DNA from: Georgenia muralis
Lineage (GTDB): Bacteria; Actinomycetota; Actinomycetes; Actinomycetales; Actinomycetaceae
NCBI RefSeq assembly: GCF_003814705.1
Contig: NZ_RKRA01000001.1
Span: 1,178,001-1,242,000, forward strand
Direction of reading: 5' to 3'
Length of the DNA: 64,000 bases
Shown here one piece after another: positions 1-64,000 of this stretch. The notes under the pieces were generated by a model. That model had not been told where the DNA came from and did no database searches. It worked only from the letters and a program-made list of their open reading frames with translations. The position numbers and the translations under genes are program-made. Numbering within the stretch: position 1 is the first letter of the stretch; each line of letters opens with the position of its first letter.

Positions 1-437
1 AGGGTGACGGTGGCTCCGTCGGCGCGCAGGATCTCGCGCGCACGCAGGGCGACGTCGAGGGTGAACGCGTGCTCGGGGTAGCCCGACGCCGTGCTGGAGC
101 CCACGGTGTTGCAGGCCTTGCTCCCGCCCCGGCCGTCGCCGACGGGGGCGTTGATCTGGGCCGGTGCGGCCGCGTTGCCGCCGTTGTGGCCGGGGTCGAG
201 CACCACGTGGAGGTCGGCCAGCGGGCCCGGCTCCTCGGTGGGCGCGGGCGTGGCGGACGACGGCGGGTCGGGCGTCGCCGCGGGTCCGGCCGGCGGGCCT
301 GGCGCGAGGTCGGGCGGGCGTGTACCGAGGTCGAGCGGACCCGCGCCGAGGACGAGACCGAGGGCGGCGACCGCCAGGACGGCGAGCGCGCCGAGAGCCA
401 CCAGGAGGGAGCGCACACGAGCCGACACGCGGCCCAT
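1..437 (-). CDS. N-acetylmuramoyl-L-alanine amidase, C-terminus cut by window edge
   Basis: This is the N-terminal part (about 145 residues) of a secreted zinc amidase that would cleave the bond between MurNAc and the stem peptide of peptidoglycan. The predicted protein has a basic start, one hydrophobic segment (LLVALGALAVLAVAALGLVL), a Pro/Ala-rich linker of about 40 residues and then the start of an Amidase_3 domain with LDPGHNGGN, whose His is a zinc ligand. Glu in SGYPEHAF is the likely second ligand. The ATG at 437 has GAGG directly before it; a GTG at 428 has better spacing to the same GAGG and may be the true start. The gene lies downstream of, and on the same strand as, the small peptide gene, with a strong hairpin between them. 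The family assignment is firm; the remaining zinc ligands are outside the window. Confidence 0.88.
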   Translation of the reverse strand, partial: MGRVSARVRSLLVALGALAVLAVAALGLVLGAGPLDLGTRPPDLAPGPPAGPAATPDPPSSATPAPTEEPGPLADLHVVLDPGHNGGNAAAPAQINAPVGDGRGGSKACNTVGSSTASGYPEHAFTLDVALRAREILRADGATVT

Positions 438-515
438 CCTCACACCGCGACGGCCACCGGTGCGCGCGGAAGCGACGCGCGCCACCGCGCGCGGGAACGG
501 GGACCGCACGCACGA

Positions 516-550
516 ACGTGGTGCGGGCGCTCAGCGCACCCGCACCACGT
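516..550 (-). terminator. Strong hairpin between peptide gene and amidase gene
   Basis: Two 12-base arms (ACGTGGTGCGGG and CCCGCACCACGT) are perfectly complementary and enclose an 11-base loop in which CGC and GCG can also pair. It starts 31 bases after the stop of the small peptide gene on the minus strand. There is no U-run, so it could be a terminator of the GC-rich actinobacterial kind, an attenuator that lowers amidase expression, or an mRNA 3' stabiliser for the peptide transcript. Confidence 0.6.
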
Positions 551-580
551 GTACCGGTCCGGCCGTGGCCGGCCGGCTGA

Positions 581-718
581 CTACTTCGCGCCGGGCGTCG
601 GCCAGCACATCACGCACATCGTGCGCATGGCACCGTCGGACGCGGCCGTGGCAGGCGCCACCGACACGCCGACGAGGGCCGCCGCCAGGAGCACGCTGGC
701 ACCGAGCTTCTTGATCAT
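581..718 (-). CDS. Small secreted peptide, 45 residues, with a CxxC pair
   Basis: I do not recognise a named family. The predicted 45-residue product begins MIKKLG, has a hydrophobic core at residues 6-20 and an A-T-A signal-peptidase site at residues 23-25, so it should be exported by Sec. About 20 residues would remain, ending MRTMCVMCWPTPGAK. The two cysteines (35 and 38) could form a disulfide, bind metal or be a modification site. GGGGAG eight bases before the ATG at 718 is a good ribosome-binding site, which is the main evidence that the gene is real. It lies divergent from a TrmB/LuxR-type regulator, close to a methyltransferase and a LanC-like cyclase, and shares an upstream DNA element with the cyclase operon. 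A RiPP precursor, a peptide signal or a redox/metal peptide are all possible. The Sec signal and the small number of Ser/Thr residues argue against a classical lanthipeptide precursor. Confidence 0.7.
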   Translation of the reverse strand: MIKKLGASVLLAAALVGVSVAPATAASDGAMRTMCVMCWPTPGAK

Positions 719-805
719 TGTTGTCTCCCCTCCCCGAGGTACATGAGGCCCACGGCCTCCTTCCCTGATCATCGGGCCAAGAGCGGTCGGGAACTGCACC
801 AGGGC

Positions 806-829
806 CGTGGCAACTTCCGGTCATGGCAC
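806..829 (-). promoter_or_regulatory. Two-part operator-like element upstream of the small peptide gene
   Basis: Read on the minus strand the sequence is GTGCCATG, nine bases, TGCCACG. The same parts with the same nine-base spacing occur in front of the LanC-like operon at 4231-4254 and, with one mismatch, on the other strand at 4219-4242. The element ends 87 bases before the peptide start codon, a usual place for an activator site just upstream of a promoter. It is also within the 266-base gap shared with the divergent regulator gene, so that regulator is the obvious candidate to bind it. Binding is inferred, not shown. Confidence 0.5.
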
Positions 830-939
830 AAAGTTCCCCCACATCTCCGTATCGTGGTGGGCCCTCCGCCCTCCATGGGTGCCCCCAGGCCGGCACCAGG
901 AGCCACGCGGGTCGACGACCTCCTCACCGCGACTGCCGA

Positions 940-958
940 CCGATCCCCGTACGATCGG
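940..958 (+). promoter_or_regulatory. Inverted repeat upstream of the TrmB/LuxR-type regulator
   Basis: CCGATC and GATCGG are separated by seven bases and end 26 bases before the ATG of the regulator. The repeat could be an autoregulatory operator or a hairpin in the 5' leader. It is unlike the GTGCCATG element further upstream. Confidence 0.35.
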
Positions 959-984
959 GACCGGAAGCGCACGTCAGGAGAGCC

Positions 985-1959
985 ATGTTCGAGCCACTCG
1001 GTCTCGATGAGACCGCGATCGCGGTCTACCGCGCGCTCCTGACGACGCCCGGGCTCAGTCCGCAGGGCCTCACGGTCGCCACCGGTCTCAACCCCGGCCA
1101 GGTGCACGCGGTGCTGGACCTCCTGGAGGAGAAGGGCTTCCTCCGGCGCTCGCACAACGACCCGGGTGAGCTGCGCACCGAGTCGCCGCTGGTCGCCTTC
1201 GAACGCCTCATCGGACGCCACGAGGAGGTGCTGCACCGCTCGCAGGAGCAGCTCAGCTCGATGCGGGCGGGCTCGGCCGAGCTGGTGGAGGAGTACCACC
1301 GTGTGCTCGAGCGCACGCGCCTCGGCCAGATCGAGCACATCGTGGCGACCGACGAGATCGTCGCCCGGGTCCTCGAGCTGGGACAGAACGCGGAGCGGTC
1401 CGTTGATTCCCTGCTGACGACGTCGCCCACCCAGCACCAGATCGAGCAGGCGAAGAGCGACGAGGCCGCCATGCTCGCCCGTGGCATGCGCCTCCGCTCG
1501 ATCATTCCGGCTGCGGGCCGGCACGTCGATGGCGTCGTCGAATACGCCGCTTGGCTACAGGAACGCGGCGGCGCCGCCCGGACGGTGCTGTCGGTGCCGA
1601 ATCAGACGCTGCTCTACGACGGCGAGGTCGCCGTCCTCATGTTCAACCACGCCGACTTCACCCGCGGGGCCATCGTCCTGTCCGCGCCGGGAGCCGTGGT
1701 CGCCCTCCAGTCCCTCTTCGACCTGCTGTGGGAGTCGGGCACGGACCTCGTCGAGCCGCCCAGCCTGGACGAGCTCCGGCCGGAGGAGCGCGAGCTGCTC
1801 CAGCTCCTCGGCCGCGGGATGAAGGACGAGGCCGTGGCACGCGCCCTCGGCATCTCCATCCGCACGGTCCGGCGGATGATCAACATCCTCAGCGAGCGGC
1901 TCGACGCACCGAGCCGGTTCACCCTCGGGGCGCGCGCCCACGAGCGCGGCCTCATCTAG
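985..1959 (+). CDS. TrmB-like / LuxR C-terminal transcriptional regulator
   Basis: The predicted protein has 324 residues. Its first 60 residues (LGLDETAIAVYRALL through the LLEEKGFLRRS wing) look like the winged-helix domain of TrmB-type regulators. The middle is a long helical segment with an uncharacterised sensor region. The last 65 residues carry a LuxR/GerE-type helix-turn-helix (LGRGMKDEAVARALGISIRTV). This architecture is common in actinobacteria, often next to small secreted peptides or peptide-modification genes; that association is from memory. The ATG at 985 is chosen because CAGGAG precedes it and the winged helix begins at once. Its TAG stop shares the four bases CTAG with the stop of the convergent methyltransferase gene. 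It probably controls the peptide gene and the cyclase operon through the shared element; the ligand is unknown. Confidence 0.8.
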   Translation: MFEPLGLDETAIAVYRALLTTPGLSPQGLTVATGLNPGQVHAVLDLLEEKGFLRRSHNDPGELRTESPLVAFERLIGRHEEVLHRSQEQLSSMRAGSAELVEEYHRVLERTRLGQIEHIVATDEIVARVLELGQNAERSVDSLLTTSPTQHQIEQAKSDEAAMLARGMRLRSIIPAAGRHVDGVVEYAAWLQERGGAARTVLSVPNQTLLYDGEVAVLMFNHADFTRGAIVLSAPGAVVALQSLFDLLWESGTDLVEPPSLDELRPEERELLQLLGRGMKDEAVARALGISIRTVRRMINILSERLDAPSRFTLGARAHERGLI

Positions 1960-2837
1960 CCACGATCGCCGAGGAGCTCCTCCATCCGGTCGCGCGGCCC
2001 CTCGGAGCGCACCGCCTCGACGAGGACCTGCGGGTGGCGCGGGCCGGCGTCGGTGACGCGGTGGCGGGCGACCACGTCGAACCCGGCCGCACGGAGCTCG
2101 CGCACGACGGTGGCGACGGTGACCACCCGCAGGCGCGAGGTGCACACGACGACGTCCTCGGCGCCCTGCTCGATCGGCAGTACGGTCAGCCGCCAGGTCG
2201 GAGAGCCGGGCTCCCAGTACTCGTGGACGCGGAAGACCCTCCCGCTCGGTGCGACGACGACGCGCTCGACCTCCACCGGCAGGTCCTCGGCGCCGTGGTC
2301 GACGGCGCTGACGACGAGCCGGCCCTCGGGGAGGAGGTGCCGGCGGGCGCAGGCGAACATCGACGCACGCGCAGCGGGCTCGTACGAGCCCAGGGTCGGC
2401 GACGCCACGACGACCGCCCCGAAGCCCGCCTCGAGGGTGTAGGTCCACGGGTCCGCCCGGACCACCTCGAAGGACGAGCGCAGCCGGGCCGGGCCGAGGG
2501 CGACCCGCCGGCGCACCGCGTCGAGGACGACCTCCGACCGGTCGAGCGCGGTGACGCGGCGGCCGAGGGAGAGCAGCGGCACGCTGAGGCGGCCCGCACC
2601 GACGGCGAGGTCCAGCACGGGCCCGTCGACGCCGAGCACAACCCGCAGCAGGGCGTGGATCTCCCGGAGGTCGCCGTCGGCGACGTCGCCCAGGGTCAGT
2701 GCGCCGACGTCGTCGGTGAGCTCGCGGACGTCGATGTTCCCGCCGAGGGAGGCGACGATGCGCCCGGCGTGGCCGGGGATGCCGTGCGCCGCCGCGCCGG
2801 GGTGGTGATAGGTACGAGCAACGGTCGGGACGGCCAT
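1956..2837 (-). CDS. Class I SAM-dependent methyltransferase
   Basis: The predicted protein has 293 residues. A 70-residue N-terminal segment precedes a Rossmann methyltransferase core with motif I VLDLAVGAGR at residues 74-83 and an acidic residue in VTALDRS ending the second strand, which would bind the SAM ribose. The C-terminal part (VVRELRAAGFDVV) is typical of methyltransferase domain families 11/25. The substrate cannot be read from sequence. It follows the LanC-like gene by 40 bases on the same strand, so the two are probably co-transcribed and may modify one substrate, possibly the nearby peptide. GAGAGGTGG before the ATG at 2837 fixes the start. Methyltransferases accompany LanC-like or dehydrogenase enzymes in several RiPP pathways, but no other known pathway enzyme is present here. 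Confidence 0.82.
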   Translation of the reverse strand: MAVPTVARTYHHPGAAAHGIPGHAGRIVASLGGNIDVRELTDDVGALTLGDVADGDLREIHALLRVVLGVDGPVLDLAVGAGRLSVPLLSLGRRVTALDRSEVVLDAVRRRVALGPARLRSSFEVVRADPWTYTLEAGFGAVVVASPTLGSYEPAARASMFACARRHLLPEGRLVVSAVDHGAEDLPVEVERVVVAPSGRVFRVHEYWEPGSPTWRLTVLPIEQGAEDVVVCTSRLRVVTVATVVRELRAAGFDVVARHRVTDAGPRHPQVLVEAVRSEGPRDRMEELLGDRG

Positions 2838-2877
2838 GGCGGCACCACCTCTCGGCCGGGCGACCCGGCGGACGGCT

Positions 2878-4110
2878 CTACCAGAAGAAGGGGACGCGGC
2901 GCTCCTCGGGACCCAGGAGGGTCTCGAGGGCGATGAGGATCCCGGCGGCGCCGGAGCTGAGGTCGACACCCCGGGCGACGTCCAGGTCCGTGCCGCCCAG
3001 CAGTCCGAGCCGCTCGAGGTGGGGGCGCATGAGCGCGCGCCGCTGGACGGCGGTGTCCCACGGGGTGCGACGGAGGTGCCACAGCGCGACGGCGGTGCCC
3101 GCCGCCCCGTCGAGGAGGCCGGGGCGCTCGGGGACGTAGCACTCGCAGGCCGTGGCGATCCACTCCTGCGCGTCGCCGAGCCAGCCGGCGTCGAGGTGGC
3201 CTGCGGCCTCGCGCAGCACCATGGCGAGCCCGGCGCTGCCGTTGCCCAGGAGCGGCTCCTGCCACCACAGCGGGGAGGCGTTCGCGTCGCTGAGCGGGCC
3301 CCAGCCCAGCAGGGCCAGGTCGTGCAGGAGCGCGACCTCGATGGGAGCGAGGAGCGACTCGTCCTCGGAGACCTCGTACAGGTCGAGCAGGAAGAGGGCG
3401 GCTCCGGCGCCGCCACGGAGCACACCCGCGCCGTGCCGTCCGGCGCCGAGCCGGACCGTGAGCTCGCCGGCGATCGAGGCGAGGCGGTCCATGAGGGCGC
3501 TCTCGTCCAGGATCGGGGCCCGCTCGAGCAGGGCGAGGCCGAGCCCGGAGAGGCCCCGTGCCACCGAGACGTCCAGCGGCCCCAGCGGCGCGGCGTCGAC
3601 CGTCCGCCACAACTCCTCGGCGGCGTCCGCGCGGCCGAGACGGGACAGCGCCAACGCCACGCCGCTCGCGCCGTCGAAGAGGCCGGGCCGGCGCGGGTCC
3701 ACGCGCACGGCCGAGCGCTCGAGCCAGTCCACGAGCTCCGTGGGGACGTCCACACCGGACTCGGCGAGGGCCCACAGCACGCCGGCGGCGCCGCGCCCGA
3801 AGGTCACCGCGGCCTCGCCCGACGGGCCGGGGAAGAGCCGGTCGGACCGCTCGGGGGTGGCCGTGGCGAGGATCTGCCGCACGAGGCGGTCCCGGGTCGA
3901 GCGGTAGGCGGGGGCACCGCGGTCGGTGAGGTCGACGACGGTGCCCCGCCCGCCCCGGCGGACCGGCGACCGGACCGGCTCACGCGTGAGCAGGTCGATC
4001 ACCTCGCCGGAAGCAGCCCCGGACGGGACCACAAGATTCGCCATGCGGGTGCGCGACCCCGTCACCGCTGCACGGCGCTGCTCGAACGGGTGCGTCCTGG
4101 CCTCGATCAT
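2878..4110 (-). CDS. Stand-alone LanC-like cyclase domain protein (class III/IV type)
   Basis: The predicted 410-residue protein resembles the C-terminal cyclase domain of class III/IV lanthipeptide synthetases. It contains the domain-entry sequence ATPERSDRLFPG at residues 84-95, then seven GxxG-type repeats (about residues 104, 143, 184, 229, 287, 331 and 382) that would form the alpha/alpha toroid, and it ends VPFFW. The zinc ligands of true LanC enzymes (Cys in the fifth repeat, Cys-His in the sixth) are absent; the only cysteines are the pair in ATACECY. Class III cyclase domains also lack zinc ligands. The lyase and kinase domains that normally precede this domain are missing, and the first 70 residues are not a kinase. 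AGAGGGGG precedes the ATG at 4110. It could be an accessory binding protein, a cyclase acting with enzymes encoded elsewhere, or a remnant of a larger synthetase. Confidence 0.82.
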   Translation of the reverse strand: MIEARTHPFEQRRAAVTGSRTRMANLVVPSGAASGEVIDLLTREPVRSPVRRGGRGTVVDLTDRGAPAYRSTRDRLVRQILATATPERSDRLFPGPSGEAAVTFGRGAAGVLWALAESGVDVPTELVDWLERSAVRVDPRRPGLFDGASGVALALSRLGRADAAEELWRTVDAAPLGPLDVSVARGLSGLGLALLERAPILDESALMDRLASIAGELTVRLGAGRHGAGVLRGGAGAALFLLDLYEVSEDESLLAPIEVALLHDLALLGWGPLSDANASPLWWQEPLLGNGSAGLAMVLREAAGHLDAGWLGDAQEWIATACECYVPERPGLLDGAAGTAVALWHLRRTPWDTAVQRRALMRPHLERLGLLGGTDLDVARGVDLSSGAAGILIALETLLGPEERRVPFFW

Positions 4111-4218
4111 GGCGGGCCCCCTCTCGTGTTCCTCGTCCGGGTGATCGCCCCGGACCCCTCCAGATCAGGTGCGACACATCGAAACTACGAGGCGGGGAGA
4201 GCCGGTACCAGCCCTGGA

Positions 4219-4254
4219 CGAGGCACGTCCGTGCCATGGCACGTTCATGCCACG
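4219..4254 (-). promoter_or_regulatory. Operator-like element upstream of the LanC-like/methyltransferase operon
   Basis: On the plus strand 4231-4254 reads GTGCCATG, nine bases, TGCCACG, identical in parts and spacing to the element before the small peptide gene. Because GTGCCATGGCAC (4231-4242) is a perfect palindrome, the minus strand also carries the element at 4219-4242 with one mismatch (TGCCTCG). A second inverted repeat, GGCACG-tc-CGTGCC at 4223-4236, overlaps it. The element ends 108 bases before the LanC-like start codon. The rest of the 4111-4301 gap holds no gene that I can support. Confidence 0.5.
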
Positions 4255-4283
4255 CCCAGGGCCTCCGGGACAGACCCGGCGGC

Positions 4284-4300
4284 GGCCCGGCGCGCGGGCC
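4284..4300 (-). terminator. Hairpin just after the bkd operon
   Basis: GGCCCG and CGGGCC flank a five-base loop immediately after the stop codon of the E2 gene on the minus strand. There is no U-run, as is usual in this GC-rich window, so terminator function is only likely. Confidence 0.4.
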
Positions 4301-4301
4301 G

Positions 4302-5798
4302 TCAGCCCCAGACGAGAACCTGGGCCGGATCCTCGAGCACGCGCGCGACGTCGGCGAGCAGCCGCGACCCGAGGGCGCCGTCCACGAGGCGGTGGTCCAT
4401 CGACAGCGCCAGCTGGGTGACCCAGCGGGGCCGGACCTTGCCCTTGTGGACCCACGGCTGGCGCCTGACCGAGCCGAACGCCAGGATCACCGACTCCCCC
4501 GGGTTGAGGATCGGGGTGCCGGTGTCGATGCCGAAGACGCCGACGTTGGTGATGGAGATCGTCCCGTCCGACATGTCCTGTGGCGTGGTCTTCCCGGCCC
4601 GGGCGGTCGCGGTGAGGTCGGCGAGCGCCACGGCGAGGTCGTGGAGCTTCATCCGGTTGGCGTTCTTGATGTTGGGAACGACCAGGCCCCGCGGCGTGGA
4701 GGCCGCGATGCCGAGGTTCATGTAGTGCTTGTAGACGATCTCCTTGGTCTGGTCGTCCCAGCTGGCGTTGACCTCCGGGTGGCGGCGCACCCCGTGGATG
4801 AACGCCTTCATGACGATGAGCAGGGGGGTCACCCGCACGTCGGCGAACTCCCGGTCGGCCCGGAGGCGCTCGACGAGCTTCATCGTCTTGGTCACGTCGA
4901 CGGTCTGGAACACGGTCACGTGCGGGGCGGTGAAGGCGGAGGAGACCATCGCCTCGGCCGTGCGGCGCCGGACGGCCTTGGCCGGCACCCGCGTCTGCCG
5001 GCCGTCCTCGGAGACCGTCCCGCCCGCGAGCCACGGCTCCTCGTCGCCGGGGTAGGTCGCCAACGGCCTGGCCTCGGTCTTGGCCTGCTGGGCGACGACG
5101 TCCTCGCGGGTCACGATGCCGCCGGGCCCGGAGCCCCGGACCACCGTGAGGTCGACGCCGAGGTCCTTGGCGAGCTTGCGCACCGGCGGCTTGGCCATGA
5201 CGCGCAGCCCGGCGGGGCCGTCCGCCGTGGGCGGCGTGGCCGCGGAGCCGGTGCGCTGCGTGGCCGACGACGGGCGAGCCGTGGCGGGCGGCGCGGCCGG
5301 CCCGCGCGCCGGCGCCGGTGCCGGTGCCGGCGCCGGCGCCGGTGCCGGTGCGGGAGCCGGTGCAGCTGCCCGTGCCGGTACAGGTGCGGGAGCCGAATCC
5401 GGGGCCGCCGCGCGTCGTGGCCGCCGCGCGGCCGTCGCCCCCTTGGTCCCGTACCCCACCAGCACGCTCCCGGAGCTGTCGTCCGCCCCCGCCTGCGAGG
5501 CATCGGTCGTCTGCGCCGGCCGGTCGGCGGGCGGCTCGCCCGGCGCGCCCCCGGGGTCGGTGTCGATGACGATGATCGGCGTCCCGACGTCGACCGTCGC
5601 CCCCTCGGGGACGAGGAGCTCGTGGACGAGTCCGGCGTAGGGGCTGGGGAGCTCGACGACCGACTTGGCCGTCTCGATCTCGCACAGCTGCTGGTCGACG
5701 GCGACGGTGTCACCGACCGCCACCGCCCAGGTGACCAGGTCGGCCTCGGTCAGGCCCTCACCGACGTCGGGGAGTCGGAACTGCTGGTAGCTCGGCAC
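4302..5798 (-). CDS. bkdC: Dihydrolipoamide acyltransferase (E2) of a branched-chain 2-oxoacid dehydrogenase
   Basis: The predicted 498-residue E2 core transfers the acyl group from lipoate to CoA. One N-terminal lipoyl domain (residues 1-80) has the lipoylated Lys45 in ETAKSVV. A long flexible Ala/Pro linker follows, with many consecutive Ala-Pro pairs encoded by a GCC/CCG-type repeat near 5310-5360. The peripheral subunit-binding domain (PPVRKLAKDLGVDL) comes next, then the catalytic domain with the active-site motif DHRLVDG near the C-terminus. It is the last gene of an E1alpha-E1beta-E2 operon and starts ten bases after E1beta ends. Paired E1alpha/E1beta subunits with a single lipoyl domain favour a branched-chain or general 2-oxoacid complex over the AceE-type pyruvate complex. 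No E3 gene is present. Substrate choice (branched-chain versus pyruvate) is inferred. Confidence 0.9.
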   Translation of the reverse strand: MPSYQQFRLPDVGEGLTEADLVTWAVAVGDTVAVDQQLCEIETAKSVVELPSPYAGLVHELLVPEGATVDVGTPIIVIDTDPGGAPGEPPADRPAQTTDASQAGADDSSGSVLVGYGTKGATAARRPRRAAAPDSAPAPVPARAAAPAPAPAPAPAPAPAPAPARGPAAPPATARPSSATQRTGSAATPPTADGPAGLRVMAKPPVRKLAKDLGVDLTVVRGSGPGGIVTREDVVAQQAKTEARPLATYPGDEEPWLAGGTVSEDGRQTRVPAKAVRRRTAEAMVSSAFTAPHVTVFQTVDVTKTMKLVERLRADREFADVRVTPLLIVMKAFIHGVRRHPEVNASWDDQTKEIVYKHYMNLGIAASTPRGLVVPNIKNANRMKLHDLAVALADLTATARAGKTTPQDMSDGTISITNVGVFGIDTGTPILNPGESVILAFGSVRRQPWVHKGKVRPRWVTQLALSMDHRLVDGALGSRLLADVARVLEDPAQVLVWG

Positions 5799-5808
5799 AC
5801 GTGCTCCT

Positions 5809-6807
5809 TCAGTAGGCGAGGGCCCGGTCCACGGCGTCGAGGACGCGGTCCAGACCGGGGAGGTAGGCCTCCTCGTTCGCGCTCGCCGGGTAGGGGGTGT
5901 GGTAGCCGCCCACCCGGAGCACGGGGGCCTCGAGGGAGTAGAAGCACCGCTCGGCGACCCGGGCGGCGATCTCGGCGCCGGGGCCGAAGAACACCGGGGC
6001 CTCGTGAACGACCACGAGCCGGCCGGTCCGGGCGACCGAGGCCTCGACCGCGCCGAAGTCGATCGGCGAGATCGAGCGTAGGTCGATGACCTCGAGCTCG
6101 TGGCCCTCCTGCGCGGCCACCTCGGCGGCGGTGAGCATCGTGCGCACGGCAGGGCCGTACCCGACGAGGGTGAGGTCGCGCCCCGGCCGCACGGTCCGGG
6201 CGGAGTGCAGACCGGTCGTCAGGGCGTCGGCGCCGAGGTCGACCTCGGCGTCGAGGTCCGCCTCGCCCTTCTCCCAGTAGCGGGCCTTGGGCTCGAGGAA
6301 GAGCACGGGGTCCGGCGAGGCGATGGCCTGCTGGATCATCGTGTAGCCGTCCGCGGCGGTGGCGGGGCTGACGATCCGCAGGCCGGCGGTGTGCGCGAAG
6401 AGCGCCTCGGGCGACTCGCTGTGGTGCTCGACCGCGCCGATCCCGCCGCCGTAGGGCACGCGGATGACCACGGGCATGGACAGGTCCCCGCACGAGCGGT
6501 ACGTGAGCTTGGCCAGCTGGGTGGTGATCTGGTCGTAGGCGGGGAAGATGAAGCCGTCGAACTGGATCTCGCAGACCGGCCGGTACCCGGCCATGGCGAG
6601 CCCGATGGCGGTGCCGATGATCCCCGACTCGGCCAGGGGCGTGTCGACGACCCGGTCGGGGCCGAAGTCCTTCTGTAGGCCGTCGGTGACGCGGAAGACC
6701 CCGCCGAGCGGGCCGATGTCCTCACCCATGAGGAGGACCTTGTCGTCGCGCTCCAGGGCGCGGCGCAGGCCGGCGTTGACGGCCTTCGCCAGGACCGTCG
6801 TGCTCAT
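5809..6807 (-). CDS. bkdB: 2-oxoacid dehydrogenase E1 component, beta subunit
   Basis: The predicted 332-residue protein is the transketolase-like pyrimidine-binding subunit that, with the alpha subunit, decarboxylates a branched-chain 2-oxoacid using thiamine diphosphate. Family sequences such as GEDIGPLGGVFRVTDGL, DTPLAESGIIGTAIG and PYGGGIGAVEHHSES are present. Length is normal for the family. Its ATG overlaps the stop of the alpha-subunit gene by four bases (ATGA), indicating translational coupling and equal subunit synthesis. Confidence 0.92.
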   Translation of the reverse strand: MSTTVLAKAVNAGLRRALERDDKVLLMGEDIGPLGGVFRVTDGLQKDFGPDRVVDTPLAESGIIGTAIGLAMAGYRPVCEIQFDGFIFPAYDQITTQLAKLTYRSCGDLSMPVVIRVPYGGGIGAVEHHSESPEALFAHTAGLRIVSPATAADGYTMIQQAIASPDPVLFLEPKARYWEKGEADLDAEVDLGADALTTGLHSARTVRPGRDLTLVGYGPAVRTMLTAAEVAAQEGHELEVIDLRSISPIDFGAVEASVARTGRLVVVHEAPVFFGPGAEIAARVAERCFYSLEAPVLRVGGYHTPYPASANEEAYLPGLDRVLDAVDRALAY

Positions 6808-7943
6808 CGGGTCTCCTCGAAGGCGGCCTCGAAGGCCTCGGCCTCGGCGCGCTCGGCGGCGACCAGGGGGTGGTCGGCGGTGTAGACGTGGTCGAACATC
6901 GCGCCCGTGGGCGCTGCCTCGAGTCCCCGGCAGTAGGAGCGTGCGGCGTCGGCGACGGCGTGGGCCTCGTCCTCGACGTCGGCCAGGAAGGCGTCGTCGG
7001 CCAGACCCTCCTCGCGCAGGTGGGCGCGCATGCGGGCGATGGGGTCGCGCTCACGCCACAGGTCCTCCTCGGCCCGGTCGCGGTAGCGCGTGGGGTCGTC
7101 GGAGGTGGTGTGGGCACCCATCCGGTAGGTGACCGCCTCGATGAAGGTGGGGCCGGAGCCGGAGTGGGCCCGCTCGAGGGCGGCCCGGGTCACGGCGTAG
7201 CAGGCGAGCACGTCGTTGCCGTCGACGCGCACCGAGGGGATCCCGAACCCGGACCCGCGCTGGACGAGCGGGACGCGGCTCTGGGTGGTCGTCGGGACGG
7301 AGATCGCCCAGTGGTTGTTCTGGAGGAAGAAGACCACGGGAGCGTTGTTCGAGGCCGCGAAGACGAGCGCCTCGTTCGTGTCGCCCTGGGAGGTCGCGCC
7401 GTCGCCGAAGTAGACCACCGCTGCCCGGTCCCGGGCGGGGTCACCGGTGCCGACGTCACCGTCGCGCTGGATGCCCAGGGCGTAGCCGACGGCGTGCAGC
7501 GTGTGCGCCCCGATGACGAACGTGTAGATGTTGAAGTTGTGCGCCGCGGGGTCCCAGCCGCCGTGCCGCACGCCGCGGAAGACCGGGAGGAGCTCGCCGA
7601 GGTCGAGCCCCCGCACCCGGGCGACCCCGTGCTCACGGTAGGCCGGGAAGACGAAGTCGCGCGCGGAGAGGGCGTGGGCGGAGCCGACCTGCGCCCCCTC
7701 CTGGCCCAGGGAGGGGGGCCACAGCCCCAGCTCACCCTGACGCTGCAGCGCGGTGGCGGTGTTGTCGAACGTGCGGGTGACGACCATGTCGCGGTACATG
7801 GTCCGCAGGGCCTCGGCGTCGAGGTCCGCGACGAGCGGCGAGTACGTGGGTTCCTCCACGCGCCGGCCACGGGGGTCGAGGAGCTGGACGGTGCCGGGTT
7901 CGGCCTCGTGGGACCCGGCAAGGGCGGTGAGCGGCTCGGTCAA
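6804..7943 (-). CDS. bkdA: 2-oxoacid dehydrogenase E1 component, alpha subunit
   Basis: The predicted 379-residue protein is the thiamine-diphosphate-binding subunit of the complex. The motif GDGATSQGDTNEAL ending at NNHWAIS is the classical TPP/Mg binding region (GDG to NN). The active-site region YREHGVARVRG is also present, as is YRMGAHTTSDDPTRY typical of branched-chain E1alpha. The start is a TTG at 7943, supported by a strong ribosome-binding site (GGAGGG, six bases before it); TTG may keep expression modest. It is the first gene of the operon, and two sets of inverted repeats lie upstream. Confidence 0.92.
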   Translation of the reverse strand: MTEPLTALAGSHEAEPGTVQLLDPRGRRVEEPTYSPLVADLDAEALRTMYRDMVVTRTFDNTATALQRQGELGLWPPSLGQEGAQVGSAHALSARDFVFPAYREHGVARVRGLDLGELLPVFRGVRHGGWDPAAHNFNIYTFVIGAHTLHAVGYALGIQRDGDVGTGDPARDRAAVVYFGDGATSQGDTNEALVFAASNNAPVVFFLQNNHWAISVPTTTQSRVPLVQRGSGFGIPSVRVDGNDVLACYAVTRAALERAHSGSGPTFIEAVTYRMGAHTTSDDPTRYRDRAEEDLWRERDPIARMRAHLREEGLADDAFLADVEDEAHAVADAARSYCRGLEAAPTGAMFDHVYTADHPLVAAERAEAEAFEAAFEETR

Positions 7944-7964
7944 ACGAAACCCTCCTCGAGCGAC

Positions 7965-7979
7965 GGCGCACGGTGCGCC
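7965..7979 (-). promoter_or_regulatory. Near-perfect palindrome just upstream of bkdA
   Basis: GGCGCAC and GTGCGCC are separated by one base, 21 bases upstream of the TTG start. It could be an operator overlapping the leader, or a small hairpin affecting translation. Confidence 0.35.
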
Positions 7980-8078
7980 GCACGGTACACCGGGTCGGTC
8001 CGCCGCGCCCGCCCCAGGGGTGGCGGGCCGGACGCGGCGGCGGTCCGGTACCGCATGGTGACGGGCCCCGGACGGACC

Positions 8079-8105
8079 TACGCAAGCGTAGGCTACGCAA
8101 CCGTA
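8079..8105 (-). promoter_or_regulatory. Tandem operator-like repeats in the bkdA / ywiC-like intergenic region
   Basis: TACGCAAGCGTA (8079-8090) and TACGCAACCGTA (8094-8105) are two copies of one 12-base partial palindrome placed 15 bases apart, a little more than one helical turn. TACG...CGTA repeats of this kind are typical of TetR-family operators at lipid and acyl-CoA genes in actinobacteria. The site lies 136 bases upstream of bkdA and 169 bases before the divergent ywiC-like gene. The rest of this 330-base gap (7944-8273) has the palindrome at 7965 and no further gene. Which gene is controlled is unknown; the bkd operon is the better guess. Confidence 0.5.
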
Positions 8106-8273
8106 ACCTCGTCTTTGAGGAAACCTCCAACGATCGGCGGCCCAGCCTGGTCGCGACCCCCAAGACGCATGCGAGTTCCACAGTGCGGTGCGGCTGGGGC
8201 ACGCGAGAGCCTACGGCCCGGCCGGGACCTCGGTCCCGGGGGACGGCACCGGCGCGGCTGGTAGACGTGGCGC

Positions 8274-9188
8274 GTGCCCACTGCCCGTCCCGCCACCCGG
8301 TCCGCCGACCACGAGCCGACCACCCCCGGACGGCCACGACCGGCCGGCAGGCGGCGTCGCCCACCCGGCTGGGTGCCGGACCAGCACGGGGCCTGGGCCA
8401 TGATCGTCCTGCCCGTCGGGGCCGGTATCGCCCTGGCCGGCCCCGCCTGGGTGCACCTCCCCCTGGTGGCGACCTGGTGGACCGGGTACCTCGCCTTCTA
8501 CGCCACGGGGCTGTGGCTGCGCTCGCGGCGCCGGCCGCGCTACCTGCCGCCGGTGCGCGTGTACGGGACGGCGACGGCGGCGCTGGGGCTGGCCCTGCTG
8601 GTCCTCGCGCCCCACCTCGCGTGGTGGGCGCTGCCCTTCGCGCCGCTCGTCGCGGTGACCCTGTGGTCGTCGGCGCACCGGCGGGACCGCTCCCTGCTCA
8701 ACGGCGCCGTCACGGTCTTGGCGGCCGGGCTGACGGCCGCGGTGGCCTACGACGCCGGGACCTCCGGTCACGGCGGCCTGTGGAGCACCGGGTGGCTCGC
8801 GGCGGGCGCGACCACGGCGCTGCCGGGCGCGTCCCCCGACGGCTCCCTCACCGGCTGGGCGTGGGCCTGGCTCGTCACGGCGCTGCTCACCGCGTACTTC
8901 CTCGGGACGATCCTCTACGTCAAGACCAACATCCGCGAGCGCGGGAACCGGGCCTACCTCCTCGCCTCCGTCGGCTTCCACCTGCTGGGCGCGGCCGGGA
9001 CGGCGGCGCTCGCCGCGGCCGGCACGCTCACTGCGGCGCACGCCGGGGTATGGGTCGCGCTCGCCGCCCGGACGGTCGCCGTGCCGGTCCTGGCGGCGCG
9101 GCGTGGTCGTCCCGTGCGGCCCATGGCCCTCGGGCTGGGCGAGGTGGTCCTGTCCGTGCTGGTGACGCTGACGCTGCTGCTGGGCTGA
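8274..9188 (+). CDS. YwiC-like family membrane protein
   Basis: The predicted protein has 304 residues. After a basic Pro/Arg-rich N-terminus comes the family signature WVPDQHGAWAM and then about eight hydrophobic segments, so it is an integral membrane protein. ILYVKTNIRERGNR is the conserved cytoplasmic loop. The molecular function of YwiC-like proteins is not established, although the QHGAW region recalls prenyltransferase-like membrane enzymes. The GTG at 8274 is used; other GTG codons nearby are possible. It is followed by hisC on the opposite strand. Confidence 0.8.
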   Translation: MPTARPATRSADHEPTTPGRPRPAGRRRRPPGWVPDQHGAWAMIVLPVGAGIALAGPAWVHLPLVATWWTGYLAFYATGLWLRSRRRPRYLPPVRVYGTATAALGLALLVLAPHLAWWALPFAPLVAVTLWSSAHRRDRSLLNGAVTVLAAGLTAAVAYDAGTSGHGGLWSTGWLAAGATTALPGASPDGSLTGWAWAWLVTALLTAYFLGTILYVKTNIRERGNRAYLLASVGFHLLGAAGTAALAAAGTLTAAHAGVWVALAARTVAVPVLAARRGRPVRPMALGLGEVVLSVLVTLTLLLG

Positions 9189-9224
9189 CGACGGTGCGGG
9201 GCTGACGACGCCGGGCCGAGCAGC

Positions 9225-10331
9225 TCAGCGCGTCGCCGGGACCGCGGCGTCGGCACCGAGGTCGGCGAGCCAGTGCCCCGCCACGCGGAGGAAGAGGTCG
9301 TTGCCCTCCGGCTCGCCGACGGAGACCCGCACGCCGTCGCCCGCGAACGCCCGCACGAGCACGCCCTGCTGCCGGGCGACGTCGGCGAACGCGCCGGCCT
9401 GCCGGCCGAGCGGCAGCCAGACGAAGTTGCCCTGCGCGTCGGGCACGTGCCAGCCCTGCTCGGACAGCCCCGCCAGGACCCGCTCCCGCTCGAGGACGAC
9501 GTGCTCGACGCGCTCGCGGACCTCGTCCGCGGCGCCCAGGCCCGCCAGGGCCGCCGCCATGCCCATGACGTTCACGCCGAACGGGGTCGAGGCCGCCCGG
9601 AAGCCGCGGGTCAGGCGGCGCCGGGCGAGGGCATACCCGACCCTCAACCCGGCGAGGCCGTAAGCCTTGGAGAAGGTCCGCAGCACCACGAGGTTGCGGT
9701 GCCGGGCGAGCAGCGCGGGTCCGTCCGTCGGGTCGGGCGTGCGGACGAACTCGATGTAGGCCTCGTCCAGGACCACGAGGACCGAGGGCGGGACGACCTC
9801 GAGGAGCTCCTCCACCTCGGCGGCGGTCAGGGCCGGTCCGGTGGGGTTGTTCGGGCTGCAGAGAATGAGCGCCCGGGTCCGCTCGGTGACGGCGGCCGCC
9901 ATCGCCGGCAGGTCGTGGCGCCCCTCGACGTCGAGGGGCACGGCGACGGGCCGGGCACCGGCGACCTGGACGGCGATGGGGTAGGCCTCGAAGGAGCGCC
10001 ACGCGAAGACCACCTCGTCCCCCGGGGCGCACACCGCCGTGAGCACGTGCGCCAGGACGGCCACCGAGCCGTTGCCCACCGTCACACGCTCGGCACCGAC
10101 GCCGTGCACGGCGCCGAGGGCCTCGGTGAGCTCGGTGGCGTACATGTCCGGGTAGCGGTTGACCTCGGCGGCCGCGGTGTCCAGGGCCGCCACGACGGAC
10201 GGCAGCGGCGGGAAGGGGATCTCGTTGCTCGACAGCTTGAACACCTGACGCCCGGCCGCGGGCCGGGCCCCGGGGACGTACGCAGGCAGGGATTCGATGT
10301 CCGGCCGCAGGCCCGGACGCGAGGACGCCAT
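9225..10331 (-). CDS. hisC: Histidinol-phosphate-type aminotransferase
   Basis: The predicted 368-residue protein is a fold-type I PLP aminotransferase. Features include LSSNEIPFPPLPSV near the N-terminus, NPTGPALT, LDEAYIEF and the PLP lysine in LRTFSKAYGLAGLRVGYA (around residue 221). In the histidine pathway this enzyme turns imidazole-acetol phosphate into histidinol phosphate; close relatives act on aromatic amino acids (PatA). No other his genes are here, so an aromatic or other role is quite possible. The ATG at 10331 gives a normal family length. Confidence 0.85.
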   Translation of the reverse strand: MASSRPGLRPDIESLPAYVPGARPAAGRQVFKLSSNEIPFPPLPSVVAALDTAAAEVNRYPDMYATELTEALGAVHGVGAERVTVGNGSVAVLAHVLTAVCAPGDEVVFAWRSFEAYPIAVQVAGARPVAVPLDVEGRHDLPAMAAAVTERTRALILCSPNNPTGPALTAAEVEELLEVVPPSVLVVLDEAYIEFVRTPDPTDGPALLARHRNLVVLRTFSKAYGLAGLRVGYALARRRLTRGFRAASTPFGVNVMGMAAALAGLGAADEVRERVEHVVLERERVLAGLSEQGWHVPDAQGNFVWLPLGRQAGAFADVARQQGVLVRAFAGDGVRVSVGEPEGNDLFLRVAGHWLADLGADAAVPATR

Positions 10332-10394
10332 GGCTCAAGGATGCACCACCGTGGGGCGCCCCGGCGGCGCGCGTCCGGTGGCAGGATCGGTGCC

Positions 10395-10775
10395 ATGACC
10401 TTCCTCGTGCGCCTCGTGGTCAACGGCCTCGCGATCTGGTTGACGACGTTCATCATCGACGGGATCGACCTGCCCGCCGCGTCCACGACCGGTGAGCAGG
10501 TGCTGACCGTCGCCGTCGTCGCGCTGGTGTTCACGCTGGTGAACATGATCGTCCGGCCGGTCGTCGCCCTGCTGTCGCTGCCCTTCTACATCCTCACGCT
10601 CGGCCTGTTCTTCGTGGTCGTCAACGCCCTCATGCTCATGCTCACCGGGTGGATCACCGGGTTCACCGACTTCGGGCTCGTCGTCGACGGCTTCGTCCCC
10701 GCGCTCCTGGGCGGCGTCGTCATCGCGGTCGCCGCCTGGATCCTGCACGCCCTCATCCCCGGGGACCACCGCTGA
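10395..10775 (+). CDS. Phage holin family (DUF360-type) small membrane protein
   Basis: The predicted 126-residue protein has four hydrophobic segments and family sequences NMIVRPVVALLSLPFYILTLG and FFVVVNALMLMLTGW. This family is widespread as a chromosomal inner-membrane protein of unknown function, despite its holin name. It is divergent from hisC with 63 bases between start codons and ends four bases before the end of the hydrolase gene on the other strand. Confidence 0.85.
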   Translation: MTFLVRLVVNGLAIWLTTFIIDGIDLPAASTTGEQVLTVAVVALVFTLVNMIVRPVVALLSLPFYILTLGLFFVVVNALMLMLTGWITGFTDFGLVVDGFVPALLGGVVIAVAAWILHALIPGDHR

Positions 10776-10779
10776 GGTC

Positions 10780-12339
10780 TCACCGCTCGGTCCGCCAGGC
10801 CTCGAACACCATCGACTCCGTCCGTGCGCCCGGCACCGTCGCCGCACGGGCGGCCGCGTCCTGCTCCAGCCAGCGCCGGACCGCAGGGTCGTCGACCTCG
10901 GCGAGCCGCTCGGCCGAACGCGCGTAGCCGTCGCGGTCGTGGGGCTCGTCCGCCCCGCCGTCGACGGCGACCGTGAGGTGGGCGTTGGGCTGGCCGTCGA
11001 GGCCGACGGTGACGTCGCGGACGTCCTCGAGGCTGAGCGTCGAGACCGCCGCGTGCACCTGGACCGGCCCGAGCGGGCTCCCCGCCGTGAGCACGGAGTC
11101 GACGGTGAACCGGGCCGTGACGAGCGGGTCCGCGGCGAGTCGGGCGGCCACGAGCCCGCCCTGGCTGTGCCCGACGAGGCTGACGGGCTCCCCAGGCGCG
11201 ACACCCGAGGCATCGAGGGCGGTGACGACGGCCCGCTCGACGTCGGTGCGCCGCCCGGCGAGCGCGAGGAGGTTCGTGGCGTTGTCCATGGGGTTCGCCC
11301 CGCCGGCGAGGGGAGCCTGCGTACCGGGGATGATGACCGTCCAGTGCCGGCGCCCACCGGGTGTCGTGGTCCGCAGGACCTCGACGGCGCCGGTGCCACG
11401 GCGGCGGACGTCACGCTCGAGGGCGGCGAGCCTGCCGAGCAGGTCCGCGGGCGTGCGGGGCAGCTGCACCGGGCGGGCGAGGGTGGTCAGGTGCGCGAGC
11501 GCACCGAGCGTTCCCGGTGGCCCGACACGATCCCGTGGACCGCGGGGTGCCGTCGCGGCGCCGGCGGCACCGCGCATGGGGACGACGGGGGCGGGCGAGA
11601 CGGCGAGGCCGGACAGGCGCCGTCCTCCCTGGGCGACCAGGCCGACCGCGGAGAGGGGGCCGTAGGCGGCGAGCGCGGTCCGCTGGACCGGGGTCAGGCC
11701 CGCGACGGCCACCGGCTCGCCGTCCACCAGCACCTGGCCGCGGGTGACGTCGTCGTCGAGGTACTGGGCGTACCGCGCGAACGCCGCCGTGTGGCGCTGC
11801 GCCACGACGGCGCCGGGGAGCGGGCCCGCCAGGGCCGCGGCCGCCGAGCCCGCATGACCGACCAGGCGCAGGGCGTCGGCACCGACCACGACGGCGCCGG
11901 CCTGCCACGGCACGAGCCCGGGTGGCGCGACCGCGCCGAGGACCCGCCACCAGGGCGGTGCGAGGAGCGTCGAGACCTCCCGCTCGGCCTCGGCGTACCA
12001 GACCCGCTGGAGGTCGAGGTCGTCGGCCAGCCCGCGCACCGCCCCGGCCAGCGCCGGGAGCGACCGGCCGACGCCGAGGACGTCCTCGAGGTGACGGCCG
12101 GCCTCGATGGCCGGGAGGACCGCGGCGGCGTGGTAACGCATCACCTGCCCGGCGGCGGCCGCGGCGTGCGCCCGGGACCGGTCGATCTCGCCCGCCGCGG
12201 CGCGCAGGAGTGCCGCTCGCGCGGCGAGCTCGTCGGTGTCCACGGCCACCCGCCCCCCGCCGGTGACCATGACCCGCGTGCGCCACGGGTGCGGGGTCCA
12301 CGCCGGCGTGGTGTCGCCGTCGCGGGCGAGCACCCCCAC
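10780..12339 (-). CDS. Alpha/beta hydrolase with WXG100-like N-terminal helical region
   Basis: The predicted protein has 519 residues. The first 150 residues are a helical, Ala-rich region resembling WXG/ESX-type domains. The C-terminal half has a lipase-like alpha/beta hydrolase core with the nucleophile elbow GHSQGGLVAARL and a final YARSAERLAEV region that may hold the catalytic His (DEPHDRDGY). The GTG start at 12339 follows the TAG of the preceding WXG-like gene with no gap, so translation is probably coupled; an internal ATG at 12270 is an alternative. A two-gene unit of a small WXG100-like protein and a WXG-hydrolase fusion suggests a secreted or surface-acting lipase or esterase using a type VII-like route. 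No secretion ATPase is in the window. Confidence 0.72.
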   Translation of the reverse strand: MGVLARDGDTTPAWTPHPWRTRVMVTGGGRVAVDTDELAARAALLRAAAGEIDRSRAHAAAAAGQVMRYHAAAVLPAIEAGRHLEDVLGVGRSLPALAGAVRGLADDLDLQRVWYAEAEREVSTLLAPPWWRVLGAVAPPGLVPWQAGAVVVGADALRLVGHAGSAAAALAGPLPGAVVAQRHTAAFARYAQYLDDDVTRGQVLVDGEPVAVAGLTPVQRTALAAYGPLSAVGLVAQGGRRLSGLAVSPAPVVPMRGAAGAATAPRGPRDRVGPPGTLGALAHLTTLARPVQLPRTPADLLGRLAALERDVRRRGTGAVEVLRTTTPGGRRHWTVIIPGTQAPLAGGANPMDNATNLLALAGRRTDVERAVVTALDASGVAPGEPVSLVGHSQGGLVAARLAADPLVTARFTVDSVLTAGSPLGPVQVHAAVSTLSLEDVRDVTVGLDGQPNAHLTVAVDGGADEPHDRDGYARSAERLAEVDDPAVRRWLEQDAAARAATVPGARTESMVFEAWRTER

Positions 12340-12588
12340 CTAGGACCACCGCGCCGCGAGGTCCGCGTCCGCGGCGCCCGCCGCACGCTCGGCGGCGTCG
12401 AGCACGTGCCCGAGCGACAGCGCCTCCAGCACCAGTCCGGTCACCGCATCGGCGTAGGCCGCCGCACCCGGGCCCGTCCACGTGGCGGGACCAGCGGCCC
12501 GGAGCAGCTCGATCGCCGCGTCGAGCGCGTCCCGGGCCACCAGGATGTCGGTACGCAGCCCCGAGCCGGGGTCGCACATCAGCGCCAT
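12340..12588 (-). CDS. Small WXG100-like protein
   Basis: The predicted 82-residue protein is almost all helical, with a central W-T-G turn (PATWTGPGAAAYADAV) between two Ala/Leu-rich helices, matching the size and shape of WXG100 proteins. GAGGAGGG before the ATG at 12588 clearly sets the start. It directly precedes the WXG-hydrolase gene, with the stop and next start adjacent. It probably forms a dimer with, or acts as chaperone/partner for, the hydrolase N-terminus. The family assignment rests on length and the WxG turn only. Confidence 0.65.
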   Translation of the reverse strand: MALMCDPGSGLRTDILVARDALDAAIELLRAAGPATWTGPGAAAYADAVTGLVLEALSLGHVLDAAERAAGAADADLAARWS

Positions 12589-12760
12589 CGTCCCTCCTCG
12601 TCTCGTGCGCCCCACTCCCGCCGCACCACGCACCCGACCCTCCGCCGCACGCTAGGCCGGGCGGGCCGCCGCACCGGTCCGCGGCCCTTCCGGCCTGTTG
12701 ACGACCGCGGCCGGCCCGCCCCCTGTGCGGGAACGGACACCCGTGCGGGAGGATCCGGCG

Positions 12761-13588
12761 GTGGACACCTTCCTCAAGCACGACTCCGGGCAGGCGGGAG
12801 CCACCCGCTTCGAGGCCGCCGGGCTCCGCTGGCGCGCCGAGGCCCCGGGCGGCGCGGACGTCGTCACGATCGTCGACGAGAGCCCCGGGCGGCTCGGGAC
12901 CCGGCGGCTCACCGAGGGCGCGCCCGGCGCCGCCGACGCCGAGGCGTTCGGCCGGGCCCTGGCCCGCACCCACGCGGCCGGTGCCCCGCACCTGGGCTGC
13001 CACCCGGCGGGGTGGTCCGGGGACGGGTTCATGGGGCGCGCGTCCCTGCCGCTCCGGGACGCCGCGCCGCCGCGTCCCGGCGCCGGGTGGGCGCCGTCCG
13101 GTGGCGCATCCGGCTCCTGGGGGGATTTCTACGCCGCCGACCGGGTCCTGCCGTACCTGCCCGCCGCGGTCGCGAACGGGTCGGTGGACCGCGACGGCGA
13201 CCGTGCGCTCCACGCCCTGGCCGAGCGACTGACCGAGGGCGTGCTCGACCACCCGCAGCCCGCGCTCGTCGCCGGGCCGGCGGCGCGCCTCCACGGGGAC
13301 CTCTGGGGCGGGAACGTGCTGTGGGCGGTGGCGGGTCGGGTGCGCTGCACGCTCATCGACCCCGCCGCCCACGGCGGCCACGCCGAGTCCGACCTCGCCC
13401 AGCTCGCGGTCTTCGGGGCGCCGCACCTGGAGCGGATCGTCGCGGCCTACGACGAGGTCTCGCCGTTCGCGCCCGGCCGGCCCGAGCGGGTGGGGCTGCA
13501 CCAGCTGCACATCCTGCTCGTGCACGCCGCCCTCTTCGGCGGCGGGTACGGGTGCCGGGCCGTCGCGGTGGCCGCCCTGTACCTGTGA
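12761..13588 (+). CDS. Fructosamine kinase family protein
   Basis: The predicted 275-residue protein is of the fructosamine-3-kinase/ketosamine-kinase family, which phosphorylates glycated amines and so promotes their removal. The kinase-like catalytic loop LHGDLWGGNVLW and the metal-binding DPAAHGGHAESDLA are clear. LGCHPAGWSGDGFMG matches the lid region. The GTG at 12761 is preferred because GGGAGGA precedes it and the protein then begins FLKHDSG as in relatives; an upstream TTG is less likely. It stands alone, convergent with hemQ. Confidence 0.87.
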   Translation: MDTFLKHDSGQAGATRFEAAGLRWRAEAPGGADVVTIVDESPGRLGTRRLTEGAPGAADAEAFGRALARTHAAGAPHLGCHPAGWSGDGFMGRASLPLRDAAPPRPGAGWAPSGGASGSWGDFYAADRVLPYLPAAVANGSVDRDGDRALHALAERLTEGVLDHPQPALVAGPAARLHGDLWGGNVLWAVAGRVRCTLIDPAAHGGHAESDLAQLAVFGAPHLERIVAAYDEVSPFAPGRPERVGLHQLHILLVHAALFGGGYGCRAVAVAALYL

Positions 13589-13621
13589 GGCGCCGGGCGG
13601 TCGGCTCGCCGGGGACGTCGC

Positions 13622-14344
13622 TCAGGCTCGGGGCTGGCGCTCCGCCCAGTCGCCGAGCGCGACGCGGGGCCCGGTGTAGAACGGGATCTCCTCACGCACG
13701 TGCCGGCGGGCACCGACGGGCCGCAGGTCGCGCATGAGGTCGACGATCCGGTGCAGCTCCGCCGCCTCGAACGCGAGGATCCACTCGTAGTCGCCCAGCG
13801 CGAAGGCGGAGACGGTGTTGGCGCGCACGTCCGGGTAGTCGCGGGCGGCCATGCCGTGCTCGCGGAGCATGTCGCGCCGCTCCTCCTCCGGCAGCAGGTA
13901 CCACTCGTAGGACCGCACGAACGGGTACACGCACAGGTACGCGCCGGGGTCCTCACCGGCCAGGTACGCCGGGACGTGCCGCTTGTTGAACTCGGCCGGC
14001 CGGTGCAGCCCCACGACCGACCACACCGGCGCGAGGTGCGCGCCGAGGGCGGAGGCGAGGAGCCGGTGGTAGGCGTCCTGCACGGCCTCGACGGTCGGGG
14101 CGTGCCACCACACCATGAGGTCGGCATCCGCCCGGAGCCCCGCGACGTCGTAGAAGCCCCGCAGCACGACGCCGGCGGCGGCGACCGCAGCCTCGGCGTC
14201 GGCGACGATCGCCGCCCGCTCGGCGGCGTCGTCGGGCAGGGGCTCGGCCGTGGCGAAGACCGACCACATCGTGTAGTCGATGCCGGCGTTGATGCTCTCG
14301 ACGTCGGCACCCTCGCCGATCCGTGCGGGGCTGGGCTGGCTCAT
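13622..14344 (-). CDS. hemQ: Coproheme decarboxylase HemQ
   Basis: The predicted 240-residue chlorite-dismutase-family protein decarboxylates coproheme to heme b, the last step of the coproporphyrin-dependent pathway. Recognisable sequences are [33 protein letters not shown] and [18 protein letters not shown]. The conserved Tyr in [10 protein letters not shown] and the proximal His in the KHGMAARDY-like segment ([13 protein letters not shown]) fit the family. It is downstream of the ferrochelatase and hemA on the same strand, 64 bases after cpfC. Confidence 0.93.
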
Positions 14345-14408
14345 GGGTCGGGCTCCTCGGGAGGGTCGGGCTGGTGGTGGTGTGCCGGACGGCGGTGCTC
14401 GGGTCGCC

Positions 14409-15605
14409 TCAGACGGCGGCGCGGGTGACGGCGGGCGCGTCGTCCGGCGCCTGGCAGGCGGCGGGGACGCCGCTGTCGACGCCGGCCCGGAGGCGGCAGC
14501 AGCCCGGCCTGCAGACGTCGCGCCACGGTCCGAGCGCGCCGACGGCGGCCCGCTCGGGGACGTCGCCCCGCACGGTGGCCGCACGCTCGAGCAGGAGGTC
14601 GACCAGGCCGGCGACGAACTCCGGCGCCGTGCCCACCGTGGCGGCGCGCTCCATGCGCAGCCCCAGCTCGTCGGCGGTCTCCCGCGCCTCGACGTCGAGG
14701 TCGTAGATGACCTCCATGTGGTCGGAGATGAAGCCGATGGGGGCCACGACCGCCGCCGCTGCGCCGTCGGCGTGCAGGGCGGTGAGGGTGCGGCTGACGT
14801 CCGGCTCGAGCCACGGGGTCACGGGGGTGCCGGAGCGGGAGCAGTACGCCAGCTCCCAGGGCACCGGGCGGCCCAGCCGCTCGCCCACCTGCTGGGCGAC
14901 CAGACCCGCGACGTCGAGGTGCTGGGCGGAGTAGCTCGCGGCCGTCTCCACGCCGGAGCCCACCTCCATGGGGGTGGGGATGGAGTGGGTCACGAAGACC
15001 AGCGGTGCGGCCGGCCGGGGCCGGCGCCCCCCGTCGGCGTCGGCGGCGCTGTCGCCGTCACCGGCGGCAGCGTCGAGGCGCTCGTACGCGGCGGTCACCG
15101 CCTCGACGTTCGCGGCGACGAAGCCCGGGTGGTTGAAGTAGGCGCGAACCTTGTCCACCTCGAGCTCGCGCCCCTCCGCCGCGAGCGCGGCGAGCGAGGC
15201 CGCGATGTTCTCCCGGTACTGCCGGCAGCCCGAGTACGACCCGTAGGCGCTGGTGACCAGGGTGAGCACCCGGCGCGCGCCGGAGTCGTGCAGCTCCCGC
15301 AGGGCGTCGGTGAGGAACGGGTCCCAGTTGCGGTTGCCCCAGACCACCGGGGTGTCCACGCCGCGACCGGCGAGGTCCTCCCGCAGCGCTGCGAGGAGCG
15401 CCTTGTTCTGGTCGTTGATGGGGCTGCGACCGCCGAAGTGGTAGTAGTGCTCGCCCACCTCGGCGAGGCGCTCGTCGGGGATGCCGCGGCCGGCCGTGAC
15501 GTTGCGCAGGAACGGCACGACGTCCTCGGGCTTCTCCGGTCCCCCGAAGGAGAGCAGCAGCACGGCGTCGTAGGGGGACAGGGAGGGCATGTCGCTCGCT
15601 CTCAT
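14409..15605 (-). CDS. hemH: Coproporphyrin ferrochelatase
   Basis: The predicted 398-residue protein inserts ferrous iron into coproporphyrin III (CpfC/HemH). Evidence includes [41 protein letters not shown], the catalytic His in [10 protein letters not shown] and Glu in the [11 protein letters not shown] loop. The C-terminal extension has three close cysteines ([10 protein letters not shown]), which with Cys in SGCRQ match the [2Fe-2S] cluster ligands described in actinobacterial ferrochelatases. After them is a low-conservation tail of about 25 residues. Its ATG overlaps the hemA stop (ATGA), so it is translated with hemA. Confidence 0.93.
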
Positions 15606-17113
15606 GCGTCAGCCGGCTGCGCCGGCACGGGGAGGTGGGTGGCGCGCTCCGACCGGAGGTCGGGCTCACGGGCAGGGCCGACGGCGTGACCGGGTTCTCG
15701 GGCGGGACCGGCCACGTGCCCCGGCTCGGGGACGTGACCGGCGACGTGACCGGGCTCGTGCGGGTGTCCGGGGGCGTCGGCGACCGGGTGCACCGCACCC
15801 GCCACCCCGGGCAGGCTCAGGCCGAGGACCTGCTCGAGAGCGAGCAGGTACTCCTCGCCGCGACCCTGACGCCCGGCGGTGCGCGCCCGGACCGTCGGCT
15901 CGTGGAGCAGGCGCGCGGCGAGGCGGCGCAGGGCCTGGGCGGCCTTGTCCGCGGGGATGGCACCGTCGGCGGGCAGGCGCTCGATCTCGGCGGCGACGGC
16001 GTCGGCCACCGACTCGCGCAGGGCCACCACGGCCTGGTCCATGCGCCGGCCGGCGTGGTCCTCGAGGAGCTCCCGCACGGCGTCGTCGACGATCTGGCGG
16101 GCGCGGGCGATCTCGGCGGCGGTCGCGGCCGGGGCGTGCTCACGCACGGTCGGCAGGTCGACGAGGAGGACGCCGTCGAGGTCGCCGACCTCCTCCTCGA
16201 CGTCGCGGTGCAGGGCCAGGTCGACGACGACGAGCGGCCCGTCCTCCGGCCGGCGGGCGGCGACCGCGGCGGCGACGAGGTCCACCCGCAGGACCGGGGT
16301 GCCCGTGCCGCGCACGGTGACGACGAGGTCGACGCCGGCCAGCGCGGCGGCGAGGTCCTCCTCCGCGACGACGACGCCGTGTCCGGCGGCGAAGTCCCGC
16401 GCCCGCCCGGAGGCCGACCACACCGCGACATCGGTGACGCCGCGCTCGCGCAGCGCGGCGAGGGAGGCCCCGGCGTAGGAGCCGGTGCCGACGAGCAGGG
16501 TGCGGCGCCCGGCCAGGGAGGCACGCGGGACGGCGGGGTCGTGGGGGTCGGCGGCGGCCGCGTGCTCACGCTCGCACGCGAGCGCGCCGGCACGGGCGGC
16601 CGCGAGGTCGAGCGCGACCGAGACGACCGAGAGCCCCGCCCGGGCCAGGTCCGTGGCGACCGCCACCTGGCGGGAGGTGCGGGTGGCGCGCTGGAGCGTC
16701 TTCTCCAGCAGCGGCGAGGTCGTGCCCGCCTCGCGGGCGGCGCTCAGGGCCCGGCGGACCTGGCCGGTGATCTCCCGCTCCCCCACCACCATCGAGTCCA
16801 GCCCGGCGGCGACCTCGAAGAGGTGCCGGACCGCGGCGTCGTCGGTCTCGGCCCGCATGAGCCGGGCGACCTCGGCCAGGTCGGTGCCCGAGCTGCGCGC
16901 CACCGCCTCCTGGGCGGCCCGCGCGGCCTCCTCGGGGCTCTCGGCCTCGACGTAGACCTCGAGCCGGTTGCACGTGGCCAGGACCACGGCACCGGCCACG
17001 GCAGGGGAGGACGCCACGACCTGGGGGCCGACCTCGTGGGCACCCGTGCTCAACCGCTCGACGTCGGTGAGGTTCAGGTCGTGGTGATTCGCCGAGAGCA
17101 TCAGGAGTACCAC
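15602..17113 (-). CDS. hemA: Glutamyl-tRNA reductase with a His/Pro/Gly-rich tail
   Basis: The predicted 503-residue protein makes glutamate-1-semialdehyde from glutamyl-tRNA, the first committed step of heme synthesis. Catalytic Cys is in VLATCNRLEVY; GLDSMVVGEREITGQVR and the NADPH domain GTGSYAGASLAALRERG follow. The last 60 residues are unusual, with degenerate repeats of EPGHVAGP type rich in His, Pro and Gly that I do not know from other HemA proteins. The GTG at 17113 (MVLLMLSANHH) is used; the ATG at 17101 is an alternative. It opens the leftward hemA-cpfC-hemQ operon, divergent from hemE. Confidence 0.93.
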   Translation of the reverse strand: MVLLMLSANHHDLNLTDVERLSTGAHEVGPQVVASSPAVAGAVVLATCNRLEVYVEAESPEEAARAAQEAVARSSGTDLAEVARLMRAETDDAAVRHLFEVAAGLDSMVVGEREITGQVRRALSAAREAGTTSPLLEKTLQRATRTSRQVAVATDLARAGLSVVSVALDLAAARAGALACEREHAAAADPHDPAVPRASLAGRRTLLVGTGSYAGASLAALRERGVTDVAVWSASGRARDFAAGHGVVVAEEDLAAALAGVDLVVTVRGTGTPVLRVDLVAAAVAARRPEDGPLVVVDLALHRDVEEEVGDLDGVLLVDLPTVREHAPAATAAEIARARQIVDDAVRELLEDHAGRRMDQAVVALRESVADAVAAEIERLPADGAIPADKAAQALRRLAARLLHEPTVRARTAGRQGRGEEYLLALEQVLGLSLPGVAGAVHPVADAPGHPHEPGHVAGHVPEPGHVAGPAREPGHAVGPAREPDLRSERATHLPVPAQPADA

Positions 17114-17160
17114 GTCCCCCCTAGTGAACCATTTCCTCGGGGGGCGGGCACAATGGCCCG
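17114..17160. promoter_or_regulatory. Divergent promoter region between the two heme operons
   Basis: Only 47 bases separate the hemA and hemE start codons, so both operons must be transcribed from overlapping or leader-poor promoters here. CTAGTGAACCATT is the only AT-richer stretch, and no clear -35/-10 pair can be picked for either side. The compact arrangement implies joint control of all nine heme genes. Confidence 0.5.
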
Positions 17161-18213
17161 GTGACGGATTCGACGACCACGGCCCCTGCCCAGGAAATGA
17201 CGGCCCCCGCCCTGCTCGAGGCCTATTCCGGACGACGCCCGGAGCGCCTGCCGGTGTGGTTCATGCGCCAGGCCGGCCGCTCCCTGCCCGAGTACCGCGC
17301 CCTGCGCGAGGGCGTGGGGATGATCGAGTCCTGCCTGCGCCCGGACCTCGCGGCCGAGATCACGCTGCAGCCGGTGCGCCGTCACGGCGTGGACGCCGCG
17401 ATCTTCTTCTCCGACATCATGGTGCCGCTGCACCTGGCCGGCGTGGACGTCACCATCCAGCCCGGGGTGGGGCCGGTCGTGGCCGAGCCCGTCCGCTCGG
17501 CGGCCGACGTCGACCGGCTCGTCGACCACCAGCCCGGGGACGCCTCCGCCGTGGCCGAGGCTGTCCGGATCGTCGTCGCCGAGCTCGACGAGACCCCGCT
17601 CATCGGCTTCGCGGGCGCCCCCTTCACCCTGGCGGCCTACCTCGTCGAGGGACGGCCCTCGCGCGACCACCTCGCGGCCCGCACCCTCATGCACGCCGAC
17701 CCCGAGTCCTGGCGGCGCCTCATGCGGTGGGCGGCGGACATCAGCGCCGACTTCGTGCGCACCCAGGTCCGCGCCGGCGCCCGCGCCGCCCAGCTGTTCG
17801 ACTCCTGGGCGGGCGCCCTGTCCCTGGACGACTACGCCTCCCACGCCGCGCCCTTCAGCGCCCGCACCCTGGCCCAGGTCCGCTCCCTCGGCGTGCCGGT
17901 CGTGCACTTCGGCACCGGCACCGGCGAGCTGCTGGGGGCCATGCGTGACGCCGGCGCGGACGTCGTCGGGGTCGACTACCGCATCCCGCTGGACGAGGCG
18001 AACCGCCGCCTCGGCGGCACCACGGTGCTGCAGGGCAATATCGACCCGGCGCTCCTCGACGCCCCGTGGGACGTCCTCGAGGCGCACGTGCGCGACGTCG
18101 TCGAACGCGGCCGCTCGGCGCCCGCCCACGTGGTCAACCTCGGCCACGGCGTGCCGCCGGGCACCGACCCCGACGTCCTGACCCGCCTCGTCGCCCTGGT
18201 CCACTCGCTGTGA
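17161..18213 (+). CDS. hemE: Uroporphyrinogen decarboxylase
   Basis: The predicted 350-residue protein converts uroporphyrinogen III to coproporphyrinogen III. The N-terminal signature PVWFMRQAGRSLPEYR holds the substrate-binding Arg residues, and GFAGAPFTLAAYLVEG is the second family signature. Conserved Asp in FFSDIMVPL is present. The GTG start at 17161 leaves a short polar N-terminal extension before ALLEAYSGRRPERLPV. The stop overlaps the hemY start by four bases. Confidence 0.95.
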   Translation: MTDSTTTAPAQEMTAPALLEAYSGRRPERLPVWFMRQAGRSLPEYRALREGVGMIESCLRPDLAAEITLQPVRRHGVDAAIFFSDIMVPLHLAGVDVTIQPGVGPVVAEPVRSAADVDRLVDHQPGDASAVAEAVRIVVAELDETPLIGFAGAPFTLAAYLVEGRPSRDHLAARTLMHADPESWRRLMRWAADISADFVRTQVRAGARAAQLFDSWAGALSLDDYASHAAPFSARTLAQVRSLGVPVVHFGTGTGELLGAMRDAGADVVGVDYRIPLDEANRRLGGTTVLQGNIDPALLDAPWDVLEAHVRDVVERGRSAPAHVVNLGHGVPPGTDPDVLTRLVALVHSL

Positions 18214-19697
18214 GGCGGGCCGTCCGCGCCGCCGCGGCCGGCCCGCACGTCCGCGGGGACGCCCGCGCGGACGTCGTCGTCGTCGGCGGCGGGATGGCCG
18301 GGCTGAGCGCCGCGCACGCGTTTCTCGCCGAGGGGCTCCGCCCGGTGGTGCTCGAGGCGTCGTCCGCGGTCGGTGGTCTCGTCGGTTCCGGCGTCGTCGG
18401 CGGGTACGAGCTCGACCTCGGCGCCGAGGCCTTCGCCACCCGCCGGCCCGAGGTCGGCGACCTCGTCCGGTCGCTCGGGCTGGAGGTCGTCGAGCCCGGC
18501 GCCGGTTCCTGGGTGTGGACGCCCCAGCGGGCCTTCCGCATCCCGGTGCGGACCCTGCTCGGCGTGCCCGCGGACCTCGGCGCGGCCGACGTCGTCGCCG
18601 CGCTCGGCCCCGAGGCGGCGGCGGCCGCGGCCGCGGCCGACGCCGGCCTACCCGCCCACGTGGGCGCCGACGCCGCCGACGTGGCGACCCTCGTGCGCAC
18701 CCGGATGGGGCAGGTGGTCCTCGACCGGCTCGTCACCCCGGTGGCGGGCGGCATCCACTCGGCCGACCCCGCAGACCTCGCCGTCGACTCCGTCATGCCC
18801 GGGCTGCGGGCCGCCCTGACCGAGCACGGCACCCTCGCCGGCGCCGTGGCGGCGCTCGTCGACGCCACCCCCGGCGCGGCCGCGGCGAGCACCGCCGGAG
18901 GGCTGTTCCGCCTGCCCCGCGCCCTCGCCGCGGCGGTCCGGGCCGGCGGCGGTGAGGTCCGCACCGGCGCCACCGTCACGGGTCTGCACGCGGTCGACGG
19001 CGGGTGGACGGTCGACGTCGACGAGGCCGGCGGCCGGTCCCGCGCCACCGCGGCCCACGTGGTCCTCGCCCTCCCCGAGGGTCCGGCACGGGAGCTCCTC
19101 GCCGGTGTCCTGACGCTGCCCGACGCGCCCGCGGCGGGCGGGTCGACCATCACCCACGTCACCCTCGTCGTCGAGGCGCCGGCGCTCGACGCCGCCCCCC
19201 GGGGCTCCGGCCTGCTCGTCCCCCCAGGTGCGACGGGGGTGCGCGCGAAGGCGCTCACCCACGTGAGCGCGAAGTGGCCGTGGCTGCGTGAGGTCACCGC
19301 CCCGGGCGTCCACGTCCTGCGGGTCTCCTACGGCCGGCACGGCGAGCGCACCGACGACGTCGGTGCCGCGGCGGCGCTGGCCGACGCCACCACGCTGCTC
19401 GGCGTGCCCCTGGGCCGGGTCCTCGACCACCGGGTCGTGCGACGGACCGGGGTCCTGGCGTCCGCCACACCGGCCCACCGGGCCTACGTCACCACGGTCC
19501 GCGCCAGGGTCGCCGAGCGGCCGGGCCTCCACCTCGCCGGGGCGTGGGTCGCCGGCACCGGCCTGGCGGCCGTCGTCGCGCAGGCGCAGTCCCTGGCGCG
19601 GTCGGTCGCGACCGACCCGATGGAGACCGCCGGGGCCGGGGCCGGCGACGGCGTCGGCGTCGGCGATGCACGAGCGTCCGGCGGGGCCGCGGAATGA
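18210..19697 (+). CDS. hemY: Coproporphyrinogen III oxidase (HemY/CgoX)
   Basis: The predicted 495-residue FAD flavoprotein oxidises coproporphyrinogen III to coproporphyrin III with oxygen. The dinucleotide-binding motif VVVVGGGMAGLSAAHAF lies near residue 20, and LHLAGAWVAGTGLAAVV at the C-terminus is the second FAD signature. The GTG start at 18210 overlaps the hemE stop (GTGA). The tail has a Gly/Ala/Val low-complexity end. In actinobacteria this enzyme works before ferrochelatase and HemQ, both encoded by the divergent operon. Confidence 0.9.
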   Translation: MRRAVRAAAAGPHVRGDARADVVVVGGGMAGLSAAHAFLAEGLRPVVLEASSAVGGLVGSGVVGGYELDLGAEAFATRRPEVGDLVRSLGLEVVEPGAGSWVWTPQRAFRIPVRTLLGVPADLGAADVVAALGPEAAAAAAAADAGLPAHVGADAADVATLVRTRMGQVVLDRLVTPVAGGIHSADPADLAVDSVMPGLRAALTEHGTLAGAVAALVDATPGAAAASTAGGLFRLPRALAAAVRAGGGEVRTGATVTGLHAVDGGWTVDVDEAGGRSRATAAHVVLALPEGPARELLAGVLTLPDAPAAGGSTITHVTLVVEAPALDAAPRGSGLLVPPGATGVRAKALTHVSAKWPWLREVTAPGVHVLRVSYGRHGERTDDVGAAAALADATTLLGVPLGRVLDHRVVRRTGVLASATPAHRAYVTTVRARVAERPGLHLAGAWVAGTGLAAVVAQAQSLARSVATDPMETAGAGAGDGVGVGDARASGGAAE

Positions 19698-19713
19698 CCC
19701 ACGGAATGACATT

Positions 19714-19730
19714 TCCAGGAACGTCCTGGA
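19714..19730 (+). promoter_or_regulatory. Inverted repeat between hemY and hemC
   Basis: TCCAGG and CCTGGA surround a five-base spacer, 16 bases after the hemY stop. The 105-base gap 19698-19802 is the least GC-rich part of the heme cluster and probably contains a promoter for hemC-hemD-hemB-hemL. The repeat may be a weak terminator or an operator for a heme- or iron-responsive regulator. Confidence 0.4.
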
Positions 19731-19802
19731 CGACACGGAGAAATGTGACGCGGACCGCACGTCAATGCGTCGTGACAATCCGTCAGAAAACGAGGTGACA
19801 CC

Positions 19803-20816
19803 GTGCCAGAAAACCGCCTCGACAATTCCCCCGGCCCTGGTGACACTGGGGCGGTGAGCTCGACCCTGCGCCTCGGCACCCGAGGCAGCGACCTCGCCCT
19901 CACCCAGTCCACGACGGTCGCGGAGGCGCTCGCCGCGAGCTCCGGTCTGGACGTGCGGCTCGTGCGCATCCGCACCGAGGGTGACCGCTCCACCGCGTCG
20001 CTGACCACCCTCGGTGGCACCGGCGTGTTCGCCGCGGCCCTGCGCGAGGCGCTCCTCGCCGGCGACATCGACGTCGCCGTCCACTCCCTCAAGGACCTGC
20101 CCTCCGCCCCCCTGCCCGGGCTCGAGATCGCTGCGGTCCCCGTGCGGGAGGACCCCCGCGACGCCCTGTGCGCCCGCGAGGGCTGGACGCTGGCGACCCT
20201 GCCCGGCGGTGCCCGGGTCGGCACCGGGTCCCCCCGCCGGGCCGCCCAGCTACGCCTGGCCCGTCCGGACCTCGCCGTCGTCGACATCCGCGGCAACGTG
20301 CCCACCCGGCTGGCCCGCGTGGCACCGGGCGACCTCGACGCCGTCGTCCTGGCCGCGGCGGGGCTGAGCCGCCTGGGGCTCCTGGCCCACGTCACCGACC
20401 TGCTGCCCACCGACGTCATGCTCCCCGCCCCGGGCCAGGGGGCGCTGGCGGTCGAGTGCCGGGCCGAGGAGCACGCCGCGCCGCTCGCCGCGGCCCTGCG
20501 CGGGCTCGAGGACCCCGCCACCCGCCTGGCGGTCGTGGCCGAGCGGGAGGTGCTGCGCGTCCTCGAGGCCGGCTGCACCGCCCCCGTGGCCGCCCACGCC
20601 CGTGTCGACGACGCGGGCCGCCTGCTGCTGACCGCCGGCGTGTTCGGTGGTGACGGGCTCATCCGGTCCGGCGCCGCACCCGTGCCGGCAGACGAGCAGG
20701 GCCTCGAGGCCGCGCGCGAGCTCGGCGCCGCCCTCGCCCACGAGCTGCTCGCCGCCGGGGCCGTCGAGCTCGCGGGTCTGCTGCCGCGCAGCGACGCCTC
20801 GTCGGGCCGGCCGTGA
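19803..20816 (+). CDS. hemC: Hydroxymethylbilane synthase (porphobilinogen deaminase)
   Basis: The predicted 337-residue protein polymerises four porphobilinogens into hydroxymethylbilane. LRLGTRGSDLALTQS, DVAVHSLKDLPS and the dipyrromethane-cofactor cysteine in VLEAGCTAPVAAHA are present. GAGGTG precedes the GTG at 19803; the family core begins about 18 residues in, so a GTG at 19854 is an alternative. hemD starts ten bases after its stop. Confidence 0.94.
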   Translation: MPENRLDNSPGPGDTGAVSSTLRLGTRGSDLALTQSTTVAEALAASSGLDVRLVRIRTEGDRSTASLTTLGGTGVFAAALREALLAGDIDVAVHSLKDLPSAPLPGLEIAAVPVREDPRDALCAREGWTLATLPGGARVGTGSPRRAAQLRLARPDLAVVDIRGNVPTRLARVAPGDLDAVVLAAAGLSRLGLLAHVTDLLPTDVMLPAPGQGALAVECRAEEHAAPLAAALRGLEDPATRLAVVAEREVLRVLEAGCTAPVAAHARVDDAGRLLLTAGVFGGDGLIRSGAAPVPADEQGLEAARELGAALAHELLAAGAVELAGLLPRSDASSGRP

Positions 20817-20826
20817 GGCACCGCTG

Positions 20827-21660
20827 GTGAGCGACCTCGCCGGCGCGGTCGTCCTCGTGCCCCGCCCGGCCGCCGACGACCCCTTCGTCGTCGCGGTGCG
20901 GGAGGCGGGCGGCCGGCCGCTCCCCGCGCTCCTCGTCCGTACCGTCCCGGCGCCGTCGACCGCCCTCGACGACGCCCTGCGTGCCCTGCAGGCCGGCGCC
21001 CACACCTGGCTCGCGGTCACCTCGGCGGTGACCGTCGACGTGATCGCCGAGCGGGCCCGCGCGCTGGGGGCCACCCCGGCGGAGCTCACCGCCGGTGCCC
21101 GCGTCGCCGCCGTCGGGCCGGCCACCGCGGACGCGCTTGCGGCGGTAGGGGTCCGGGCCGACCTCGTCCCGGGGCAGACCGCGAGCGCCGAGGCGCTCCT
21201 CGCCGCGTGGCCGGAGCCGGACGGCGGCTCCGTGCTGCTCCCCCGGTCCGCTCTCGCCGCGCCCACCCTGGCGCAGGGCCTGCGGGCGCGCGGCTGGCGC
21301 GTCAGCGACGTCGTCGCGTACACCACCGTCCCCGCGCCCGGGCCGGACCCGGCCGTCGCCGCCGCCCTCACCGCCGAGCAGGTCGACGCCGTCCTGCTCA
21401 CCTCGGGGTCGGTCGCCCGGGCGCTCGTGAGCCTGTACGGCCGCCCGCCGGCACGGACGCTGCTCTGCGCGATCGGCGCGAGCACGGCCGCCGCGGCCGC
21501 CGCCGCCGGCCTCACGGTCGCCGCCGTCGCCTCGGCCCAGAGCCCGGCCGGGCTCGTCGGCGCCGTCGCCGCCGCCCTGCACCCGACCACCTCGCCCACG
21601 CCGCCCACGCCGCCCACGTCGACCACGTCGACCGCCCCGAACCAGGAGGAGCCCCGGTGA
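20827..21660 (+). CDS. hemD: Uroporphyrinogen-III synthase
   Basis: The predicted 277-residue protein closes hydroxymethylbilane with ring D inversion. The family is poorly conserved; [30 protein letters not shown] and [15 protein letters not shown] are typical. The C-terminus ends in a Thr/Pro low-complexity tail encoded by repeated CCGCCCACG units near 21595-21625. The GTG at 20827 is ten bases after hemC. Its TGA overlaps the hemB GTG. Position between hemC and hemB supports the call. Confidence 0.9.
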
Positions 21661-22688
21661 CCACCCGCGAGGAACCCGCCCGCCCCCGCACCGCCGCACC
21701 GGCGACCGAGCCGGCCTACCGTCCGGTCGACCGGCCGCGGCGGCTGCGCGCGACCCCCGCCCTGCGTCGCCTCGTCGCCGAGACCCGGGTCGCCCCCGCC
21801 GACCTGGTCCTGCCGATGTTCGTCCGCGAGGCGGCCACCGAGCCGGTGCCCATCGGGTCCATGCCCGGTGTCGTCCAGCACACGACGGACACGCTGCGGC
21901 GGGCCGCGGTCGAGGCGGCCGAGGCCGGCGTGGGCGGGGTCATGCTCTTCGGCGTCCCCGCCACCCGCGACGCCACGGGCACCTGCGCGACCGACGAGGA
22001 CGGCGTCCTCAACGCCGGTCTGCGGGCGCTCGTGGCGGAGGTCGGCGACGCCGTCGTCGTGATGTCCGACCTGTGCCTCGACGAGTTCACCGACCACGGG
22101 CACTGCGGGGTGCTCGACGCCGCGGGCCGGGTGGACAACGACGCGACGCTCGTGCGCTACCAGGAGATGGCGCTCGCGCAGGCCGCGACCGGCGCCCACG
22201 TGCTCGGGCTCAGCGGGATGATGGACGGCCAGGTCGGCGCCGTCCGGGAGGTGCTCGAGGGCGCCGGGTACACCGACACCGCGATCCTGGCTTACTCGGC
22301 CAAGTACGCCTCGGCCTTCTACGGCCCGTTCCGCGAGGCCGTCGACTCCCAGCTCCGCGGTGACCGCAAGACCTACCAGATGGACGTGGCCAACCGGCGC
22401 GAGGGTCTGCGCGAGGCCACGCTCGACCTCGCCGAGGGCGCCGACGTCGTCATGGTCAAGCCCGCCCTGGCCTACCTCGACGTCCTCGCCGAGGTCGCGG
22501 CGCTCTCGGAGGTGCCGGTGGCCGCCTACCAGGTCTCCGGGGAGTACGCGATGGTCGAGGCCGCCGCGGCCCAGGGCTGGCTCGACCGCCGGCGCACCAT
22601 CGAGGAGACCGTGCTGTCCATCCGCCGCGCGGGCGCCGACGTCGTGCTGACCTACTGGGCCACCGAGCTGGCCCGCTGGCTACGGTGA
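21657..22688 (+). CDS. hemB: Porphobilinogen synthase (delta-aminolevulinate dehydratase)
   Basis: The predicted 343-residue protein condenses two 5-aminolevulinates into porphobilinogen. The Schiff-base lysines lie in [11 protein letters not shown] and in [11 protein letters not shown]. The metal region reads [14 protein letters not shown], keeping two of the three zinc cysteines with Asp in the middle position, so it is intermediate between the zinc and the Mg/alkali types. AGGAGGA at ideal spacing precedes the GTG at 21657. Confidence 0.95.
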
Positions 22689-22734
22689 GCCCCGAGCACA
22701 TCCGCACCACGCCCCCGTCCCGAGGAGCACGACC

Positions 22735-24093
22735 ATGACCGCCGACCCCACCCACGAGCTCTTCGAGCGGGCCCGCGCCGTCATCCCCGGCGGCGTGGAC
22801 TCGCCCGTGCGCGCGTACGGCTCCGTCGGGGGCGACCCCCGCTTCCTCGCCTCGGCGCGGGGCCCGTACGTCACCGACACCGAGGGACGCGAGTACGTCG
22901 ACCTCGTCATGTCGTGGGGCCCGGCCCTCCTGGGCCACGCCCACCCCGAGGTCGTGGCCGCCGTGACCGCGGCCGCCGGCCGCGGCCTGTCCTTCGGCGC
23001 CCCCACGCTCGCCGAGGTCGAGCTCGCGGAGGCGGTGCGCGGCCGGGTGCCCGCCGCGGCCAAGGTGCGGTTCGTCTCCACCGGCACCGAGGCGACGATG
23101 ACGGCGGTCCGCCTCGCCCGCGGGGCCACGGGCCGCGACCTGGTCGTGAAGTTCGCGGGCTGCTACCACGGGCACGTCGACGCCCTCCTCGCCGAGGCGG
23201 GCTCCGGCGTCGCGACGTTCGCTCTGCCGGGCTCCGCCGGGGTCACCGCGGCCAGCGCCGCCGAGACCCTCGTCCTGCCCTACAACGACGTCGAGGCCCT
23301 GGAGGCCGCCTTCGCCGAGCGCGGCAGCGAGATCGCCGCGGTCATCACCGAGGCGGCCCCGGCGAACATGGGCGTCGTGCCGCCCGCGCCCGGGTTCAAC
23401 GCCGAGCTGCGCCGCATCACCGCCGACCACGGATCCCTCATGGTCCTCGACGAGGTCCTCACCGGCTTCCGGGTGGGCCCGTCGGGCTGGTGGGGCCTCG
23501 ACGGCGTCCCGGCCGACGGCGGTCTGGGAGCGACGCTCCTCGGCGGGGAGGGCTGGGTGCCGGACCTGTTCACCTTCGGCAAGGTCGTCGGCGGCGGGAT
23601 GCCGCTGGCCGCGCTGGGCGGGCGGGCGCACCTCATGGACCTCCTCGCCCCGGTCGGCCCGGTCTACCAGGCGGGCACCCTCTCGGGGAACCCGCTCGCG
23701 ACAGCCGCCGGCCTGGCCACCCTGCGCCTGGCCGACGACGCGGTCTACGCCCACGTCGACGAGGCCGCCCGGGTGGTGGGCGAGGCGGCGAGCGCCGCCC
23801 TGACCGAGGCGGGCGTCGCGCACCGGCTCCAGCGGGCGGGCAACCTCTTCTCGGTGATGTTCGGCGAGGACGCGGCGATCGACGGGGTGCAGACCTACGC
23901 GCAGGCGAAGGCTCAGGACACGTTCCGGTACCCGCCGTTCTTCCACGCCATGCTCGACGCCGGGGTGGCCCTGCCGCCGAGCGTGTACGAGGCGTGGTTC
24001 CTCTCCGCCGCGCACGACGACGACGCGATCGGCCGCATCCTCGCGGCGCTGCCCGGTGCCGCACGGGCCGCGGCCGCCGCCACGCCGGCCTGA
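22735..24093 (+). CDS. hemL: Glutamate-1-semialdehyde 2,1-aminomutase
   Basis: The predicted 452-residue PLP enzyme converts glutamate-1-semialdehyde to 5-aminolevulinate. [35 protein letters not shown] and the PLP lysine in [18 protein letters not shown] define the family. CGAGGAG precedes the ATG. It is the last gene of the rightward heme operon, 46 bases after hemB, and meets the broken ligD-type gene seven bases beyond its stop. Confidence 0.95.
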
Positions 24094-24278
24094 GCCGCGG
24101 TCAGTCCGGCGGCGGCTCCGCGCCGTCGGCCTCGTCACGCTCGGCCCACGCCAGGAGCGGGGCGAGGTCGAAGACGGCGTCGTCGATGCCCGCGTGGAGG
24201 TCGCCGCGCTCGGCGTAGCGGGCGGGCATCGTCGCGACCGTGAAGTCCCCCGGGTCGCAGTCGGGCACCTCGTCCCAG

Positions 24279-24284
24279 GTCAGC
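24279..24284. repeat. GTCAGC at the left insertion junction, repeated at 25841-25846
   Basis: The hexamer GTCAGC flanks the IS110-family element on both sides. Only one copy fits the intact ligD-type frame. IS110 elements usually recombine at a short shared core without a long target duplication, so the second copy may be the end of the element matching its target. The exact crossover within these six bases cannot be told. Confidence 0.75.
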
Positions 24285-24572
24285 AACTTAGAGACTCCGT
24301 GGAGTCTCGCCGGGGCTCGCGAAGATGGTGCTCCGGTGGCGGTTGGCGCGATGCTGGCGGCGTGGGGGTGCCGACAGGGACACTGGTGGTGTTCGTCCCG
24401 GTAGACCCCGCGCCCTCTGTGGTGCCGTTGAGCCTGTAGGTCAGCATGGTGGCGGAGGGCCTCCACGGGAACCGTGGAATGTTGCCTTTGAGCACGAGCG
24501 TCAGACTTCGAAACACTCCCAGCCCTTCCCGGGACGAACGCACCGTTACTCCACCAAGGCGGATGAGGGGAA
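24285..24572 (+). ncRNA. Candidate bridge RNA region of the IS110-family element
   Basis: IS110-group elements encode in this position a structured RNA whose two loops pair with target and donor DNA. This segment begins with a perfect hairpin (GAGACTCC-gt-GGAGTCTC, 24291-24308) and has a second at 24462-24478 (TCCACGG-gaa-CCGTGGA). AGGTCAGCA at 24438-24446 equals nine bases of the left junction (24277-24285). GCGTCAG at 24498-24504 equals seven bases of the right junction (25839-25845). The target-like match comes first and the donor-like match second, the order described for IS621 bridge RNA. GCGAAGAT at 24319-24326 is also the reverse complement of the right end of the element. Exact RNA ends and the right-side guides could not be fixed by eye. 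Confidence 0.6.
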
Positions 24573-24581
24573 GTGGTCGGG

Positions 24582-25832
24582 ATGGAAGTCCTGCACCGGC
24601 GGTGCGCCGGGCTCGACGTATCGAAGAGGGACGCCAAGGTCGCGGTCCGGATCGCTGGAGGCGGCCGAGCGGGGGCGAAGTCGACCGTCACGACGTGGGG
24701 AGCGACCACGAACTCGATACTCGCCCTGCGTGAGCATCTGATCACCGAGGCTGTCACGTGCGTGGTCATGGAGGCCACGAGCGATTACTGGAAGCCGTTC
24801 TACTACCTCCTCGAGGACGGCCCGTTCGAAGTGCTGCTCGTCAACGCCCGGCACGCCAAGAACATGCCGGGCCGCAAGAGTGACGTCTCCGACGCGGCCT
24901 GGTTGGCGCAACTGGGCGCTCACGGCCTGGTGCGTGGATCGTTCGTGCCGCCGCCGCCGGTACGGGAACTGCGGGACCTGACCCGCACTCGCACGGCGCT
25001 GACCCGCGAACGCAGCCGCGAGATCCAGCGCTTGGAAAAGCTCTTGGAGGACGCCGGGATCAAGCTCTCCGCCGTCGCCTCGGACATCACCGGGGTCTCC
25101 GGGCGGGCGATGCTCGATGCGCTCATCGCCGGTGAACGGGATCCGGCCGTGCTGGCTGACCTCGCAAAGCGGCGCATGCGGGTCAAGATCCCCCAGCTCA
25201 CCGAGGCGTTGACCGGACGCTTCAACGATCACCACGCCTTCCTTGCCCAGATGCATCTGGACCTGATCGATCACCACACCGAGGCCGTCGACCTGCTCAC
25301 CACCCGGATCGAGAGGATGATCGAGCCCTTTCGCCACGTCAGGGACCTGATCATCACGATCCCGGGCATCAGCGTGTTGGTCGCCGACGTCATCATCGCC
25401 GAGACCGGAGCCGACATGGCCATCTTTCCCACTGCGGGACACCTGGCCTCCTGGGCCGGGACGTGCCCGGGATCGAACGAATCCGCCGGGCACGTCAAGT
25501 CCACCAAGACACGCCCGGGCAATCCCTACCTCAAGGGGGCCCTCGGCATCGCGGCCATGGCCGCCGCGAAGTCCAAGAGCACCTACCTCGCGGCGAAGTA
25601 CCGGCGCATCGCCACACGACGAGGCCCGATCAAGGCCCAGGTCGCACTTGAGCACGCGATGCTCGTCGCAATCTGGTACATGCTCACCAACGACAACCCC
25701 TACCACGAGCCCGGAGGCGACTACTTCGTCCGACTCAACCCCGACAAGGCCAAGAACCGCGCCCTCGACCAACTCCGACAGATGGGCTACGACGTCACCC
25801 TCTCACCCGCCCACCTGCCTATGGCCGGGTAA
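24582..25832 (+). CDS. IS110-family transposase (bridge-RNA recombinase type)
   Basis: The predicted protein has 416 residues. The N-terminal DEDD RuvC-like domain shows the first Asp in CAGLDVSKRDAKV, Glu in VVMEATSDYW and aspartates in RKSDVSDAAWLAQLG. A coiled-coil region (ALTRERSREIQRLEKLLEDAG) follows. The C-terminal Transposase_20 domain has TIPGISVLVADVIIAETG and the conserved serine region WAGTCPGSNESAGH. All family landmarks are intact, so the element may still be active. The ATG at 24582 gives the usual MEVLHRRCAGLDVSK start; the GTG at 24573 is an alternative. The stop is eight bases from the right end. Confidence 0.93.
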   Translation: MEVLHRRCAGLDVSKRDAKVAVRIAGGGRAGAKSTVTTWGATTNSILALREHLITEAVTCVVMEATSDYWKPFYYLLEDGPFEVLLVNARHAKNMPGRKSDVSDAAWLAQLGAHGLVRGSFVPPPPVRELRDLTRTRTALTRERSREIQRLEKLLEDAGIKLSAVASDITGVSGRAMLDALIAGERDPAVLADLAKRRMRVKIPQLTEALTGRFNDHHAFLAQMHLDLIDHHTEAVDLLTTRIERMIEPFRHVRDLIITIPGISVLVADVIIAETGADMAIFPTAGHLASWAGTCPGSNESAGHVKSTKTRPGNPYLKGALGIAAMAAAKSKSTYLAAKYRRIATRRGPIKAQVALEHAMLVAIWYMLTNDNPYHEPGGDYFVRLNPDKAKNRALDQLRQMGYDVTLSPAHLPMAG

Positions 25833-26649
25833 ATCTTCGCGTCAGCGGGGCGGAGACGGTCGCCTCGGGGGTGCCCCGCACCGAGTAGGCGCAGGCGATG
25901 GTGTGATCGCGGGCGTTCTGGTTGAAGTCGACGAACACCTTCGCCGGGTCGCGGTCCTTGCGCCACCACGTGGTGGTCGCGTCCCCCGGGGTGCGCCGCT
26001 CGACCTCGCGCGCGAAGGCCAGCGCCGCGCGGCGCACGTCGCTGAAGCCGTGCTCGGGCGTGATCCGCACGTAGACGTGCAGACCGTCGCCGCCGGTGGT
26101 CTTGGGGAACCCGGTGGCGCCGAGCTCGTCGAGCACCTCGTGGGCGACGGCCGCCACCCGCCGGACGGTCGCGAAGTCGCACGCCTCGCCGGGGTCGAGG
26201 TCGATGCGCCACTCGTCCGGCCGCTCGACGTCGGCCCGCCGGCTGTTCCACGGGTGGAACTCGATGGTCGACATCTGGACCGCCCAGATCACCTGGGCCA
26301 GCTCGGTGACGCACAGCTCGTCGGCGTCGCGGTCGTAGCGGGGGAAGTGGACGCGCACGGTCTCGACCCACGGCGGCGCCCCGTGCGGCAGCCGCTTCTG
26401 GTGGACCTTCTCCCCCTCGATCCCCTCGGGGTAGCGGTGCAGCATGCACGGCCGCTCGCGCAGGGCGTTGACCACGCCGTCGCCGACGGCGAGGTAGTAC
26501 TGCGCGAGGTCGAGCTTGGTGTGCCCGGGGCCCGGGAAGTACACGCGGTCGGGGTTGGAGATCCGTACCGTGCGGCCGCCGACCTCGAGCTCGGTCGCGG
26601 GCGCCTTCGCCTTGGCCATGGGCTCACTCCACCACGGACCGCGTCCGCC

Positions 26650-26732
26650 GTCGACCGCTCCCGCGCCGTCGCCATCCCGCCCGTCGACCGTCCCCGCGCC
26701 GTCGCCATCCCGCCCGTCGACCGTCCCGGCGC
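26650..26732. repeat. 33-base tandem repeat, two and a half copies
   Basis: Units begin at 26650, 26683 and 26716, each starting GTCGACCG and running to CCATCCCGCCC; the copies differ at one or two positions. It fills most of the gap between the ligD-type gene and the histidine phosphatase gene, which it borders. No function is apparent. Confidence 0.85.
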
Positions 26733-26740
26733 CGCCACGC

Positions 26741-27331
26741 TCAGGCGTGGGGCGGCACGCCCCAGTGCTTGACGACCGGCGCGCCGCGCTTGTGGCCGAG
26801 GACCGCCCAGTGGGCGGCGTCGAGGAGGAAGTTCTCCCCGTACCGGGCGGGTAGCCCGAGCCATCGGACGACGAGCATGCGGGAGAGGTGGCTGTGCCCG
26901 ACGACGAGCACGTCGCCGGACTCGCGCAGCCGCTCGGTCCGCGCGATCACCCGGTCGACCCGGGCCGCGACGTCCTCGGCGCTCTCCCCGCCCGGGGCAC
27001 CGTCGGTCCACAGGTTCCAGCTGCCGCGGCCCTCCGCCTCGCGCCGCTCGTTGTACTCGGCGGTCGTGACGCCCTCGAGCTCGCCGTAGTCCCACTCCAC
27101 GAGGTCCTCGTCGATCTCGAAGTCGTCGATGCCGGCGAGCTCGGCGGTCCGGCGTGCCCGCTGGCGCGGGCTGACGAGCACCTTGGCGAACTCGCGCTCG
27201 CCGAAGTTGTCCAGCAGCTCTCGCGCCTGCCGCTCGCCGCGCTCCGTGAGCGGGATGTCGGTGGTGCCGGTGTGCTGACCGGAGAGGCTCCACTCCGTCT
27301 CCCCGTGCCGGACGACGATGAGGTCTGGCAT
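26741..27331 (-). CDS. Histidine phosphatase family protein
   Basis: The predicted 196-residue protein has the catalytic histidine in LIVVRHGETEWS, Arg in VSPRQRARRTAEL and the second His in VLVVGHSHLSRML, as in phosphoglycerate-mutase-like phosphatases. It lacks the features of GpmA and is closer to broad-specificity phosphatases (CobC/PhoE/SixA-like). The true substrate is unknown. The ATG at 27331 has GGAG upstream. Tandem repeats lie on both sides. Confidence 0.87.
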   Translation of the reverse strand: MPDLIVVRHGETEWSLSGQHTGTTDIPLTERGERQARELLDNFGEREFAKVLVSPRQRARRTAELAGIDDFEIDEDLVEWDYGELEGVTTAEYNERREAEGRGSWNLWTDGAPGGESAEDVAARVDRVIARTERLRESGDVLVVGHSHLSRMLVVRWLGLPARYGENFLLDAAHWAVLGHKRGAPVVKHWGVPPHA

Positions 27332-27803
27332 GCCGTGCTCCTTCCCGACGTCCCGCCCACGAGCATGCCGCTCCCACCGGCCGGGCGCACCACGGGCGCG
27401 GGTTACCGTCGAGGCGTACGGGCGCGGGTGGCCGTCCTGGCGTCGCGCACCACGACCGTGGCCGCCCGAGGTCGCGCACCACGCCGGTGGCGTCCTCGGG
27501 TCACCGCGTCACTGCGTCACCTCGTCACCGTTTCACCGCGTCGTGCCGCGCCGCAGAGCTCTGTGCCCACCGTGCCCGGGGGTGTTGTTTGGGTCCCTGT
27601 TGGCCGCTCGGGTTGCTCGCCCTGGTGATCGCGGTGCTCGTTCCGGTTGCAGGCGTTCGCTGCAGCTGCATGGGTTCGCTGTGGTTGCCCGCGTTCGATG
27701 TGCCGACGGGTGCGCATGGACCGGACGCGGATGGCGCCGAGTCGAACGGGACGTCCGGTTTGCCAACAGTGCTCGAACAAGGCTCGTGCCGGAGGCCTCG
27801 CCC
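27332..27803. other. Non-coding gap with octamer repeats
   Basis: This 472-base stretch separates the histidine phosphatase and SRPBCC genes, both leftward. It contains the octamer repeat at 27500-27539 and, from 27590 to 27780, a less GC-rich tract with several copies of GTTCG-like words. Open frames here have no ribosome-binding site and no recognisable sequence. It could hold the promoter of the phosphatase gene near 27340-27420. No RNA gene was recognised. Confidence 0.5.
27500..27539. repeat. 8-base tandem repeat, five copies
   Basis: GTCACCGC, GTCACTGC, GTCACCTC, GTCACCGT and TTCACCGC follow one another without gaps. The unit does not resemble the other repeats in the window apart from its short length. 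Confidence 0.8.
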
Positions 27804-28349
27804 TCACTGCCCCGCGGGCGACCGCCAGCGGCGCTTCTGGCGTCTCCAGCCCTTCCGGCGCCATCGGTTCTGGCGCTCCAGGTGTCTCGCGAGCGCCCGC
27901 CACGTGGCGTGCTCCTGGCGCCGGCCGAGGACGAGGAGCGCGGGCGCCAGTGCGGCCGCGCGTCCGTGGAGGCGGACGTCCCAGTCCCAGCTCAGCCGGG
28001 TGCCACCCTCGGCCGGGGTGAAGGTCAGGGCGCCCGAGGTGTCCATCCAGCTCAGGTGCGCCCGCACGGCCAGCGACCGCAGCGGGTCGTACCCGGTGAT
28101 CTCCGACCACATGTGCGCGGCCCGGCCGGGCATCCGCATCCGCTGGTGGAAGCGCGTCCCCCTGCCGACCGGCCCGGGGGTGACCTTCTCCGCCGACGCC
28201 ATCCGCCGGTTGTACCTCGGCTCGTTCCGCATGTCGGCGACGAACGCGAAGACCTCCACGAGCGGCCTTCGGACGGCGACCTCGCCGGTCATCGTGCCGC
28301 CGCGCGGGGCGTCCGACGTCCGTGCAGGTGTCCTCACGCTAGTGGGCAC
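27804..28349 (-). CDS. SRPBCC family (polyketide cyclase/dehydrase-like) protein
   Basis: The predicted 181-residue protein has the helix-grip fold pattern: VRRPLVEVFAFVADMRNEPRY at the start, GRGTRFHQRMRMPGR and WSEITGYDPLRSLAVRAH in the middle and the long C-terminal helix HATWRALARHLERQ. It then ends in a strongly basic Arg/Trp/Lys tail. Such proteins bind small hydrophobic ligands; no ligand can be named. GAGGAGG eight bases before the GTG at 28349 sets the start; an ATG at 28292 also exists but has no clear ribosome-binding site. Confidence 0.75.
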   Translation of the reverse strand: MPTSVRTPARTSDAPRGGTMTGEVAVRRPLVEVFAFVADMRNEPRYNRRMASAEKVTPGPVGRGTRFHQRMRMPGRAAHMWSEITGYDPLRSLAVRAHLSWMDTSGALTFTPAEGGTRLSWDWDVRLHGRAAALAPALLVLGRRQEHATWRALARHLERQNRWRRKGWRRQKRRWRSPAGQ

Positions 28350-28530
28350 GACGACCTCCTCCTCGACCGGCCGCGGCAACCAGTGTCCCCCGTGGTGACC
28401 CGCCCCGCCAGGGGCCGCGGTCCCCCGACGGACGTGACCGGACGTGAGGGACGCGACCGACGGACGTGACCGACGGCCCGCGGGTGGACGTCACGGACGC
28501 CCGGCACGATCGGCTGGGATGATGGCGCCC

Positions 28531-29967
28531 ATGACCGACCGCGTCGACCTCGCCACGCTCACCCCTCACGTCGCCCTCGGCGCCCTCGACGGCCGCTACC
28601 GCCGTGCCGTCGCCCCGCTGACGAACCACCTCTCCGAGGCGGCGCTGAACCGGGCACGGGTGCACGTCGAGGTCGAGTGGCTCATCCACCTGACGGACGA
28701 GGCCGTGCTGCCCGGCGCACCGCGGCTGAGCGAGGGCGACAAGGCGTACCTGCGCGGCGTCGTCGCCACGTTCGGTGCCGACGAGATCGCCGAGCTGGCC
28801 GAGATCGAGCGGGAGACGCTCCACGACGTCAAGGCCGTGGAGTACTTCCTCAAGCGCCGCCTCGACGCCGCGCCGGACGTGCTCGGCGAGGGCACCGTCC
28901 TGCCGCGGGTGCACGAGATCGTGCACATCTTCTGCACGAGCGAGGACGTCAACAACCTGTCCTACGCGCTCACCGTCAAGGACGCGGTCACCGAGGTGTG
29001 GCTGCCCGCGGCCTCGGGCATGGTCGACGAGGTCGCCGACCTGGCCCGCGAGCACGCCGGCGCCGCCATGCTCTCCCGGACCCACGGCCAGCCGGCGACG
29101 CCGACCACGCTCGGCAAGGAGCTCGCCGTCCTCGCGCACCGCCTGCGCCGGCAGCTCCGACGGGTCGCGTCGGCGGAGTACCTGGGCAAGATCAACGGCG
29201 CCACCGGCACCTACGGTGCCCACGCCGTCTCCGTCCCGGGCGTGGACTGGGAGGCGGTCGCCCGCTCCTTCGTCGAGCACCTCGGGCTGACCTGGAACCC
29301 CCTGACCACCCAGATCGAGTCCCACGACTGGCAGGCCGAGCTCTACGCCGACGTCGCCCGGTTCAACCGGGTCCTGCACAACCTCGCCACCGACGTGTGG
29401 ACGTACATCTCGCTGGGGTACTTTCGCCAGCGGCTCTCGGCGCAGGGCTCGACCGGGTCCTCGACCATGCCGCACAAGGTCAACCCCATCCGCTTCGAGA
29501 ACGCCGAGGCCAACCTCGAGATCTCCAGCGCGCTGCTCGACACCCTCGGCTCGACCCTGGTGACCTCCCGCCTCCAGCGAGACCTCACCGACTCCTCCAC
29601 CCAGCGCAACATCGGCACCGCCTTCGGCCACTCGCTGCTGGCGATCGACAACGTCCGGCGGGGCCTGGCCGGCCTCGACGTCGACGGCGACGCGCTGGCC
29701 CGCGACCTCGACGGCAACTGGGAGGTGCTCGGCGAGGCGGTGCAGCAGGCGATGCGCGCGGCGTCGATCGCCGGTGCGACCGGCATGGAGGACCCCTACG
29801 AGCGGCTCAAGGACCTCACCCGCGGGCGCCGCGTGGACGGACCTGGCATGCGCGAGTTCGTCGCGGGCCTGGGCCTCCCGGGCGACGTCGAGGCGCGGCT
29901 GCTCGCGCTCGAGCCGGGCACCTACACCGGCCTGGCCGAGCGCCTGGTGCGCCACCTCGACGCCTGA
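28531..29967 (+). CDS. purB: Adenylosuccinate lyase
   Basis: The predicted 478-residue protein cleaves SAICAR and adenylosuccinate in purine synthesis. It has the fumarase/aspartase-family signature GSSTMPHKVNPIRFENAE, the catalytic region SRTHGQPATPTTLGKE and TSEDVNNLSYAL. Length and features match the E. coli type. The ATG at 28531 gives the usual start; ATGs at 28519 and 28522 are in frame and no strong ribosome-binding site separates them. The upstream gap (28350-28530) has degenerate GACGTGACC repeats but no gene. Confidence 0.95.
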   Translation: MTDRVDLATLTPHVALGALDGRYRRAVAPLTNHLSEAALNRARVHVEVEWLIHLTDEAVLPGAPRLSEGDKAYLRGVVATFGADEIAELAEIERETLHDVKAVEYFLKRRLDAAPDVLGEGTVLPRVHEIVHIFCTSEDVNNLSYALTVKDAVTEVWLPAASGMVDEVADLAREHAGAAMLSRTHGQPATPTTLGKELAVLAHRLRRQLRRVASAEYLGKINGATGTYGAHAVSVPGVDWEAVARSFVEHLGLTWNPLTTQIESHDWQAELYADVARFNRVLHNLATDVWTYISLGYFRQRLSAQGSTGSSTMPHKVNPIRFENAEANLEISSALLDTLGSTLVTSRLQRDLTDSSTQRNIGTAFGHSLLAIDNVRRGLAGLDVDGDALARDLDGNWEVLGEAVQQAMRAASIAGATGMEDPYERLKDLTRGRRVDGPGMREFVAGLGLPGDVEARLLALEPGTYTGLAERLVRHLDA

Positions 29968-30061
29968 TCCAAGGCTCACCGAGCCGGTCGTGTCCTGAGG
30001 CCGCCACGGTCTCCCGCCCCTGCGGCCGGGTGTCGTCGGGAATTCTCCGAGCGTCGACCTC

Positions 30062-30081
30062 GTTCATGCAGACACATGAAC
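30062..30081 (+). promoter_or_regulatory. Inverted repeat upstream of the SDR gene
   Basis: GTTCATG and CATGAAC flank a six-base spacer, ending 47 bases before the start codon. Symmetry and position fit a TetR- or MarR-type operator. No regulator gene is adjacent. Confidence 0.45.
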
Positions 30082-30128
30082 ATGGGGCCGCCACCAGGAC
30101 GTTCCCCGCGTGAGAGAGAAGTCCGAGA

Positions 30129-30878
30129 ATGTCTACGTTCGACAGCAAGGTCGCAATCGTCACCGGCGCAGGCTCGGGCCTCGGCGCCGCCATCGCCGAG
30201 GAGCTCGCCGCCGGCGGGGCTCGGGTGGTCGCCTCCGACATCAACCTGGCGGCGGCCGAGGCCACCGTGGCGCGCATCGCCGGGGCCGGCGGGACGGCCA
30301 CCGCGGTCGCGCAGGACACGGCCGTCGCCGCCGACTCCGAGAAGGTCGTGCGGACCGCGCTCGAGGCCTACGGGCACCTCGACCTGGCGGTGAACAACGC
30401 CGGCATCGGCGGCAAGGCTGCGCCGACAGGGGAGATCGACCTCGAGGACTGGGCCCGGGTGATCGACATCAACCTCAACGGCGTCCTGTACGGGCTGCGG
30501 CACCAGATCCCGGCCATGCTCGCCTCGGGCGGCGGCTCGATCGTCAACATGGCCTCGGTCCACGGCTCGGTCGCCGCACCCGGCAACACCGCCTACACCA
30601 CCGCCAAGCACGGCGTCGTGGGGATGACCCGCAACGCCGCGGTCGAGTACGGGACCCAGAACGTGCGCATCAACGCCGTCGGCCCCGGCTACATCGCGAC
30701 CCCCCTGCTCGAGAACCTCCCGGCCGAGCACCGCGAGGCCCTCGCCGCCAAGCACGCGCTCGGCCGCCTCGGCCGCGCCGAGGAGGTCGCCCACCTGGTC
30801 GCCTTCCTGCTCAGCGACGACGCGTCGTTCCTCACCGGCGGCTACTACCTCGCCGACGGCGGCTACACCGCGAGCTGA
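30129..30878 (+). CDS. Short-chain dehydrogenase/reductase (SDR family)
   Basis: The predicted 249-residue protein is a classical SDR: NAD(P) motif TGAGSGLGAAIAEELAAGG, Asp in ASDIN suggesting NAD preference, NNAG, catalytic Ser in VNMASVHGS and Y-x-x-x-K in TAYTTAKHG. The end FLTGGYYLADGGYTAS is typical. The substrate is unknown. GAGAGAAG precedes the ATG at 30129. A palindromic operator-like site upstream suggests induction by a small molecule. Confidence 0.92.
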   Translation: MSTFDSKVAIVTGAGSGLGAAIAEELAAGGARVVASDINLAAAEATVARIAGAGGTATAVAQDTAVAADSEKVVRTALEAYGHLDLAVNNAGIGGKAAPTGEIDLEDWARVIDINLNGVLYGLRHQIPAMLASGGGSIVNMASVHGSVAAPGNTAYTTAKHGVVGMTRNAAVEYGTQNVRINAVGPGYIATPLLENLPAEHREALAAKHALGRLGRAEEVAHLVAFLLSDDASFLTGGYYLADGGYTAS

Positions 30879-31069
30879 CCGCTCGCCCGCGAGTCGACCT
30901 CAGCCGGGTGGTCGCTCCCACTGTCCGGCTCCCGGCACAGGTCCCGCTCCGCCCGTCCCGCGGGTGGGGCGGGACCCACTCGGTGGCACCGCACCTTCTC
31001 GCCGCGATGGGCAGCCTCACACCTCTGCACCGACGACAGACCTTCGGCTCCCACGTACCGTTGGGGACC

Positions 31070-31771
31070 GTGACCTTCCTGCCGCTGAGCTCCGCTGCCG
31101 CCTCCGACGCACCCCTCGAGGGCGTCGCCGCCTGGGCGGTGAGCGTCATGGAGAGCCTCGGCGGCTTCGGCGCGGCGCTGCTCATCGGCCTCGAGAACCT
31201 CTTCCCACCCCTGCCGAGCGAGGTCATCCTGCCCCTCGCCGGGTTCACCGCCTCGCAGGGCACCCTGGGCCTCCTCGAGGTGATCCTGTGGTGCACGGCC
31301 GGCTCGGTGGTGGGCGCGTGGGTCCTCTACGGCATCGGCGCCCTGCTCGGCCGCGACCGCACCCGCGCGATCATGAACTGGCTCCCGCTGGTCAAGATCG
31401 AGGACGTGGACAAGACCGAGGCCTGGTTCCACAGGCACGGCAAGGGCACGGTCTTCCTCGGCCGGATGATCCCGATCTTCCGGTCGCTGATCTCCATCCC
31501 GGCCGGCATCACCCACATGCCGCTCGTCCTGTTCACGGCCCTGACGCTGGCCGGGTCGCTGATCTGGAACACCGTGCTCATCCTGGCCGGCTACTGGCTC
31601 GGCGAGCAGTGGCACGTGGTGGAGACCTACGTCGGCACGTTCTCCCGTGTCGTCATCGTCGCCGTGCTGGCCGCCCTGGCGTGGTTTGTGGTCTCTCGCG
31701 TGCGGGCGATGCGCATCGAGCGCCGCGCCGGGCGCGAGACGGGCCGCGAGCGCGGCGACGACGCCGTCTGA
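31070..31771 (+). CDS. DedA family membrane protein
   Basis: The predicted 233-residue protein has the DedA/VTT signatures ENLFPPLPSEVILPLAGF and GRMIPIFRSLISIPAGITHMP, with about five membrane segments and a basic C-terminus. DedA proteins are lipid scramblase or flippase candidates that support membrane homeostasis. The GTG at 31070 is used; an ATG at 31148 would remove the first 26 residues and is possible. It is followed by an NhaC antiporter gene 21 bases later, probably in the same transcript. Confidence 0.9.
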   Translation: MTFLPLSSAAASDAPLEGVAAWAVSVMESLGGFGAALLIGLENLFPPLPSEVILPLAGFTASQGTLGLLEVILWCTAGSVVGAWVLYGIGALLGRDRTRAIMNWLPLVKIEDVDKTEAWFHRHGKGTVFLGRMIPIFRSLISIPAGITHMPLVLFTALTLAGSLIWNTVLILAGYWLGEQWHVVETYVGTFSRVVIVAVLAALAWFVVSRVRAMRIERRAGRETGRERGDDAV

Positions 31772-31792
31772 CCGGCCGGAAGTGAGCCACAC

Positions 31793-33409
31793 ATGACCGA
31801 CACCGTCCTGGGCCTGCCGTTCCTGCCGGTGTTTCCACCCCTGCTGGCCATCACGATGGTCATCCTCACCCGCAAGGTGCTGCTCAGCCTCGGCGTCGGG
31901 ATCGTCACGGCCGCGCTGGTCGTCGCCGAGCTCGACGTGCCCGGCGCGCTCCGCCTGGTCGCCGAGTCGTTCGCCGGCATCTTCTGGGCCGACGGCGGCG
32001 TCAACACCTGGAACGTCTACATCATCGCGTTCCTGCTGATCCTCGGCGTGCTCGCCGCCTTCATCCTCATGTCCGGCGGCAGCCGCGCGTTCGGCCGGTG
32101 GGCGATGGAGCGGGTCTCCACCCGCCGCGGGTCGCAGCTGCTCGCCGCCGCCCTCGGCATCGTCATCTTCATCGACGACTACTTCAACGCCCTCGCCGTC
32201 GGCCAGGTGGCCAAGCCGGTGACCGACCGCAACCGCGTGTCCCGGGCGAAGCTCGCCTACATCATCGACTCGACGTCGGCGCCGGTGTGCGTGGTCGCCC
32301 CGTTCTCGAGCTGGGGCGCGAGCATCATCGGGATCATCGCGCCGATCCTGCTCGCCGCGGGCATGAGCGAGGTCACGGCGTTCCAGGCCTTCGTGGCGAT
32401 GATGCCGATGAACTACTACGTCTGGACCGCCCTCGCCATGGTGTTCGCCGTCGCCGTGCTGCGGGTCGACGTCGGGCCGATGCGCCGTGAGGAGGTCCGC
32501 GCCCTCGCCGCGGGCCGGCCGTTCGACCCGGCCAAGACGATCCCGGGCGAGCTGTCCGCGGACCTCCCCGTTCACCGGCCCGGCTCGATCAGCGCCATGG
32601 TGGTGCCGTTCGTCGCCCTGGTGGCGGGCGTCGTCGGGGCGATCGTCTGGACCGGGCACACCCGGTCCGGCTCCTGGGACCTGATCGAGATCTTCGCGAA
32701 CACCCTCGTGACCGAGTCGCTCGTGGTGGGCGGCCTGCTGGGGCTCGGTGCGGCGCTGGTGTACTACGCCAAGGACACGCGCAGCAACGAGCGGTTCGGC
32801 TCGGGCACGTTCCGGGACGGCTGGGTCCAGGGCGTGCGGTCCATGCTCCCGGCGGTGTACATCCTGGTCCTGGCCTGGATGACCGTGGCGCTCATCGAGC
32901 AGCTCGGCACCGGCGAGTACCTCGCCGGCCTGGTGTCCGACGCGGGGCTCGAGCCCCGCTTCCTCATCCCGACGATGTTCGTCGTCGCCTCCCTCATGGC
33001 GTTCGCGACGGGCACGTCGTGGGGCTCCTTCGGCATCCTCCTGCCCATCGCCGGGCAGATCATGACCGAGGTCGGCAGCGCCGAGCTGCTCCTGCCGGCG
33101 CTCGCCGCGGTCCTGGGCGGCGCCGTCGTCGGCGACCACGTCTCCCCGATCTCGGACACCACGATCCTGTCCTCGACCGGCGCGGGGGCCAACCTCATGG
33201 ACCACGTGCTCACCCAGCTGCCCTACGCCCTGGCCGCCGCGACGGCGGCGCTGGCCGGCTACGTCGTGCTGGCCGTCAGCGGCAGCACGTGGCTCGGCCT
33301 GCTCGCGGCCCTGGCCGGGGTGGCCGCACTGGTGGCCGCCGCCCGTGCGGTGCGGCCGCCGGTGGAGGAGCACCCCGAGGTCGTGGAGAGCGTGCGGGTC
33401 ACGGCCTGA
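31793..33409 (+). CDS. NhaC-type Na+/H+ antiporter
   Basis: The predicted 538-residue protein has about 11-12 membrane segments. DDYFNALAVGQVAKPVTDRNRVSRAKLAYIID-like sequence, APFSSWGASIIGI, FATGTSWGSFGILLPIA and GDHVSPISDTTILSS are hallmarks of the NhaC/ion transporter family. It would exchange sodium (or an organic acid or amine in some relatives) for protons and help in pH and salt homeostasis. It is convergent with the Ppx/GppA gene. Confidence 0.87.
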   Translation: MTDTVLGLPFLPVFPPLLAITMVILTRKVLLSLGVGIVTAALVVAELDVPGALRLVAESFAGIFWADGGVNTWNVYIIAFLLILGVLAAFILMSGGSRAFGRWAMERVSTRRGSQLLAAALGIVIFIDDYFNALAVGQVAKPVTDRNRVSRAKLAYIIDSTSAPVCVVAPFSSWGASIIGIIAPILLAAGMSEVTAFQAFVAMMPMNYYVWTALAMVFAVAVLRVDVGPMRREEVRALAAGRPFDPAKTIPGELSADLPVHRPGSISAMVVPFVALVAGVVGAIVWTGHTRSGSWDLIEIFANTLVTESLVVGGLLGLGAALVYYAKDTRSNERFGSGTFRDGWVQGVRSMLPAVYILVLAWMTVALIEQLGTGEYLAGLVSDAGLEPRFLIPTMFVVASLMAFATGTSWGSFGILLPIAGQIMTEVGSAELLLPALAAVLGGAVVGDHVSPISDTTILSSTGAGANLMDHVLTQLPYALAAATAALAGYVVLAVSGSTWLGLLAALAGVAALVAAARAVRPPVEEHPEVVESVRVTA

Positions 33410-33417
33410 GCGGACCC

Positions 33418-34341
33418 TCAGCCCATGTGGTCCAGGCGCCGCAGCAGCACACCCTCGCGCAGCGCCCACGGGCAGATCTCGAGCTCCTCGAGGCCGAGGT
33501 CCTTCATCACCCGCTGGGCCACGAACCCGCCGGCGACGATCTGGTAGGTCCGCTCGGGGGTGATCCCGGGCAGCTCCATCCGCTGCTCGGCGGGGATCTT
33601 CGCCAGGCGCGGGGTCCAGTCCTTGAGGTCGGCGAGCTGCATGCGCCGGCGCTCCTGCGACCCGACGACGGCGAACCGCTGGCCGGCCAGCCGCGCGAGC
33701 GAGCGGAACGTCTTGGAGGTGGCGACCACCCGGTCGGGCGAGGGCAGATTCCCCAGCTCCTTCACGAGCGGGGCGAGGGTCTTCTTGATGTGGGACTTCA
33801 GCTCGTCGATCTCGTCGGGCTCGGGCGGGTCGGAGCGCAGGAACTCCTTCGTTAGCCGGCCCGCGCCGAGCGGCACGGACGCAGCGAACTCGGGCTTGTC
33901 GTCGATGCCCATGGCGATCTCGAGCGAGCCGCCGCCGATGTCGAGGACGAGGAGGCGCCCGGCGGCCCAGCCGTGCCAGCGCCGGGCGGCGAGGAAGGTC
34001 AGCTCCGCCTCCTGCTGCCCCGAGAGCACCCGCAGCGGCACGCCGGCGATCTCCTCGAGGTGGGCGAGCACCTCCGCGCCGTTCGTCGCCTCGCGGATGG
34101 CCGAGGTCGCGATCCCCATCATCTCCTCGGCGCCGTGCTTGCGGGCGGCCTTGGTGGCCCTCGCGACGGCGTCGCCGAGCGCCGCCACCCCGTCGTCGGT
34201 GATCTTGCCGTCGTCGAGGTAGCGCATGAGACGCACCGTGGTGCGCTCGTCGACGGCGGGCGCAGGCCGTGCGTCCGGCTCGGCGTCGACGATGAGGAGG
34301 TGCACGGTGTTCGAGCCGATGTCCAGGACGCCCAGTCGCAT
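33418..34341 (-). CDS. Ppx/GppA family exopolyphosphatase / pppGpp phosphatase
   Basis: The predicted 307-residue protein is of the short actinobacterial Ppx type. It has the ASKHA phosphate-binding motifs LGVLDIGSNTVHLL and LLVLDIGGGSLEIAMG, the catalytic Glu region SGQQEAELTFLA, and PWALREGVLL at the end. It would hydrolyse short polyphosphate or (p)ppGpp. The ATG at 34341 is used because the family begins MRLGVLDIG; a GTG nine bases upstream is possible. Confidence 0.9.
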   Translation of the reverse strand: MRLGVLDIGSNTVHLLIVDAEPDARPAPAVDERTTVRLMRYLDDGKITDDGVAALGDAVARATKAARKHGAEEMMGIATSAIREATNGAEVLAHLEEIAGVPLRVLSGQQEAELTFLAARRWHGWAAGRLLVLDIGGGSLEIAMGIDDKPEFAASVPLGAGRLTKEFLRSDPPEPDEIDELKSHIKKTLAPLVKELGNLPSPDRVVATSKTFRSLARLAGQRFAVVGSQERRRMQLADLKDWTPRLAKIPAEQRMELPGITPERTYQIVAGGFVAQRVMKDLGLEELEICPWALREGVLLRRLDHMG

Positions 34342-34463
34342 GCCGGTCACGGTAGTGCCGCCCGGGCGCTGCGCCCGGCTGCCGCCGCCGGCTTAGGCGC
34401 CCGGGCGCCGACGACCTAGGCTCGTGGTCGACCAGGCGACCCCCACCGGAGATACCCCACCTC

Positions 34464-36062
34464 ATGAGCACCATGCTGCAGAAGGCCGTCACCCCGCAGA
34501 TGTCCGCCGCCTACCTCGACCGAGGGCTGGACCGCGTCGCGGGCTACGTCGTGCCGGCGGCAGACGTCGCCGAGGTCACCACCACGCAGGGGCTCTTCGA
34601 CCTCCACGGACTCGGGTTCGCGGGCACGCCCTTCTCCCCGGACCGCCCGATCGACGTCCTGCACGTCCCCACGGCCCCCACCGCCGTCCTCGTCCCGGCC
34701 ACCGGCGGCACGGACGAGGCCGGGCGACGGGCCACGGGCGGCACCTTCCTGGAGCGCCCGCCCTTCAACGGCACCGGGTTCGCCGGCACCGGTGACGTCG
34801 TGGCCCCCCTGTCCTGGCTCGAGCACACCCGCCTCACCCCCGGCGCGCGGCTGTGGCGCTTCCACCCCGGTGGCGCCGAGCCGGAGCTCATCGGGTCGTA
34901 CCACGGCGTCGCGTTCGGGTGGCAGAACCACCTCTCCGACGACTCCTTCCACGCGCTGCTGCCGTCGAAGTACGTCGGGCCGGTGGCCAAGCTGGCCCTG
35001 GGCACGTTCGCGGCGGACGTGCGCACCGACGACGACGGCGCACCCACCGTCGTCACGATCGTCACGGTCGCGAAGGACCCCGAGAAGCTCGGGTTCAGCC
35101 GGACGAAGGCGGGCACCTGGGCCAAGCAGCTCGCCGCCGCCGAGGTGCCCGAGCTGTTCGAGATCCACGCCAGCGCCCGCTGGCACGGCATCCCGGTCCG
35201 GATCGTCGACCAGGGACCCGACCAGGACGGCCAGCAGATGTGCCGGGTCACCTCCCTCGCCCACGACGCCGACGTCGCCGAGCGGCTGGGGATGGACAAG
35301 GTCGACGTCGGGGTCTACGAGACGACCGTGCCGCTCTCCGTTCTCACCGACGTCGTGTACGCCCAGCGCGTGCCGCGCGCCTGGGCACGGGAGGGCCAGC
35401 TCGCGCAGGCCTCCTCGGCCGGGCCGGCGGACCCCGCGGGCGCTCCCGCCCGCACCGCGTCGGCGCCGCGGGTCAACGTCGGCACGCCCGTCGTCACGGT
35501 CGCCCCCGGGTCGCCCGAGGCGGACCACCCCATGTCGAAGTTCGCCGCTGAGCTCCAGCGCGTCGCCCAGGGGCTCGTCTCGGTCTCCCCCACCGGGTGG
35601 ACCCGCGCACGGGTCCTGTGCCGCATGGTCGGCAGCCGCGGCGAGGTCATGGCCGCCGTCACCGGCGCCGAGGGCAAGGAGGTGCCGCTGGCGGGCCTGC
35701 CGGGCGACGTCGCCCGCGCCATGTCCGAGATGCGGCACAAGGCGTACGAACCGGGCAAGGGGACGTGGTTCACCGCCCTGGTCACCCTCGAGCGCAGCGG
35801 CAAGCTCTCCCTCAACCTCGACTACAACAACGAGCAGAAGTGGGGGCGCCCGCTCGAGCCCGGGCAGTTCGTCGAGGACCTGCGGCGCTACCCCCGCGAC
35901 GACGAGCACACCCCCGCCTGGCTGCGCGAGCGCCTGGCCGCGGACGCCGCAGCCCAGGCTACCGACCAGCCCGGCGCCGACGACGCCGGCCCCACGGATC
36001 CGGCCGGCGCCGACGACGCCGGCCCCACGGATCCGGCCGGCGGTGCGACGCCGCGGTCCTGA
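34464..36062 (+). CDS. Large protein of unknown function with a YezG/DUF600-like C-terminal domain
   Basis: The predicted 532-residue protein has no signal peptide or membrane segment. The N-terminal 300 residues (RLWRFHPGGAEPELIGSYHG, FGWQNHLSDDSFHALLP) are unknown to me. Around residues 355-490 a second region reads VLCRMVGSRGEVMAAV, NLDYNNEQKWGRP and DLRRYPRDDEHTPAWLRERL, which resembles YezG/DUF600 proteins that act as immunity proteins of polymorphic toxins. A Pro/Ala linker joins the two. The C-terminus has an 11-residue tandem duplication (ADDAGPTDPAG twice). A role in toxin neutralisation would be speculative because no toxin gene is adjacent. Confidence 0.65.
   Translation: MSTMLQKAVTPQMSAAYLDRGLDRVAGYVVPAADVAEVTTTQGLFDLHGLGFAGTPFSPDRPIDVLHVPTAPTAVLVPATGGTDEAGRRATGGTFLERPPFNGTGFAGTGDVVAPLSWLEHTRLTPGARLWRFHPGGAEPELIGSYHGVAFGWQNHLSDDSFHALLPSKYVGPVAKLALGTFAADVRTDDDGAPTVVTIVTVAKDPEKLGFSRTKAGTWAKQLAAAEVPELFEIHASARWHGIPVRIVDQGPDQDGQQMCRVTSLAHDADVAERLGMDKVDVGVYETTVPLSVLTDVVYAQRVPRAWAREGQLAQASSAGPADPAGAPARTASAPRVNVGTPVVTVAPGSPEADHPMSKFAAELQRVAQGLVSVSPTGWTRARVLCRMVGSRGEVMAAVTGAEGKEVPLAGLPGDVARAMSEMRHKAYEPGKGTWFTALVTLERSGKLSLNLDYNNEQKWGRPLEPGQFVEDLRRYPRDDEHTPAWLRERLAADAAAQATDQPGADDAGPTDPAGADDAGPTDPAGGATPRS
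35971..36036 (+). repeat. 33-base in-frame tandem duplication
   Basis: Two exact or near-exact 33-base copies (each beginning CCGGCGCCGACGACG) encode the repeated ADDAGPTDPAG at the C-terminus of the preceding protein. The duplication keeps frame. Confidence 0.85.
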
Positions 36063-36333
36063 CCCGGCCCCGCGCCGCCCCTCCCGCCCCGCCCGCCCCA
36101 CGCGCACCCAGCCCCCGGTGCACCCTCGACCACCACTGGCCGAAGAATCCGTCCGGACATGCCTGACAGATGCTTCGGCCGGTCGCGTCGAAGAAGCATC
36201 CGGAGCGACGGACGCCCCCCGGTCCACGATCGGCCGCGGCGGAGCTCGGCGCCACGCACCGGTTCCGGCCGGTCGCAGGACCTTGGTCCTGGCGAGAAAT
36301 ACCCGGGCAGGTACCGTCCCGGGTGGACGTCGA
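36063..36333. other. Intergenic stretch before the copper operon
   Basis: No gene is supported here. The sequence CCGGTCCACG... through GGAGCTCGGCG has several short self-complementary words (for example CCGGTTCCGGCCGG near 36258), and the part from 36130 to 36200 is somewhat less GC-rich. It ends at the CsoR operator described next. Confidence 0.5.
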
Positions 36334-36360
36334 TACCCCCTAGGGGTACGCTGTCGTACC
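36334..36360 (+). promoter_or_regulatory. CsoR-type operator in front of the copper operon
   Basis: TACCCCCTAGGGGTA (36334-36348) is a perfect palindrome apart from the centre, of the C/G-tract form bounded by TA that CsoR repressors bind. It overlaps a second inverted repeat GGTACG-ctgt-CGTACC (36345-36360). The csoR start follows 47 bases later. Cu(I) binding to CsoR would release this site and induce csoR, the CopZ-like gene and copA. Confidence 0.7.
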
Positions 36361-36407
36361 GAGGCAGGAACGAGACCGACCCGCGGGGTCGACCGGAGGA
36401 GTCCACC

Positions 36408-36689
36408 ATGGCCGGCTACAGCGGCACGAAGGACCAGTACGCCAAGCGGTTGCGCCGGATCGAGGGCCAGGTGCGCGGCATCGCGCGCATGGTCGACGAG
36501 GACGTGTACTGCATCGACGTGCTGACCCAGATCTCGGCGGTCACCAAGGCCCTCCAGGCGGTCGGCATCGGGCTGGTCGAGGACCACCTCAACCACTGCG
36601 TCGTCGACGCCGCCAAGGCCTCGGACGAGGAGGGCCGGGAGAAGGTCACCGAGGCTGCCGAGGCCATCGCCCGTCTCGTCCGTTCCTGA
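36408..36689 (+). CDS. csoR: CsoR-type copper-sensing repressor
   Basis: The predicted 93-residue protein is an all-helical DUF156/CsoR-family repressor. The Cu(I) ligands Cys-His-Cys are visible: Cys in DEDVYCIDVL, then His and Cys in EDHLNHCVVDAA. RLRRIEGQVRGIARMV is the family helix. CGGAGGAG precedes the ATG. It is the first gene of a copper cluster, followed by the metallochaperone and ATPase genes. Confidence 0.92.
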   Translation: MAGYSGTKDQYAKRLRRIEGQVRGIARMVDEDVYCIDVLTQISAVTKALQAVGIGLVEDHLNHCVVDAAKASDEEGREKVTEAAEAIARLVRS

Positions 36690-36771
36690 CGCACCGAAGC
36701 TCACCGCAACTCACCGCACCGCACCCTGCCGGACCGCGGCAGGGCCCACGACCCACCACGAGGAGCACAGC

Positions 36772-37020
36772 ATGAGCACCACCGAGATCGAGCGCACCAC
36801 CGTCATCGACGTCGAGGGCATGACCTGCGGGCACTGCGTCCACGCCGTCACCACCGAGCTCTCGGGCCTCGAGGGCGTGAAGAGCGTCTCCGTCGACCTC
36901 AACGCCGGCGGGGTCTCGCCGGTGACGGTCGTCTCCGGCTCCACCCTCGACGACGACGCCCTCCGCGGCGCCGTGGACGAGGCCGGCTACTCCGTCGCCG
37001 CCGTCCGCCGCGACGCCTGA
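36772..37020 (+). CDS. copZ: CopZ-like copper chaperone (HMA domain protein)
   Basis: The predicted 82-residue protein is a single heavy-metal-associated domain with the Cu(I)-binding motif GMTCGHC at residues 16-22 and a ferredoxin-like fold pattern ending in EAGYSVAAV. It would deliver Cu(I) to CopA and perhaps to CsoR. The ATG at 36772 follows ACGAGGAG. Confidence 0.92.
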   Translation: MSTTEIERTTVIDVEGMTCGHCVHAVTTELSGLEGVKSVSVDLNAGGVSPVTVVSGSTLDDDALRGAVDEAGYSVAAVRRDA

Positions 37021-37125
37021 CACCACCCCCGTCCGCGGCCGCCGACGGCGGCCGCGGACCACCAGCGGCGCACTCCTTGCGCCGCCGCGCCGGCACCGGT
37101 CGGCACGAGAACGGGAAGGCACCGC

Positions 37126-39873
37126 ATGACCACCGCCACCGAGCGCACCCCGCTGCCGATCGAGCCGATCGGCGAGGTCGACCTGAGCGTCGAGGGCATG
37201 ACCTGCTCCTCCTGCGTCAGCCGGGTCGAGAAGCGCCTCAACAAGGTCCCGGGCGTCCGGGCTACCGTCAACCTCGCCACCGAGACCGCCCACGTGCGGC
37301 TCGAGTCCGACGTCGCCGACACCGATCTCGTCGCCGCTGTCGAGGCTGCCGGATACACCGCCGCCGTGACCCGCCGGAAGGTGGCGACCGCCGCGGCACC
37401 GACCGGTGCACCTGACGGGTCCGCGGCCCCGGCCGCACCGACGTTCCTGCGTGAGCTGGACCTGGCCGTCGAGGGCATGACCTGCTCCTCCTGCGTCGCG
37501 CGGGTGGAGAAGAAGCTCAACAAGCTCCCCGGCGCGAGCGCGACGGTCAACCTCGCCACCGAGACGGCACACGTCACCCTCGCCGAGGACGTCCCCGAGG
37601 CGGACCTGCTCGCGGCGATCTCCGCGGCCGGCTACAGCGGGCGTGTCACCAAGGTCCGTGGCGGGACGCCCGCCGCGACCACCACCGGCCCGGCCGGCAG
37701 GTCCGGCACGCCGGGTACCGCCGGGCCGGACGAGCGCCGCAGCGACGCCACCGTCCCCACCGCCGACGAGGCCGCCGACGAGGCCGCCGACACCTCCTCC
37801 CCCGCCGAGCGGCGCGCGGCGGACCTGCTGCGCCGCCTGCGCGTCTCCGCCGTCCTGACCGTCCCGGTCGCCGCGCTGTCGATGGTCCCGGCCCTGCAGT
37901 TCCCCGGGTGGCAGTGGCTCGTCCTGGCCCTGGCCCTGCCCGTGGTCACGTGGGGCGCGTGGCCGTTCCACCTCGCCGCGTTCCGCGCCGGCCGCCACGG
38001 CTCGTCGACGATGGACACCCTCGTCTCGCTCGGCGTCATCGCCGCGACCCTGTGGTCGCTGTGGGCGATCACCCTCGGCGGCGCGGGCGAGATCGGCATG
38101 CGGATGCAGTTCCAGCTGTTCCCCGCCGCCGACGCCCCCCGGTCCCACATGCCCGAGCTCTACCTCGAGGTCGCGGCCGTCGTCACGACGTTCCTGCTCG
38201 CGGGCCGCTACGCCGAGTCCCGCTCGCGCCGCAGCGCCGGGGACGCCCTGCGCGCCCTGCTCTCCCTCGGTGCGAAGGACGTCGCCAGGGTCCGCCTCGA
38301 CGCGGCGGGCAACCGCACCGAGACCCGCGTGCCCGTCGAGGCGCTGGTGGCCGGGGATCTCTTCGCGGTGCGGCCCGGCGAGAAGGTCGCCACCGACGGC
38401 GTCGTCGTCGAGGGCACCTCGGCCCTGGACACCTCGCTGCTCACCGGTGAGCCGGTACCGGTCGACGTGACCCCCGGCGACGCCGTCACCGGCGCCACCG
38501 TCAACACCTCCGGCAGCCTGCTCGTGCGCGCCACCCGGGTCGGCGACGAGACGACGCTGGCCCAGATCGCCCGGCTCGTCACCCAGGCGCAGGCCGGCAA
38601 GGCCCCCGTCCAGCGCCTCGCGGACCGGATCTCGGCCGTCTTCGTCCCGATCGTCATCACGCTCGCCGTGGCGACGTTCGTCACGTGGCTGGCACTGGGC
38701 AACCCGCTGCAGTCGGCCTTCACCGCCGCCGTCGCGGTCCTCATCATCGCCTGCCCGTGCGCGCTCGGCCTCGCCACACCGACCGCGCTCCTCGTGGGCA
38801 CCGGCCGCGCCGCCCAGCTCGGCATCGTCATCAAGGGACCCGAGATCCTCGAGTCCACCCGCCGGGTCGACACGATGGTCCTGGACAAGACCGGGACCGT
38901 GACCGAGGGACGCATGCGCCTGGCCGACGTCCTCGCCCCCGCGGCGGCGGACGGCTCGGGCTGGACCGACGGCACCCGCGCCGACGTCCTGCGCCTGGCC
39001 GGGGCGGTCGAGGCCGGCAGCGAGCACCCCATCGCGCGCGCCGTCGCTGACGCCGCGCAGGAGGCGGCCCGCGCGGGCGGCACCACCCTGCCGCGTGCCC
39101 GGGACTTCTTCAACCACGCCGGGCGCGGGGTCTCGGCCACCGTGGACGACGGCGGCACCGCCCGCGACGTCCTCGTCGGCCGTCCCTCCTGGCTCGCCGG
39201 GCAGGATGTCGCGGGCACCGGCCCGGACGACGACGTCACCCGCGCCCACGCCCACGCCGAGACCGACGGCGCGACCGCGGTCGTCGTCGCCTGGGAGGGC
39301 CGGGCCCGCGGGGTCCTCGTCCTGCGCGACGAGGTCAAGGCCACCTCGGCGCAGGCCGTCGCCCAGATCAAGGAGCTGGGCATCACCCCCTACCTCCTCA
39401 CCGGCGACAACCGCGCCGCGGCCGAGCGGGTGGCCGACGAGGTCGGGATCGCGCCCGAGCACGTCATCGCCGAGGTCCTCCCCGAGGACAAGCTCGACGT
39501 CGTGCGGTCCCTGCAGGACCGGGGCCGTGTCGTCGGGGTGGTCGGCGACGGCGTCAACGACGCCGCCGCACTCGCCCAGGCGGGCCGGCAGGGTCTGGGC
39601 CTGGCCATGGGCACCGGCACCGACGCGGCGATCGAGGCCTCCGACATCACGCTCGTGCGCGGCGACCTGCGCTCGGCCCCGACGGCGATCCGCATCTCCC
39701 GCAAGACGCTGCGGATCATCAAGCAGAACCTGTTCTGGGCGTTCGCGTACAACGTCGCGGCGATCCCGCTGGCGGCGTCCGGCCTGCTCAACCCGATGAT
39801 CGCCGGGGCCGCGATGGCGGCGAGCTCGGTCATCGTCGTGACGAACTCGCTGCGGCTGCGCCGCGCGGGCTGA
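37126..39873 (+). CDS. copA: Copper-exporting P1B-type ATPase with two N-terminal metal-binding domains
   Basis: The predicted 915-residue protein pumps Cu(I) out of the cell. Two GMTCSSC domains lie at about residues 24 and 118, separated by an Ala/Pro linker. Eight membrane segments, the CPC ion-transfer motif (ACPCALGLATPTALLVGTG, about residue 543), the phosphorylated Asp in DKTGTVTEG (about 586), the SEHPIARA His-Pro motif (about 632) and GDGVNDAAAL (about 806) are all present. A 60-residue Ala/Glu/Asp-rich region follows the second metal site. The gene starts 105 bases after the CopZ-like gene. Confidence 0.96.
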   Translation: MTTATERTPLPIEPIGEVDLSVEGMTCSSCVSRVEKRLNKVPGVRATVNLATETAHVRLESDVADTDLVAAVEAAGYTAAVTRRKVATAAAPTGAPDGSAAPAAPTFLRELDLAVEGMTCSSCVARVEKKLNKLPGASATVNLATETAHVTLAEDVPEADLLAAISAAGYSGRVTKVRGGTPAATTTGPAGRSGTPGTAGPDERRSDATVPTADEAADEAADTSSPAERRAADLLRRLRVSAVLTVPVAALSMVPALQFPGWQWLVLALALPVVTWGAWPFHLAAFRAGRHGSSTMDTLVSLGVIAATLWSLWAITLGGAGEIGMRMQFQLFPAADAPRSHMPELYLEVAAVVTTFLLAGRYAESRSRRSAGDALRALLSLGAKDVARVRLDAAGNRTETRVPVEALVAGDLFAVRPGEKVATDGVVVEGTSALDTSLLTGEPVPVDVTPGDAVTGATVNTSGSLLVRATRVGDETTLAQIARLVTQAQAGKAPVQRLADRISAVFVPIVITLAVATFVTWLALGNPLQSAFTAAVAVLIIACPCALGLATPTALLVGTGRAAQLGIVIKGPEILESTRRVDTMVLDKTGTVTEGRMRLADVLAPAAADGSGWTDGTRADVLRLAGAVEAGSEHPIARAVADAAQEAARAGGTTLPRARDFFNHAGRGVSATVDDGGTARDVLVGRPSWLAGQDVAGTGPDDDVTRAHAHAETDGATAVVVAWEGRARGVLVLRDEVKATSAQAVAQIKELGITPYLLTGDNRAAAERVADEVGIAPEHVIAEVLPEDKLDVVRSLQDRGRVVGVVGDGVNDAAALAQAGRQGLGLAMGTGTDAAIEASDITLVRGDLRSAPTAIRISRKTLRIIKQNLFWAFAYNVAAIPLAASGLLNPMIAGAAMAASSVIVVTNSLRLRRAG

Positions 39874-39950
39874 CGGAGCCGCCGGGGCCGGGCCGGCTGA
39901 CACGGTCGCCGCGGCCCCGCCGGCCGACGAGGGGGTGCGGGGCGCCCGCC

Positions 39951-40619
39951 CTACCGGGCGAGCGCCTCCACCCGCTCGAGCGTCACCTCGTCCAGGCTGC
40001 CCAGGCGCACGGCGGCGAGCTCGAGCGCGTCCGGCGCGACGCCGTAGGCGTCGTGGGGGATGGCGATCACCCGCATCCCCGCCGCGGCCGCCGATCGGAC
40101 ACCGTTGGAGGAGTCCTCGATGGCGACGGCGGAGGCGGGCTCGACGCCGAGGAGCTCGCACGCGCGCAGGTACCCGTCCGGGGAGGGCTTGCCGGCCGCG
40201 ACCTCCTCGGTCGAGACCGTCGCCGCGAAGCGGTCGGTCACCCCCAGCTCGGCCAGGACGGTGTCGATCAGCCGCCGCGGGCTGGACGACGCCAGCCCGA
40301 GCGGCCACCGGGCGGAGAGGCGGTGGATCGCCTCGACCGCGCCGGGCATGAGCGGGACGCCGGCGCGGTAGTGGGCGGCCATGCCGTCGATCGTGCGGGC
40401 GGCGAGCTCGCCCGGCTCGCCCCGCAGCCCGACCTCGCGCGCGAGGAACGTGGACCACTCCCCGGTGGACATGCCCATCATCGCCTCGGTGGCCCCCGCG
40501 GGCCACGGGACGCCGTCGTCGGCGGCCATGCCCCGGCGGACCTCGTCCCAGAGCGTCTCGGTGTCGGTGATGACGCCGTCCATGTCCAGGACGACGGCGG
40601 CGATGGCGGGTGCGGTCAT
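39951..40619 (-). CDS. HAD family phosphatase (beta-phosphoglucomutase-like)
   Basis: The predicted 222-residue protein has the nucleophile motif VVLDMDGVITDTETLWDE, motif II LASSSPRR, Lys in AAGKPSPDGYL and motif IV IEDSSNGVRSA, with a helical cap (subfamily IA). Substrates of this group are sugar phosphates or similar small phosphoesters. The ATG at 40619 is chosen; two in-frame ATGs lie just upstream. Confidence 0.9.
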   Translation of the reverse strand: MTAPAIAAVVLDMDGVITDTETLWDEVRRGMAADDGVPWPAGATEAMMGMSTGEWSTFLAREVGLRGEPGELAARTIDGMAAHYRAGVPLMPGAVEAIHRLSARWPLGLASSSPRRLIDTVLAELGVTDRFAATVSTEEVAAGKPSPDGYLRACELLGVEPASAVAIEDSSNGVRSAAAAGMRVIAIPHDAYGVAPDALELAAVRLGSLDEVTLERVEALAR

Positions 40620-40694
40620 GTCGCCCATCATCTCGTGCCCCACCCGGCAGGCCACCGCTCGGTGACCCGGCGCCCGGTCGGCGAGACTGGTGCG

Positions 40695-41477
40695 GTGGAC
40701 ACGACGACAACGACGGCACCGACGACGCGCCGGCGCCTGCGCGCCGAGATCCTCATCGTCCTGGGCCTCTCCCTGGGCGAGGCGGCCGTCTACGCGGTGG
40801 TCAACATCCTCGCCCGGCTCACCCTCACCACGCCGCTCGGCGAGCAGAGCACCGCCCTGAACCCCTCCCGCTCGCCACGGCCCTACCTCGACCTCGTCTA
40901 CCAGCTCCTCGGCATCGGGTTCGCCCTCGTCCCCGTGGCGCTGGCCCTGTTCCTCCTGTCCGAACCCGGCCGGCGGGCCACGGCGCGCATCGGCCTCGAC
41001 GGCACCCGGCCGTGGCGCGACCTCGCCGCGGGCACGGGCCTCGCCGCCCTCATCGGTGTGCCGGGCCTCGGCCTGTACCTGCTCGGCCGGGCCCTGGGCG
41101 TGACCGTGGAGGTCCAGGCCTCGGCGCTCGCGGAGCACTGGTGGACCGTGCCCGTGCTGGTCCTCGCGGCGCTGAAGAACGCCCTCCTCGAGGAGGTCGT
41201 CGTGGCCGGCTACCTCATCGAGCGGCTCGAGCAGCTGGGCTGGGGGCCGCGCGCCGTCGTCGCCACCAGCGCGGTCGTGCGCGGGGCGTACCACCTGTAC
41301 CAGGGCTTCGGCCCGCTGCTGGGCAACGTCGTCATGGGTGTGGTCTTCGGCGAGTACTACCGCCGCCGACGGCGCACCATGCCGCTCGTCGTCGCGCACA
41401 CCCTCATCGACGTGGTCGCGTTCGTCGGCTACGCCCTGCTCCCGGCCGCCGCGCTCGCCGCCCTCGGACTGGCCTGA
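40695..41477 (+). CDS. CPBP family intramembrane metalloprotease-like protein
   Basis: The predicted 260-residue protein has about seven membrane segments. The glutamate motif reads LLEEVVVAGYLIERL, keeping the two Glu but with Ala where the usual Arg of EExxxR stands. RGAYHLYQGFG and VVAHTLIDVVAF carry the conserved His and the His/Asn-type motif. Activity as an Abi/CAAX-type protease is therefore likely but the missing Arg is noted. The GTG at 40695 is the only start in frame near the family start. Confidence 0.85.
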   Translation: MDTTTTTAPTTRRRLRAEILIVLGLSLGEAAVYAVVNILARLTLTTPLGEQSTALNPSRSPRPYLDLVYQLLGIGFALVPVALALFLLSEPGRRATARIGLDGTRPWRDLAAGTGLAALIGVPGLGLYLLGRALGVTVEVQASALAEHWWTVPVLVLAALKNALLEEVVVAGYLIERLEQLGWGPRAVVATSAVVRGAYHLYQGFGPLLGNVVMGVVFGEYYRRRRRTMPLVVAHTLIDVVAFVGYALLPAAALAALGLA

Positions 41478-41499
41478 CCAGGACGGGTCCGACCGACGC

Positions 41500-41584
41500 C
41501 CGAGGTGGACCGTGCGCCGAGGTGGACCGTGCACCGAGATCGACGGTGCGCCGAGATGGACCGCGCGTCGACGTTGACCGCGCG
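41500..41584. repeat. 17-base tandem repeat, five copies
   Basis: Units of 17 bases, CCGAGGTGGACCGTGCG and diverged forms, start at 41500, 41517, 41534, 41551 and 41568. The first two are nearly identical and later copies drift. It follows the CPBP gene by 22 bases. The remaining gap to 41760 has no gene. The repeat is too short and lacks spacers, so it is not a CRISPR. Confidence 0.85.
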
Positions 41585-41760
41585 TGGGAGCCCGACCGAC
41601 CGTCTACCCGGGGAGCAGCGCAGCAGCGGGTCCTGAGCAACGCCCGGGCGAGCTTCTGAGCAACCGTCCCCCTGTCGGGTGCCGGTCGTGCCGCCCTACC
41701 GTTTCGTGGCGGCCCGCCGACGGCGGCGGGCCCCGAGCCGCCCGAGCAGAAGAGGCCCCC

Positions 41761-42231
41761 ATGACCGCCGCCCTCCGCGCCCTCGCCGGTGCCACCGCCG
41801 CCCTCACGATCGGGGTGCTGGCCGGCGTCACCGCGCGCGTGCTCATGCGCCTCGTCGCCGTCGTCGGCGGCGCCGAGACGGGCTTCTCCCTCGGCGGCAG
41901 CCTCGCCATCGTCGCCCTCTTCGTCCTGGCCATGCTCCCCGGCGCGGCCGCCGTCGGGCTCGGCCGGCGCCGCACCGGCGCGGTCCTGCTGTGGACGGGG
42001 GCCGCCGTCCTGCTCTTCCAGAGCGCGGTGATCCCGCTCCAGGAGGACCGGGCGGCCCTGTTCGGCGCGGGCGCCGGGACGACCGTCCTCGCCGTCGTCC
42101 TCCTCCTGTCCTTCCCCGCCCTCGTCCTCGCCCAGACCGTGGCGACCGCCCGGGCCGCCCGGCTGCTCGCGGCGCGGCTCGTCCCGGCCGCACCCAGGCC
42201 CGAGGCCACCGTCGGCGCGGCAGCACGCTGA
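41761..42231 (+). CDS. Small membrane protein of unknown function
   Basis: The predicted 156-residue protein has four hydrophobic segments with short loops (AALTIGVLAGVTARVLMRLV, LAIVALFVLAMLPGAAAVGL, GAVLLWTGAAVLLFQ, TVLAVVLLLSFPALVLAQ). It belongs to no family that I can name. The ATG at 41761 follows AGAAGAGG. It is convergent with the frameshifted membrane gene. Confidence 0.7.
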   Translation: MTAALRALAGATAALTIGVLAGVTARVLMRLVAVVGGAETGFSLGGSLAIVALFVLAMLPGAAAVGLGRRRTGAVLLWTGAAVLLFQSAVIPLQEDRAALFGAGAGTTVLAVVLLLSFPALVLAQTVATARAARLLAARLVPAAPRPEATVGAAAR

Positions 42232-42274
42232 ACCGAGCGCGCCGGCCCGACGGGGCGTACCGGGGCAGCGCTGC

Positions 42275-42761
42275 CTACCGCCGCAGCCCGACCCACAGCC
42301 GCCGCAGGCGCAGCCCCTCGGCGACGTTCACGGCACCGACGACGACCGCGAAGACCCCCACGAGCACCGCCGGCGTCCCCACGACGGCGGCGGGCACGAG
42401 GATGAGGACCACCCCGAAGACCGCCACGACGACACCCCCGGCCGCCGACCACGCCCACACGGGCGAGGTCGCACTGTCCGGTGGTGAGGACCACCGTGAC
42501 CAGGCCGACGACCACGGCCCCGAGCCCCACGAGCACCGCCTGCGCGGTCAGGGCGGGCTGGAGCAGGAGCAGCAGACCGGCGCCCAGCCCACCGACGCCC
42601 TGCACGAGGAGCAGCCCGGCGCCGGGCCACCCCCAGGACCGCGCCGCCCGCAGCACGCCGAGGGCGCCGTCGGACCCACGATAGGCCCGGGCGGGTACGG
42701 CCACAGGCGACCGCCCCACCTGCCCGGTCAGGCGGGGACCCGCACGTAGACTCCGAGCCAT
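42275..42761 (-). pseudogene. Small membrane protein gene with a frameshift
   Basis: From the ATG at 42761 the frame reads MARSLRAGPRLTG and two hydrophobic segments (GAGLLLVQGVGGLGAGLLLLL, AVLVGLGAVVVGLVTVVLTTG). Near 42475-42490 this frame turns into Arg/Gly-rich sequence, while the adjacent frame continues DSATSPVWAWSAAGG and two more membrane segments (VVVAVFGVVLILVPAAVV, AVLVGVFAVVVGAVNV) to a stop at 42275. The natural product is thus a protein of about 160 residues with four membrane segments, broken by one base gained or lost. A sequencing error would look the same. The ATG overlaps, on opposite strands, the ATG of the next gene (CATG at 42759-42762). Confidence 0.65.
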
Positions 42762-45465
42762 GAGCCAGCACCCGGGGGAGAGCGGGTCAGCCGCGCCCTC
42801 TCGGCCCGACGACGCCTCCCCGCGCCGCCAGGTGCTCCTCGTCGACGCCCCCCTGACCCGGGTGCGCCGACCCGCGGACCTCCTCGCGCTGGTCATCGCG
42901 GTTCTCGCGATCGTCTTCGTGCTCCTGCTCGCCGTCTACGGCAACGCCACCACCCAGGGGGTGACCGAGGACGTCCAGTCCGCCGTCGCCAACGTCCTGC
43001 GCCAGGTCCTGCTCCTGCCCGTGACCGTCCTCGAGGGCCTGGTCACGTTCTTCCTGCCGATCGTGGTGCTGGTGGACCGCGTGATGCGCCGGAGCTGGCG
43101 CTCCGCCCTCGAGGCGCTCGCGACCGGGCTCGTCGCCGCTCTCCTCGCCCAGGGAGCTCTGCTCGTCCTCGACACGATCGGCCCGAGCCCGCTCTCCTCC
43201 GGCCTGACGATCACGAGCGAGGGCTCGCGGGTCATCGCGATGAACCCCTACGCCGCGGGCCTCGCCGGGCTCCTCACCGCCGTGGGCGACCGCTCCCACC
43301 ACCGGCTCCTGCGCTGGTCGTGGTCGCTGCTGTGGATCGTGCTGGGCCTGGCGATCGTCCAGGGCGACCAGACCCTGCCCGGCGCGCTGGTGGCGGTCCT
43401 CCTCGGGCGCGTGGCCGGCCTGGCGATGCGGTACGCCTCGGGGGTGCTCCACGAGCGCGCCACCGGGCTCTCCCTCGTCCGCGGGCTGCGCCGGGCGGGG
43501 ATCGACGCCGTCACGGTGGTGCGGGTGGACCACCTGCCCGGCGAGGCCGCCGCCCGGTCGTGGCTGGTGACCACCTCCTCCCCGATCGGCTACACCGAGC
43601 AGCTGCGCGAGTCCACGCACACCGCGGCCCCCCTCGCGGAGCAGGACGAGCCGGCCCGCACACCGCACCACCCGCACCCGACCACTCCCGCCGACCTGCT
43701 GGCCGCCGTCGACCGGGAGGGCGAGAAGGGCGACGTCATCGTCCCCGACCCGCTCACCGAGCCCGACGAGGCGATCGCCGGCGCCCGCGCGGGCCTGGCC
43801 GACATGCCGGACGGCGAGAGCGCCCACCGCGTCTACGCCGTCTGGGACGCTGCCGGGGAGCGGCGCGACCTCACGGTCCTCGACGGCGACCGGCACGTCG
43901 TCGGCGTGCTCGCCAGCCTCTGGGACAGCGCGCGGATGCGGGGGCTCGACCGGCGCCCGGCCACCAACCTGCGCGAGGCCGCCAACCGCGCCGTCCTCAT
44001 GTCCCTCTCGGCCCGCTCGGCAGGTGTGCGGGTCCCCGAGCTCGTCGGCGTCACGGAGTCGCGCGACTCGGTCCTCATCGTCACCGAGCACGTCGACGGC
44101 GCCCGTCGCCTCGACCAGCTCGCGCCGGAGGAGCTCGACGACGAGATGCTCGACCAGGTGTGGGCGCAGGTCCGCGCCGCCCACGCGGCGGGCCTGGCCC
44201 ACCGGGACCTCCACGCCGCCGCCGTGCTGGTCGACCCCGCCCGCCGGGTGTGGGTGCGCGACTGGGAGAACGGCGAGATCGTCTCCTCCGAGCTGAGCCG
44301 GCGCATCGACCTCGCCCAGCTCCTCGCCCTGGTGGCGGTCCTCGTGGGGACGGAGCGGGCCCTGTCGTCCGCGGGACGGGTCCTCAACCGAGACCAGCTC
44401 GCCTCCATCGCGCCGCTGCTGCAGCCTGTCGCCCTGCCGAACCGGACCCGTGGCGCGGCGGCGAACCTCAAGGACCTCCTCGGCGACCTGCGGGACGAGC
44501 TCATCGAGGTGGTGCCGACCGCCGACGTCGCCCCGGTGCAGCTGACCCGGTTCTCCGCGAGGACCGTCATCACCGCCACCCTGCTCGTGGTGGCCCTGTG
44601 GGTGCTGCTCTCGACCCTGAACTTCGAGGAGGTAGCCACGGCCATCGCGGGGGCGAGCCCGTGGCTCATGCTCGCCGCCTTCGCCGTCGGGCTCCTCACC
44701 TACGTCGGTTCGGGCCTGACGCTGGTGGCCTTCGCCCCGGAGAAGGTCGGCCTGTGGCAGGCCACGCTCGTCCAGGTCTCGGCGTCGGTCGTCGCCCTCG
44801 TCGCGCCGGCGGGCATCGGGTACACCGCGCTGAACCTGCGCTTCCTCACCAAGAAGAAGGTCAGCACCCCTCTGGCCGTCGCCACCGTGGGCCTGACCCA
44901 GGTCACCCAGTTCGTCACGACTATCGTCATGCTCGTCGTGCTCGCCCTGGTGACCGGCTCCGCCGGCACCCTCAGCGCCCCCTCGGGCGCGGTGCTCGGG
45001 GCGGTCGCCGCCGCCGTCGTGGCCCTGGGCGCGCTCATGCTCGTCCCGCGTCTGCGGACCTGGGTGTGGCACAAGCTCGCGCCGACCCTGCGCCAGGTGT
45101 GGCCCCGCCTGGTGTGGGTCGCCTCCAGCCCGCGGCGTCTGCTCGTCGGCGTCGGCGGGGCCCTGCTCCTCACCGCCGGTTACGTCGCCGCCTTCGGGCT
45201 CTCCCTCGCGGCCTTCGGGCAGAGCCTGCCCCTGACCGCACTGGCGATCACCTACCTCGCCTCCAACTCCATCGGCTCGGTCGTCCCGTCCCCCGGCGGC
45301 ATCGGCCCCGTCGAGGCGGCCCTGACCGGCGGGCTGGCGCTGGCCGGCGTGCCCGCCGCCACCGCGGCGTCCGTGGCCGTGCTGTACCGCCTCCTCACCT
45401 TCTGGGGCCGCGTGCCGCTGGGGTGGGCGGCGCTGCACGTCCTCCAGCGCCGCGACGTCCTCTGA
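42760..45465 (+). CDS. Large membrane protein with kinase-like domain and LPG-synthase-type flippase domain
   Basis: The predicted 901-residue protein has an N-terminal set of about six membrane segments (residues 40-220), then a soluble region of about 350 residues with a protein-kinase-like loop GLAHRDLHAAAVLVD (about 481) and VRDWENGEIV in place of DFG. The C-terminal part (about 600-895) is the LPG_synthase_TM/UPF0104 membrane domain, with APAGIGYTALNLRFL and SVVPSPGGIGPVEAAL. The latter domain occurs in MprF flippase regions and in polyprenol-linked lipid handling. The kinase-like domain lacks a clear glycine-rich loop. It may be a lipid flippase regulated by, or fused to, a UbiB-like kinase. 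The next gene starts two bases after its stop. Confidence 0.75.
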   Translation: MSQHPGESGSAAPSRPDDASPRRQVLLVDAPLTRVRRPADLLALVIAVLAIVFVLLLAVYGNATTQGVTEDVQSAVANVLRQVLLLPVTVLEGLVTFFLPIVVLVDRVMRRSWRSALEALATGLVAALLAQGALLVLDTIGPSPLSSGLTITSEGSRVIAMNPYAAGLAGLLTAVGDRSHHRLLRWSWSLLWIVLGLAIVQGDQTLPGALVAVLLGRVAGLAMRYASGVLHERATGLSLVRGLRRAGIDAVTVVRVDHLPGEAAARSWLVTTSSPIGYTEQLRESTHTAAPLAEQDEPARTPHHPHPTTPADLLAAVDREGEKGDVIVPDPLTEPDEAIAGARAGLADMPDGESAHRVYAVWDAAGERRDLTVLDGDRHVVGVLASLWDSARMRGLDRRPATNLREAANRAVLMSLSARSAGVRVPELVGVTESRDSVLIVTEHVDGARRLDQLAPEELDDEMLDQVWAQVRAAHAAGLAHRDLHAAAVLVDPARRVWVRDWENGEIVSSELSRRIDLAQLLALVAVLVGTERALSSAGRVLNRDQLASIAPLLQPVALPNRTRGAAANLKDLLGDLRDELIEVVPTADVAPVQLTRFSARTVITATLLVVALWVLLSTLNFEEVATAIAGASPWLMLAAFAVGLLTYVGSGLTLVAFAPEKVGLWQATLVQVSASVVALVAPAGIGYTALNLRFLTKKKVSTPLAVATVGLTQVTQFVTTIVMLVVLALVTGSAGTLSAPSGAVLGAVAAAVVALGALMLVPRLRTWVWHKLAPTLRQVWPRLVWVASSPRRLLVGVGGALLLTAGYVAAFGLSLAAFGQSLPLTALAITYLASNSIGSVVPSPGGIGPVEAALTGGLALAGVPAATAASVAVLYRLLTFWGRVPLGWAALHVLQRRDVL

Positions 45466-45467
45466 CC

Positions 45468-46985
45468 GTGGTCGCCGCCGTGCCGACGACCACCCGGGCA
45501 CGGGCCGACACGGTCGTGCCCTGGGCCCTGGCGGCGGGCACGGCGGCGGTCTACACCCTGTTCGCCGTCCTGCAGTGGCGGCTGCTGGAGTCACCCTCCT
45601 GGGACCTCGGGATCTTCACCCAGCTCGCCAAGGCCTACGCCCAGCCGGCGGCCCCGGTCGTGACGATCAAGGGCGAGGGCTTCAACCTGCTCGGGGACCA
45701 CTTCCACCCCCTGCTGGTGGTCCTCGGCCCGGTCTACCGGCTCTTCCCCTCCGGCCTGACGCTCCTCGTCCTCCAGGCGCTGCTGCTGGGCCTGTCCGTG
45801 CAACCCGTGACGTCGGTGGCCCGCGAGCTGCTGGGGCCGGCCCGGGGCACGGTGCTCGGCGTGGCCTACGGGCTGAGCTGGGGGCTGCAGGGCGCGGTCG
45901 GGGCGCAGTTCCACGAGATCGCCCTGGCCGTCCCGCTGCTCGCCGCCGCGCTGGCCGCGTTCCTGCGCGGGCGGTGGCGCGCCGCGGCGCTGTGGGCGGC
46001 GCCGCTCGTGCTCGTCAAGGAGGACCTGGGCCTGACCGTCGCCGCGCTCGGCGCGGTGATGGTGTGGCGGGCCGGGCGCGGCCGTCCCGGGCCGGAGTCG
46101 TCGCCCGGCACGGGGCACCTCCGCCGGGTGTGGCGCTCGACGCAGGGCCGCACGGGTGCGCTCGTGCTGGTGTGGGGGGTGGCCTGGTCCGTCCTGGCCA
46201 TCGGCGTCGTCCTCCCCGCCCTCAACCCGGGCGGGACCTGGGACTACTACGACCGGCTCGACCCCGCGGCCGACGCGTCGCTGCTCGTGCGGGTTCTCAC
46301 GCCGGGCGAGAAGTGGGTGACCGTGCTCCTCCTCGTCGGCTCGGCCGGGGTGGTGGGTGCGACCTCGCCCCTGGTGTGGCTCTGGCTGCCCACCCTCGCC
46401 TGGCGCTTCGTCGGCAACGTCCCGTTCTACTGGGGCTGGGACTGGCACTACTCCGCGGTCCTCATGCCCGTCGCCGCGGCCGCACTTCTCGACGTCGTCG
46501 CCGGGCGCGGGGACCGTACGGCCGGCGGCCCGGCCCCGCCCGACCGCACCGAGCCGGCGGACCGGCGGGCTCCGCCCGGGACCGGTGCGGGCGGCTGGGC
46601 CACGCTCGGCGTCGTCGCCACGACGGCGACCACGCTCCTCATGACGCCGGTCATGCCGCTGGGCCGCCTGGCCGAGCCGGCCACCTACGCCCTGCCCGAG
46701 CGCCACGACGCCGCCATGGCCGCCATCGAGGCGGTGCCGGCCGGCGCCACCGTCGAGACCGACATCTACCTCATGGCGTACCTGGTCCCGCGCGCCCAGG
46801 TGTACTGGGTGGGGAACCCGGGCAACCCGGCACCGGACTACGTCCAGCTCGACACCCTGCGCCGGACCTGGCCGGACCGGGACATCACGGACGCCGCGTC
46901 CTTCGCGGAGGAGCGGCACCCGGGCACCGACTACGCGCTCGTCCTGGACGCCGGCGGCTTCCAGGTGGCCCGACGGGTCGGCTGA
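45468..46985 (+). CDS. DUF2079 family membrane protein
   Basis: The predicted 505-residue protein has about ten membrane segments and the family sequences SWDLGIFTQLAKAY, LLGDHFHPLLVVLGPVYRLFP and QFHEIALAVPLLAAAL near the N-terminus. An acidic/His loop at the start resembles membrane glycosyltransferases of the GT-C fold, which use polyprenyl-linked sugars. GTG at 45468 starts two bases after the upstream stop, so it is co-translated with the flippase-like gene; together they suggest a cell-envelope glycolipid function. Confidence 0.82.
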   Translation: MVAAVPTTTRARADTVVPWALAAGTAAVYTLFAVLQWRLLESPSWDLGIFTQLAKAYAQPAAPVVTIKGEGFNLLGDHFHPLLVVLGPVYRLFPSGLTLLVLQALLLGLSVQPVTSVARELLGPARGTVLGVAYGLSWGLQGAVGAQFHEIALAVPLLAAALAAFLRGRWRAAALWAAPLVLVKEDLGLTVAALGAVMVWRAGRGRPGPESSPGTGHLRRVWRSTQGRTGALVLVWGVAWSVLAIGVVLPALNPGGTWDYYDRLDPAADASLLVRVLTPGEKWVTVLLLVGSAGVVGATSPLVWLWLPTLAWRFVGNVPFYWGWDWHYSAVLMPVAAAALLDVVAGRGDRTAGGPAPPDRTEPADRRAPPGTGAGGWATLGVVATTATTLLMTPVMPLGRLAEPATYALPERHDAAMAAIEAVPAGATVETDIYLMAYLVPRAQVYWVGNPGNPAPDYVQLDTLRRTWPDRDITDAASFAEERHPGTDYALVLDAGGFQVARRVG

Positions 46986-47014
46986 GCGGGGCTCGCCGTG
47001 CCTACACTGACGCG

Positions 47015-47608
47015 GTGATCCGCGCCGTCCTCGCCGTTGTGACCGCCCTCGTCCTGGCGCTGACGACGGCGCCCGCCGCCCTCGCGCACGACGTGCTCCT
47101 GGAGAGCTCCCCCGCCGACGGCGCCCGGCTCGCGTCGTCCCCCGGGGAGATCACCCTGACCTTCAGCGCGGACCTCCTCGCCACCGGCGCGGCCATGGTG
47201 CTCACCGACGCCGCGGGGGCCACGGTCACGGAGGCACCCGCGGAGGTCGACGGCCGGGTCGCAGCGGTGGCCCTCGAGGAGGAGCTGCCCGCCGCGGGCT
47301 ACACCGTCACGTGGTCGGTGGTCTCCTCCGACGGGCACCGCATCGACGGCGACCTGGCGTTCACCGTCGAGGGTCCCGACACCGACGTCCGGGCGGCCGG
47401 CCCCGCTGACCCCGGGGCGCCAGCCGACGACGCCGACGCCGCGGCGAAGGTCGGGAACGGCGGCGGCGACGGCGGGAACGACCCCGGCGGGGACCAGGTG
47501 AACAACCCCACCGGCGGGCTCGACGTGCCCGGCTGGGCCGTCCTCGTCCTGGCGATCGGGGCTCTCGCGGCCGCCGTGGCGATCGCGGTGCGCCGCTGGC
47601 GCGGCTGA
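47015..47608 (+). CDS. CopC domain copper-resistance protein
   Basis: The predicted 197-residue protein has a signal peptide ending in APAALA|HDVLLESSPADGARL, so the mature N-terminal His can bind Cu(II) as in CopC. The SSPGEITLTFS and TVTWSVVSSDGHRIDGDLAFTV segments define the beta-barrel, with the second His in SDGHRIDG. A Gly/Asn/Asp-rich linker and a C-terminal membrane segment with RRWRG follow, anchoring it to the outer face of the membrane. No CopD is adjacent. The start GTG at 47015 lies 12 bases after TACACT, so the transcript may be nearly leaderless. Confidence 0.88.
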   Translation: MIRAVLAVVTALVLALTTAPAALAHDVLLESSPADGARLASSPGEITLTFSADLLATGAAMVLTDAAGATVTEAPAEVDGRVAAVALEEELPAAGYTVTWSVVSSDGHRIDGDLAFTVEGPDTDVRAAGPADPGAPADDADAAAKVGNGGGDGGNDPGGDQVNNPTGGLDVPGWAVLVLAIGALAAAVAIAVRRWRG

Positions 47609-47633
47609 GGGTGCGGTGCGCCGCGCCTCAGTC

Positions 47634-48188
47634 TCAGTAGTCCTTGAGCTGGGCCAGGACGGCGGCGAGCACCTCGGTGGGCGCGCCGGTGGAGGTGACC
47701 TTGAACCCCGCCTCGTCGTCCTCGAGCTCCTCGAGGGTCTGCACCTGCGAGGTGAGCAGGCTCGGGGGCATGTAGTGGCCCTCCCGGACCTTCATCCGCT
47801 CGAGGGTGAGGTCGACCGGGGGCGCCATGTGCACGAAGACGGCGTGGCCCTCGGCCCCGCGCAGGACGTCGCGGTACCTCTTGCGCAGGGCGGAGCAGGT
47901 GACGACGGTGGAGTGCCCGGCGCGGGCCTCGGCCGTCATCCAGTCCTGGATGGACTGCAGCCACGGAGCCCGGTCGTCGTCGTCGAGCGGCGTGCCCGAG
48001 CCCATCTTCTCGCGGTTGGCCTGGCTGTGGAACTCGTCGCCCTCGGCGAAGACGTAGCCGAGCTTGCCCGCGAGCATCATCGCGAGCGTGGTCTTGCCAC
48101 CGCCGGAGACGCCCATGACGACGACGTGCCGCGGTCCGCGCGACCGCTTGGGCAGGGGGGACATCTCGGTGGTGGGGACCTCAGTCAT
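47634..48188 (-). CDS. Gluconokinase
   Basis: The predicted 184-residue protein phosphorylates gluconate to 6-phosphogluconate. The P-loop is VVVMGVSGGGKTTLA, and EGDEFHSQANREKMGSGTPL, APWLQSIQDW, TCSALRKRYRDVLRG and GHYMPPSLLTSQ are family landmarks. It starts with about 18 extra residues before the P-loop domain. It is convergent with copC and followed upstream by gpmA on the same strand. Confidence 0.92.
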   Translation of the reverse strand: MTEVPTTEMSPLPKRSRGPRHVVVMGVSGGGKTTLAMMLAGKLGYVFAEGDEFHSQANREKMGSGTPLDDDDRAPWLQSIQDWMTAEARAGHSTVVTCSALRKRYRDVLRGAEGHAVFVHMAPPVDLTLERMKVREGHYMPPSLLTSQVQTLEELEDDEAGFKVTSTGAPTEVLAAVLAQLKDY

Positions 48189-48274
48189 CGTGCACTCCGC
48201 TCGTCGGGCCGGTTCTCCCACGAAAGTACCCCCACCGGCCCAGGACCCCCACGCCTTGCCACGAGTTGCTCCGC

Positions 48275-49015
48275 TCAGGTCCCGCCCTCCAGGGCGATCG
48301 CCCGGGCCTCGGCGTGGGCGAGGTCGGGGTCGAGGTACCGCCCCCCGCGGCGCACGGGGCGGGCGTCGTCGTCGAGCTCGTACAGCAGCGGCCGCGCGTT
48401 GGGGAGGTTGAGCGCCCGCAGCTCGTCGGGCGTGAGGTCGTCGAGGATGGCGGCGAGCGCGCGCAGGGTGTTGCCGTGGGCGGCGACGAGGACGTGCCGG
48501 CCGGTGCGCAGCCGGGCCGTGAGCCCACTCGTCCAGGGCCGCAGCCGCTCGACGACGTCGGCCAGGGACTCGGTGGCGGTCAGGGCCTCCGGGGGCAGCC
48601 GGTCGAACGGGCTCAGGGAGCGCCAGGTGCGCAGGGTGGCCTCGTCGAGCGGGGGCGGCCGGCCCTCGTACGACCGGCGCCAGTGCAGGAAGCTCTCGAT
48701 GCCGTGACGCTGGGCCACCTCGGCCTTGAGGTGACCCGACAGGGCGCCGTAGTTGCGCTCGTTCAGCCGCCAGGTCCGCTCGACCGGCACGTCGACCTCC
48801 AGCGCCCGGCGGACCAGCTCGGCGGTGCGCCGGCCGCGCCAGAGCTCGGAGGTGATGATGACGTCCGGCGTCCACCCCGTGCCCCGCAGGCGGGCGCCGG
48901 CCTCCTCGCAGGCGCTCTCGCCCACGGCGGTGAGGTCGACGTCCAGGACCCCGGTGAACATCGCGCGCGCGTTGCCCACGGACTCCCCGTGGCGCAGGAG
49001 CACGAGCGTCCCCAT
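48275..49015 (-). CDS. gpmA: 2,3-bisphosphoglycerate-dependent phosphoglycerate mutase
   Basis: The predicted 246-residue protein interconverts 3- and 2-phosphoglycerate in glycolysis. LVLLRHGESVGNARAMFTG carries the phosphohistidine, RLNERNYGALSG the substrate loop and VLVAAHGNTLRALA the second His. LPNARPLLYELDDDARPV is diagnostic for GpmA. The ATG at 49015 gives the family start; a GTG at 49030 is possible. Confidence 0.93.
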   Translation of the reverse strand: MGTLVLLRHGESVGNARAMFTGVLDVDLTAVGESACEEAGARLRGTGWTPDVIITSELWRGRRTAELVRRALEVDVPVERTWRLNERNYGALSGHLKAEVAQRHGIESFLHWRRSYEGRPPPLDEATLRTWRSLSPFDRLPPEALTATESLADVVERLRPWTSGLTARLRTGRHVLVAAHGNTLRALAAILDDLTPDELRALNLPNARPLLYELDDDARPVRRGGRYLDPDLAHAEARAIALEGGT

Positions 49016-49107
49016 CCGGTCGTGATGCACCGTCCCACTCTGGCACCGCCGTCGCACCCGCGCCGCCGGGACCGGCGTACGCTCGCCCCGACCAGGGAGG
49101 ACACACC

Positions 49108-49545
49108 ATGCCGGACGATGCCGCAGCCCGCCGCGCCGCCGGCCGGGGCCGGTCCGCGGACGTCGGGCTGGTGATCGCCGCCGGCGGGGCCCTCGGCGCG
49201 CTCGCGCGGTACGGGGTGGCCCTGGCGCTGCCTGCAGCGGGGTTCCCCTGGGCGACCCTGCTCGTCAACGTCTCCGGCTCGCTCGCGATCGGCGTGCTCA
49301 TGGTGCTGCTCACCGAGGTCGTCGGCCGGCCGCACCGGCTCGCGCGGCCGTTCGTCGGCGTGGGGCTCCTCGGGGGGTACACCACGTTCTCCACCTACGC
49401 CGTCGACGCGCACCTGCTCGCCGGCTCGGGCGCGCTCGGCACGGCTGCCGTGTACGTCATCGGCACCGTGATCGGTGCTCTCCTCGCCGTCGAGGCCGGC
49501 ATGGCGCTGACCCGGCTGCTCACCCGGACGAAGGGAACCCCGTGA
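49108..49545 (+). CDS. crcB: Fluoride channel CrcB, first copy
   Basis: The predicted 145-residue protein has four membrane segments and the Fluc signatures [26 protein letters not shown] and [12 protein letters not shown]. Fluc channels are dual-topology dimers that let fluoride leave the cell. AGGGAGG precedes the ATG. With the second copy and DUF190 it forms a three-gene operon with four-base overlaps. No fluoride riboswitch was seen upstream. Confidence 0.93.
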
Positions 49546-49895
49546 GAGAAGGCTCGACGCACCTGCGCCTGACCGTGCTCGTCGGTGAGTCCGACCAGTG
49601 GCACCACCGGCCCGTCTACGCCGAGATCGTCCGGCGGGCCCGGGACGCCGGCCTGGCCGGCGCCTCGGTCTTCCGCGGGCTGGAGGGGTTCGGCCGGTTC
49701 CAGAAGATCCACACCAGCCGCATCCTCAGCCTCAGCGAGGACCTCCCGCTCGCCGTCGTGGTCATCGACGAGGCCGAGAAGATCCGCGCGTTCCTGCCGC
49801 AGCTCGACGGGGTCGTGTCCGAGGGGGTGGCCGTCGTCGACGAGGTCGAGGTGGTGCGCCACTTCGGGCACGAGGAGGCGGGCGAGCCGGCGTGA
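49542..49895 (+). CDS. DUF190 domain protein in the fluoride operon
   Basis: The predicted 117-residue protein is a GlnB-like fold protein: [61 protein letters not shown]190 proteins commonly lie between crcB genes; their role, probably regulation or support of fluoride export, is not settled. Its GTG overlaps the crcB stop and its TGA overlaps the next crcB start. Confidence 0.93.
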
Positions 49896-50266
49896 GCGCA
49901 CTGCTCGTGGCGCTGGGCGCCGCCGTCGGCGCGCCACTGCGGTACTACGCCGACCGGGCGGTGCAGTCCCGGACCGCCTCCGTGCTGCCGTGGGGCACCC
50001 TCGCCGTCAACGTCGCGGGCTCACTCCTGCTCGGCCTGGTCGTCGGTGGTGCGTGGGCGGGCGGCGTGGGCGAGGAGGTGCTCGCCGCCGTCGGCGTGGG
50101 GTTCTGCGGGGCGCTGACCACCTACAGCACGTTCGGGTACGAGACGGTCCGCCTGGTGGAGGACGGCTCACGGCTGTACGCCCTGGCCAACGTGACAGGC
50201 AGCGTCGTCGCAGGTCTCGTGGCCGCGGGGCTCGGCCTGCTCCTCGCCGGCGCCGTCTGGGCCTGA
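49892..50266 (+). CDS. crcB: Fluoride channel CrcB, second copy
   Basis: The predicted 124-residue protein has four membrane segments and the signatures [30 protein letters not shown] and [14 protein letters not shown]. Paired divergent CrcB copies usually form a heterodimer of fixed topology. GTG at 49892 overlaps the DUF190 stop. Confidence 0.93.
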
Positions 50267-50380
50267 CCACGGTGGGCGCGGACTCCGCGGCGTGCCGGGC
50301 GGACGGGACGCTCCGGATGCAGGGTCACGGGCGCGTGCCTACCGTGGTCGGAGCAGCACCCTACGAGGAAAGGAATCACG

Positions 50381-50800
50381 ATGGCGACGACAGCTCGAGA
50401 CATCATGACCCGCGACCCCCAGTGCGTGCGCGAGACCCAGACCCTGCTCGAGGCCGCCCGGCTCATGCGCGACCTCGACGTCGGCGCACTGCCGATCTGC
50501 GGCGAGGACGGCAGGCTGCACGGGATGCTCACCGACCGCGACATCGTCGTGCGCTGCATCGCCGAGGGCGGCGACTGCTCGACGATGACGGCCTCCTCCC
50601 TCGCCCAGGGCAAGCCGGTGACGATCGGCGCCGACGACTCGGTCGACGAGGCGATGGCCACGATGGCCAAGCACCAGGTGCGCCGTCTGCCGGTCATCGA
50701 CGGCCACCAGCTGGTCGGCATCATCTCGGAGCAGAACATCGCCCAGGCCGGCCGCGACCGCAAGGTCGGCGACACCATCGAGGAGGTCACCCGCGCCTGA
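50381..50800 (+). CDS. CBS-domain pair protein
   Basis: The predicted 139-residue protein consists of two CBS motifs: ARDIMTRDPQCVRETQTLLEA with GMLTDRDIVVRCIAEG, and DSVDEAMATMAKHQVRRLPVID with GIISEQNIAQAGR. Such Bateman modules bind adenine nucleotides; stand-alone versions are common in actinobacteria and often stress- or dormancy-related. AGGAAAGG precedes the ATG. Confidence 0.92.
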   Translation: MATTARDIMTRDPQCVRETQTLLEAARLMRDLDVGALPICGEDGRLHGMLTDRDIVVRCIAEGGDCSTMTASSLAQGKPVTIGADDSVDEAMATMAKHQVRRLPVIDGHQLVGIISEQNIAQAGRDRKVGDTIEEVTRA

Positions 50801-50842
50801 TGGTGCGGCCATCCGCGCCTGACGGCGCGTCGAGGGGTCGCA

Positions 50843-50856
50843 CCGCACCGGTGCGG
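50843..50856. promoter_or_regulatory. Perfect 14-base palindrome between CBS and DUF4383 genes
   Basis: CCGCACCGGTGCGG is fully palindromic and lies 42 bases after the CBS-gene stop and 24 bases before the next ATG. It could be a terminator hairpin without loop, or an operator. Confidence 0.35.
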
Positions 50857-50880
50857 CCCCGTCCGCCTTCCGGAGGAGAC

Positions 50881-51363
50881 ATGGCCACCGATCCCACCCT
50901 CGCCCGGCACCATCCCGAGCGACCCCGCGCGCTCGTCCAGATCGCGGCCGCCGTCGTCGGCGCGGCCTTCCTGGTCGTCGGGATCCTCGGCATGATCCCC
51001 GGCGTGACGAGCAGCTATGACGAGATGGCCTTCGCCGGGCACGAGTCCGGCGCCATGCTCCTGGGGATCTTCCAGGTCTCGTGGCTGCACAACATCGTGC
51101 ACCTGCTCTTCGGTGTCGTGGGCCTCCTCATGGCCAGGTCCGCGCGCGGCGCACGGACGTACCTCCTCGCCGGCGGCGCCGTCTACCTCGTGCTGTGGCT
51201 GTACGGGCTCCTCATCGACAAGGAGTCCGGGGCGAACTTCGTCCCGGTCAACGTCGCGGACGACTGGCTCCACCTCGTGCTCGGGGCAGCGATGGTCGGG
51301 CTCGGTCTGCTCCTGCGCGAGCGGCCGGTGACCTTCGACGCGGCCGGCCGCGCGCATCCGTGA
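50881..51363 (+). CDS. DUF4383 family membrane protein
   Basis: The predicted 160-residue protein has four membrane segments and family sequences QIAAAVVGAAFLVVGILG, GIFQVSWLHNIVHLLFG and NVADDWLHLVLGAAM. Function is unknown. GGAGGAG precedes the ATG; its stop overlaps the start of the DUF488 gene. Confidence 0.87.
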   Translation: MATDPTLARHHPERPRALVQIAAAVVGAAFLVVGILGMIPGVTSSYDEMAFAGHESGAMLLGIFQVSWLHNIVHLLFGVVGLLMARSARGARTYLLAGGAVYLVLWLYGLLIDKESGANFVPVNVADDWLHLVLGAAMVGLGLLLRERPVTFDAAGRAHP

Positions 51364-51959
51364 GCCGGGCGGAGGAAGCGCCGGCCGACGCGGGCGCCGC
51401 TCTCCCCGGGGCGGGCCAGGCCCGGCCCGGCGTGCTCACCGTCGGCCACGGGACGCTCGACCGCACGGCCCTGGCCGCCCTGCTCCGTGACGCCGGAGTC
51501 GCCGAGGTCGTGGACGTGCGCCGGTTCCCCGGGTCCCGGGCCAACCCCGACGTCCGCCGGGACGCTCTGGAGGAGTGGGTGCACGCCGCGGGCGTGGCCT
51601 ACCGGTGGGAGCCGAGGCTGGGCGGCCGGCGGCACATCCCCGCGGCGCGGCGGGCGACGTCACCCGACACGTGGTGGCGGGTGGAGGCCTTCCGCGCGTA
51701 CGCGGCCTGGACCCGCTCGGCCGACTTCGCCGACGCTCTCGCGGGGGTCCTCGGCGACGCCGCCGAGCGGCGGGTGGCGCTGATGTGCTCGGAGACGCTG
51801 TGGTGGCGCTGCCACCGACGTGTCATCGCCGACGTCCTCGCGCTGCGCCACGGCCTGGCGGTGGGGCACCTCATGCATGACGGCACGGTTCGGACCCACG
51901 AGCCCTCCGCCGGGGCGCGTGTGGCGACGGACGGGCTCGTCTGGGACGGCGCGGCCTGA
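51360..51959 (+). CDS. DUF488 family protein
   Basis: The predicted 199-residue protein has the DUF488 motifs LTVGHGTLDRTALAALLRD, VVDVRRFPGSRANP, YRWEPRLGGRRH and the Cys region ALMCSETLWWRCHRRVIADVL. The conserved cysteines suggest a nucleic-acid or thiol-linked activity, but the family's function is not established. The GTG start overlaps the upstream stop (GTGA). Confidence 0.88.
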   Translation: MSRAEEAPADAGAALPGAGQARPGVLTVGHGTLDRTALAALLRDAGVAEVVDVRRFPGSRANPDVRRDALEEWVHAAGVAYRWEPRLGGRRHIPAARRATSPDTWWRVEAFRAYAAWTRSADFADALAGVLGDAAERRVALMCSETLWWRCHRRVIADVLALRHGLAVGHLMHDGTVRTHEPSAGARVATDGLVWDGAA

Positions 51960-51979
51960 CGGCCCGGCCACCCGCCCCC

Positions 51980-52083
51980 GGCACCCGGCACCCGGCACCC
52001 GGCCCCCGGCACCCGGCACCCGGCACCCGGCACCCGGCACCCGGCACCCGGCACCCGGCACCCGGCACCCGGCACCCGGCACC
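51980..52083. repeat. 7-base tandem repeat, about fifteen copies
   Basis: GGCACCC is repeated 14 times plus six bases with no gap, and only the fourth unit differs (GGCCCCC). It begins 21 bases after the DUF488 stop and ends 41 bases before the end of the convergent oxidoreductase gene. In three frames it would encode Val-Pro-Gly-Ala-Gly-Cys-Arg type repeats, but these open frames have no start context. Such uniform repeats are prone to copy-number change. Confidence 0.93.
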
Positions 52084-52124
52084 GAGCATGGGGGCGCCCC
52101 GGCTGACGTCCCGTGGCCCGCGGC

Positions 52125-53210
52125 TCAGAACGTGATACCGCGCTCCGCACGGTAGGTGGCGAGCACCGCGTCGACGGCCCGCGCGGTGCGCAGGGCGCTG
52201 CGGCCGGTGCTGGGTGCCCGGCCCCGACCCGTGAGCTCGTCGACGACGGCCTGGATGAGCGGCTGCTGGACGACGTCGGGGTACGGCGCCGCGACGCTAC
52301 GCTCGCCGTCGGCCGTGCGCACCAGCAGCGGCTCGGTGCCGAAGCTGGAGAAGGTCAGCGAACCGGCCGTCCCGAGGATCTCGACCTCGTCGCGCCGCTC
52401 GCCCGCGGCGTAGCACCACAGGCCGCTGCCCTGGATGCCGTCGCCCAGGGTGAACGCCGCGGTGACGGTGTCCTCAGCGTGGTGCCGGCCCGCCTGGTTC
52501 GACGCGGCGCCGCTCACGGAAGAGAGCGGGCCGAGCAGGTGGTCGAGGAGGTCGAGGGTGTGCGAGGCCAGGTCGACGAAGAGACCACCGCCGGAGATCT
52601 CGGGCCGCACCCGCCAGGGCAGGTGCTGCGGCTCCCACGCCTCACCCGGCGAGGTCCCGAGCACCCGGACGGCGCGGACCGTCCCGATCGCGCCGTCGGC
52701 GAGCAGGCGTCCCACGGTGACGAACCGCGGCATCGCCCGGCGGTAGAACGCGACGAACAGCGGCACCCCGGCGTCGTCGCAGGCGGCGATCATCTCCTCG
52801 CACTCCGCGGCCGTGCGCGCCATGGGCTTCTCGACGTAGACCGGCTTGCCGGCGGCAGCGACCCGCAGGACGTAGTCGCGGTGGCTGTCCGGCGGCGTGG
52901 CGACGTAGACGGCGTCGACCTCGGGGTCGGCGATGAGGGCGTCGGCGTCGTCGTACCAGCGTGGGACACCGTGGCGGCGGGCGTAGTCGGCTGCCTTCGC
53001 CCCGTCGCGCCGCATGACCCCGACGAGCGAGGACCGCTCGGCCCGCTGGAGGCCCGGGCCGGACTTGCGCTCGGTCACGTCGCCGACGCCGACGATGCCC
53101 CAGCGGACCGCCGTGAGCGGCGGCCGGTGGGCAGGCGGTGCGGTGGTCGTGGCCGCCGCGGGTCGCGCCGCGGCCAGGGCCGGTTCGGGTGAGGGGCCGG
53201 GGACGGTCAT
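52125..53210 (-). CDS. Gfo/Idh/MocA family oxidoreductase
   Basis: The predicted 361-residue protein has the N-terminal Rossmann motif VRWGIVGVGDVTERK (after a Pro/Ala-rich leader of about 34 residues), the family motif VYVEKPMARTAAECEEM and GGGLFVDLASHTLDLL. It probably oxidises a sugar or inositol derivative with NAD(P). The ATG at 53210 is chosen; an upstream in-frame GTG at 53345 would add 45 residues that look coding (ATAFPCCGVELADAAQVLD) but match nothing I know. Confidence 0.88.
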   Translation of the reverse strand: MTVPGPSPEPALAAARPAAATTTAPPAHRPPLTAVRWGIVGVGDVTERKSGPGLQRAERSSLVGVMRRDGAKAADYARRHGVPRWYDDADALIADPEVDAVYVATPPDSHRDYVLRVAAAGKPVYVEKPMARTAAECEEMIAACDDAGVPLFVAFYRRAMPRFVTVGRLLADGAIGTVRAVRVLGTSPGEAWEPQHLPWRVRPEISGGGLFVDLASHTLDLLDHLLGPLSSVSGAASNQAGRHHAEDTVTAAFTLGDGIQGSGLWCYAAGERRDEVEILGTAGSLTFSSFGTEPLLVRTADGERSVAAPYPDVVQQPLIQAVVDELTGRGRAPSTGRSALRTARAVDAVLATYRAERGITF

Positions 53211-53464
53211 GGACCGACCGTACCCGCGCGACGACGCTCGGCCGGAGAGCTCCAGCGATGCCACCTTGGCGTCCAGCACCTGCGCGGCGTCGGCGAGCTC
53301 GACGCCGCAGCACGGGAAGGCCGTGGCGAGGAGGGTCCGCGGCACGTCGCCGTCGGGGGGCAGCTCGACCGCCCATTACACCGTGCGGGTCCCGGCGGGG
53401 AAGACCCCCGAGTCCACCGTCGTGGACTCCAGACGGAACGTCGACGGGGCGGGACGATAGGAGT

Positions 53465-54064
53465 GTGGACGACCGGGTGCGGGCAGCGATGCGGGCCGTG
53501 GACCGGCGCGGGTTCCTCCCCCGCGGGCAGCGCCGGCTCGCCGGGTCGGACCAGGCCGTGCTCATCGGGCACGGCGCGACGTGCTCCCAGCCCAGCACGG
53601 TCGAGGCCATGCTGACGATGCTCGACCCCAGGCCAGGCGACCGGTGCCTCGACGTCGGGGCCGGGTCGGGCTGGACCACGGCGCTGCTGGCCCACCTCGT
53701 CGCGCCGGGTGGCTCGGTGGTCGGGGTGGAGATCGAGCCGGCCCTCGTCGGATGGGCCCGGGCGAACCTCGTGGCGGCCGGCTACCCGGACGTCCGGGTC
53801 GCGCCGGCCGACCCGGACCGGCTCGGACTGCCCGACGACGCGCCGTTCGACCGCATCCTCGTCTCTGCCGAGGCACGAGCGGTACCCGACGAGCTGCTCG
53901 CCCAGCTCACCGACGAGGGCCGCGTGGTCGTGCCCGTGCGGGGAGACCTGCTCGCCGTCGACGCGCGCGGCGTCATCCTTGAGCGGCGCGGCACGTACTC
54001 GTTCGTCCGGCTCAGGGACGGCGCACGCGACCGGGCCCGGCGAGGTCGCCGATCTGGTCGCTGA
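53465..54064 (+). CDS. Protein-L-isoaspartate O-methyltransferase-like protein
   Basis: The predicted 199-residue protein begins VRAAMRAVDRRGFLP as in Pcm proteins, then has motif I CLDVGAGSGWTTALLAHL, GVEIEPALVGWARANL and FDRILVSAEARAVP. Pcm repairs isoaspartyl residues in damaged proteins. It is shorter than Rv-type Pcm proteins and lacks clear AADxxxP; assignment to the Pcm-like group is safe, the exact role less so. ATAGGAG directly before the GTG is unusually close. Confidence 0.82.
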   Translation: MDDRVRAAMRAVDRRGFLPRGQRRLAGSDQAVLIGHGATCSQPSTVEAMLTMLDPRPGDRCLDVGAGSGWTTALLAHLVAPGGSVVGVEIEPALVGWARANLVAAGYPDVRVAPADPDRLGLPDDAPFDRILVSAEARAVPDELLAQLTDEGRVVVPVRGDLLAVDARGVILERRGTYSFVRLRDGARDRARRGRRSGR

Positions 54065-54131
54065 TCACGACCAGGTCGGCAACCTGGCGGGCCTCGCGTC
54101 TCGAGGTGTCCCCGCCCCACCGGAGGCCGGA

Positions 54132-55160
54132 CTACTCCTCGGCGAGCGCCGCGTCGGAGGAGAAGACCATGCCGAGGGAGACCTCGCCGGAGGTCAGAGC
54201 CTGCTTGGTCAGCGGTCCGCCGGCGTCGAGGGAGACGAACTCGCTGATCGTCAGGCCGTAGGTCTCCTCGAGGCCCGGCTGGCAGAACGGGCGGTCCGGG
54301 CACTCCGGCGGGCCGCCGAGCACGACGCCCCCGCCGCAGGTCTCGGCCAGCTCGGAGAGGGTGGTCACGGCGTACTCGTCGGCGAACGCGGTCGTGACGG
54401 CGTAGGCGTTCTGGTCGGCGGCCTCGGACGGCTCGCCGAAGGTGAGGCCCACCTCCTCGCCCAGCTCGCGCAGCGCCTCGGTGGTGGCCTCGAGGTCGGA
54501 GCTCGCCCGAGCGTCGGCGTCGGCGCCGTTGACCTTGAGGTTGAGGAACTCGGTGAGGGTGCCGACGTACTCGGGGACCACGGTCAGCTCCCCGCTCTCC
54601 AGGGCCGGCTCGTAGGTCTCGCGGTTGCCGATGGTGCGCACCTCGGTGGTGTACCCGGCCTCGGTCAGTGCCAGGGCGTAGAGCTCGGCGAGGGTCGCGG
54701 ACTCGGAGAAGTTGCCGGCCCCGACGACGACGTCGCCCGAGCCTGAGGTGTCCGCCACCTCGATGCCGGCCTCCTCGAAATAGGCGGCGGCGGCCTCGGA
54801 GGAGGTGGAGCGCTCGACGTCGACCTGCCGGTTGAGCTCGATGAGCGCCTCGGTGTCAAGGCTCGCCGAGACGGCGTCGAGCGCGGCGATCATCGCCGGC
54901 TGGGCGTCGGGGGCGTGCACGGCCGGGATGACGTTGTCGACGGTCTGCAGGTCCTGGTCGTCCTCGAGGACCACGAGCTGGTCGCCGGCGATCGGCTCGC
55001 ACGCCGCGGCCGCGGCGGAGGTACCGCCGTCCGCCGGGGCGGTCGTCGCGGCCGGCCCACCGTCAGCCGTCCCGCCGTCCGCGGAGCCGGGGTCGCCGCA
55101 CGCGGCGAGGGTGAGCACGAGCGCGGCGCCCAGGGCGCTGAGGGTTCTCGGGTGGCGCAC
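54132..55160 (-). CDS. Glycine-betaine/choline ABC transporter substrate-binding lipoprotein, circularly permuted
   Basis: The predicted 342-residue protein has a lipobox (LTLAACGDP) after the signal peptide. Normally the family starts with VGSANFPES-like sequence and ends with VVLED...LNxRVDV. Here the part LVVLEDDQDLQTVDNVIPAV through LIELNRQVDVERS comes first (residues 60-140), followed by VVVGAGNFSESATLAELYA, IGNRETYEPALESGELTVVPEYVG, LGGPPECPDRPFCQPGLEETYG and LDAGGPLTKQAL, ending GMVFSSDAALAEE, which normally connects to VVLED. The order is thus a circular permutation. Both lobes are complete, so betaine or choline binding should be kept. It precedes two permease genes on the same strand. 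The start GTG at 55160 has GAGGT upstream. Confidence 0.9.
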   Translation of the reverse strand: MRHPRTLSALGAALVLTLAACGDPGSADGGTADGGPAATTAPADGGTSAAAAACEPIAGDQLVVLEDDQDLQTVDNVIPAVHAPDAQPAMIAALDAVSASLDTEALIELNRQVDVERSTSSEAAAAYFEEAGIEVADTSGSGDVVVGAGNFSESATLAELYALALTEAGYTTEVRTIGNRETYEPALESGELTVVPEYVGTLTEFLNLKVNGADADARASSDLEATTEALRELGEEVGLTFGEPSEAADQNAYAVTTAFADEYAVTTLSELAETCGGGVVLGGPPECPDRPFCQPGLEETYGLTISEFVSLDAGGPLTKQALTSGEVSLGMVFSSDAALAEE

Positions 55161-55357
55161 GATGACCTCGCAGGATCGAAGGGGATGTCGTGGGACATTG
55201 CATCCCGCCGTGCGGGCGCCCGCAACCGCTCGTCGGTGAGCGAGACGAGATCGTGACCTGCGGGTTCCTCGCGTGCGGCGAGCGCGGGCCGGCGTCGCGC
55301 TCCCCGGACCTGGTGCGCGCGTCCCCCACCGGCCCCCGCCGGGCGGGCAGGTGCGTC

Positions 55358-56077
55358 CTACCCGCCGGCCCGGGCGCCGCTCCTCCTGGCTCCGCGCCGT
55401 CGCCCGGCGACGCGCATGGGCGCCGGCGTGAGTATCCGCTGGCCCACCGCGAGCAGCGCCTCCACGCCCAGGGCGAGCACGACGACCAGCAGCGCCCCGG
55501 CCATCGCCTGGCCGAACCGCTGGGTGAAGATGCCGTTGGAGATGATGAGCCCCAGGCCCCCGCCACCGACGAGCGAGGCGAGGGAGACCGTGGCGATGAC
55601 CTGCACGACGGCGGTACGCAGGCCGGCACCGATCAGCGGGAGCGCCAGCGGGAGCTCGACCGAGGTGAGGAGCCGTCCGCGGGACATCCCCATGCCGCGG
55701 CCGGCGTCGCGGGCGGCGGGGTCGACCTCCTGCAGGCCGGTGAAGGTGTTCGACAGGATGGGCGGGACGGCGAAGATCGCGACGGCGAGGATCGTGGGCC
55801 GCTGACCGAACCCGATCGCCGCGGTGAAGATGTAAAGCAGTGCCAGGGTCGGCAGGGCGCGGGTGAGGTTCGCCGCGGTGACCACGACGGCGGAGCCGCG
55901 GCGCAGCCGCGCGAGCAGGACCCCGAGGGGCAGTGCGATTACGGCGGCGAGCGCCACGGCCACCAGGGTCATCCACAGGTGGTCGCCGAGGAGGTCGAGG
56001 ATGCCTCCGCGCTGGGTCCAGCTCAGCGGGTCGTTGAGGTACCGGACGGCGTCGCCCAGCGCCGAGGCGCCGCTCAT
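55358..56077 (-). CDS. Glycine-betaine ABC transporter permease
   Basis: The predicted 239-residue protein has six membrane segments and the EAA-type motif DPAARDAGRGMGMSRGRLLTSVELPLALPLI that contacts the ATPase. ALPTLALLYIFTAAIGFG and VGGGGLGLIISNGIF are OpuB/OsmY-type permease sequences. The C-terminus is an Arg-rich tail. Its ATG overlaps the stop of the next permease gene upstream (ATGA). Confidence 0.92.
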   Translation of the reverse strand: MSGASALGDAVRYLNDPLSWTQRGGILDLLGDHLWMTLVAVALAAVIALPLGVLLARLRRGSAVVVTAANLTRALPTLALLYIFTAAIGFGQRPTILAVAIFAVPPILSNTFTGLQEVDPAARDAGRGMGMSRGRLLTSVELPLALPLIGAGLRTAVVQVIATVSLASLVGGGGLGLIISNGIFTQRFGQAMAGALLVVVLALGVEALLAVGQRILTPAPMRVAGRRRGARRSGARAGG

Positions 56078-56751
56078 GCGACCCGCCGCCGGGACCAGGG
56101 CGCCAGGGCCCGGCCGAGGGCGAGGAGGACCACGTCCGCGACGAGGGCGATCGCCAGGCACAGCAGCGTCGCCGTCATGATCTCCGCGCGGTAGGAGGAG
56201 CTGAACCCGCGGAACATCAGCTGCCCCAGACCCCCGTACCCGACGACGACGCCGACGGTGACCAGCGCCACCGTCGTCACCGTGGCGAGGCGGACGCCGG
56301 TGATGATCGCGGGCAGCGCGAGGGGCAGCTCGACGGCGAGAAGCCGCCGGCCACCGGAGTAGCCCATGCCCCGGGCGGCGTCGACGACGTCGTGCGGCAC
56401 GCCCTGGAGGCCCACGAGGATGTTGCGCACGAGCACGAGCATCGCGTAGGCGACCAGGCCGATGAGGACCGTGGTGCGGCCGATCCCGGTGAACGGCGCG
56501 AGGAGACCGAACAGCGCGAGCGAGGGCACCGTGTAAAGGACGGCGGAGGTGCCGAGCAGGGCCCCGGCGACCGCCGGGCGCGCCCGGGCGAGCAGCGCGA
56601 GAGGCAGGGCGATCGCCAGGGCGATGAGCACGGCCTGGACGGTGAGGCTGACGTGCTGCCCGGTGAGCCGGGCGAGGTCGTCCCAGTTGCTCTCGACGTA
56701 GCCCCAGGAGAGCCAGGGGTTCTCCACGGCGACCGACGCGGGCAGGATCAC
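56074..56751 (-). CDS. Glycine-betaine ABC transporter permease, second subunit
   Basis: The predicted 225-residue protein has about six membrane segments, the EAA motif VVDAARGMGYSGGRRLLAVELPLALP and GYGGLGQLMFRGF. It pairs with the other permease to form a heterodimer. GTG at 56751 is chosen as first good start in frame. The ATPase gene is divergent, 125 bases away, so the transporter is encoded in two opposing units sharing one promoter region. Confidence 0.9.
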   Translation of the reverse strand: MILPASVAVENPWLSWGYVESNWDDLARLTGQHVSLTVQAVLIALAIALPLALLARARPAVAGALLGTSAVLYTVPSLALFGLLAPFTGIGRTTVLIGLVAYAMLVLVRNILVGLQGVPHDVVDAARGMGYSGGRRLLAVELPLALPAIITGVRLATVTTVALVTVGVVVGYGGLGQLMFRGFSSSYRAEIMTATLLCLAIALVADVVLLALGRALAPWSRRRVA

Positions 56752-56876
56752 ACGCCCGACCGTAACCGCTCCCGACGACGACGGCACGACGTCACGCGGC
56801 GCCGGGCCGTGCCGCGGCCGTCGACGCCCGCGCCCGTCGGGTCGTGACCGCGGGCCCGCGCCGGTAGCGTCGGGCC

Positions 56877-57902
56877 GTGGCCACCGCACCCAGCCAGGCG
56901 CTCATCCGCTTCGACGGCGTGGGCAAGACCTACCCCGACGGCACCGTCGCGGTGGCCGAGCTGGACCTCGACGTCGCCGAGCACGAGCTCCTCACCCTCG
57001 TCGGGCCCTCCGGGTCGGGCAAGTCCACGCTCCTGCGGATGGTCAACCGCCTGGTGGAGCCCACCAGCGGCCGGGTCCTCCTCGACGGCGACGACGTCGC
57101 GGCCACCGACCCCGTCCGGCTGCGCCGCGGCATCGGGTACGTCATCCAGAACGTGGGGCTCTTCCCCCACCGCACGGTGGCGCAGAACGTCGCCACCGTC
57201 CCCGGACTGCTCGGGTGGGACCGGCGCCGCACGCGCGAGCGCGTCGACGAGCTGCTCACGCTCGTGCGCCTGGACCCCGCCCTGCACGGGCCCCGCTACC
57301 CCCACGAGCTCTCCGGCGGCCAGCGTCAGCGCGTGGGCGTCGCCCGGGCCCTGGCGACCGACCCGCGCGTCATGCTCATGGACGAGCCCTTCGGCGCGGT
57401 CGACCCCGAGGGCCGGCGCGGGCTGCAGCAGGAGTTCCGGCGCATCCACGACGAGCTCGGCACGACGGTGCTGCTGGTGACCCACGACATCGACGAGGCG
57501 GTCCTGCTCGGGGACCGGGTCGCCGTCTTCAGCCAGGGCGGCCGGCTCGAGCAGGTCGCCGACCCCGTCACCGTCCTCACCCGTCCCGCGTCGCCGTTCG
57601 TCGAGGGTTTCATCGGCGACTCCCGGGCCGTGCGGCTCATGTCCGTGGCCCACCTCGAGGCCGGCGACGTCGACGGCGCACCGGTCACCGCCCGTGCGGA
57701 CGCCACCCGGGCCGACGGCGCCTCCCGGGAGCCGCTGCGTGTCGGGCAGAGCCTGGACGCCGCCTTCTCCGCCCTGGCGGCCAGCCCCGACGGGACGGTG
57801 CCGGTGCACCGGGCCGACGGCACCGCCCTCGGCGTCCTGACCTTCGCGGGGCTCCACGCGGCCCTTCGTCGAGCCGGCTCGCCCGCCTCACCCCCGGGGT
57901 AG
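56877..57902 (+). CDS. Glycine-betaine ABC transporter ATP-binding protein
   Basis: The predicted 341-residue protein has Walker A GPSGSGKSTLL (residue 43 on), Q-loop YVIQNVGLFPH, signature LSGGQRQRVGVARAL (about 144) and Walker B VMLMDEPFGAVDP (about 165), switch His in LLVTHDIDEAV. A C-terminal 90-residue region with DGTVPVHRADGTALGVLTF resembles part of a CBS domain, as in osmoregulated OpuA ATPases. The last 15 bases overlap the end of the convergent aminotransferase gene. Confidence 0.94.
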   Translation: MATAPSQALIRFDGVGKTYPDGTVAVAELDLDVAEHELLTLVGPSGSGKSTLLRMVNRLVEPTSGRVLLDGDDVAATDPVRLRRGIGYVIQNVGLFPHRTVAQNVATVPGLLGWDRRRTRERVDELLTLVRLDPALHGPRYPHELSGGQRQRVGVARALATDPRVMLMDEPFGAVDPEGRRGLQQEFRRIHDELGTTVLLVTHDIDEAVLLGDRVAVFSQGGRLEQVADPVTVLTRPASPFVEGFIGDSRAVRLMSVAHLEAGDVDGAPVTARADATRADGASREPLRVGQSLDAAFSALAASPDGTVPVHRADGTALGVLTFAGLHAALRRAGSPASPPG

Positions 57903-59102
57903 CCGCGCCAGACCGGCCGCGGCGGCCTCGAGCACCGCCGGCGACTTGACGAAGGTGAACCGGAGGTACGAGCGCAGCGCCTGCGCCGTCTCCCCGCCGG
58001 CGACGCAGAACGCGCTGACCGGGATGGCGACCACGCCCGCGAGCGCCGGCAGGTCGCGGCACAGGGCGACGGCGTCGGGGCGTCCCAGGGGCGCGGCGTC
58101 GGCGAGCACGAAGTACGTCCCCTGCGGCACGACCGGCACCAGGCCGGCGGAGCTGAGGGCCTCGCAGAGCAGGTCGCGGCGGTCCTGGAGGGACCGCGCC
58201 AGGCCGGCGACGTAGGCCGCGGTGCGCGGGTCCGGCAGCGCGTCGGCCACGGCGTGCTGGAACGGGCCCGAGGCGACGTAGGTAAGGAACTGCTTGACCG
58301 TCCGCACCGCGGCGACCAGCTCCGCGGGACCGTGCAGCCAGCCCACCTTCCACCCCGTCAGGGACAGCGTCTTGCCGGCCGAGGAGATCGTGAGCGTGCG
58401 CTCGGCCAGCCCGGGGAGGGTCGCCATGGGCACGTGCTCGGCGCCGTCGAACGTGAGGTGCTCGTACACCTCGTCGGTGACGACGACGGCGTCGTGGGCC
58501 ACGGCGGCCCGCCCGAGCAGTTCGAGCTCGGCCCGGGTGAGGACCGTCCCGGTGGGGTTGTGCGGGGTGTTGACGAGGACGAGGCGGGTGCGGGGCGAGA
58601 ACGCGGCGTCGACGTCGCCGGGGTGGAGGCGGAACCCGTCCGGGCCCGGGCGGAGCGGGATCGTCCGGTGCGAGGCGCCGCTCATGGCGATCGTCGCGGC
58701 GTAGGAGTCGTAGTACGGCTCGAGGGTCACCACCTCGTCCCCCGGACCGGTCAGCGCCAGCACCGTCGCGGCGATGGCCTCGGTCGCCCCGGCGGTGACG
58801 AGGACGGTCTCCGGGTCCACGTCCAGCCCGTAGTGCGCGCGCTGGTGGTCGGCCACGGCGCGCCGCAGCGGCTGGATCCCTGGTCCGGGCGGGTACTGGT
58901 TGTCCCCCCGCTCGATCGCCGCGACGGCCGCCGCCTTGACGTGGTCGGGACCGTCGGCGTCCGGGAAGCCCTGGCCGAGGTTCGCGGCTCCGGTCCGCAC
59001 CGCGAGCGCCGACATCTCGGCGAACACCGTCGCGGCGACCGACCCGTCGGGGCCGATGAGGCCCACCGACCGGGCGACGTGTTCCCAGCGTCGTTCGCTC
59101 AT
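57888..59102 (-). CDS. Class I/II aminotransferase
   Basis: The predicted 404-residue protein is a fold-type I PLP enzyme: AANLGQGFPDADGPDHV, VTAGATEAIAATVLAL, NTPHNPTGTVLTRAEL, DEVYEHLTFDG and the PLP lysine in SSAGKTLSLTGWKVGW. These features fit the kynurenine/methionine (YbdL-like) aminotransferase group or a succinyldiaminopimelate-type enzyme; the substrate is not decided. ATG at 59102 is used. The promoter of the arsenic operon lies 46 bases beyond. Confidence 0.9.
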   Translation of the reverse strand: MSERRWEHVARSVGLIGPDGSVAATVFAEMSALAVRTGAANLGQGFPDADGPDHVKAAAVAAIERGDNQYPPGPGIQPLRRAVADHQRAHYGLDVDPETVLVTAGATEAIAATVLALTGPGDEVVTLEPYYDSYAATIAMSGASHRTIPLRPGPDGFRLHPGDVDAAFSPRTRLVLVNTPHNPTGTVLTRAELELLGRAAVAHDAVVVTDEVYEHLTFDGAEHVPMATLPGLAERTLTISSAGKTLSLTGWKVGWLHGPAELVAAVRTVKQFLTYVASGPFQHAVADALPDPRTAAYVAGLARSLQDRRDLLCEALSSAGLVPVVPQGTYFVLADAAPLGRPDAVALCRDLPALAGVVAIPVSAFCVAGGETAQALRSYLRFTFVKSPAVLEAAAAGLARLPRG

Positions 59103-59147
59103 GCGCTCATTGTCCGCCCGGCGCCCAGGGCGCCCGAGGACCGTCAC

Positions 59148-59180
59148 TTGACGCCCAGAGATGACTCAGTGAAGATTGAG
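59148..59180 (+). promoter_or_regulatory. Promoter and operator-like site of the arsenic operon
   Basis: TTGACG (59148-59153) is a good -35 box; 17 bases later GAAGAT (59171-59176) is a weak -10. CTCA and TGAG (59165-59168 and 59177-59180) form an inverted repeat overlapping the -10, a position that suits an ArsR-type repressor. If the -10 is right, transcription starts at or next to the ATG at 59184, giving a leaderless mRNA. Confidence 0.5.
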
Positions 59181-59183
59181 GCA

Positions 59184-59855
59184 ATGAGCGCTGAGCGAGA
59201 TGGTGTGAGCCTGGTCCGGCGTGCTGCGCTGCACGGCGCCCTGTCGGACCCCGCCCGGTTGCGGATCGTCGACACCCTCACCCTCGGCGACGCCTCGCCG
59301 TCGGAGCTGGCGCGCCTGCTCGAGATGCCCTCGAACCTCCTCGCCCACCACCTTCGGGTGCTCGAGCGTGAGGGTGTCGTCGACCGGCGCCGGTCGGAGG
59401 GCGACGGGCGCCGCACCTACCTGCGGCTCGTGCGCGGCGCGCTCGACACCCTCGGGCCGCCCGCCCTGCGGCCGGCCCCGCGCGTGCTCTTCGTCTGCAC
59501 GGCCAACTCCGCGCGCTCCCACCTCGCTGCCGCCCTGTGGCGCCGGGCGAGCGAGATCCCGGCGGCGTCCGCCGGCACGCACCCGGCCGAGCGGATCAAC
59601 CCCGGGGCGGTCGCGGCCGCGACCCGCCACCACCTCCCCCTCCCCCGGGTCCGGCCCCGCCACGTGAGCGAGGTGCGCGGCCGGGAGGACCTCGTCGTCA
59701 CCGTCTGCGACCGCGCCCACGAGGAGCTCGACCTCGGCGCGGACATCCACTGGTCCGTGCCCGACCCCGTCCCCGCCGGCACCACCGCGGCGTTCGACGA
59801 CGCGCTCGAGGAGATCGGTCGCCGCGTGGACGACCTCGCCCGCCTGTTCGCCTGA
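59184..59855 (+). CDS. ArsR-type regulator fused to a low-molecular-weight phosphatase/arsenate-reductase-like domain
   Basis: The predicted 223-residue protein has an ArsR winged helix at residues 1-90 (ALSDPARLRIVDTLTLGDASPSELARLLEMPSNLLAHHLRVL) and a LMW-PTP/ArsC-type domain from about 98. The latter keeps the P-loop Cys-x5-Arg (VLFVCTANSARS), a second Cys in VVTVCDRAHEEL and Asp in VPDPVPAGTT. The ArsR part has no cysteine, so it cannot bind As(III) in the classical way; sensing may happen in the second domain. It begins the arsenic operon. The fusion is uncommon, though known from actinobacteria. Confidence 0.85.
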   Translation: MSAERDGVSLVRRAALHGALSDPARLRIVDTLTLGDASPSELARLLEMPSNLLAHHLRVLEREGVVDRRRSEGDGRRTYLRLVRGALDTLGPPALRPAPRVLFVCTANSARSHLAAALWRRASEIPAASAGTHPAERINPGAVAAATRHHLPLPRVRPRHVSEVRGREDLVVTVCDRAHEELDLGADIHWSVPDPVPAGTTAAFDDALEEIGRRVDDLARLFA

Positions 59856-59916
59856 CCAGCACCACCCCACCCGACGTCCGACCCCGAGCGACACCAGCAC
59901 CCCAGGAGGAGCAACC

Positions 59917-60336
59917 ATGTCCGACCGTCCCAGCGCCATGTTCGTCTGCGTCCACAACGCCGGCCGTTCCCAGATGGCCGCCGGCTTCATGCGTGAGCTC
60001 TCCGGCGGGCAGGTGGAGGTCCGCTCCGCCGGCTCCATGCCCGCCGACCAGATCAACCCGGTCGCGGTCGAGGCCATGCGCGAGGTGGGCATCGACATCA
60101 CCGCGGAGCGGCCCAAGGTCCTCACCCCGGAGGCCGTCGAGGTCTCCGACGTCGTCATCACCATGGGCTGCGGGGACGTCTGCCCGTACTTCCCCGGGGT
60201 CCGCTACGAGGACTGGGTCCTCGAGGACCCGGCGGGCCAGGGCATCGAGAAGGTCCGCGAGGTGCGTGACGAGATCCGCGGACGCATCGAGCAGCTCCTC
60301 GCCGAGCTCCTCCCGGCGACCGCCGACCAGGCCTGA
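59917..60336 (+). CDS. arsC: Arsenate reductase ArsC (LMW-PTP type)
   Basis: The predicted 139-residue protein reduces arsenate to arsenite. P-loop FVCVHNAGRSQMAAGF has the nucleophilic Cys; ITMGCGDVCPYFPGVRYEDW has the two further cysteines of thioredoxin- or mycothiol-linked enzymes. AGGAGGAG-type ribosome-binding site precedes the ATG. It lies 61 bases after the regulator fusion. Confidence 0.93.
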   Translation: MSDRPSAMFVCVHNAGRSQMAAGFMRELSGGQVEVRSAGSMPADQINPVAVEAMREVGIDITAERPKVLTPEAVEVSDVVITMGCGDVCPYFPGVRYEDWVLEDPAGQGIEKVREVRDEIRGRIEQLLAELLPATADQA

Positions 60337-60347
60337 GCCGGCGCGTC

Positions 60348-60989
60348 GTGACCTCGCCGACTCCGATGCCCGGGCTGCTGAGCCCCGACCACGTCCTCCA
60401 CACCATCGCCGACGAGCTCGCCGCCCGGTTCGCCGGGGTGTTCGCGGCCGAGACCGTCGAGCGGTACGTCTTCGAGTCCTACGCGGCCCTGGGCCGCTCG
60501 GCCAAGGTGACCGCGCACCTGCCGGCCCTGACCAGCCGCTTCGCGGGCGACCGGCTCACCGCCCTGGCGCAGTCGAAGGGCCGCGTGCCGCACGACCTGC
60601 CCGAGGTGCTGTTCGTGTGCGTGCAGAACGCCGGGCGCTCGCAGATGGCCGCCGCCCTGCTGCACCACCACGCGCAGGGCCGGGTGCACGTGCGCTCCGC
60701 GGGCTCGGCACCGGCCGAGCGGATCCACCCGGCCGTCACCGAGGTGATGGACGAGCTCGGGGTCGACCTCGCCCGGGAGTTCCCCAAACCGCTGACGGAC
60801 GACGTCGTGCGCGCCGCCGACGTCGTCATCACGATGGGCTGCGGCGACGCGTGCCCAATCTACCCGGGCAAGCGGTACGAGGACTGGTCGCTCGCCGACC
60901 CGGCCGACGCCTCACCCGACGAGGCCCGGCGCATCCGCGACGAGATCGACGCGCGGGTGCGGGCGCTGCTCACCGAGCTCGTCCCCTGA
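60348..60989 (+). CDS. arsC: Arsenate reductase with N-terminal three-helix domain
   Basis: The predicted 213-residue protein has an N-terminal helical domain (HVLHTIADELAARFAGVFAAETVERYVFESYAAL) of about 80 residues, joined to an ArsC domain with FVCVQNAGRSQMAAALL and ITMGCGDACPIYPGKRYEDW. This layout matches mycothiol-dependent ArsC proteins of Corynebacterium type. Two ArsC enzymes with different set-ups thus follow each other, 11 bases apart, and may use different reductants. Confidence 0.92.
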   Translation: MTSPTPMPGLLSPDHVLHTIADELAARFAGVFAAETVERYVFESYAALGRSAKVTAHLPALTSRFAGDRLTALAQSKGRVPHDLPEVLFVCVQNAGRSQMAAALLHHHAQGRVHVRSAGSAPAERIHPAVTEVMDELGVDLAREFPKPLTDDVVRAADVVITMGCGDACPIYPGKRYEDWSLADPADASPDEARRIRDEIDARVRALLTELVP

Positions 60990-61046
60990 CCGCCGGGCCT
61001 GCCCGCCGCCGCCCGGGGGGACCGTCGTCCTCACCCCGGGCGCGGC

Positions 61047-61289
61047 GTGGGGCGTAAGATCCTCGGCCCCGGGTGCAAGAACTGCGTCACCCTCGAGCGG
61101 GTCACCCGCGACGCCGTCACCGAGCTCGGCATCGACGCCCAGATCACCAAGGTCACCGACTACGCCGAGATCGCCGCCTGCGGGATCATGTCCACCCCCG
61201 GCCTCGTCGTCGACGAGCAGATCGTCCTCTCGGGACGCGTCCCCACGAAGGGGCATGTGAAGGAGCTGCTGGCACCGTCGGCCGGCTGA
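61047..61289 (+). CDS. Small thioredoxin-fold protein (TM0996/MTH895 family)
   Basis: The predicted 80-residue protein begins KILGPGCKNCVTLERV with the CxxC redox pair and continues ACGIMSTPGLVVDEQIVLSGRVP, typical of small glutaredoxin-like proteins. In other bacteria it sits beside arsenic or permease genes. Here it follows the two arsC genes and could act as their reductant. The GTG at 61047 is weakly supported by upstream sequence. Confidence 0.88.
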   Translation: MGRKILGPGCKNCVTLERVTRDAVTELGIDAQITKVTDYAEIAACGIMSTPGLVVDEQIVLSGRVPTKGHVKELLAPSAG

Positions 61290-61290
61290 C

Positions 61291-61326
61291 GAGCGGGCGA
61301 ACGGGCGAACGGGCTAGCGGGCGAGC
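61291..61326. repeat. 8-base tandem repeat, four and a half copies
   Basis: GAGCGGGC, GAACGGGC, GAACGGGC, TAGCGGGC and GAGC follow directly after the stop of the thioredoxin-fold gene. They precede the terminator. Confidence 0.8.
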
Positions 61327-61337
61327 AGAAGACTCCG

Positions 61338-61361
61338 TCAGGCGATGCCTGATGCTCTTTT
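61338..61361 (+). terminator. Rho-independent terminator of the arsenic operon
   Basis: TCAGGC-gat-GCCTGA is followed by TGCTCTTTT. This is the only clear stem plus T-run in the window, 48 bases after the thioredoxin-fold gene. Confidence 0.8.
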
Positions 61362-61425
61362 CGGCTTGTCCCGCCGTGGCTCCGGCCCGCCGGCCCGAGC
61401 GGCCGGTGGCCGCTGAGGCCGGCGC

Positions 61426-62544
61426 TCAGTCCAGGAACGGGTAGTCGTTGTAGCCGTGCTCGCCGCCGACGTAGAAGGTTTCCTGGTCGGGGACGTTGAG
61501 CGGGCGACCCTCGCGCCAGCGCCGCACGAGGTCGGGGTTGGCCAGCGCCGCCCGGCCCACGACGACGGCGTCGCCGAGGTCGTCGGCGAGCAGGGCCGCG
61601 GCGATCTCCCTGGTGGTGACGACCTCGAAGCCGTTGTTGACCAGCAGCGGTCCGCCGAAGCGACTGCGCAGCTCCTGCACGAGGTCGCAGGCCGGGTGGT
61701 CGCTCAGGACGCTGAGGTACGCCGGTCCGAGGCCGGCGATCTGGTCCACGAGGGCGCCGTAGGTCTCGAGGATCTCCGGGGCGTGCGTCTCGTCCAGGCC
61801 CGAGCGGGCCTGCCGCGGGGAGATGCGCAGGCCGGTCCGGTCCGCGCCGACGGCGTCGGCGACGGCGCCCACGACCTCGACGACGAGGCGGGCCCGGTTC
61901 TCCGGGCTGCCGCCGTAGGCGTCGGTCCGCCGGTTCGTGCCCGGGGCGAGGAACTGGTTGAGGAGGTACCCGTTCGCCCCGTGCAGCTCGACTCCGTCGA
62001 AACCGGCGTCGATCGCGCGCCGGGAGGCGGCGACGAGCTCCTCGACCACCTCCGGCATCTCCTCGGTCCGCAGCTCCCGCGGGGTGACGAAGGGCCGCGG
62101 GGCCTGCCCGGGCAGGCGCAGCTCACCCTCGACGGCGATCGGGCTCGGCGCGACGACGTCGCGCTCGGCGGCGTCGGGTAGGTGGGCCACCCGGCCGCCG
62201 TGCATGACCTGCAGGACGATCCGCCCGCCCCGCTCGTGCACGGCGTCGGTGACCGCGCGCCAGCCGGCGGCCTGCTCGTCGGTGGCGATGCCGGGCTGGC
62301 CCGGGTAGGTCTTCGCGCGCTCGCTCGGGTAGGTGCCTTCCGCCACGATCAGGCCCGTCGAGGCGCGGTCGGCGTAGTAGCGGGCCATCGCGGCCGTGGG
62401 GACACCCGCGGCGGTGGCGCGGCGCCGGGTGAGCGGGGCCATGACGACCCGGTTGGGCAGGGTGAGGCGGCCCAGTGTCAGCGGGGCGAAGAGGTCCACC
62501 TCGGCGACGACGGCACCGGACGGTGTTGTCTGGGATTCGGTCAT
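61426..62544 (-). CDS. Old Yellow Enzyme family alkene reductase
   Basis: The predicted 372-residue FMN enzyme reduces activated C=C bonds with NAD(P)H. APLTRRRATAAGVPT, LQVMHGGRVAH, the FDGVELHGANGYLLNQFLAP barrel segment with the substrate His-Gly-Ala-Asn, YGGSPENRARLVVEV and the FMN site LLVNNGF match the NemA/OYE class. The likely proton donor Tyr occurs in ARYYADR or nearby. It stands alone, convergent with the arsenic operon and divergent from the FAD oxidoreductase. Confidence 0.94.
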   Translation of the reverse strand: MTESQTTPSGAVVAEVDLFAPLTLGRLTLPNRVVMAPLTRRRATAAGVPTAAMARYYADRASTGLIVAEGTYPSERAKTYPGQPGIATDEQAAGWRAVTDAVHERGGRIVLQVMHGGRVAHLPDAAERDVVAPSPIAVEGELRLPGQAPRPFVTPRELRTEEMPEVVEELVAASRRAIDAGFDGVELHGANGYLLNQFLAPGTNRRTDAYGGSPENRARLVVEVVGAVADAVGADRTGLRISPRQARSGLDETHAPEILETYGALVDQIAGLGPAYLSVLSDHPACDLVQELRSRFGGPLLVNNGFEVVTTREIAAALLADDLGDAVVVGRAALANPDLVRRWREGRPLNVPDQETFYVGGEHGYNDYPFLD

Positions 62545-62678
62545 GCAGCGATGCTAAGCCGCTCCGGCGGCGCGAGCGCGTGGCGAACGTCCCCCGGCGG
62601 CCCTACCGTGGGTGACGTCTGCAGCACCTCGCGGGCGGCGGGGCGACCCGCAGGCCCCGCGACCACGAGGGGAACGCG

Positions 62679-64000
62679 ATGGACCTGGACGGGCACACCT
62701 CGCTCTGGCTCGACCGGCCGGACCGGCCGGCGTTCCCGCCGCTGCCGCCCGGCCGCACCGTGGACGTGCTCGTCGTCGGGGGCGGGCTCACCGGCCTGAC
62801 GACGGCGCTGCTCCTGGCCCGGGCGGGCGCCGACGTCGCCGTGGTCGAGGCGCGCCGGCTCGGCGTCGTCACGACCGGCAACAGCACCGGCAAGGTGACA
62901 CTCCTGCAGGGCACGAAGCTCTCCCGCCTCGCGCGACGGCACTCCACCGCCACCATCCAGGCCTACGTCGACGCCAACGCGGAGGGCCAGCAGTGGCTGC
63001 TGCGCTACTGCGCGGACCACGACGTCCCCGTCGAGCGGCGCGCCGCCCTGACCTTCGCGTGGGGCGAGGAGGGGCGCGACGCCGCCGCCGCGGAGTACGA
63101 CGCCGCGCACAACGCCGGCCTGGCGGTGGAGTGGGTGGAGGAGCCCGACCTGCCGTTCGCCACGAACGGGTCGGTCCGGCTGGAAGACCAGGCCCAGCTC
63201 GACACCATGGACGTCGTCGAGGCGCTCGCCCGTGACGTCGAGCGCCACGGCGGCGAGATCTTCGAGGGCTCGCGGGTGACCGGCGTCAGCAGCGGGTCAC
63301 CCTGCGAGGTCACGGTCACCACCGACGACGGCGACGGCGGCACCCGGGAGGTGCGGATCACCGCGGGCCGGGTGGTCCTCGCCACCGGCACCCCGATCCT
63401 CGACCGCGGCGGCTTCTTCGCCCGCCTGGAGCCGCTGCGGTCCTACGCCCTCGCGCTGGACGTGCCCGGTCCCCTGCCCGAGGACATGGCCATCTCCGCC
63501 GAGGAGCCGACCCGGTCGCTGCGCACCGCGCCGGTCACCGGCGGCCGCAAGCTCGTCGTCGGCGGCCAGGGACACCCCGTCGGGCGGGCCGTCTCACCCC
63601 GGGAGCACGTCCTGGAGCTCACCCGGTGGGCGGCCGAGCACTTCCCCGGGGCCCGGCCCACCCACGTGTGGTCGGCGCAGGACTACCGCGGGGCCGACCT
63701 CCTGCCCTCGGTCGGGCCGCTCCTGCCCGGCTCGGACCGCGTGCTCGTCGCGACCGGCTACGACAAGTGGGGCCTGGCGACAGGGGTCGCCGCGGGACTG
63801 GCGATCTCCGGCACGATCCTGGGCGGGCACCTGCCGTGGGCGCACACCGTGCGCACCTGGCGCGGGGCCGAGATCTTCGGCGTCGACCGGGCGGTCCGGC
63901 TCAACGCCTCGGTCGCAGCCCGGTTCGCCGCGGACTGGTTCAGCCCACGCGTGCACTCCTCGGCGGTGCGGCCGCCGGAGGGGCAGGGCCGCGTCGAGCT
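62679..64000 (+). CDS. FAD-dependent oxidoreductase, C-terminus cut by window edge
   Basis: About 440 residues of the predicted protein are visible. The FAD Rossmann motif VDVLVVGGGLTGLTTALLLARAG (about 28-50) and the DAO-family region GNSTGKVTLLQGTKLS are clear, and GPLLPGSDRVLVATGYDKWG near the end is the second FAD site. Members of this group often carry a C-terminal Rieske [2Fe-2S] domain; that part would be beyond the window. CGAGGGGAA precedes the ATG. The substrate is unknown, perhaps an amine. Confidence 0.88.
   Translation, partial: MDLDGHTSLWLDRPDRPAFPPLPPGRTVDVLVVGGGLTGLTTALLLARAGADVAVVEARRLGVVTTGNSTGKVTLLQGTKLSRLARRHSTATIQAYVDANAEGQQWLLRYCADHDVPVERRAALTFAWGEEGRDAAAAEYDAAHNAGLAVEWVEEPDLPFATNGSVRLEDQAQLDTMDVVEALARDVERHGGEIFEGSRVTGVSSGSPCEVTVTTDDGDGGTREVRITAGRVVLATGTPILDRGGFFARLEPLRSYALALDVPGPLPEDMAISAEEPTRSLRTAPVTGGRKLVVGGQGHPVGRAVSPREHVLELTRWAAEHFPGARPTHVWSAQDYRGADLLPSVGPLLPGSDRVLVATGYDKWGLATGVAAGLAISGTILGGHLPWAHTVRTWRGAEIFGVDRAVRLNASVAARFAADWFSPRVHSSAVRPPEGQGRVE

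Follow-up and report, generated by a model that had tools for sequence, protein, structure and literature searches.

A secreted CxxCWP peptide and a divergent TrmB/LuxR-type regulator in Georgenia as a candidate pheromone circuit with a LanC-methyltransferase output

What does a stand-alone LanC-like gene do beside a methyltransferase gene, a short secreted peptide and a divergent regulator? The locus that raises this question lies in a 64,000-nucleotide stretch of the Georgenia muralis genome (the window; contig NZ_RKRA01000001.1, positions 1,178,001 to 1,242,000). The first-pass annotation had proposed a peptide-signalling or peptide-modification locus, and the four open reading frames on which it drew were all confirmed at the coordinates in Table 1.

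Table 1. Genes, operator copies and promoter-like hexamers of the locus, in window coordinates
Feature	Position	Strand	Remarks
Secreted peptide gene, candidate pheromone precursor	581..718	-	45 aa, Sec-type signal, RBS
Peptide -10-like hexamer GATGAT	768..773	-	50 bp from operator centre
Operator copy 1 (GGCAACTTCCGGTCATGGCACAAAGTTCCC)	809..838		between peptide and regulator; matrix score 34.1; 8/10 core bases
Regulator -10-like hexamer TACGAT	950..955	+	
TrmB/LuxR-type regulator, candidate pheromone receptor	985..1959	+	324 aa, divergent from peptide gene
SAM methyltransferase (MT), daptide MTase family	1956..2837	-	second gene of LanC-MT operon
LanC-like protein, stand-alone	2878..4110	-	410 aa; 40 bp before MT
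LanC-MT -10-like hexamer TAGTTT	4182..4187	-	49 bp from operator centre
Operator copy 2 (GGCACGTCCGTGCCATGGCACGTTCATGCC)	4222..4251		upstream of LanC-MT; score 31.0

A search for co-occurrence of the four genes, suggested with the first-pass annotation, yielded ten loci from ten genomes, nine of Georgenia and one of another genus. The peptide gene, divergent regulator and LanC-like gene keep their arrangement in all ten, and the MT gene is present in seven and missing from three. This recurrence of the peptide/regulator/LanC arrangement is not chance. All ten peptides carry a CxxCWP core after a Sec signal, the latter called by eye and by rules of our own, residues K4, A7, S8, A12, P22, A25, C35, C38, W39 and P40 are invariant, and the mature end in the window is approximately SDGAMRTMCVMCWPTPGAK. 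The peptide genes of G000 and G006 differ at four codons, all synonymous (0 non-synonymous), and those of G002 and G004 at ten synonymous and seven non-synonymous codons. A peptide profile matched 14 of 213 genomes of the family, ten of them genuinely, with one match per Georgenia genome; the matches in G146, G147, G148 and G191 were discarded as their alignment was confined to the signal peptide.

At all ten loci a 30-bp operator, with TGCCATGGCA as its core, is found in the promoter region between peptide and regulator and a second time before LanC, its copies keeping 8–10 of the ten core bases. Both copies in the window are new relative to the first-pass annotation. Copy 2 has 0 mismatches against GGCAN6TGCCATGGCAN6TGCC, and copy 1 at L072 is a perfect 24-bp palindrome. 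With the offset and the hexamer patterns chosen by eye after viewing the sequences, GATnAT stands 49–50 bp from the operator centre before the peptide gene in 10/10 loci, as does TAnnnT before LanC-MT (49–50 bp, 10/10). The regulator has TAnnAT 32–36 bp before its start codon (10/10), at a distance from the operator centre that varies between 62 and 126 bp. Among 15 distinct sites outside the weight matrix (built from 20 sites, one of which, the L055 30-mer, was misaligned), six have a one-sided hexamer at 49–50, set against five hexamers at all remaining offsets from 0 to 99 on both sides. These six include the second LanC gene of the window’s genome, a LanC paralogue in G005 and the gene of a secreted 235-aa protein; the hexamer at 49–50 is absent for the operator-bearing LanC paralogues L062, L064 and L067 and for four further operator matches in the window’s own genome. 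That genome holds eight operator matches, compared with three for a control pattern, and matches without the hexamer lie at 1302330 (before a subtilase-like gene), 3454933 (near an IS) and 1982716 (before an ArsR-MFS-radical SAM set). The match at 1571938, with a score of 4.8, was taken as noise. The shared operator with its fixed promoter spacing predicts that the regulator activates both its peptide gene (autoinduction) and the LanC-MT operon.

We consider it probable that the locus encodes a peptide pheromone together with its TrmB/PLD-LuxR receptor, and that LanC-MT is an output of this pair. In the mechanism that we infer from gene set, operator, promoter spacing, domain make-up and a partial family-wide pairing with secreted W-motif peptides, the 45-aa precursor would leave the cell via Sec and be cut down to a short form around C-V-M-C-W-P, which would return into the cell and bind the divergently encoded regulator at its TrmB-like/PLD-like domain. 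Once bound, the regulator would activate, not repress, from an operator centred 49–50 bp before the -10 (about -62 from the transcription start), with the peptide gene (positive feedback), the LanC-MT operon and some unlinked genes as putative targets. The output, in its presumed origin and chemistry, looks like a leftover daptide/class III lanthipeptide module that would have lost lyase and kinase.

Of the two LanC-MT proteins, one corresponds to the cyclase portion of LanKC and the other to a methyltransferase of the daptide type. The LanC-like protein scores 39.6 bits against Pfam LANC_like (cut-off 23.2) and aligns to positions 478–833 of the 833 in the class III LanKC model NF038151 (187.3 bits, cut-off 575). 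In sequence it matches the C-terminal cyclase domain of class III enzymes such as ThurKC and SalKC, but it lacks their lyase and kinase parts. Its fold model is weak (pLDDT 57), with CuvL synthetase, LanCL1 and GCR2 as best folds, followed by ThurKC. An invariant cysteine was sought among the ten LanC rows and none was found, hence there is no conserved zinc site. The MT scores 188.9 bits against the NCBIfam daptide_MTase model NF041820, above its cut-off of 175, as expected of a DapM-type enzyme, and it adjoins a LanC-containing protein here as in the daptide cluster L074, where MT overlaps LanKC by 4 bp, and likewise in L076 with similar neighbours. LanC-MT may thus be the remnant of a daptide/class III lanthipeptide cluster with MT next to LanKC. 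The trees of both proteins are long-branched and place neither inside daptide clusters: LanKC of L074/L076 groups with L166 and two distant rows, not with Georgenia, and MT of L074/L076 groups with L075.

By the tests made, the locus is not a daptide cluster and not one for a class III lanthipeptide, in agreement with the first-pass annotation, which could name no fitting RiPP pathway. Compared with daptide biosynthesis of the MpaABCDM type, as outlined in the available part of PMC10036551, the locus is without RRE, dehydrogenase and aminotransferase families, and its precursor is without the terminal Thr, the last residue being K, R, Y or N across the ten peptides. The 20-kb locus L055 has no called gene in the dehydrogenase, aminotransferase and RRE families of L074/L075 (F44, F20, F75); the calls come from a caller of our own that overlooks or merges some genes, LanC and MT of L055 among them. 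In the window’s own genome the best daptide dehydrogenase match reaches 77.8 bits (cut-off 300), there are 0 RRE matches, the controls likewise being without a match, and a profile search gave no LanKC above cut-off; LanKC matches besides the two LanC genes cover the kinase part (206–474), apart from one weak match to positions 610–762. A Pfam LANC_like search of the same genome returned 0 matches although hmmscan detects the domain, so negatives of such genome searches are treated as weak.

It is unlikely, in our judgement, that the locus is a small RiPP cluster in which the CxxCWP peptide undergoes ring formation by LanC and methylation by MT before Sec export, under a regulator that controls the making of this product, perhaps an antibiotic or a modified signal. 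The joint presence of peptide and LanC genes in 10/10 loci, their predicted co-activation and an MT from a RiPP methyltransferase family suit such a cluster, but the genome is without LanKC above cut-off, LanC has no invariant cysteine, MT is absent from 3/10 loci and the precursor begins with a Sec-type signal, not a known RiPP leader. In each of the ten peptides a Ser or Thr stands two or three residues N-terminal to the first Cys, which would also suit a RiPP cluster, and the short gaps at the window’s locus (40 bp between LanC and MT, 191 bp, containing the operator, before LanC) would leave little space for another precursor; yet CxxCW-core peptides adjoin the same regulator family in Ornithinimicrobium (L090) and genus g108 (L175/L253, L252) with no LanC in the examined flanks, which for L252 span 1.5 kb only. 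The same operator precedes six of nine other LanC genes, paralogues elsewhere in the genomes, and a second secreted CxxCW peptide was sought in 20-kb stretches around these paralogues with none accepted. CxxCW pattern matches near them were dismissed, the reading frames being judged spurious. Six operator-bearing paralogues and a single peptide match per Georgenia genome count against the peptide as substrate.

The proposal of the first-pass annotation therefore divides. Its signalling part is borne out by the conserved pair, the related pairs that are widespread elsewhere and the operator spacing, whereas action of LanC and MT on the peptide is unproven, because CxxCW peptides occur elsewhere without a nearby LanC and the search of the window’s genome found no complete LanKC. 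The annotation would have dropped the link had homologous peptides occurred without the cyclase/methyltransferase pair, and this is partly so, given the peptides of L090, L175/L253 and L252 and the three loci missing MT. A modification special to the ten-genome group may exist, since every peptide found in these genomes comes with LanC.

The proposed pheromone receptor combines a winged helix, a long helix, a PLD-like domain and a LuxR-type HTH, and its nine orthologues are 58–98% identical. The N-terminal winged helix matches Pfam HTH_24 above cut-off (32.7 bits), Pfam TrmB scores 25.5 bits, just below its cut-off of 25.6, and the C-terminal HTH matches GerE at 22.0 bits, below the cut-off of 23.5. 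Foldseek placed TrmBL2, TrmB and PLD folds on top for the regulator model, with LuxR-type quorum regulators further down. The winged helix, long helix and PLD-like effector domain are those of TrmB/TrmBL2, archaeal proteins described in PDB titles as a sugar-binding regulator (2f5t) and a chromatin protein, from which our regulator differs by the extra C-terminal HTH and by a secreted peptide as genetic partner. With LuxR-family quorum regulators such as RhlR and VqmA it shares the C-terminal DNA-binding HTH, a palindromic operator and the predicted upstream activator position; unlike these, it has no Pfam match to an acyl-homoserine-lactone or PAS sensor domain, and the signal here is probably a peptide.

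Related regulator–peptide pairs were found in other actinobacteria. The regulator profile matched 188 of 394 genomes of the class, with at most five candidates scored per genome, and 80 places among the matches listed (L134–L213) were selected non-randomly, by rank and manually. A divergent secreted peptide with W near its end or with several W, a definition chosen after viewing the sequences, lies within 1 kb at 23 of 84 loci: 18 of the 40 closest among the matches listed, 4 of the next 40, and L090. By our crude caller, 22 of the closest 40 and 36 of the next 40 among the matches listed have no such peptide, and some of these regulators may respond to something other than a peptide. Upstream, divergent W-tail peptides number 20 within 1 kb and 6 at 1.5–5 kb (p = 4.8e-9), while 31 control loci hold three divergent Sec-like sORFs, 0 of them with a W tail. 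A W tail occurs in 28/43 near Sec-like sORFs, yet also in 18/59 at 1.5–5 kb, which makes the W motif weak evidence by itself; tandem W motifs (for example GVIGWD twice, GFDWG three times, NNWP six times) were found in 11/43 near and 1/59 far. The Georgenia operator matrix (score >15) gave 14 matches at 13 loci in the 600 bp upstream of the 80 non-Georgenia regulators, compared with four in the remaining 816 kb. Of the best palindromes that precede the 23 divergent W peptides, 0/23 are accompanied by a -10-like hexamer at 49–50 (one at 48), so promoter geometry is claimed for Georgenia-type loci and G015 only; best upstream palindromes of Streptomyces-type peptides vary in core. A class III lanthipeptide synthetase lies near such a pair at L166, and two ATP-grasp enzymes at L249.

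The regulator’s ligand could be a sugar, because TrmB domains are known to bind sugars, and TrmB proteins head the regulator’s structural matches. A CxxC motif is able to coordinate metal or to close into a disulfide. It is nevertheless improbable that the secreted peptide has an antimicrobial, metal-binding or structural role while the regulator senses another ligand, tandem W motifs, pairing with one regulator family and predicted self-activation being better suited to a signal. Even the conservation of the flanking amidase and dehydrogenase E2 and E1 genes beside the block leaves hardly any credence to four mere neighbours without functional connection, given the common operator with identical spacing in 10/10 loci and its recurrence before six of nine other LanC genes.

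The best-known cases of peptide quorum sensing through a cytoplasmic receptor come from Firmicutes and use TPR receptors; the criteria for such RRNPP systems in PMC10075063 include a 10–100 aa propeptide with a Sec signal and an adjoining receptor gene. On that outline our candidate pheromone pair resembles Rap-Phr, PlcR-PapR, NprR-NprX and AimR-AimP, with a small propeptide of 45 aa, a Sec-type N-terminus and a divergent regulator gene as neighbour in 10/10 loci. Short, sometimes tandem candidate signals and predicted positive feedback are also shared, and outside Georgenia roughly every second candidate signal stands at the very C-terminus, as in RRNPP systems. The differences lie in the Actinomycetota host and the TrmB/PLD-like receptor with a LuxR-type HTH, in which TPR repeats were absent from the 25 of 27 Pfam matches listed; re-import and binding are putative.

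Our literature searches found no description of such a class of autoinducing peptides in Actinomycetota. We give about even chances to the wider proposal that Actinomycetota, Streptomyces above all, possess one, with Sec-exported precursors carrying one or several D-x-x-W-x or CxxCW(P) units, a neighbouring TrmB/PLD-LuxR receptor each and GGCA-N6-TGCCATGGCA-N6-TGCC operators, and that the Georgenia circuit took over a daptide/LanKC-derived LanC-methyltransferase module. If true, this would add a second receptor architecture for peptide quorum sensing, common in an antibiotic-rich group, and the W motifs would be short, synthesizable candidate inducers of gene clusters. In Georgenia, the lone LanC-like protein would then be explained as a regulated output, not as part of a complete RiPP pathway.

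All four genes proposed in the first-pass annotation were confirmed in the window sequence, namely a secreted CxxCWP peptide, a TrmB/LuxR-type regulator, a SAM methyltransferase (MT) and a LanC-like protein. LanC-like genes were detected in 15 of the 99 genomes searched, including Georgenia muralis itself (4.14 Mb, single contig), and the expected co-occurrence was borne out in 10 of these (nine Georgenia and G015, from another genus), where peptide, divergent regulator and LanC-like gene recur as a block. The MT is present at seven of the ten loci; where it is missing (L059, L071, L072) the gap from LanC to the regulator is only about 80–145 bp. All ten peptides have a Sec-type N-terminus with an invariant C-x-x-C-W-P further on, and a peptide profile recovered 10 true members, with one match per genome, across 213 genomes of the family. 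Four extra profile matches were rejected as members, their alignments covering the signal peptide alone. Synonymous/non-synonymous codon differences between G. muralis and G006 were 4/0 in the peptide, 49/6 in LanC, 30/8 in the MT and 48/7 in the regulator, and between G002 and G004 they were 10/7 (peptide), 58/29 (LanC) and 32/19 (MT).

The MT matched the NCBIfam daptide methyltransferase (188.9 bits, above the cut-off of 175). The LanC-like protein aligned only to positions 478–833 of the class III LanKC model (833 positions), and its top relatives in a profile search of solved structures were C-terminal parts of class III-type synthetases. Classical LanC proteins hold a zinc site with two cysteines; no cysteine was invariant across the alignment of ten rows, hence this site is not conserved. 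In two family relatives (G010, G016) the MT gene shares 4 bp with LanKC, and the gene order matches that of LanC and MT in Georgenia. NCBIfam models identify L074, the G010 locus, as a daptide cluster, with an MTase (266.5 bits), HExxH protease, dehydrogenase and aminotransferase above cut-off. It also encodes a full LanKC (847.7 bits), with no RRE gene among the eight proteins scanned; the G016 locus (L076) has gene families in common with it by gene clustering, the NCBIfam scan covering L074. A SagD/YcaO-like gene is also carried by the L074 cluster, and gene order in L076 is similar. We infer that Georgenia may have retained the cyclase part and MT of a daptide/LanKC-type cluster; the LanC and MT trees speak neither for nor against such descent. 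Profile searches of the G. muralis genome gave no LanKC above cut-off and a best daptide dehydrogenase match of 77.8 against a cut-off of 300, while an RRE protein search returned no matches, its controls being likewise silent.

The same palindrome, here termed the operator, lies in the peptide/regulator intergenic region and upstream of LanC at all ten loci. Its core is TGCCATGGCA, with 8–10 of 10 bases retained, flanked by outer half-sites GGCA...TGCC, and in L072 it forms a perfect 24-bp palindrome. A weight matrix was built from 20 sites, one of which (L055, the window's own locus) was misaligned, and at scores >10 it matched only the two known copies in the 64-kb window.

Operator copies in the window
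Feature	Position	Strand	Location
Operator copy 1	809-838		peptide/regulator intergenic region
Operator copy 2	4222-4251		upstream of LanC

A −10-like hexamer begins 49–50 bp from the operator centre at 10/10 loci on both the LanC side (TAnnnT) and the peptide side (GATnAT); on the regulator gene side the distance to a TAnnAT hexamer is variable (62–126 bp). This geometry puts the predicted operator near −62 of both the peptide and LanC genes, and about −62 is a usual activator position. As the spacing is equal for the two genes, self-activation of the peptide gene is predicted.

The hexamer patterns were chosen by eye, therefore sites outside the matrix carry more weight. Among 15 distinct sites of this kind in the Georgenia DNA retrieved, the hexamer stood at 49–50 in six, and the rest of the 0–99 range, on both sides, gave five hexamers. 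A second LanC gene in G. muralis (1331235-1332278; L056:9226-10368), with no MT or CxxCW peptide adjoining, has the operator with a TAATTT hexamer at 49. Counting this gene, the operator was present at six of nine further Georgenia LanC loci, with the hexamer at 49 in L056, L058 and L069 and without it in L062, L064 and L067; it was absent from L065, L068 and L073. LanC-like paralogues in L062 (9661-12742), L064 and L067 adjoin a TetR gene and an apparent Flp/Tad pilus cluster (labelled by eye), and L062 has one operator copy before LanC and one between TetR and a pilin-like gene. The operator-less paralogues (L065:10531-11628, L068:10278-10853, L073:9303-9878) each adjoin a member of one protein family, which is 191 aa long in both L068 and L073; the members scanned (L065, L068) have no Pfam match.

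In the G. muralis genome a pattern search placed the operator at 8 sites, against 3 for a reversed control pattern. Operator and hexamer at 49 occur upstream of a secreted 235-aa protein (L219:6491-7195), and the hexamer was absent from the matches other than this one and those at the window's locus and the second LanC gene. The 235-aa protein has no Pfam family and is followed by a 78-aa membrane-like protein; the pair could be an effector with its immunity protein. Operator and hexamer also precede a secreted glycosidase-like protein (labelled by eye) in G001 and G003 (L227, L233) and occur at one further G001 site (L235). Genes for a radical SAM protein, an MFS-like transporter and an ArsR-type regulator lie 3' of an operator-like site with no hexamer at 49–50 (L222:3195-6716).

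The regulator was modelled with AlphaFold2 from ten sequences (pLDDT 82.9, pTM 0.53) as a winged helix, a long helix, an alpha/beta domain and a C-terminal HTH. Foldseek against the PDB ranked TrmBL2 and TrmB at the top, PLD-fold proteins next and the LuxR-type quorum regulators RhlR and VqmA lower; the modelled fold seems unlike that of a TPR receptor.

The regulator profile (E 1e-10) matched in 188 of 394 class genomes, and 84 loci were examined, comprising 80 of the matches listed and four named loci. As identified with a simple caller, Sec-type small ORFs with tryptophan within the last 14 residues, upstream and divergent, numbered 20 within 1 kb versus 6 at 1.5–5 kb (p 4.8e-9). With both sides counted, such a tail was found in 28/43 near and 18/59 far Sec-like ORFs, and 31 control loci gave three divergent Sec-like ORFs, none with the tail. 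Including multi-tryptophan precursors, 23 of the 84 loci have a divergent peptide of this type (18 at the 40 closest regulators, 4 at the next 40, plus Ornithinimicrobium L090). Aspartate lies three residues before 16 of their 33 tryptophans, and 12 of the 23 precursors finish exactly one residue past the last tryptophan, with one finishing on it. Tandem copies occur in several precursors (GVIGWD x2, L135; TTAWE x2, L139; GFDWG x3, L161; DLPWT x2, L155 and L162; NNWP x6, L088, convergent not divergent). In Streptomyces L088 (9148-9543) and L089 the secreted precursor encoded 3' of the regulator contains six or seven NNWP units and looks like a multi-copy signal precursor, and distant MT relatives adjoin both regulators. 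A divergent 'hypothetical protein' on a Streptomyces sp. HUAS CX7 plasmid ends in DDVTWGG. L166 encodes a full class III LanKC (6686-9223; RamC_N, kinase, LANC_like) at a distance of 705 bp from the regulator, and a secreted DDVTWGQG peptide lies between the two.

The cysteine form also occurs in Ornithinimicrobium (ACITCWG, L090) and another genus (PCIGCW, L175/L253; PCIDCW, L252). The suggested tie between peptide and cyclase/methyltransferase pair, which was to fall if homologous peptides occurred without the pair, is weakened by these peptides, with no LanC in the flanks examined (1.5 kb for L252); within the block, where the peptide comes with LanC at 10/10 loci, LanC or MT may act on it.

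At scores >15 the unchanged Georgenia operator matrix gave 14 matches (13 loci) in the 600 bp preceding the regulator gene at the 80 non-Georgenia loci, and 4 in their other 816 kb. The caller found no divergent tryptophan peptide at 58 of the 80 fetched loci, and at none of the 23 with one did the best upstream palindrome have a hexamer at 49–50. By eye and under a looser rule, in g108, the genus of L252 and L253, five (L251-L255) of the six closest regulators have an adjoining W-motif or CxxCW peptide, L117 being the exception, and fewer of the remaining ones do. Hence the pairing belongs to part of the regulator family, or the caller misses many peptides.

We recognised no description of a secreted peptide paired with a TrmB/PLD-LuxR regulator among the open-access full texts listed; subscription papers were mostly outside this scope and an earlier description is possible. 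In its way of working, through an autoinducing peptide, the proposed circuit is like RRNPP quorum sensing, but the predicted receptor fold differs, so the Georgenia circuit would not be a member of that group. On sequence grounds, the locus is most likely a peptide-pheromone autoinduction circuit, in which the candidate pheromone would act through a TrmB/PLD-LuxR receptor to drive its own autoinduction, with LanC-MT as the controlled output.
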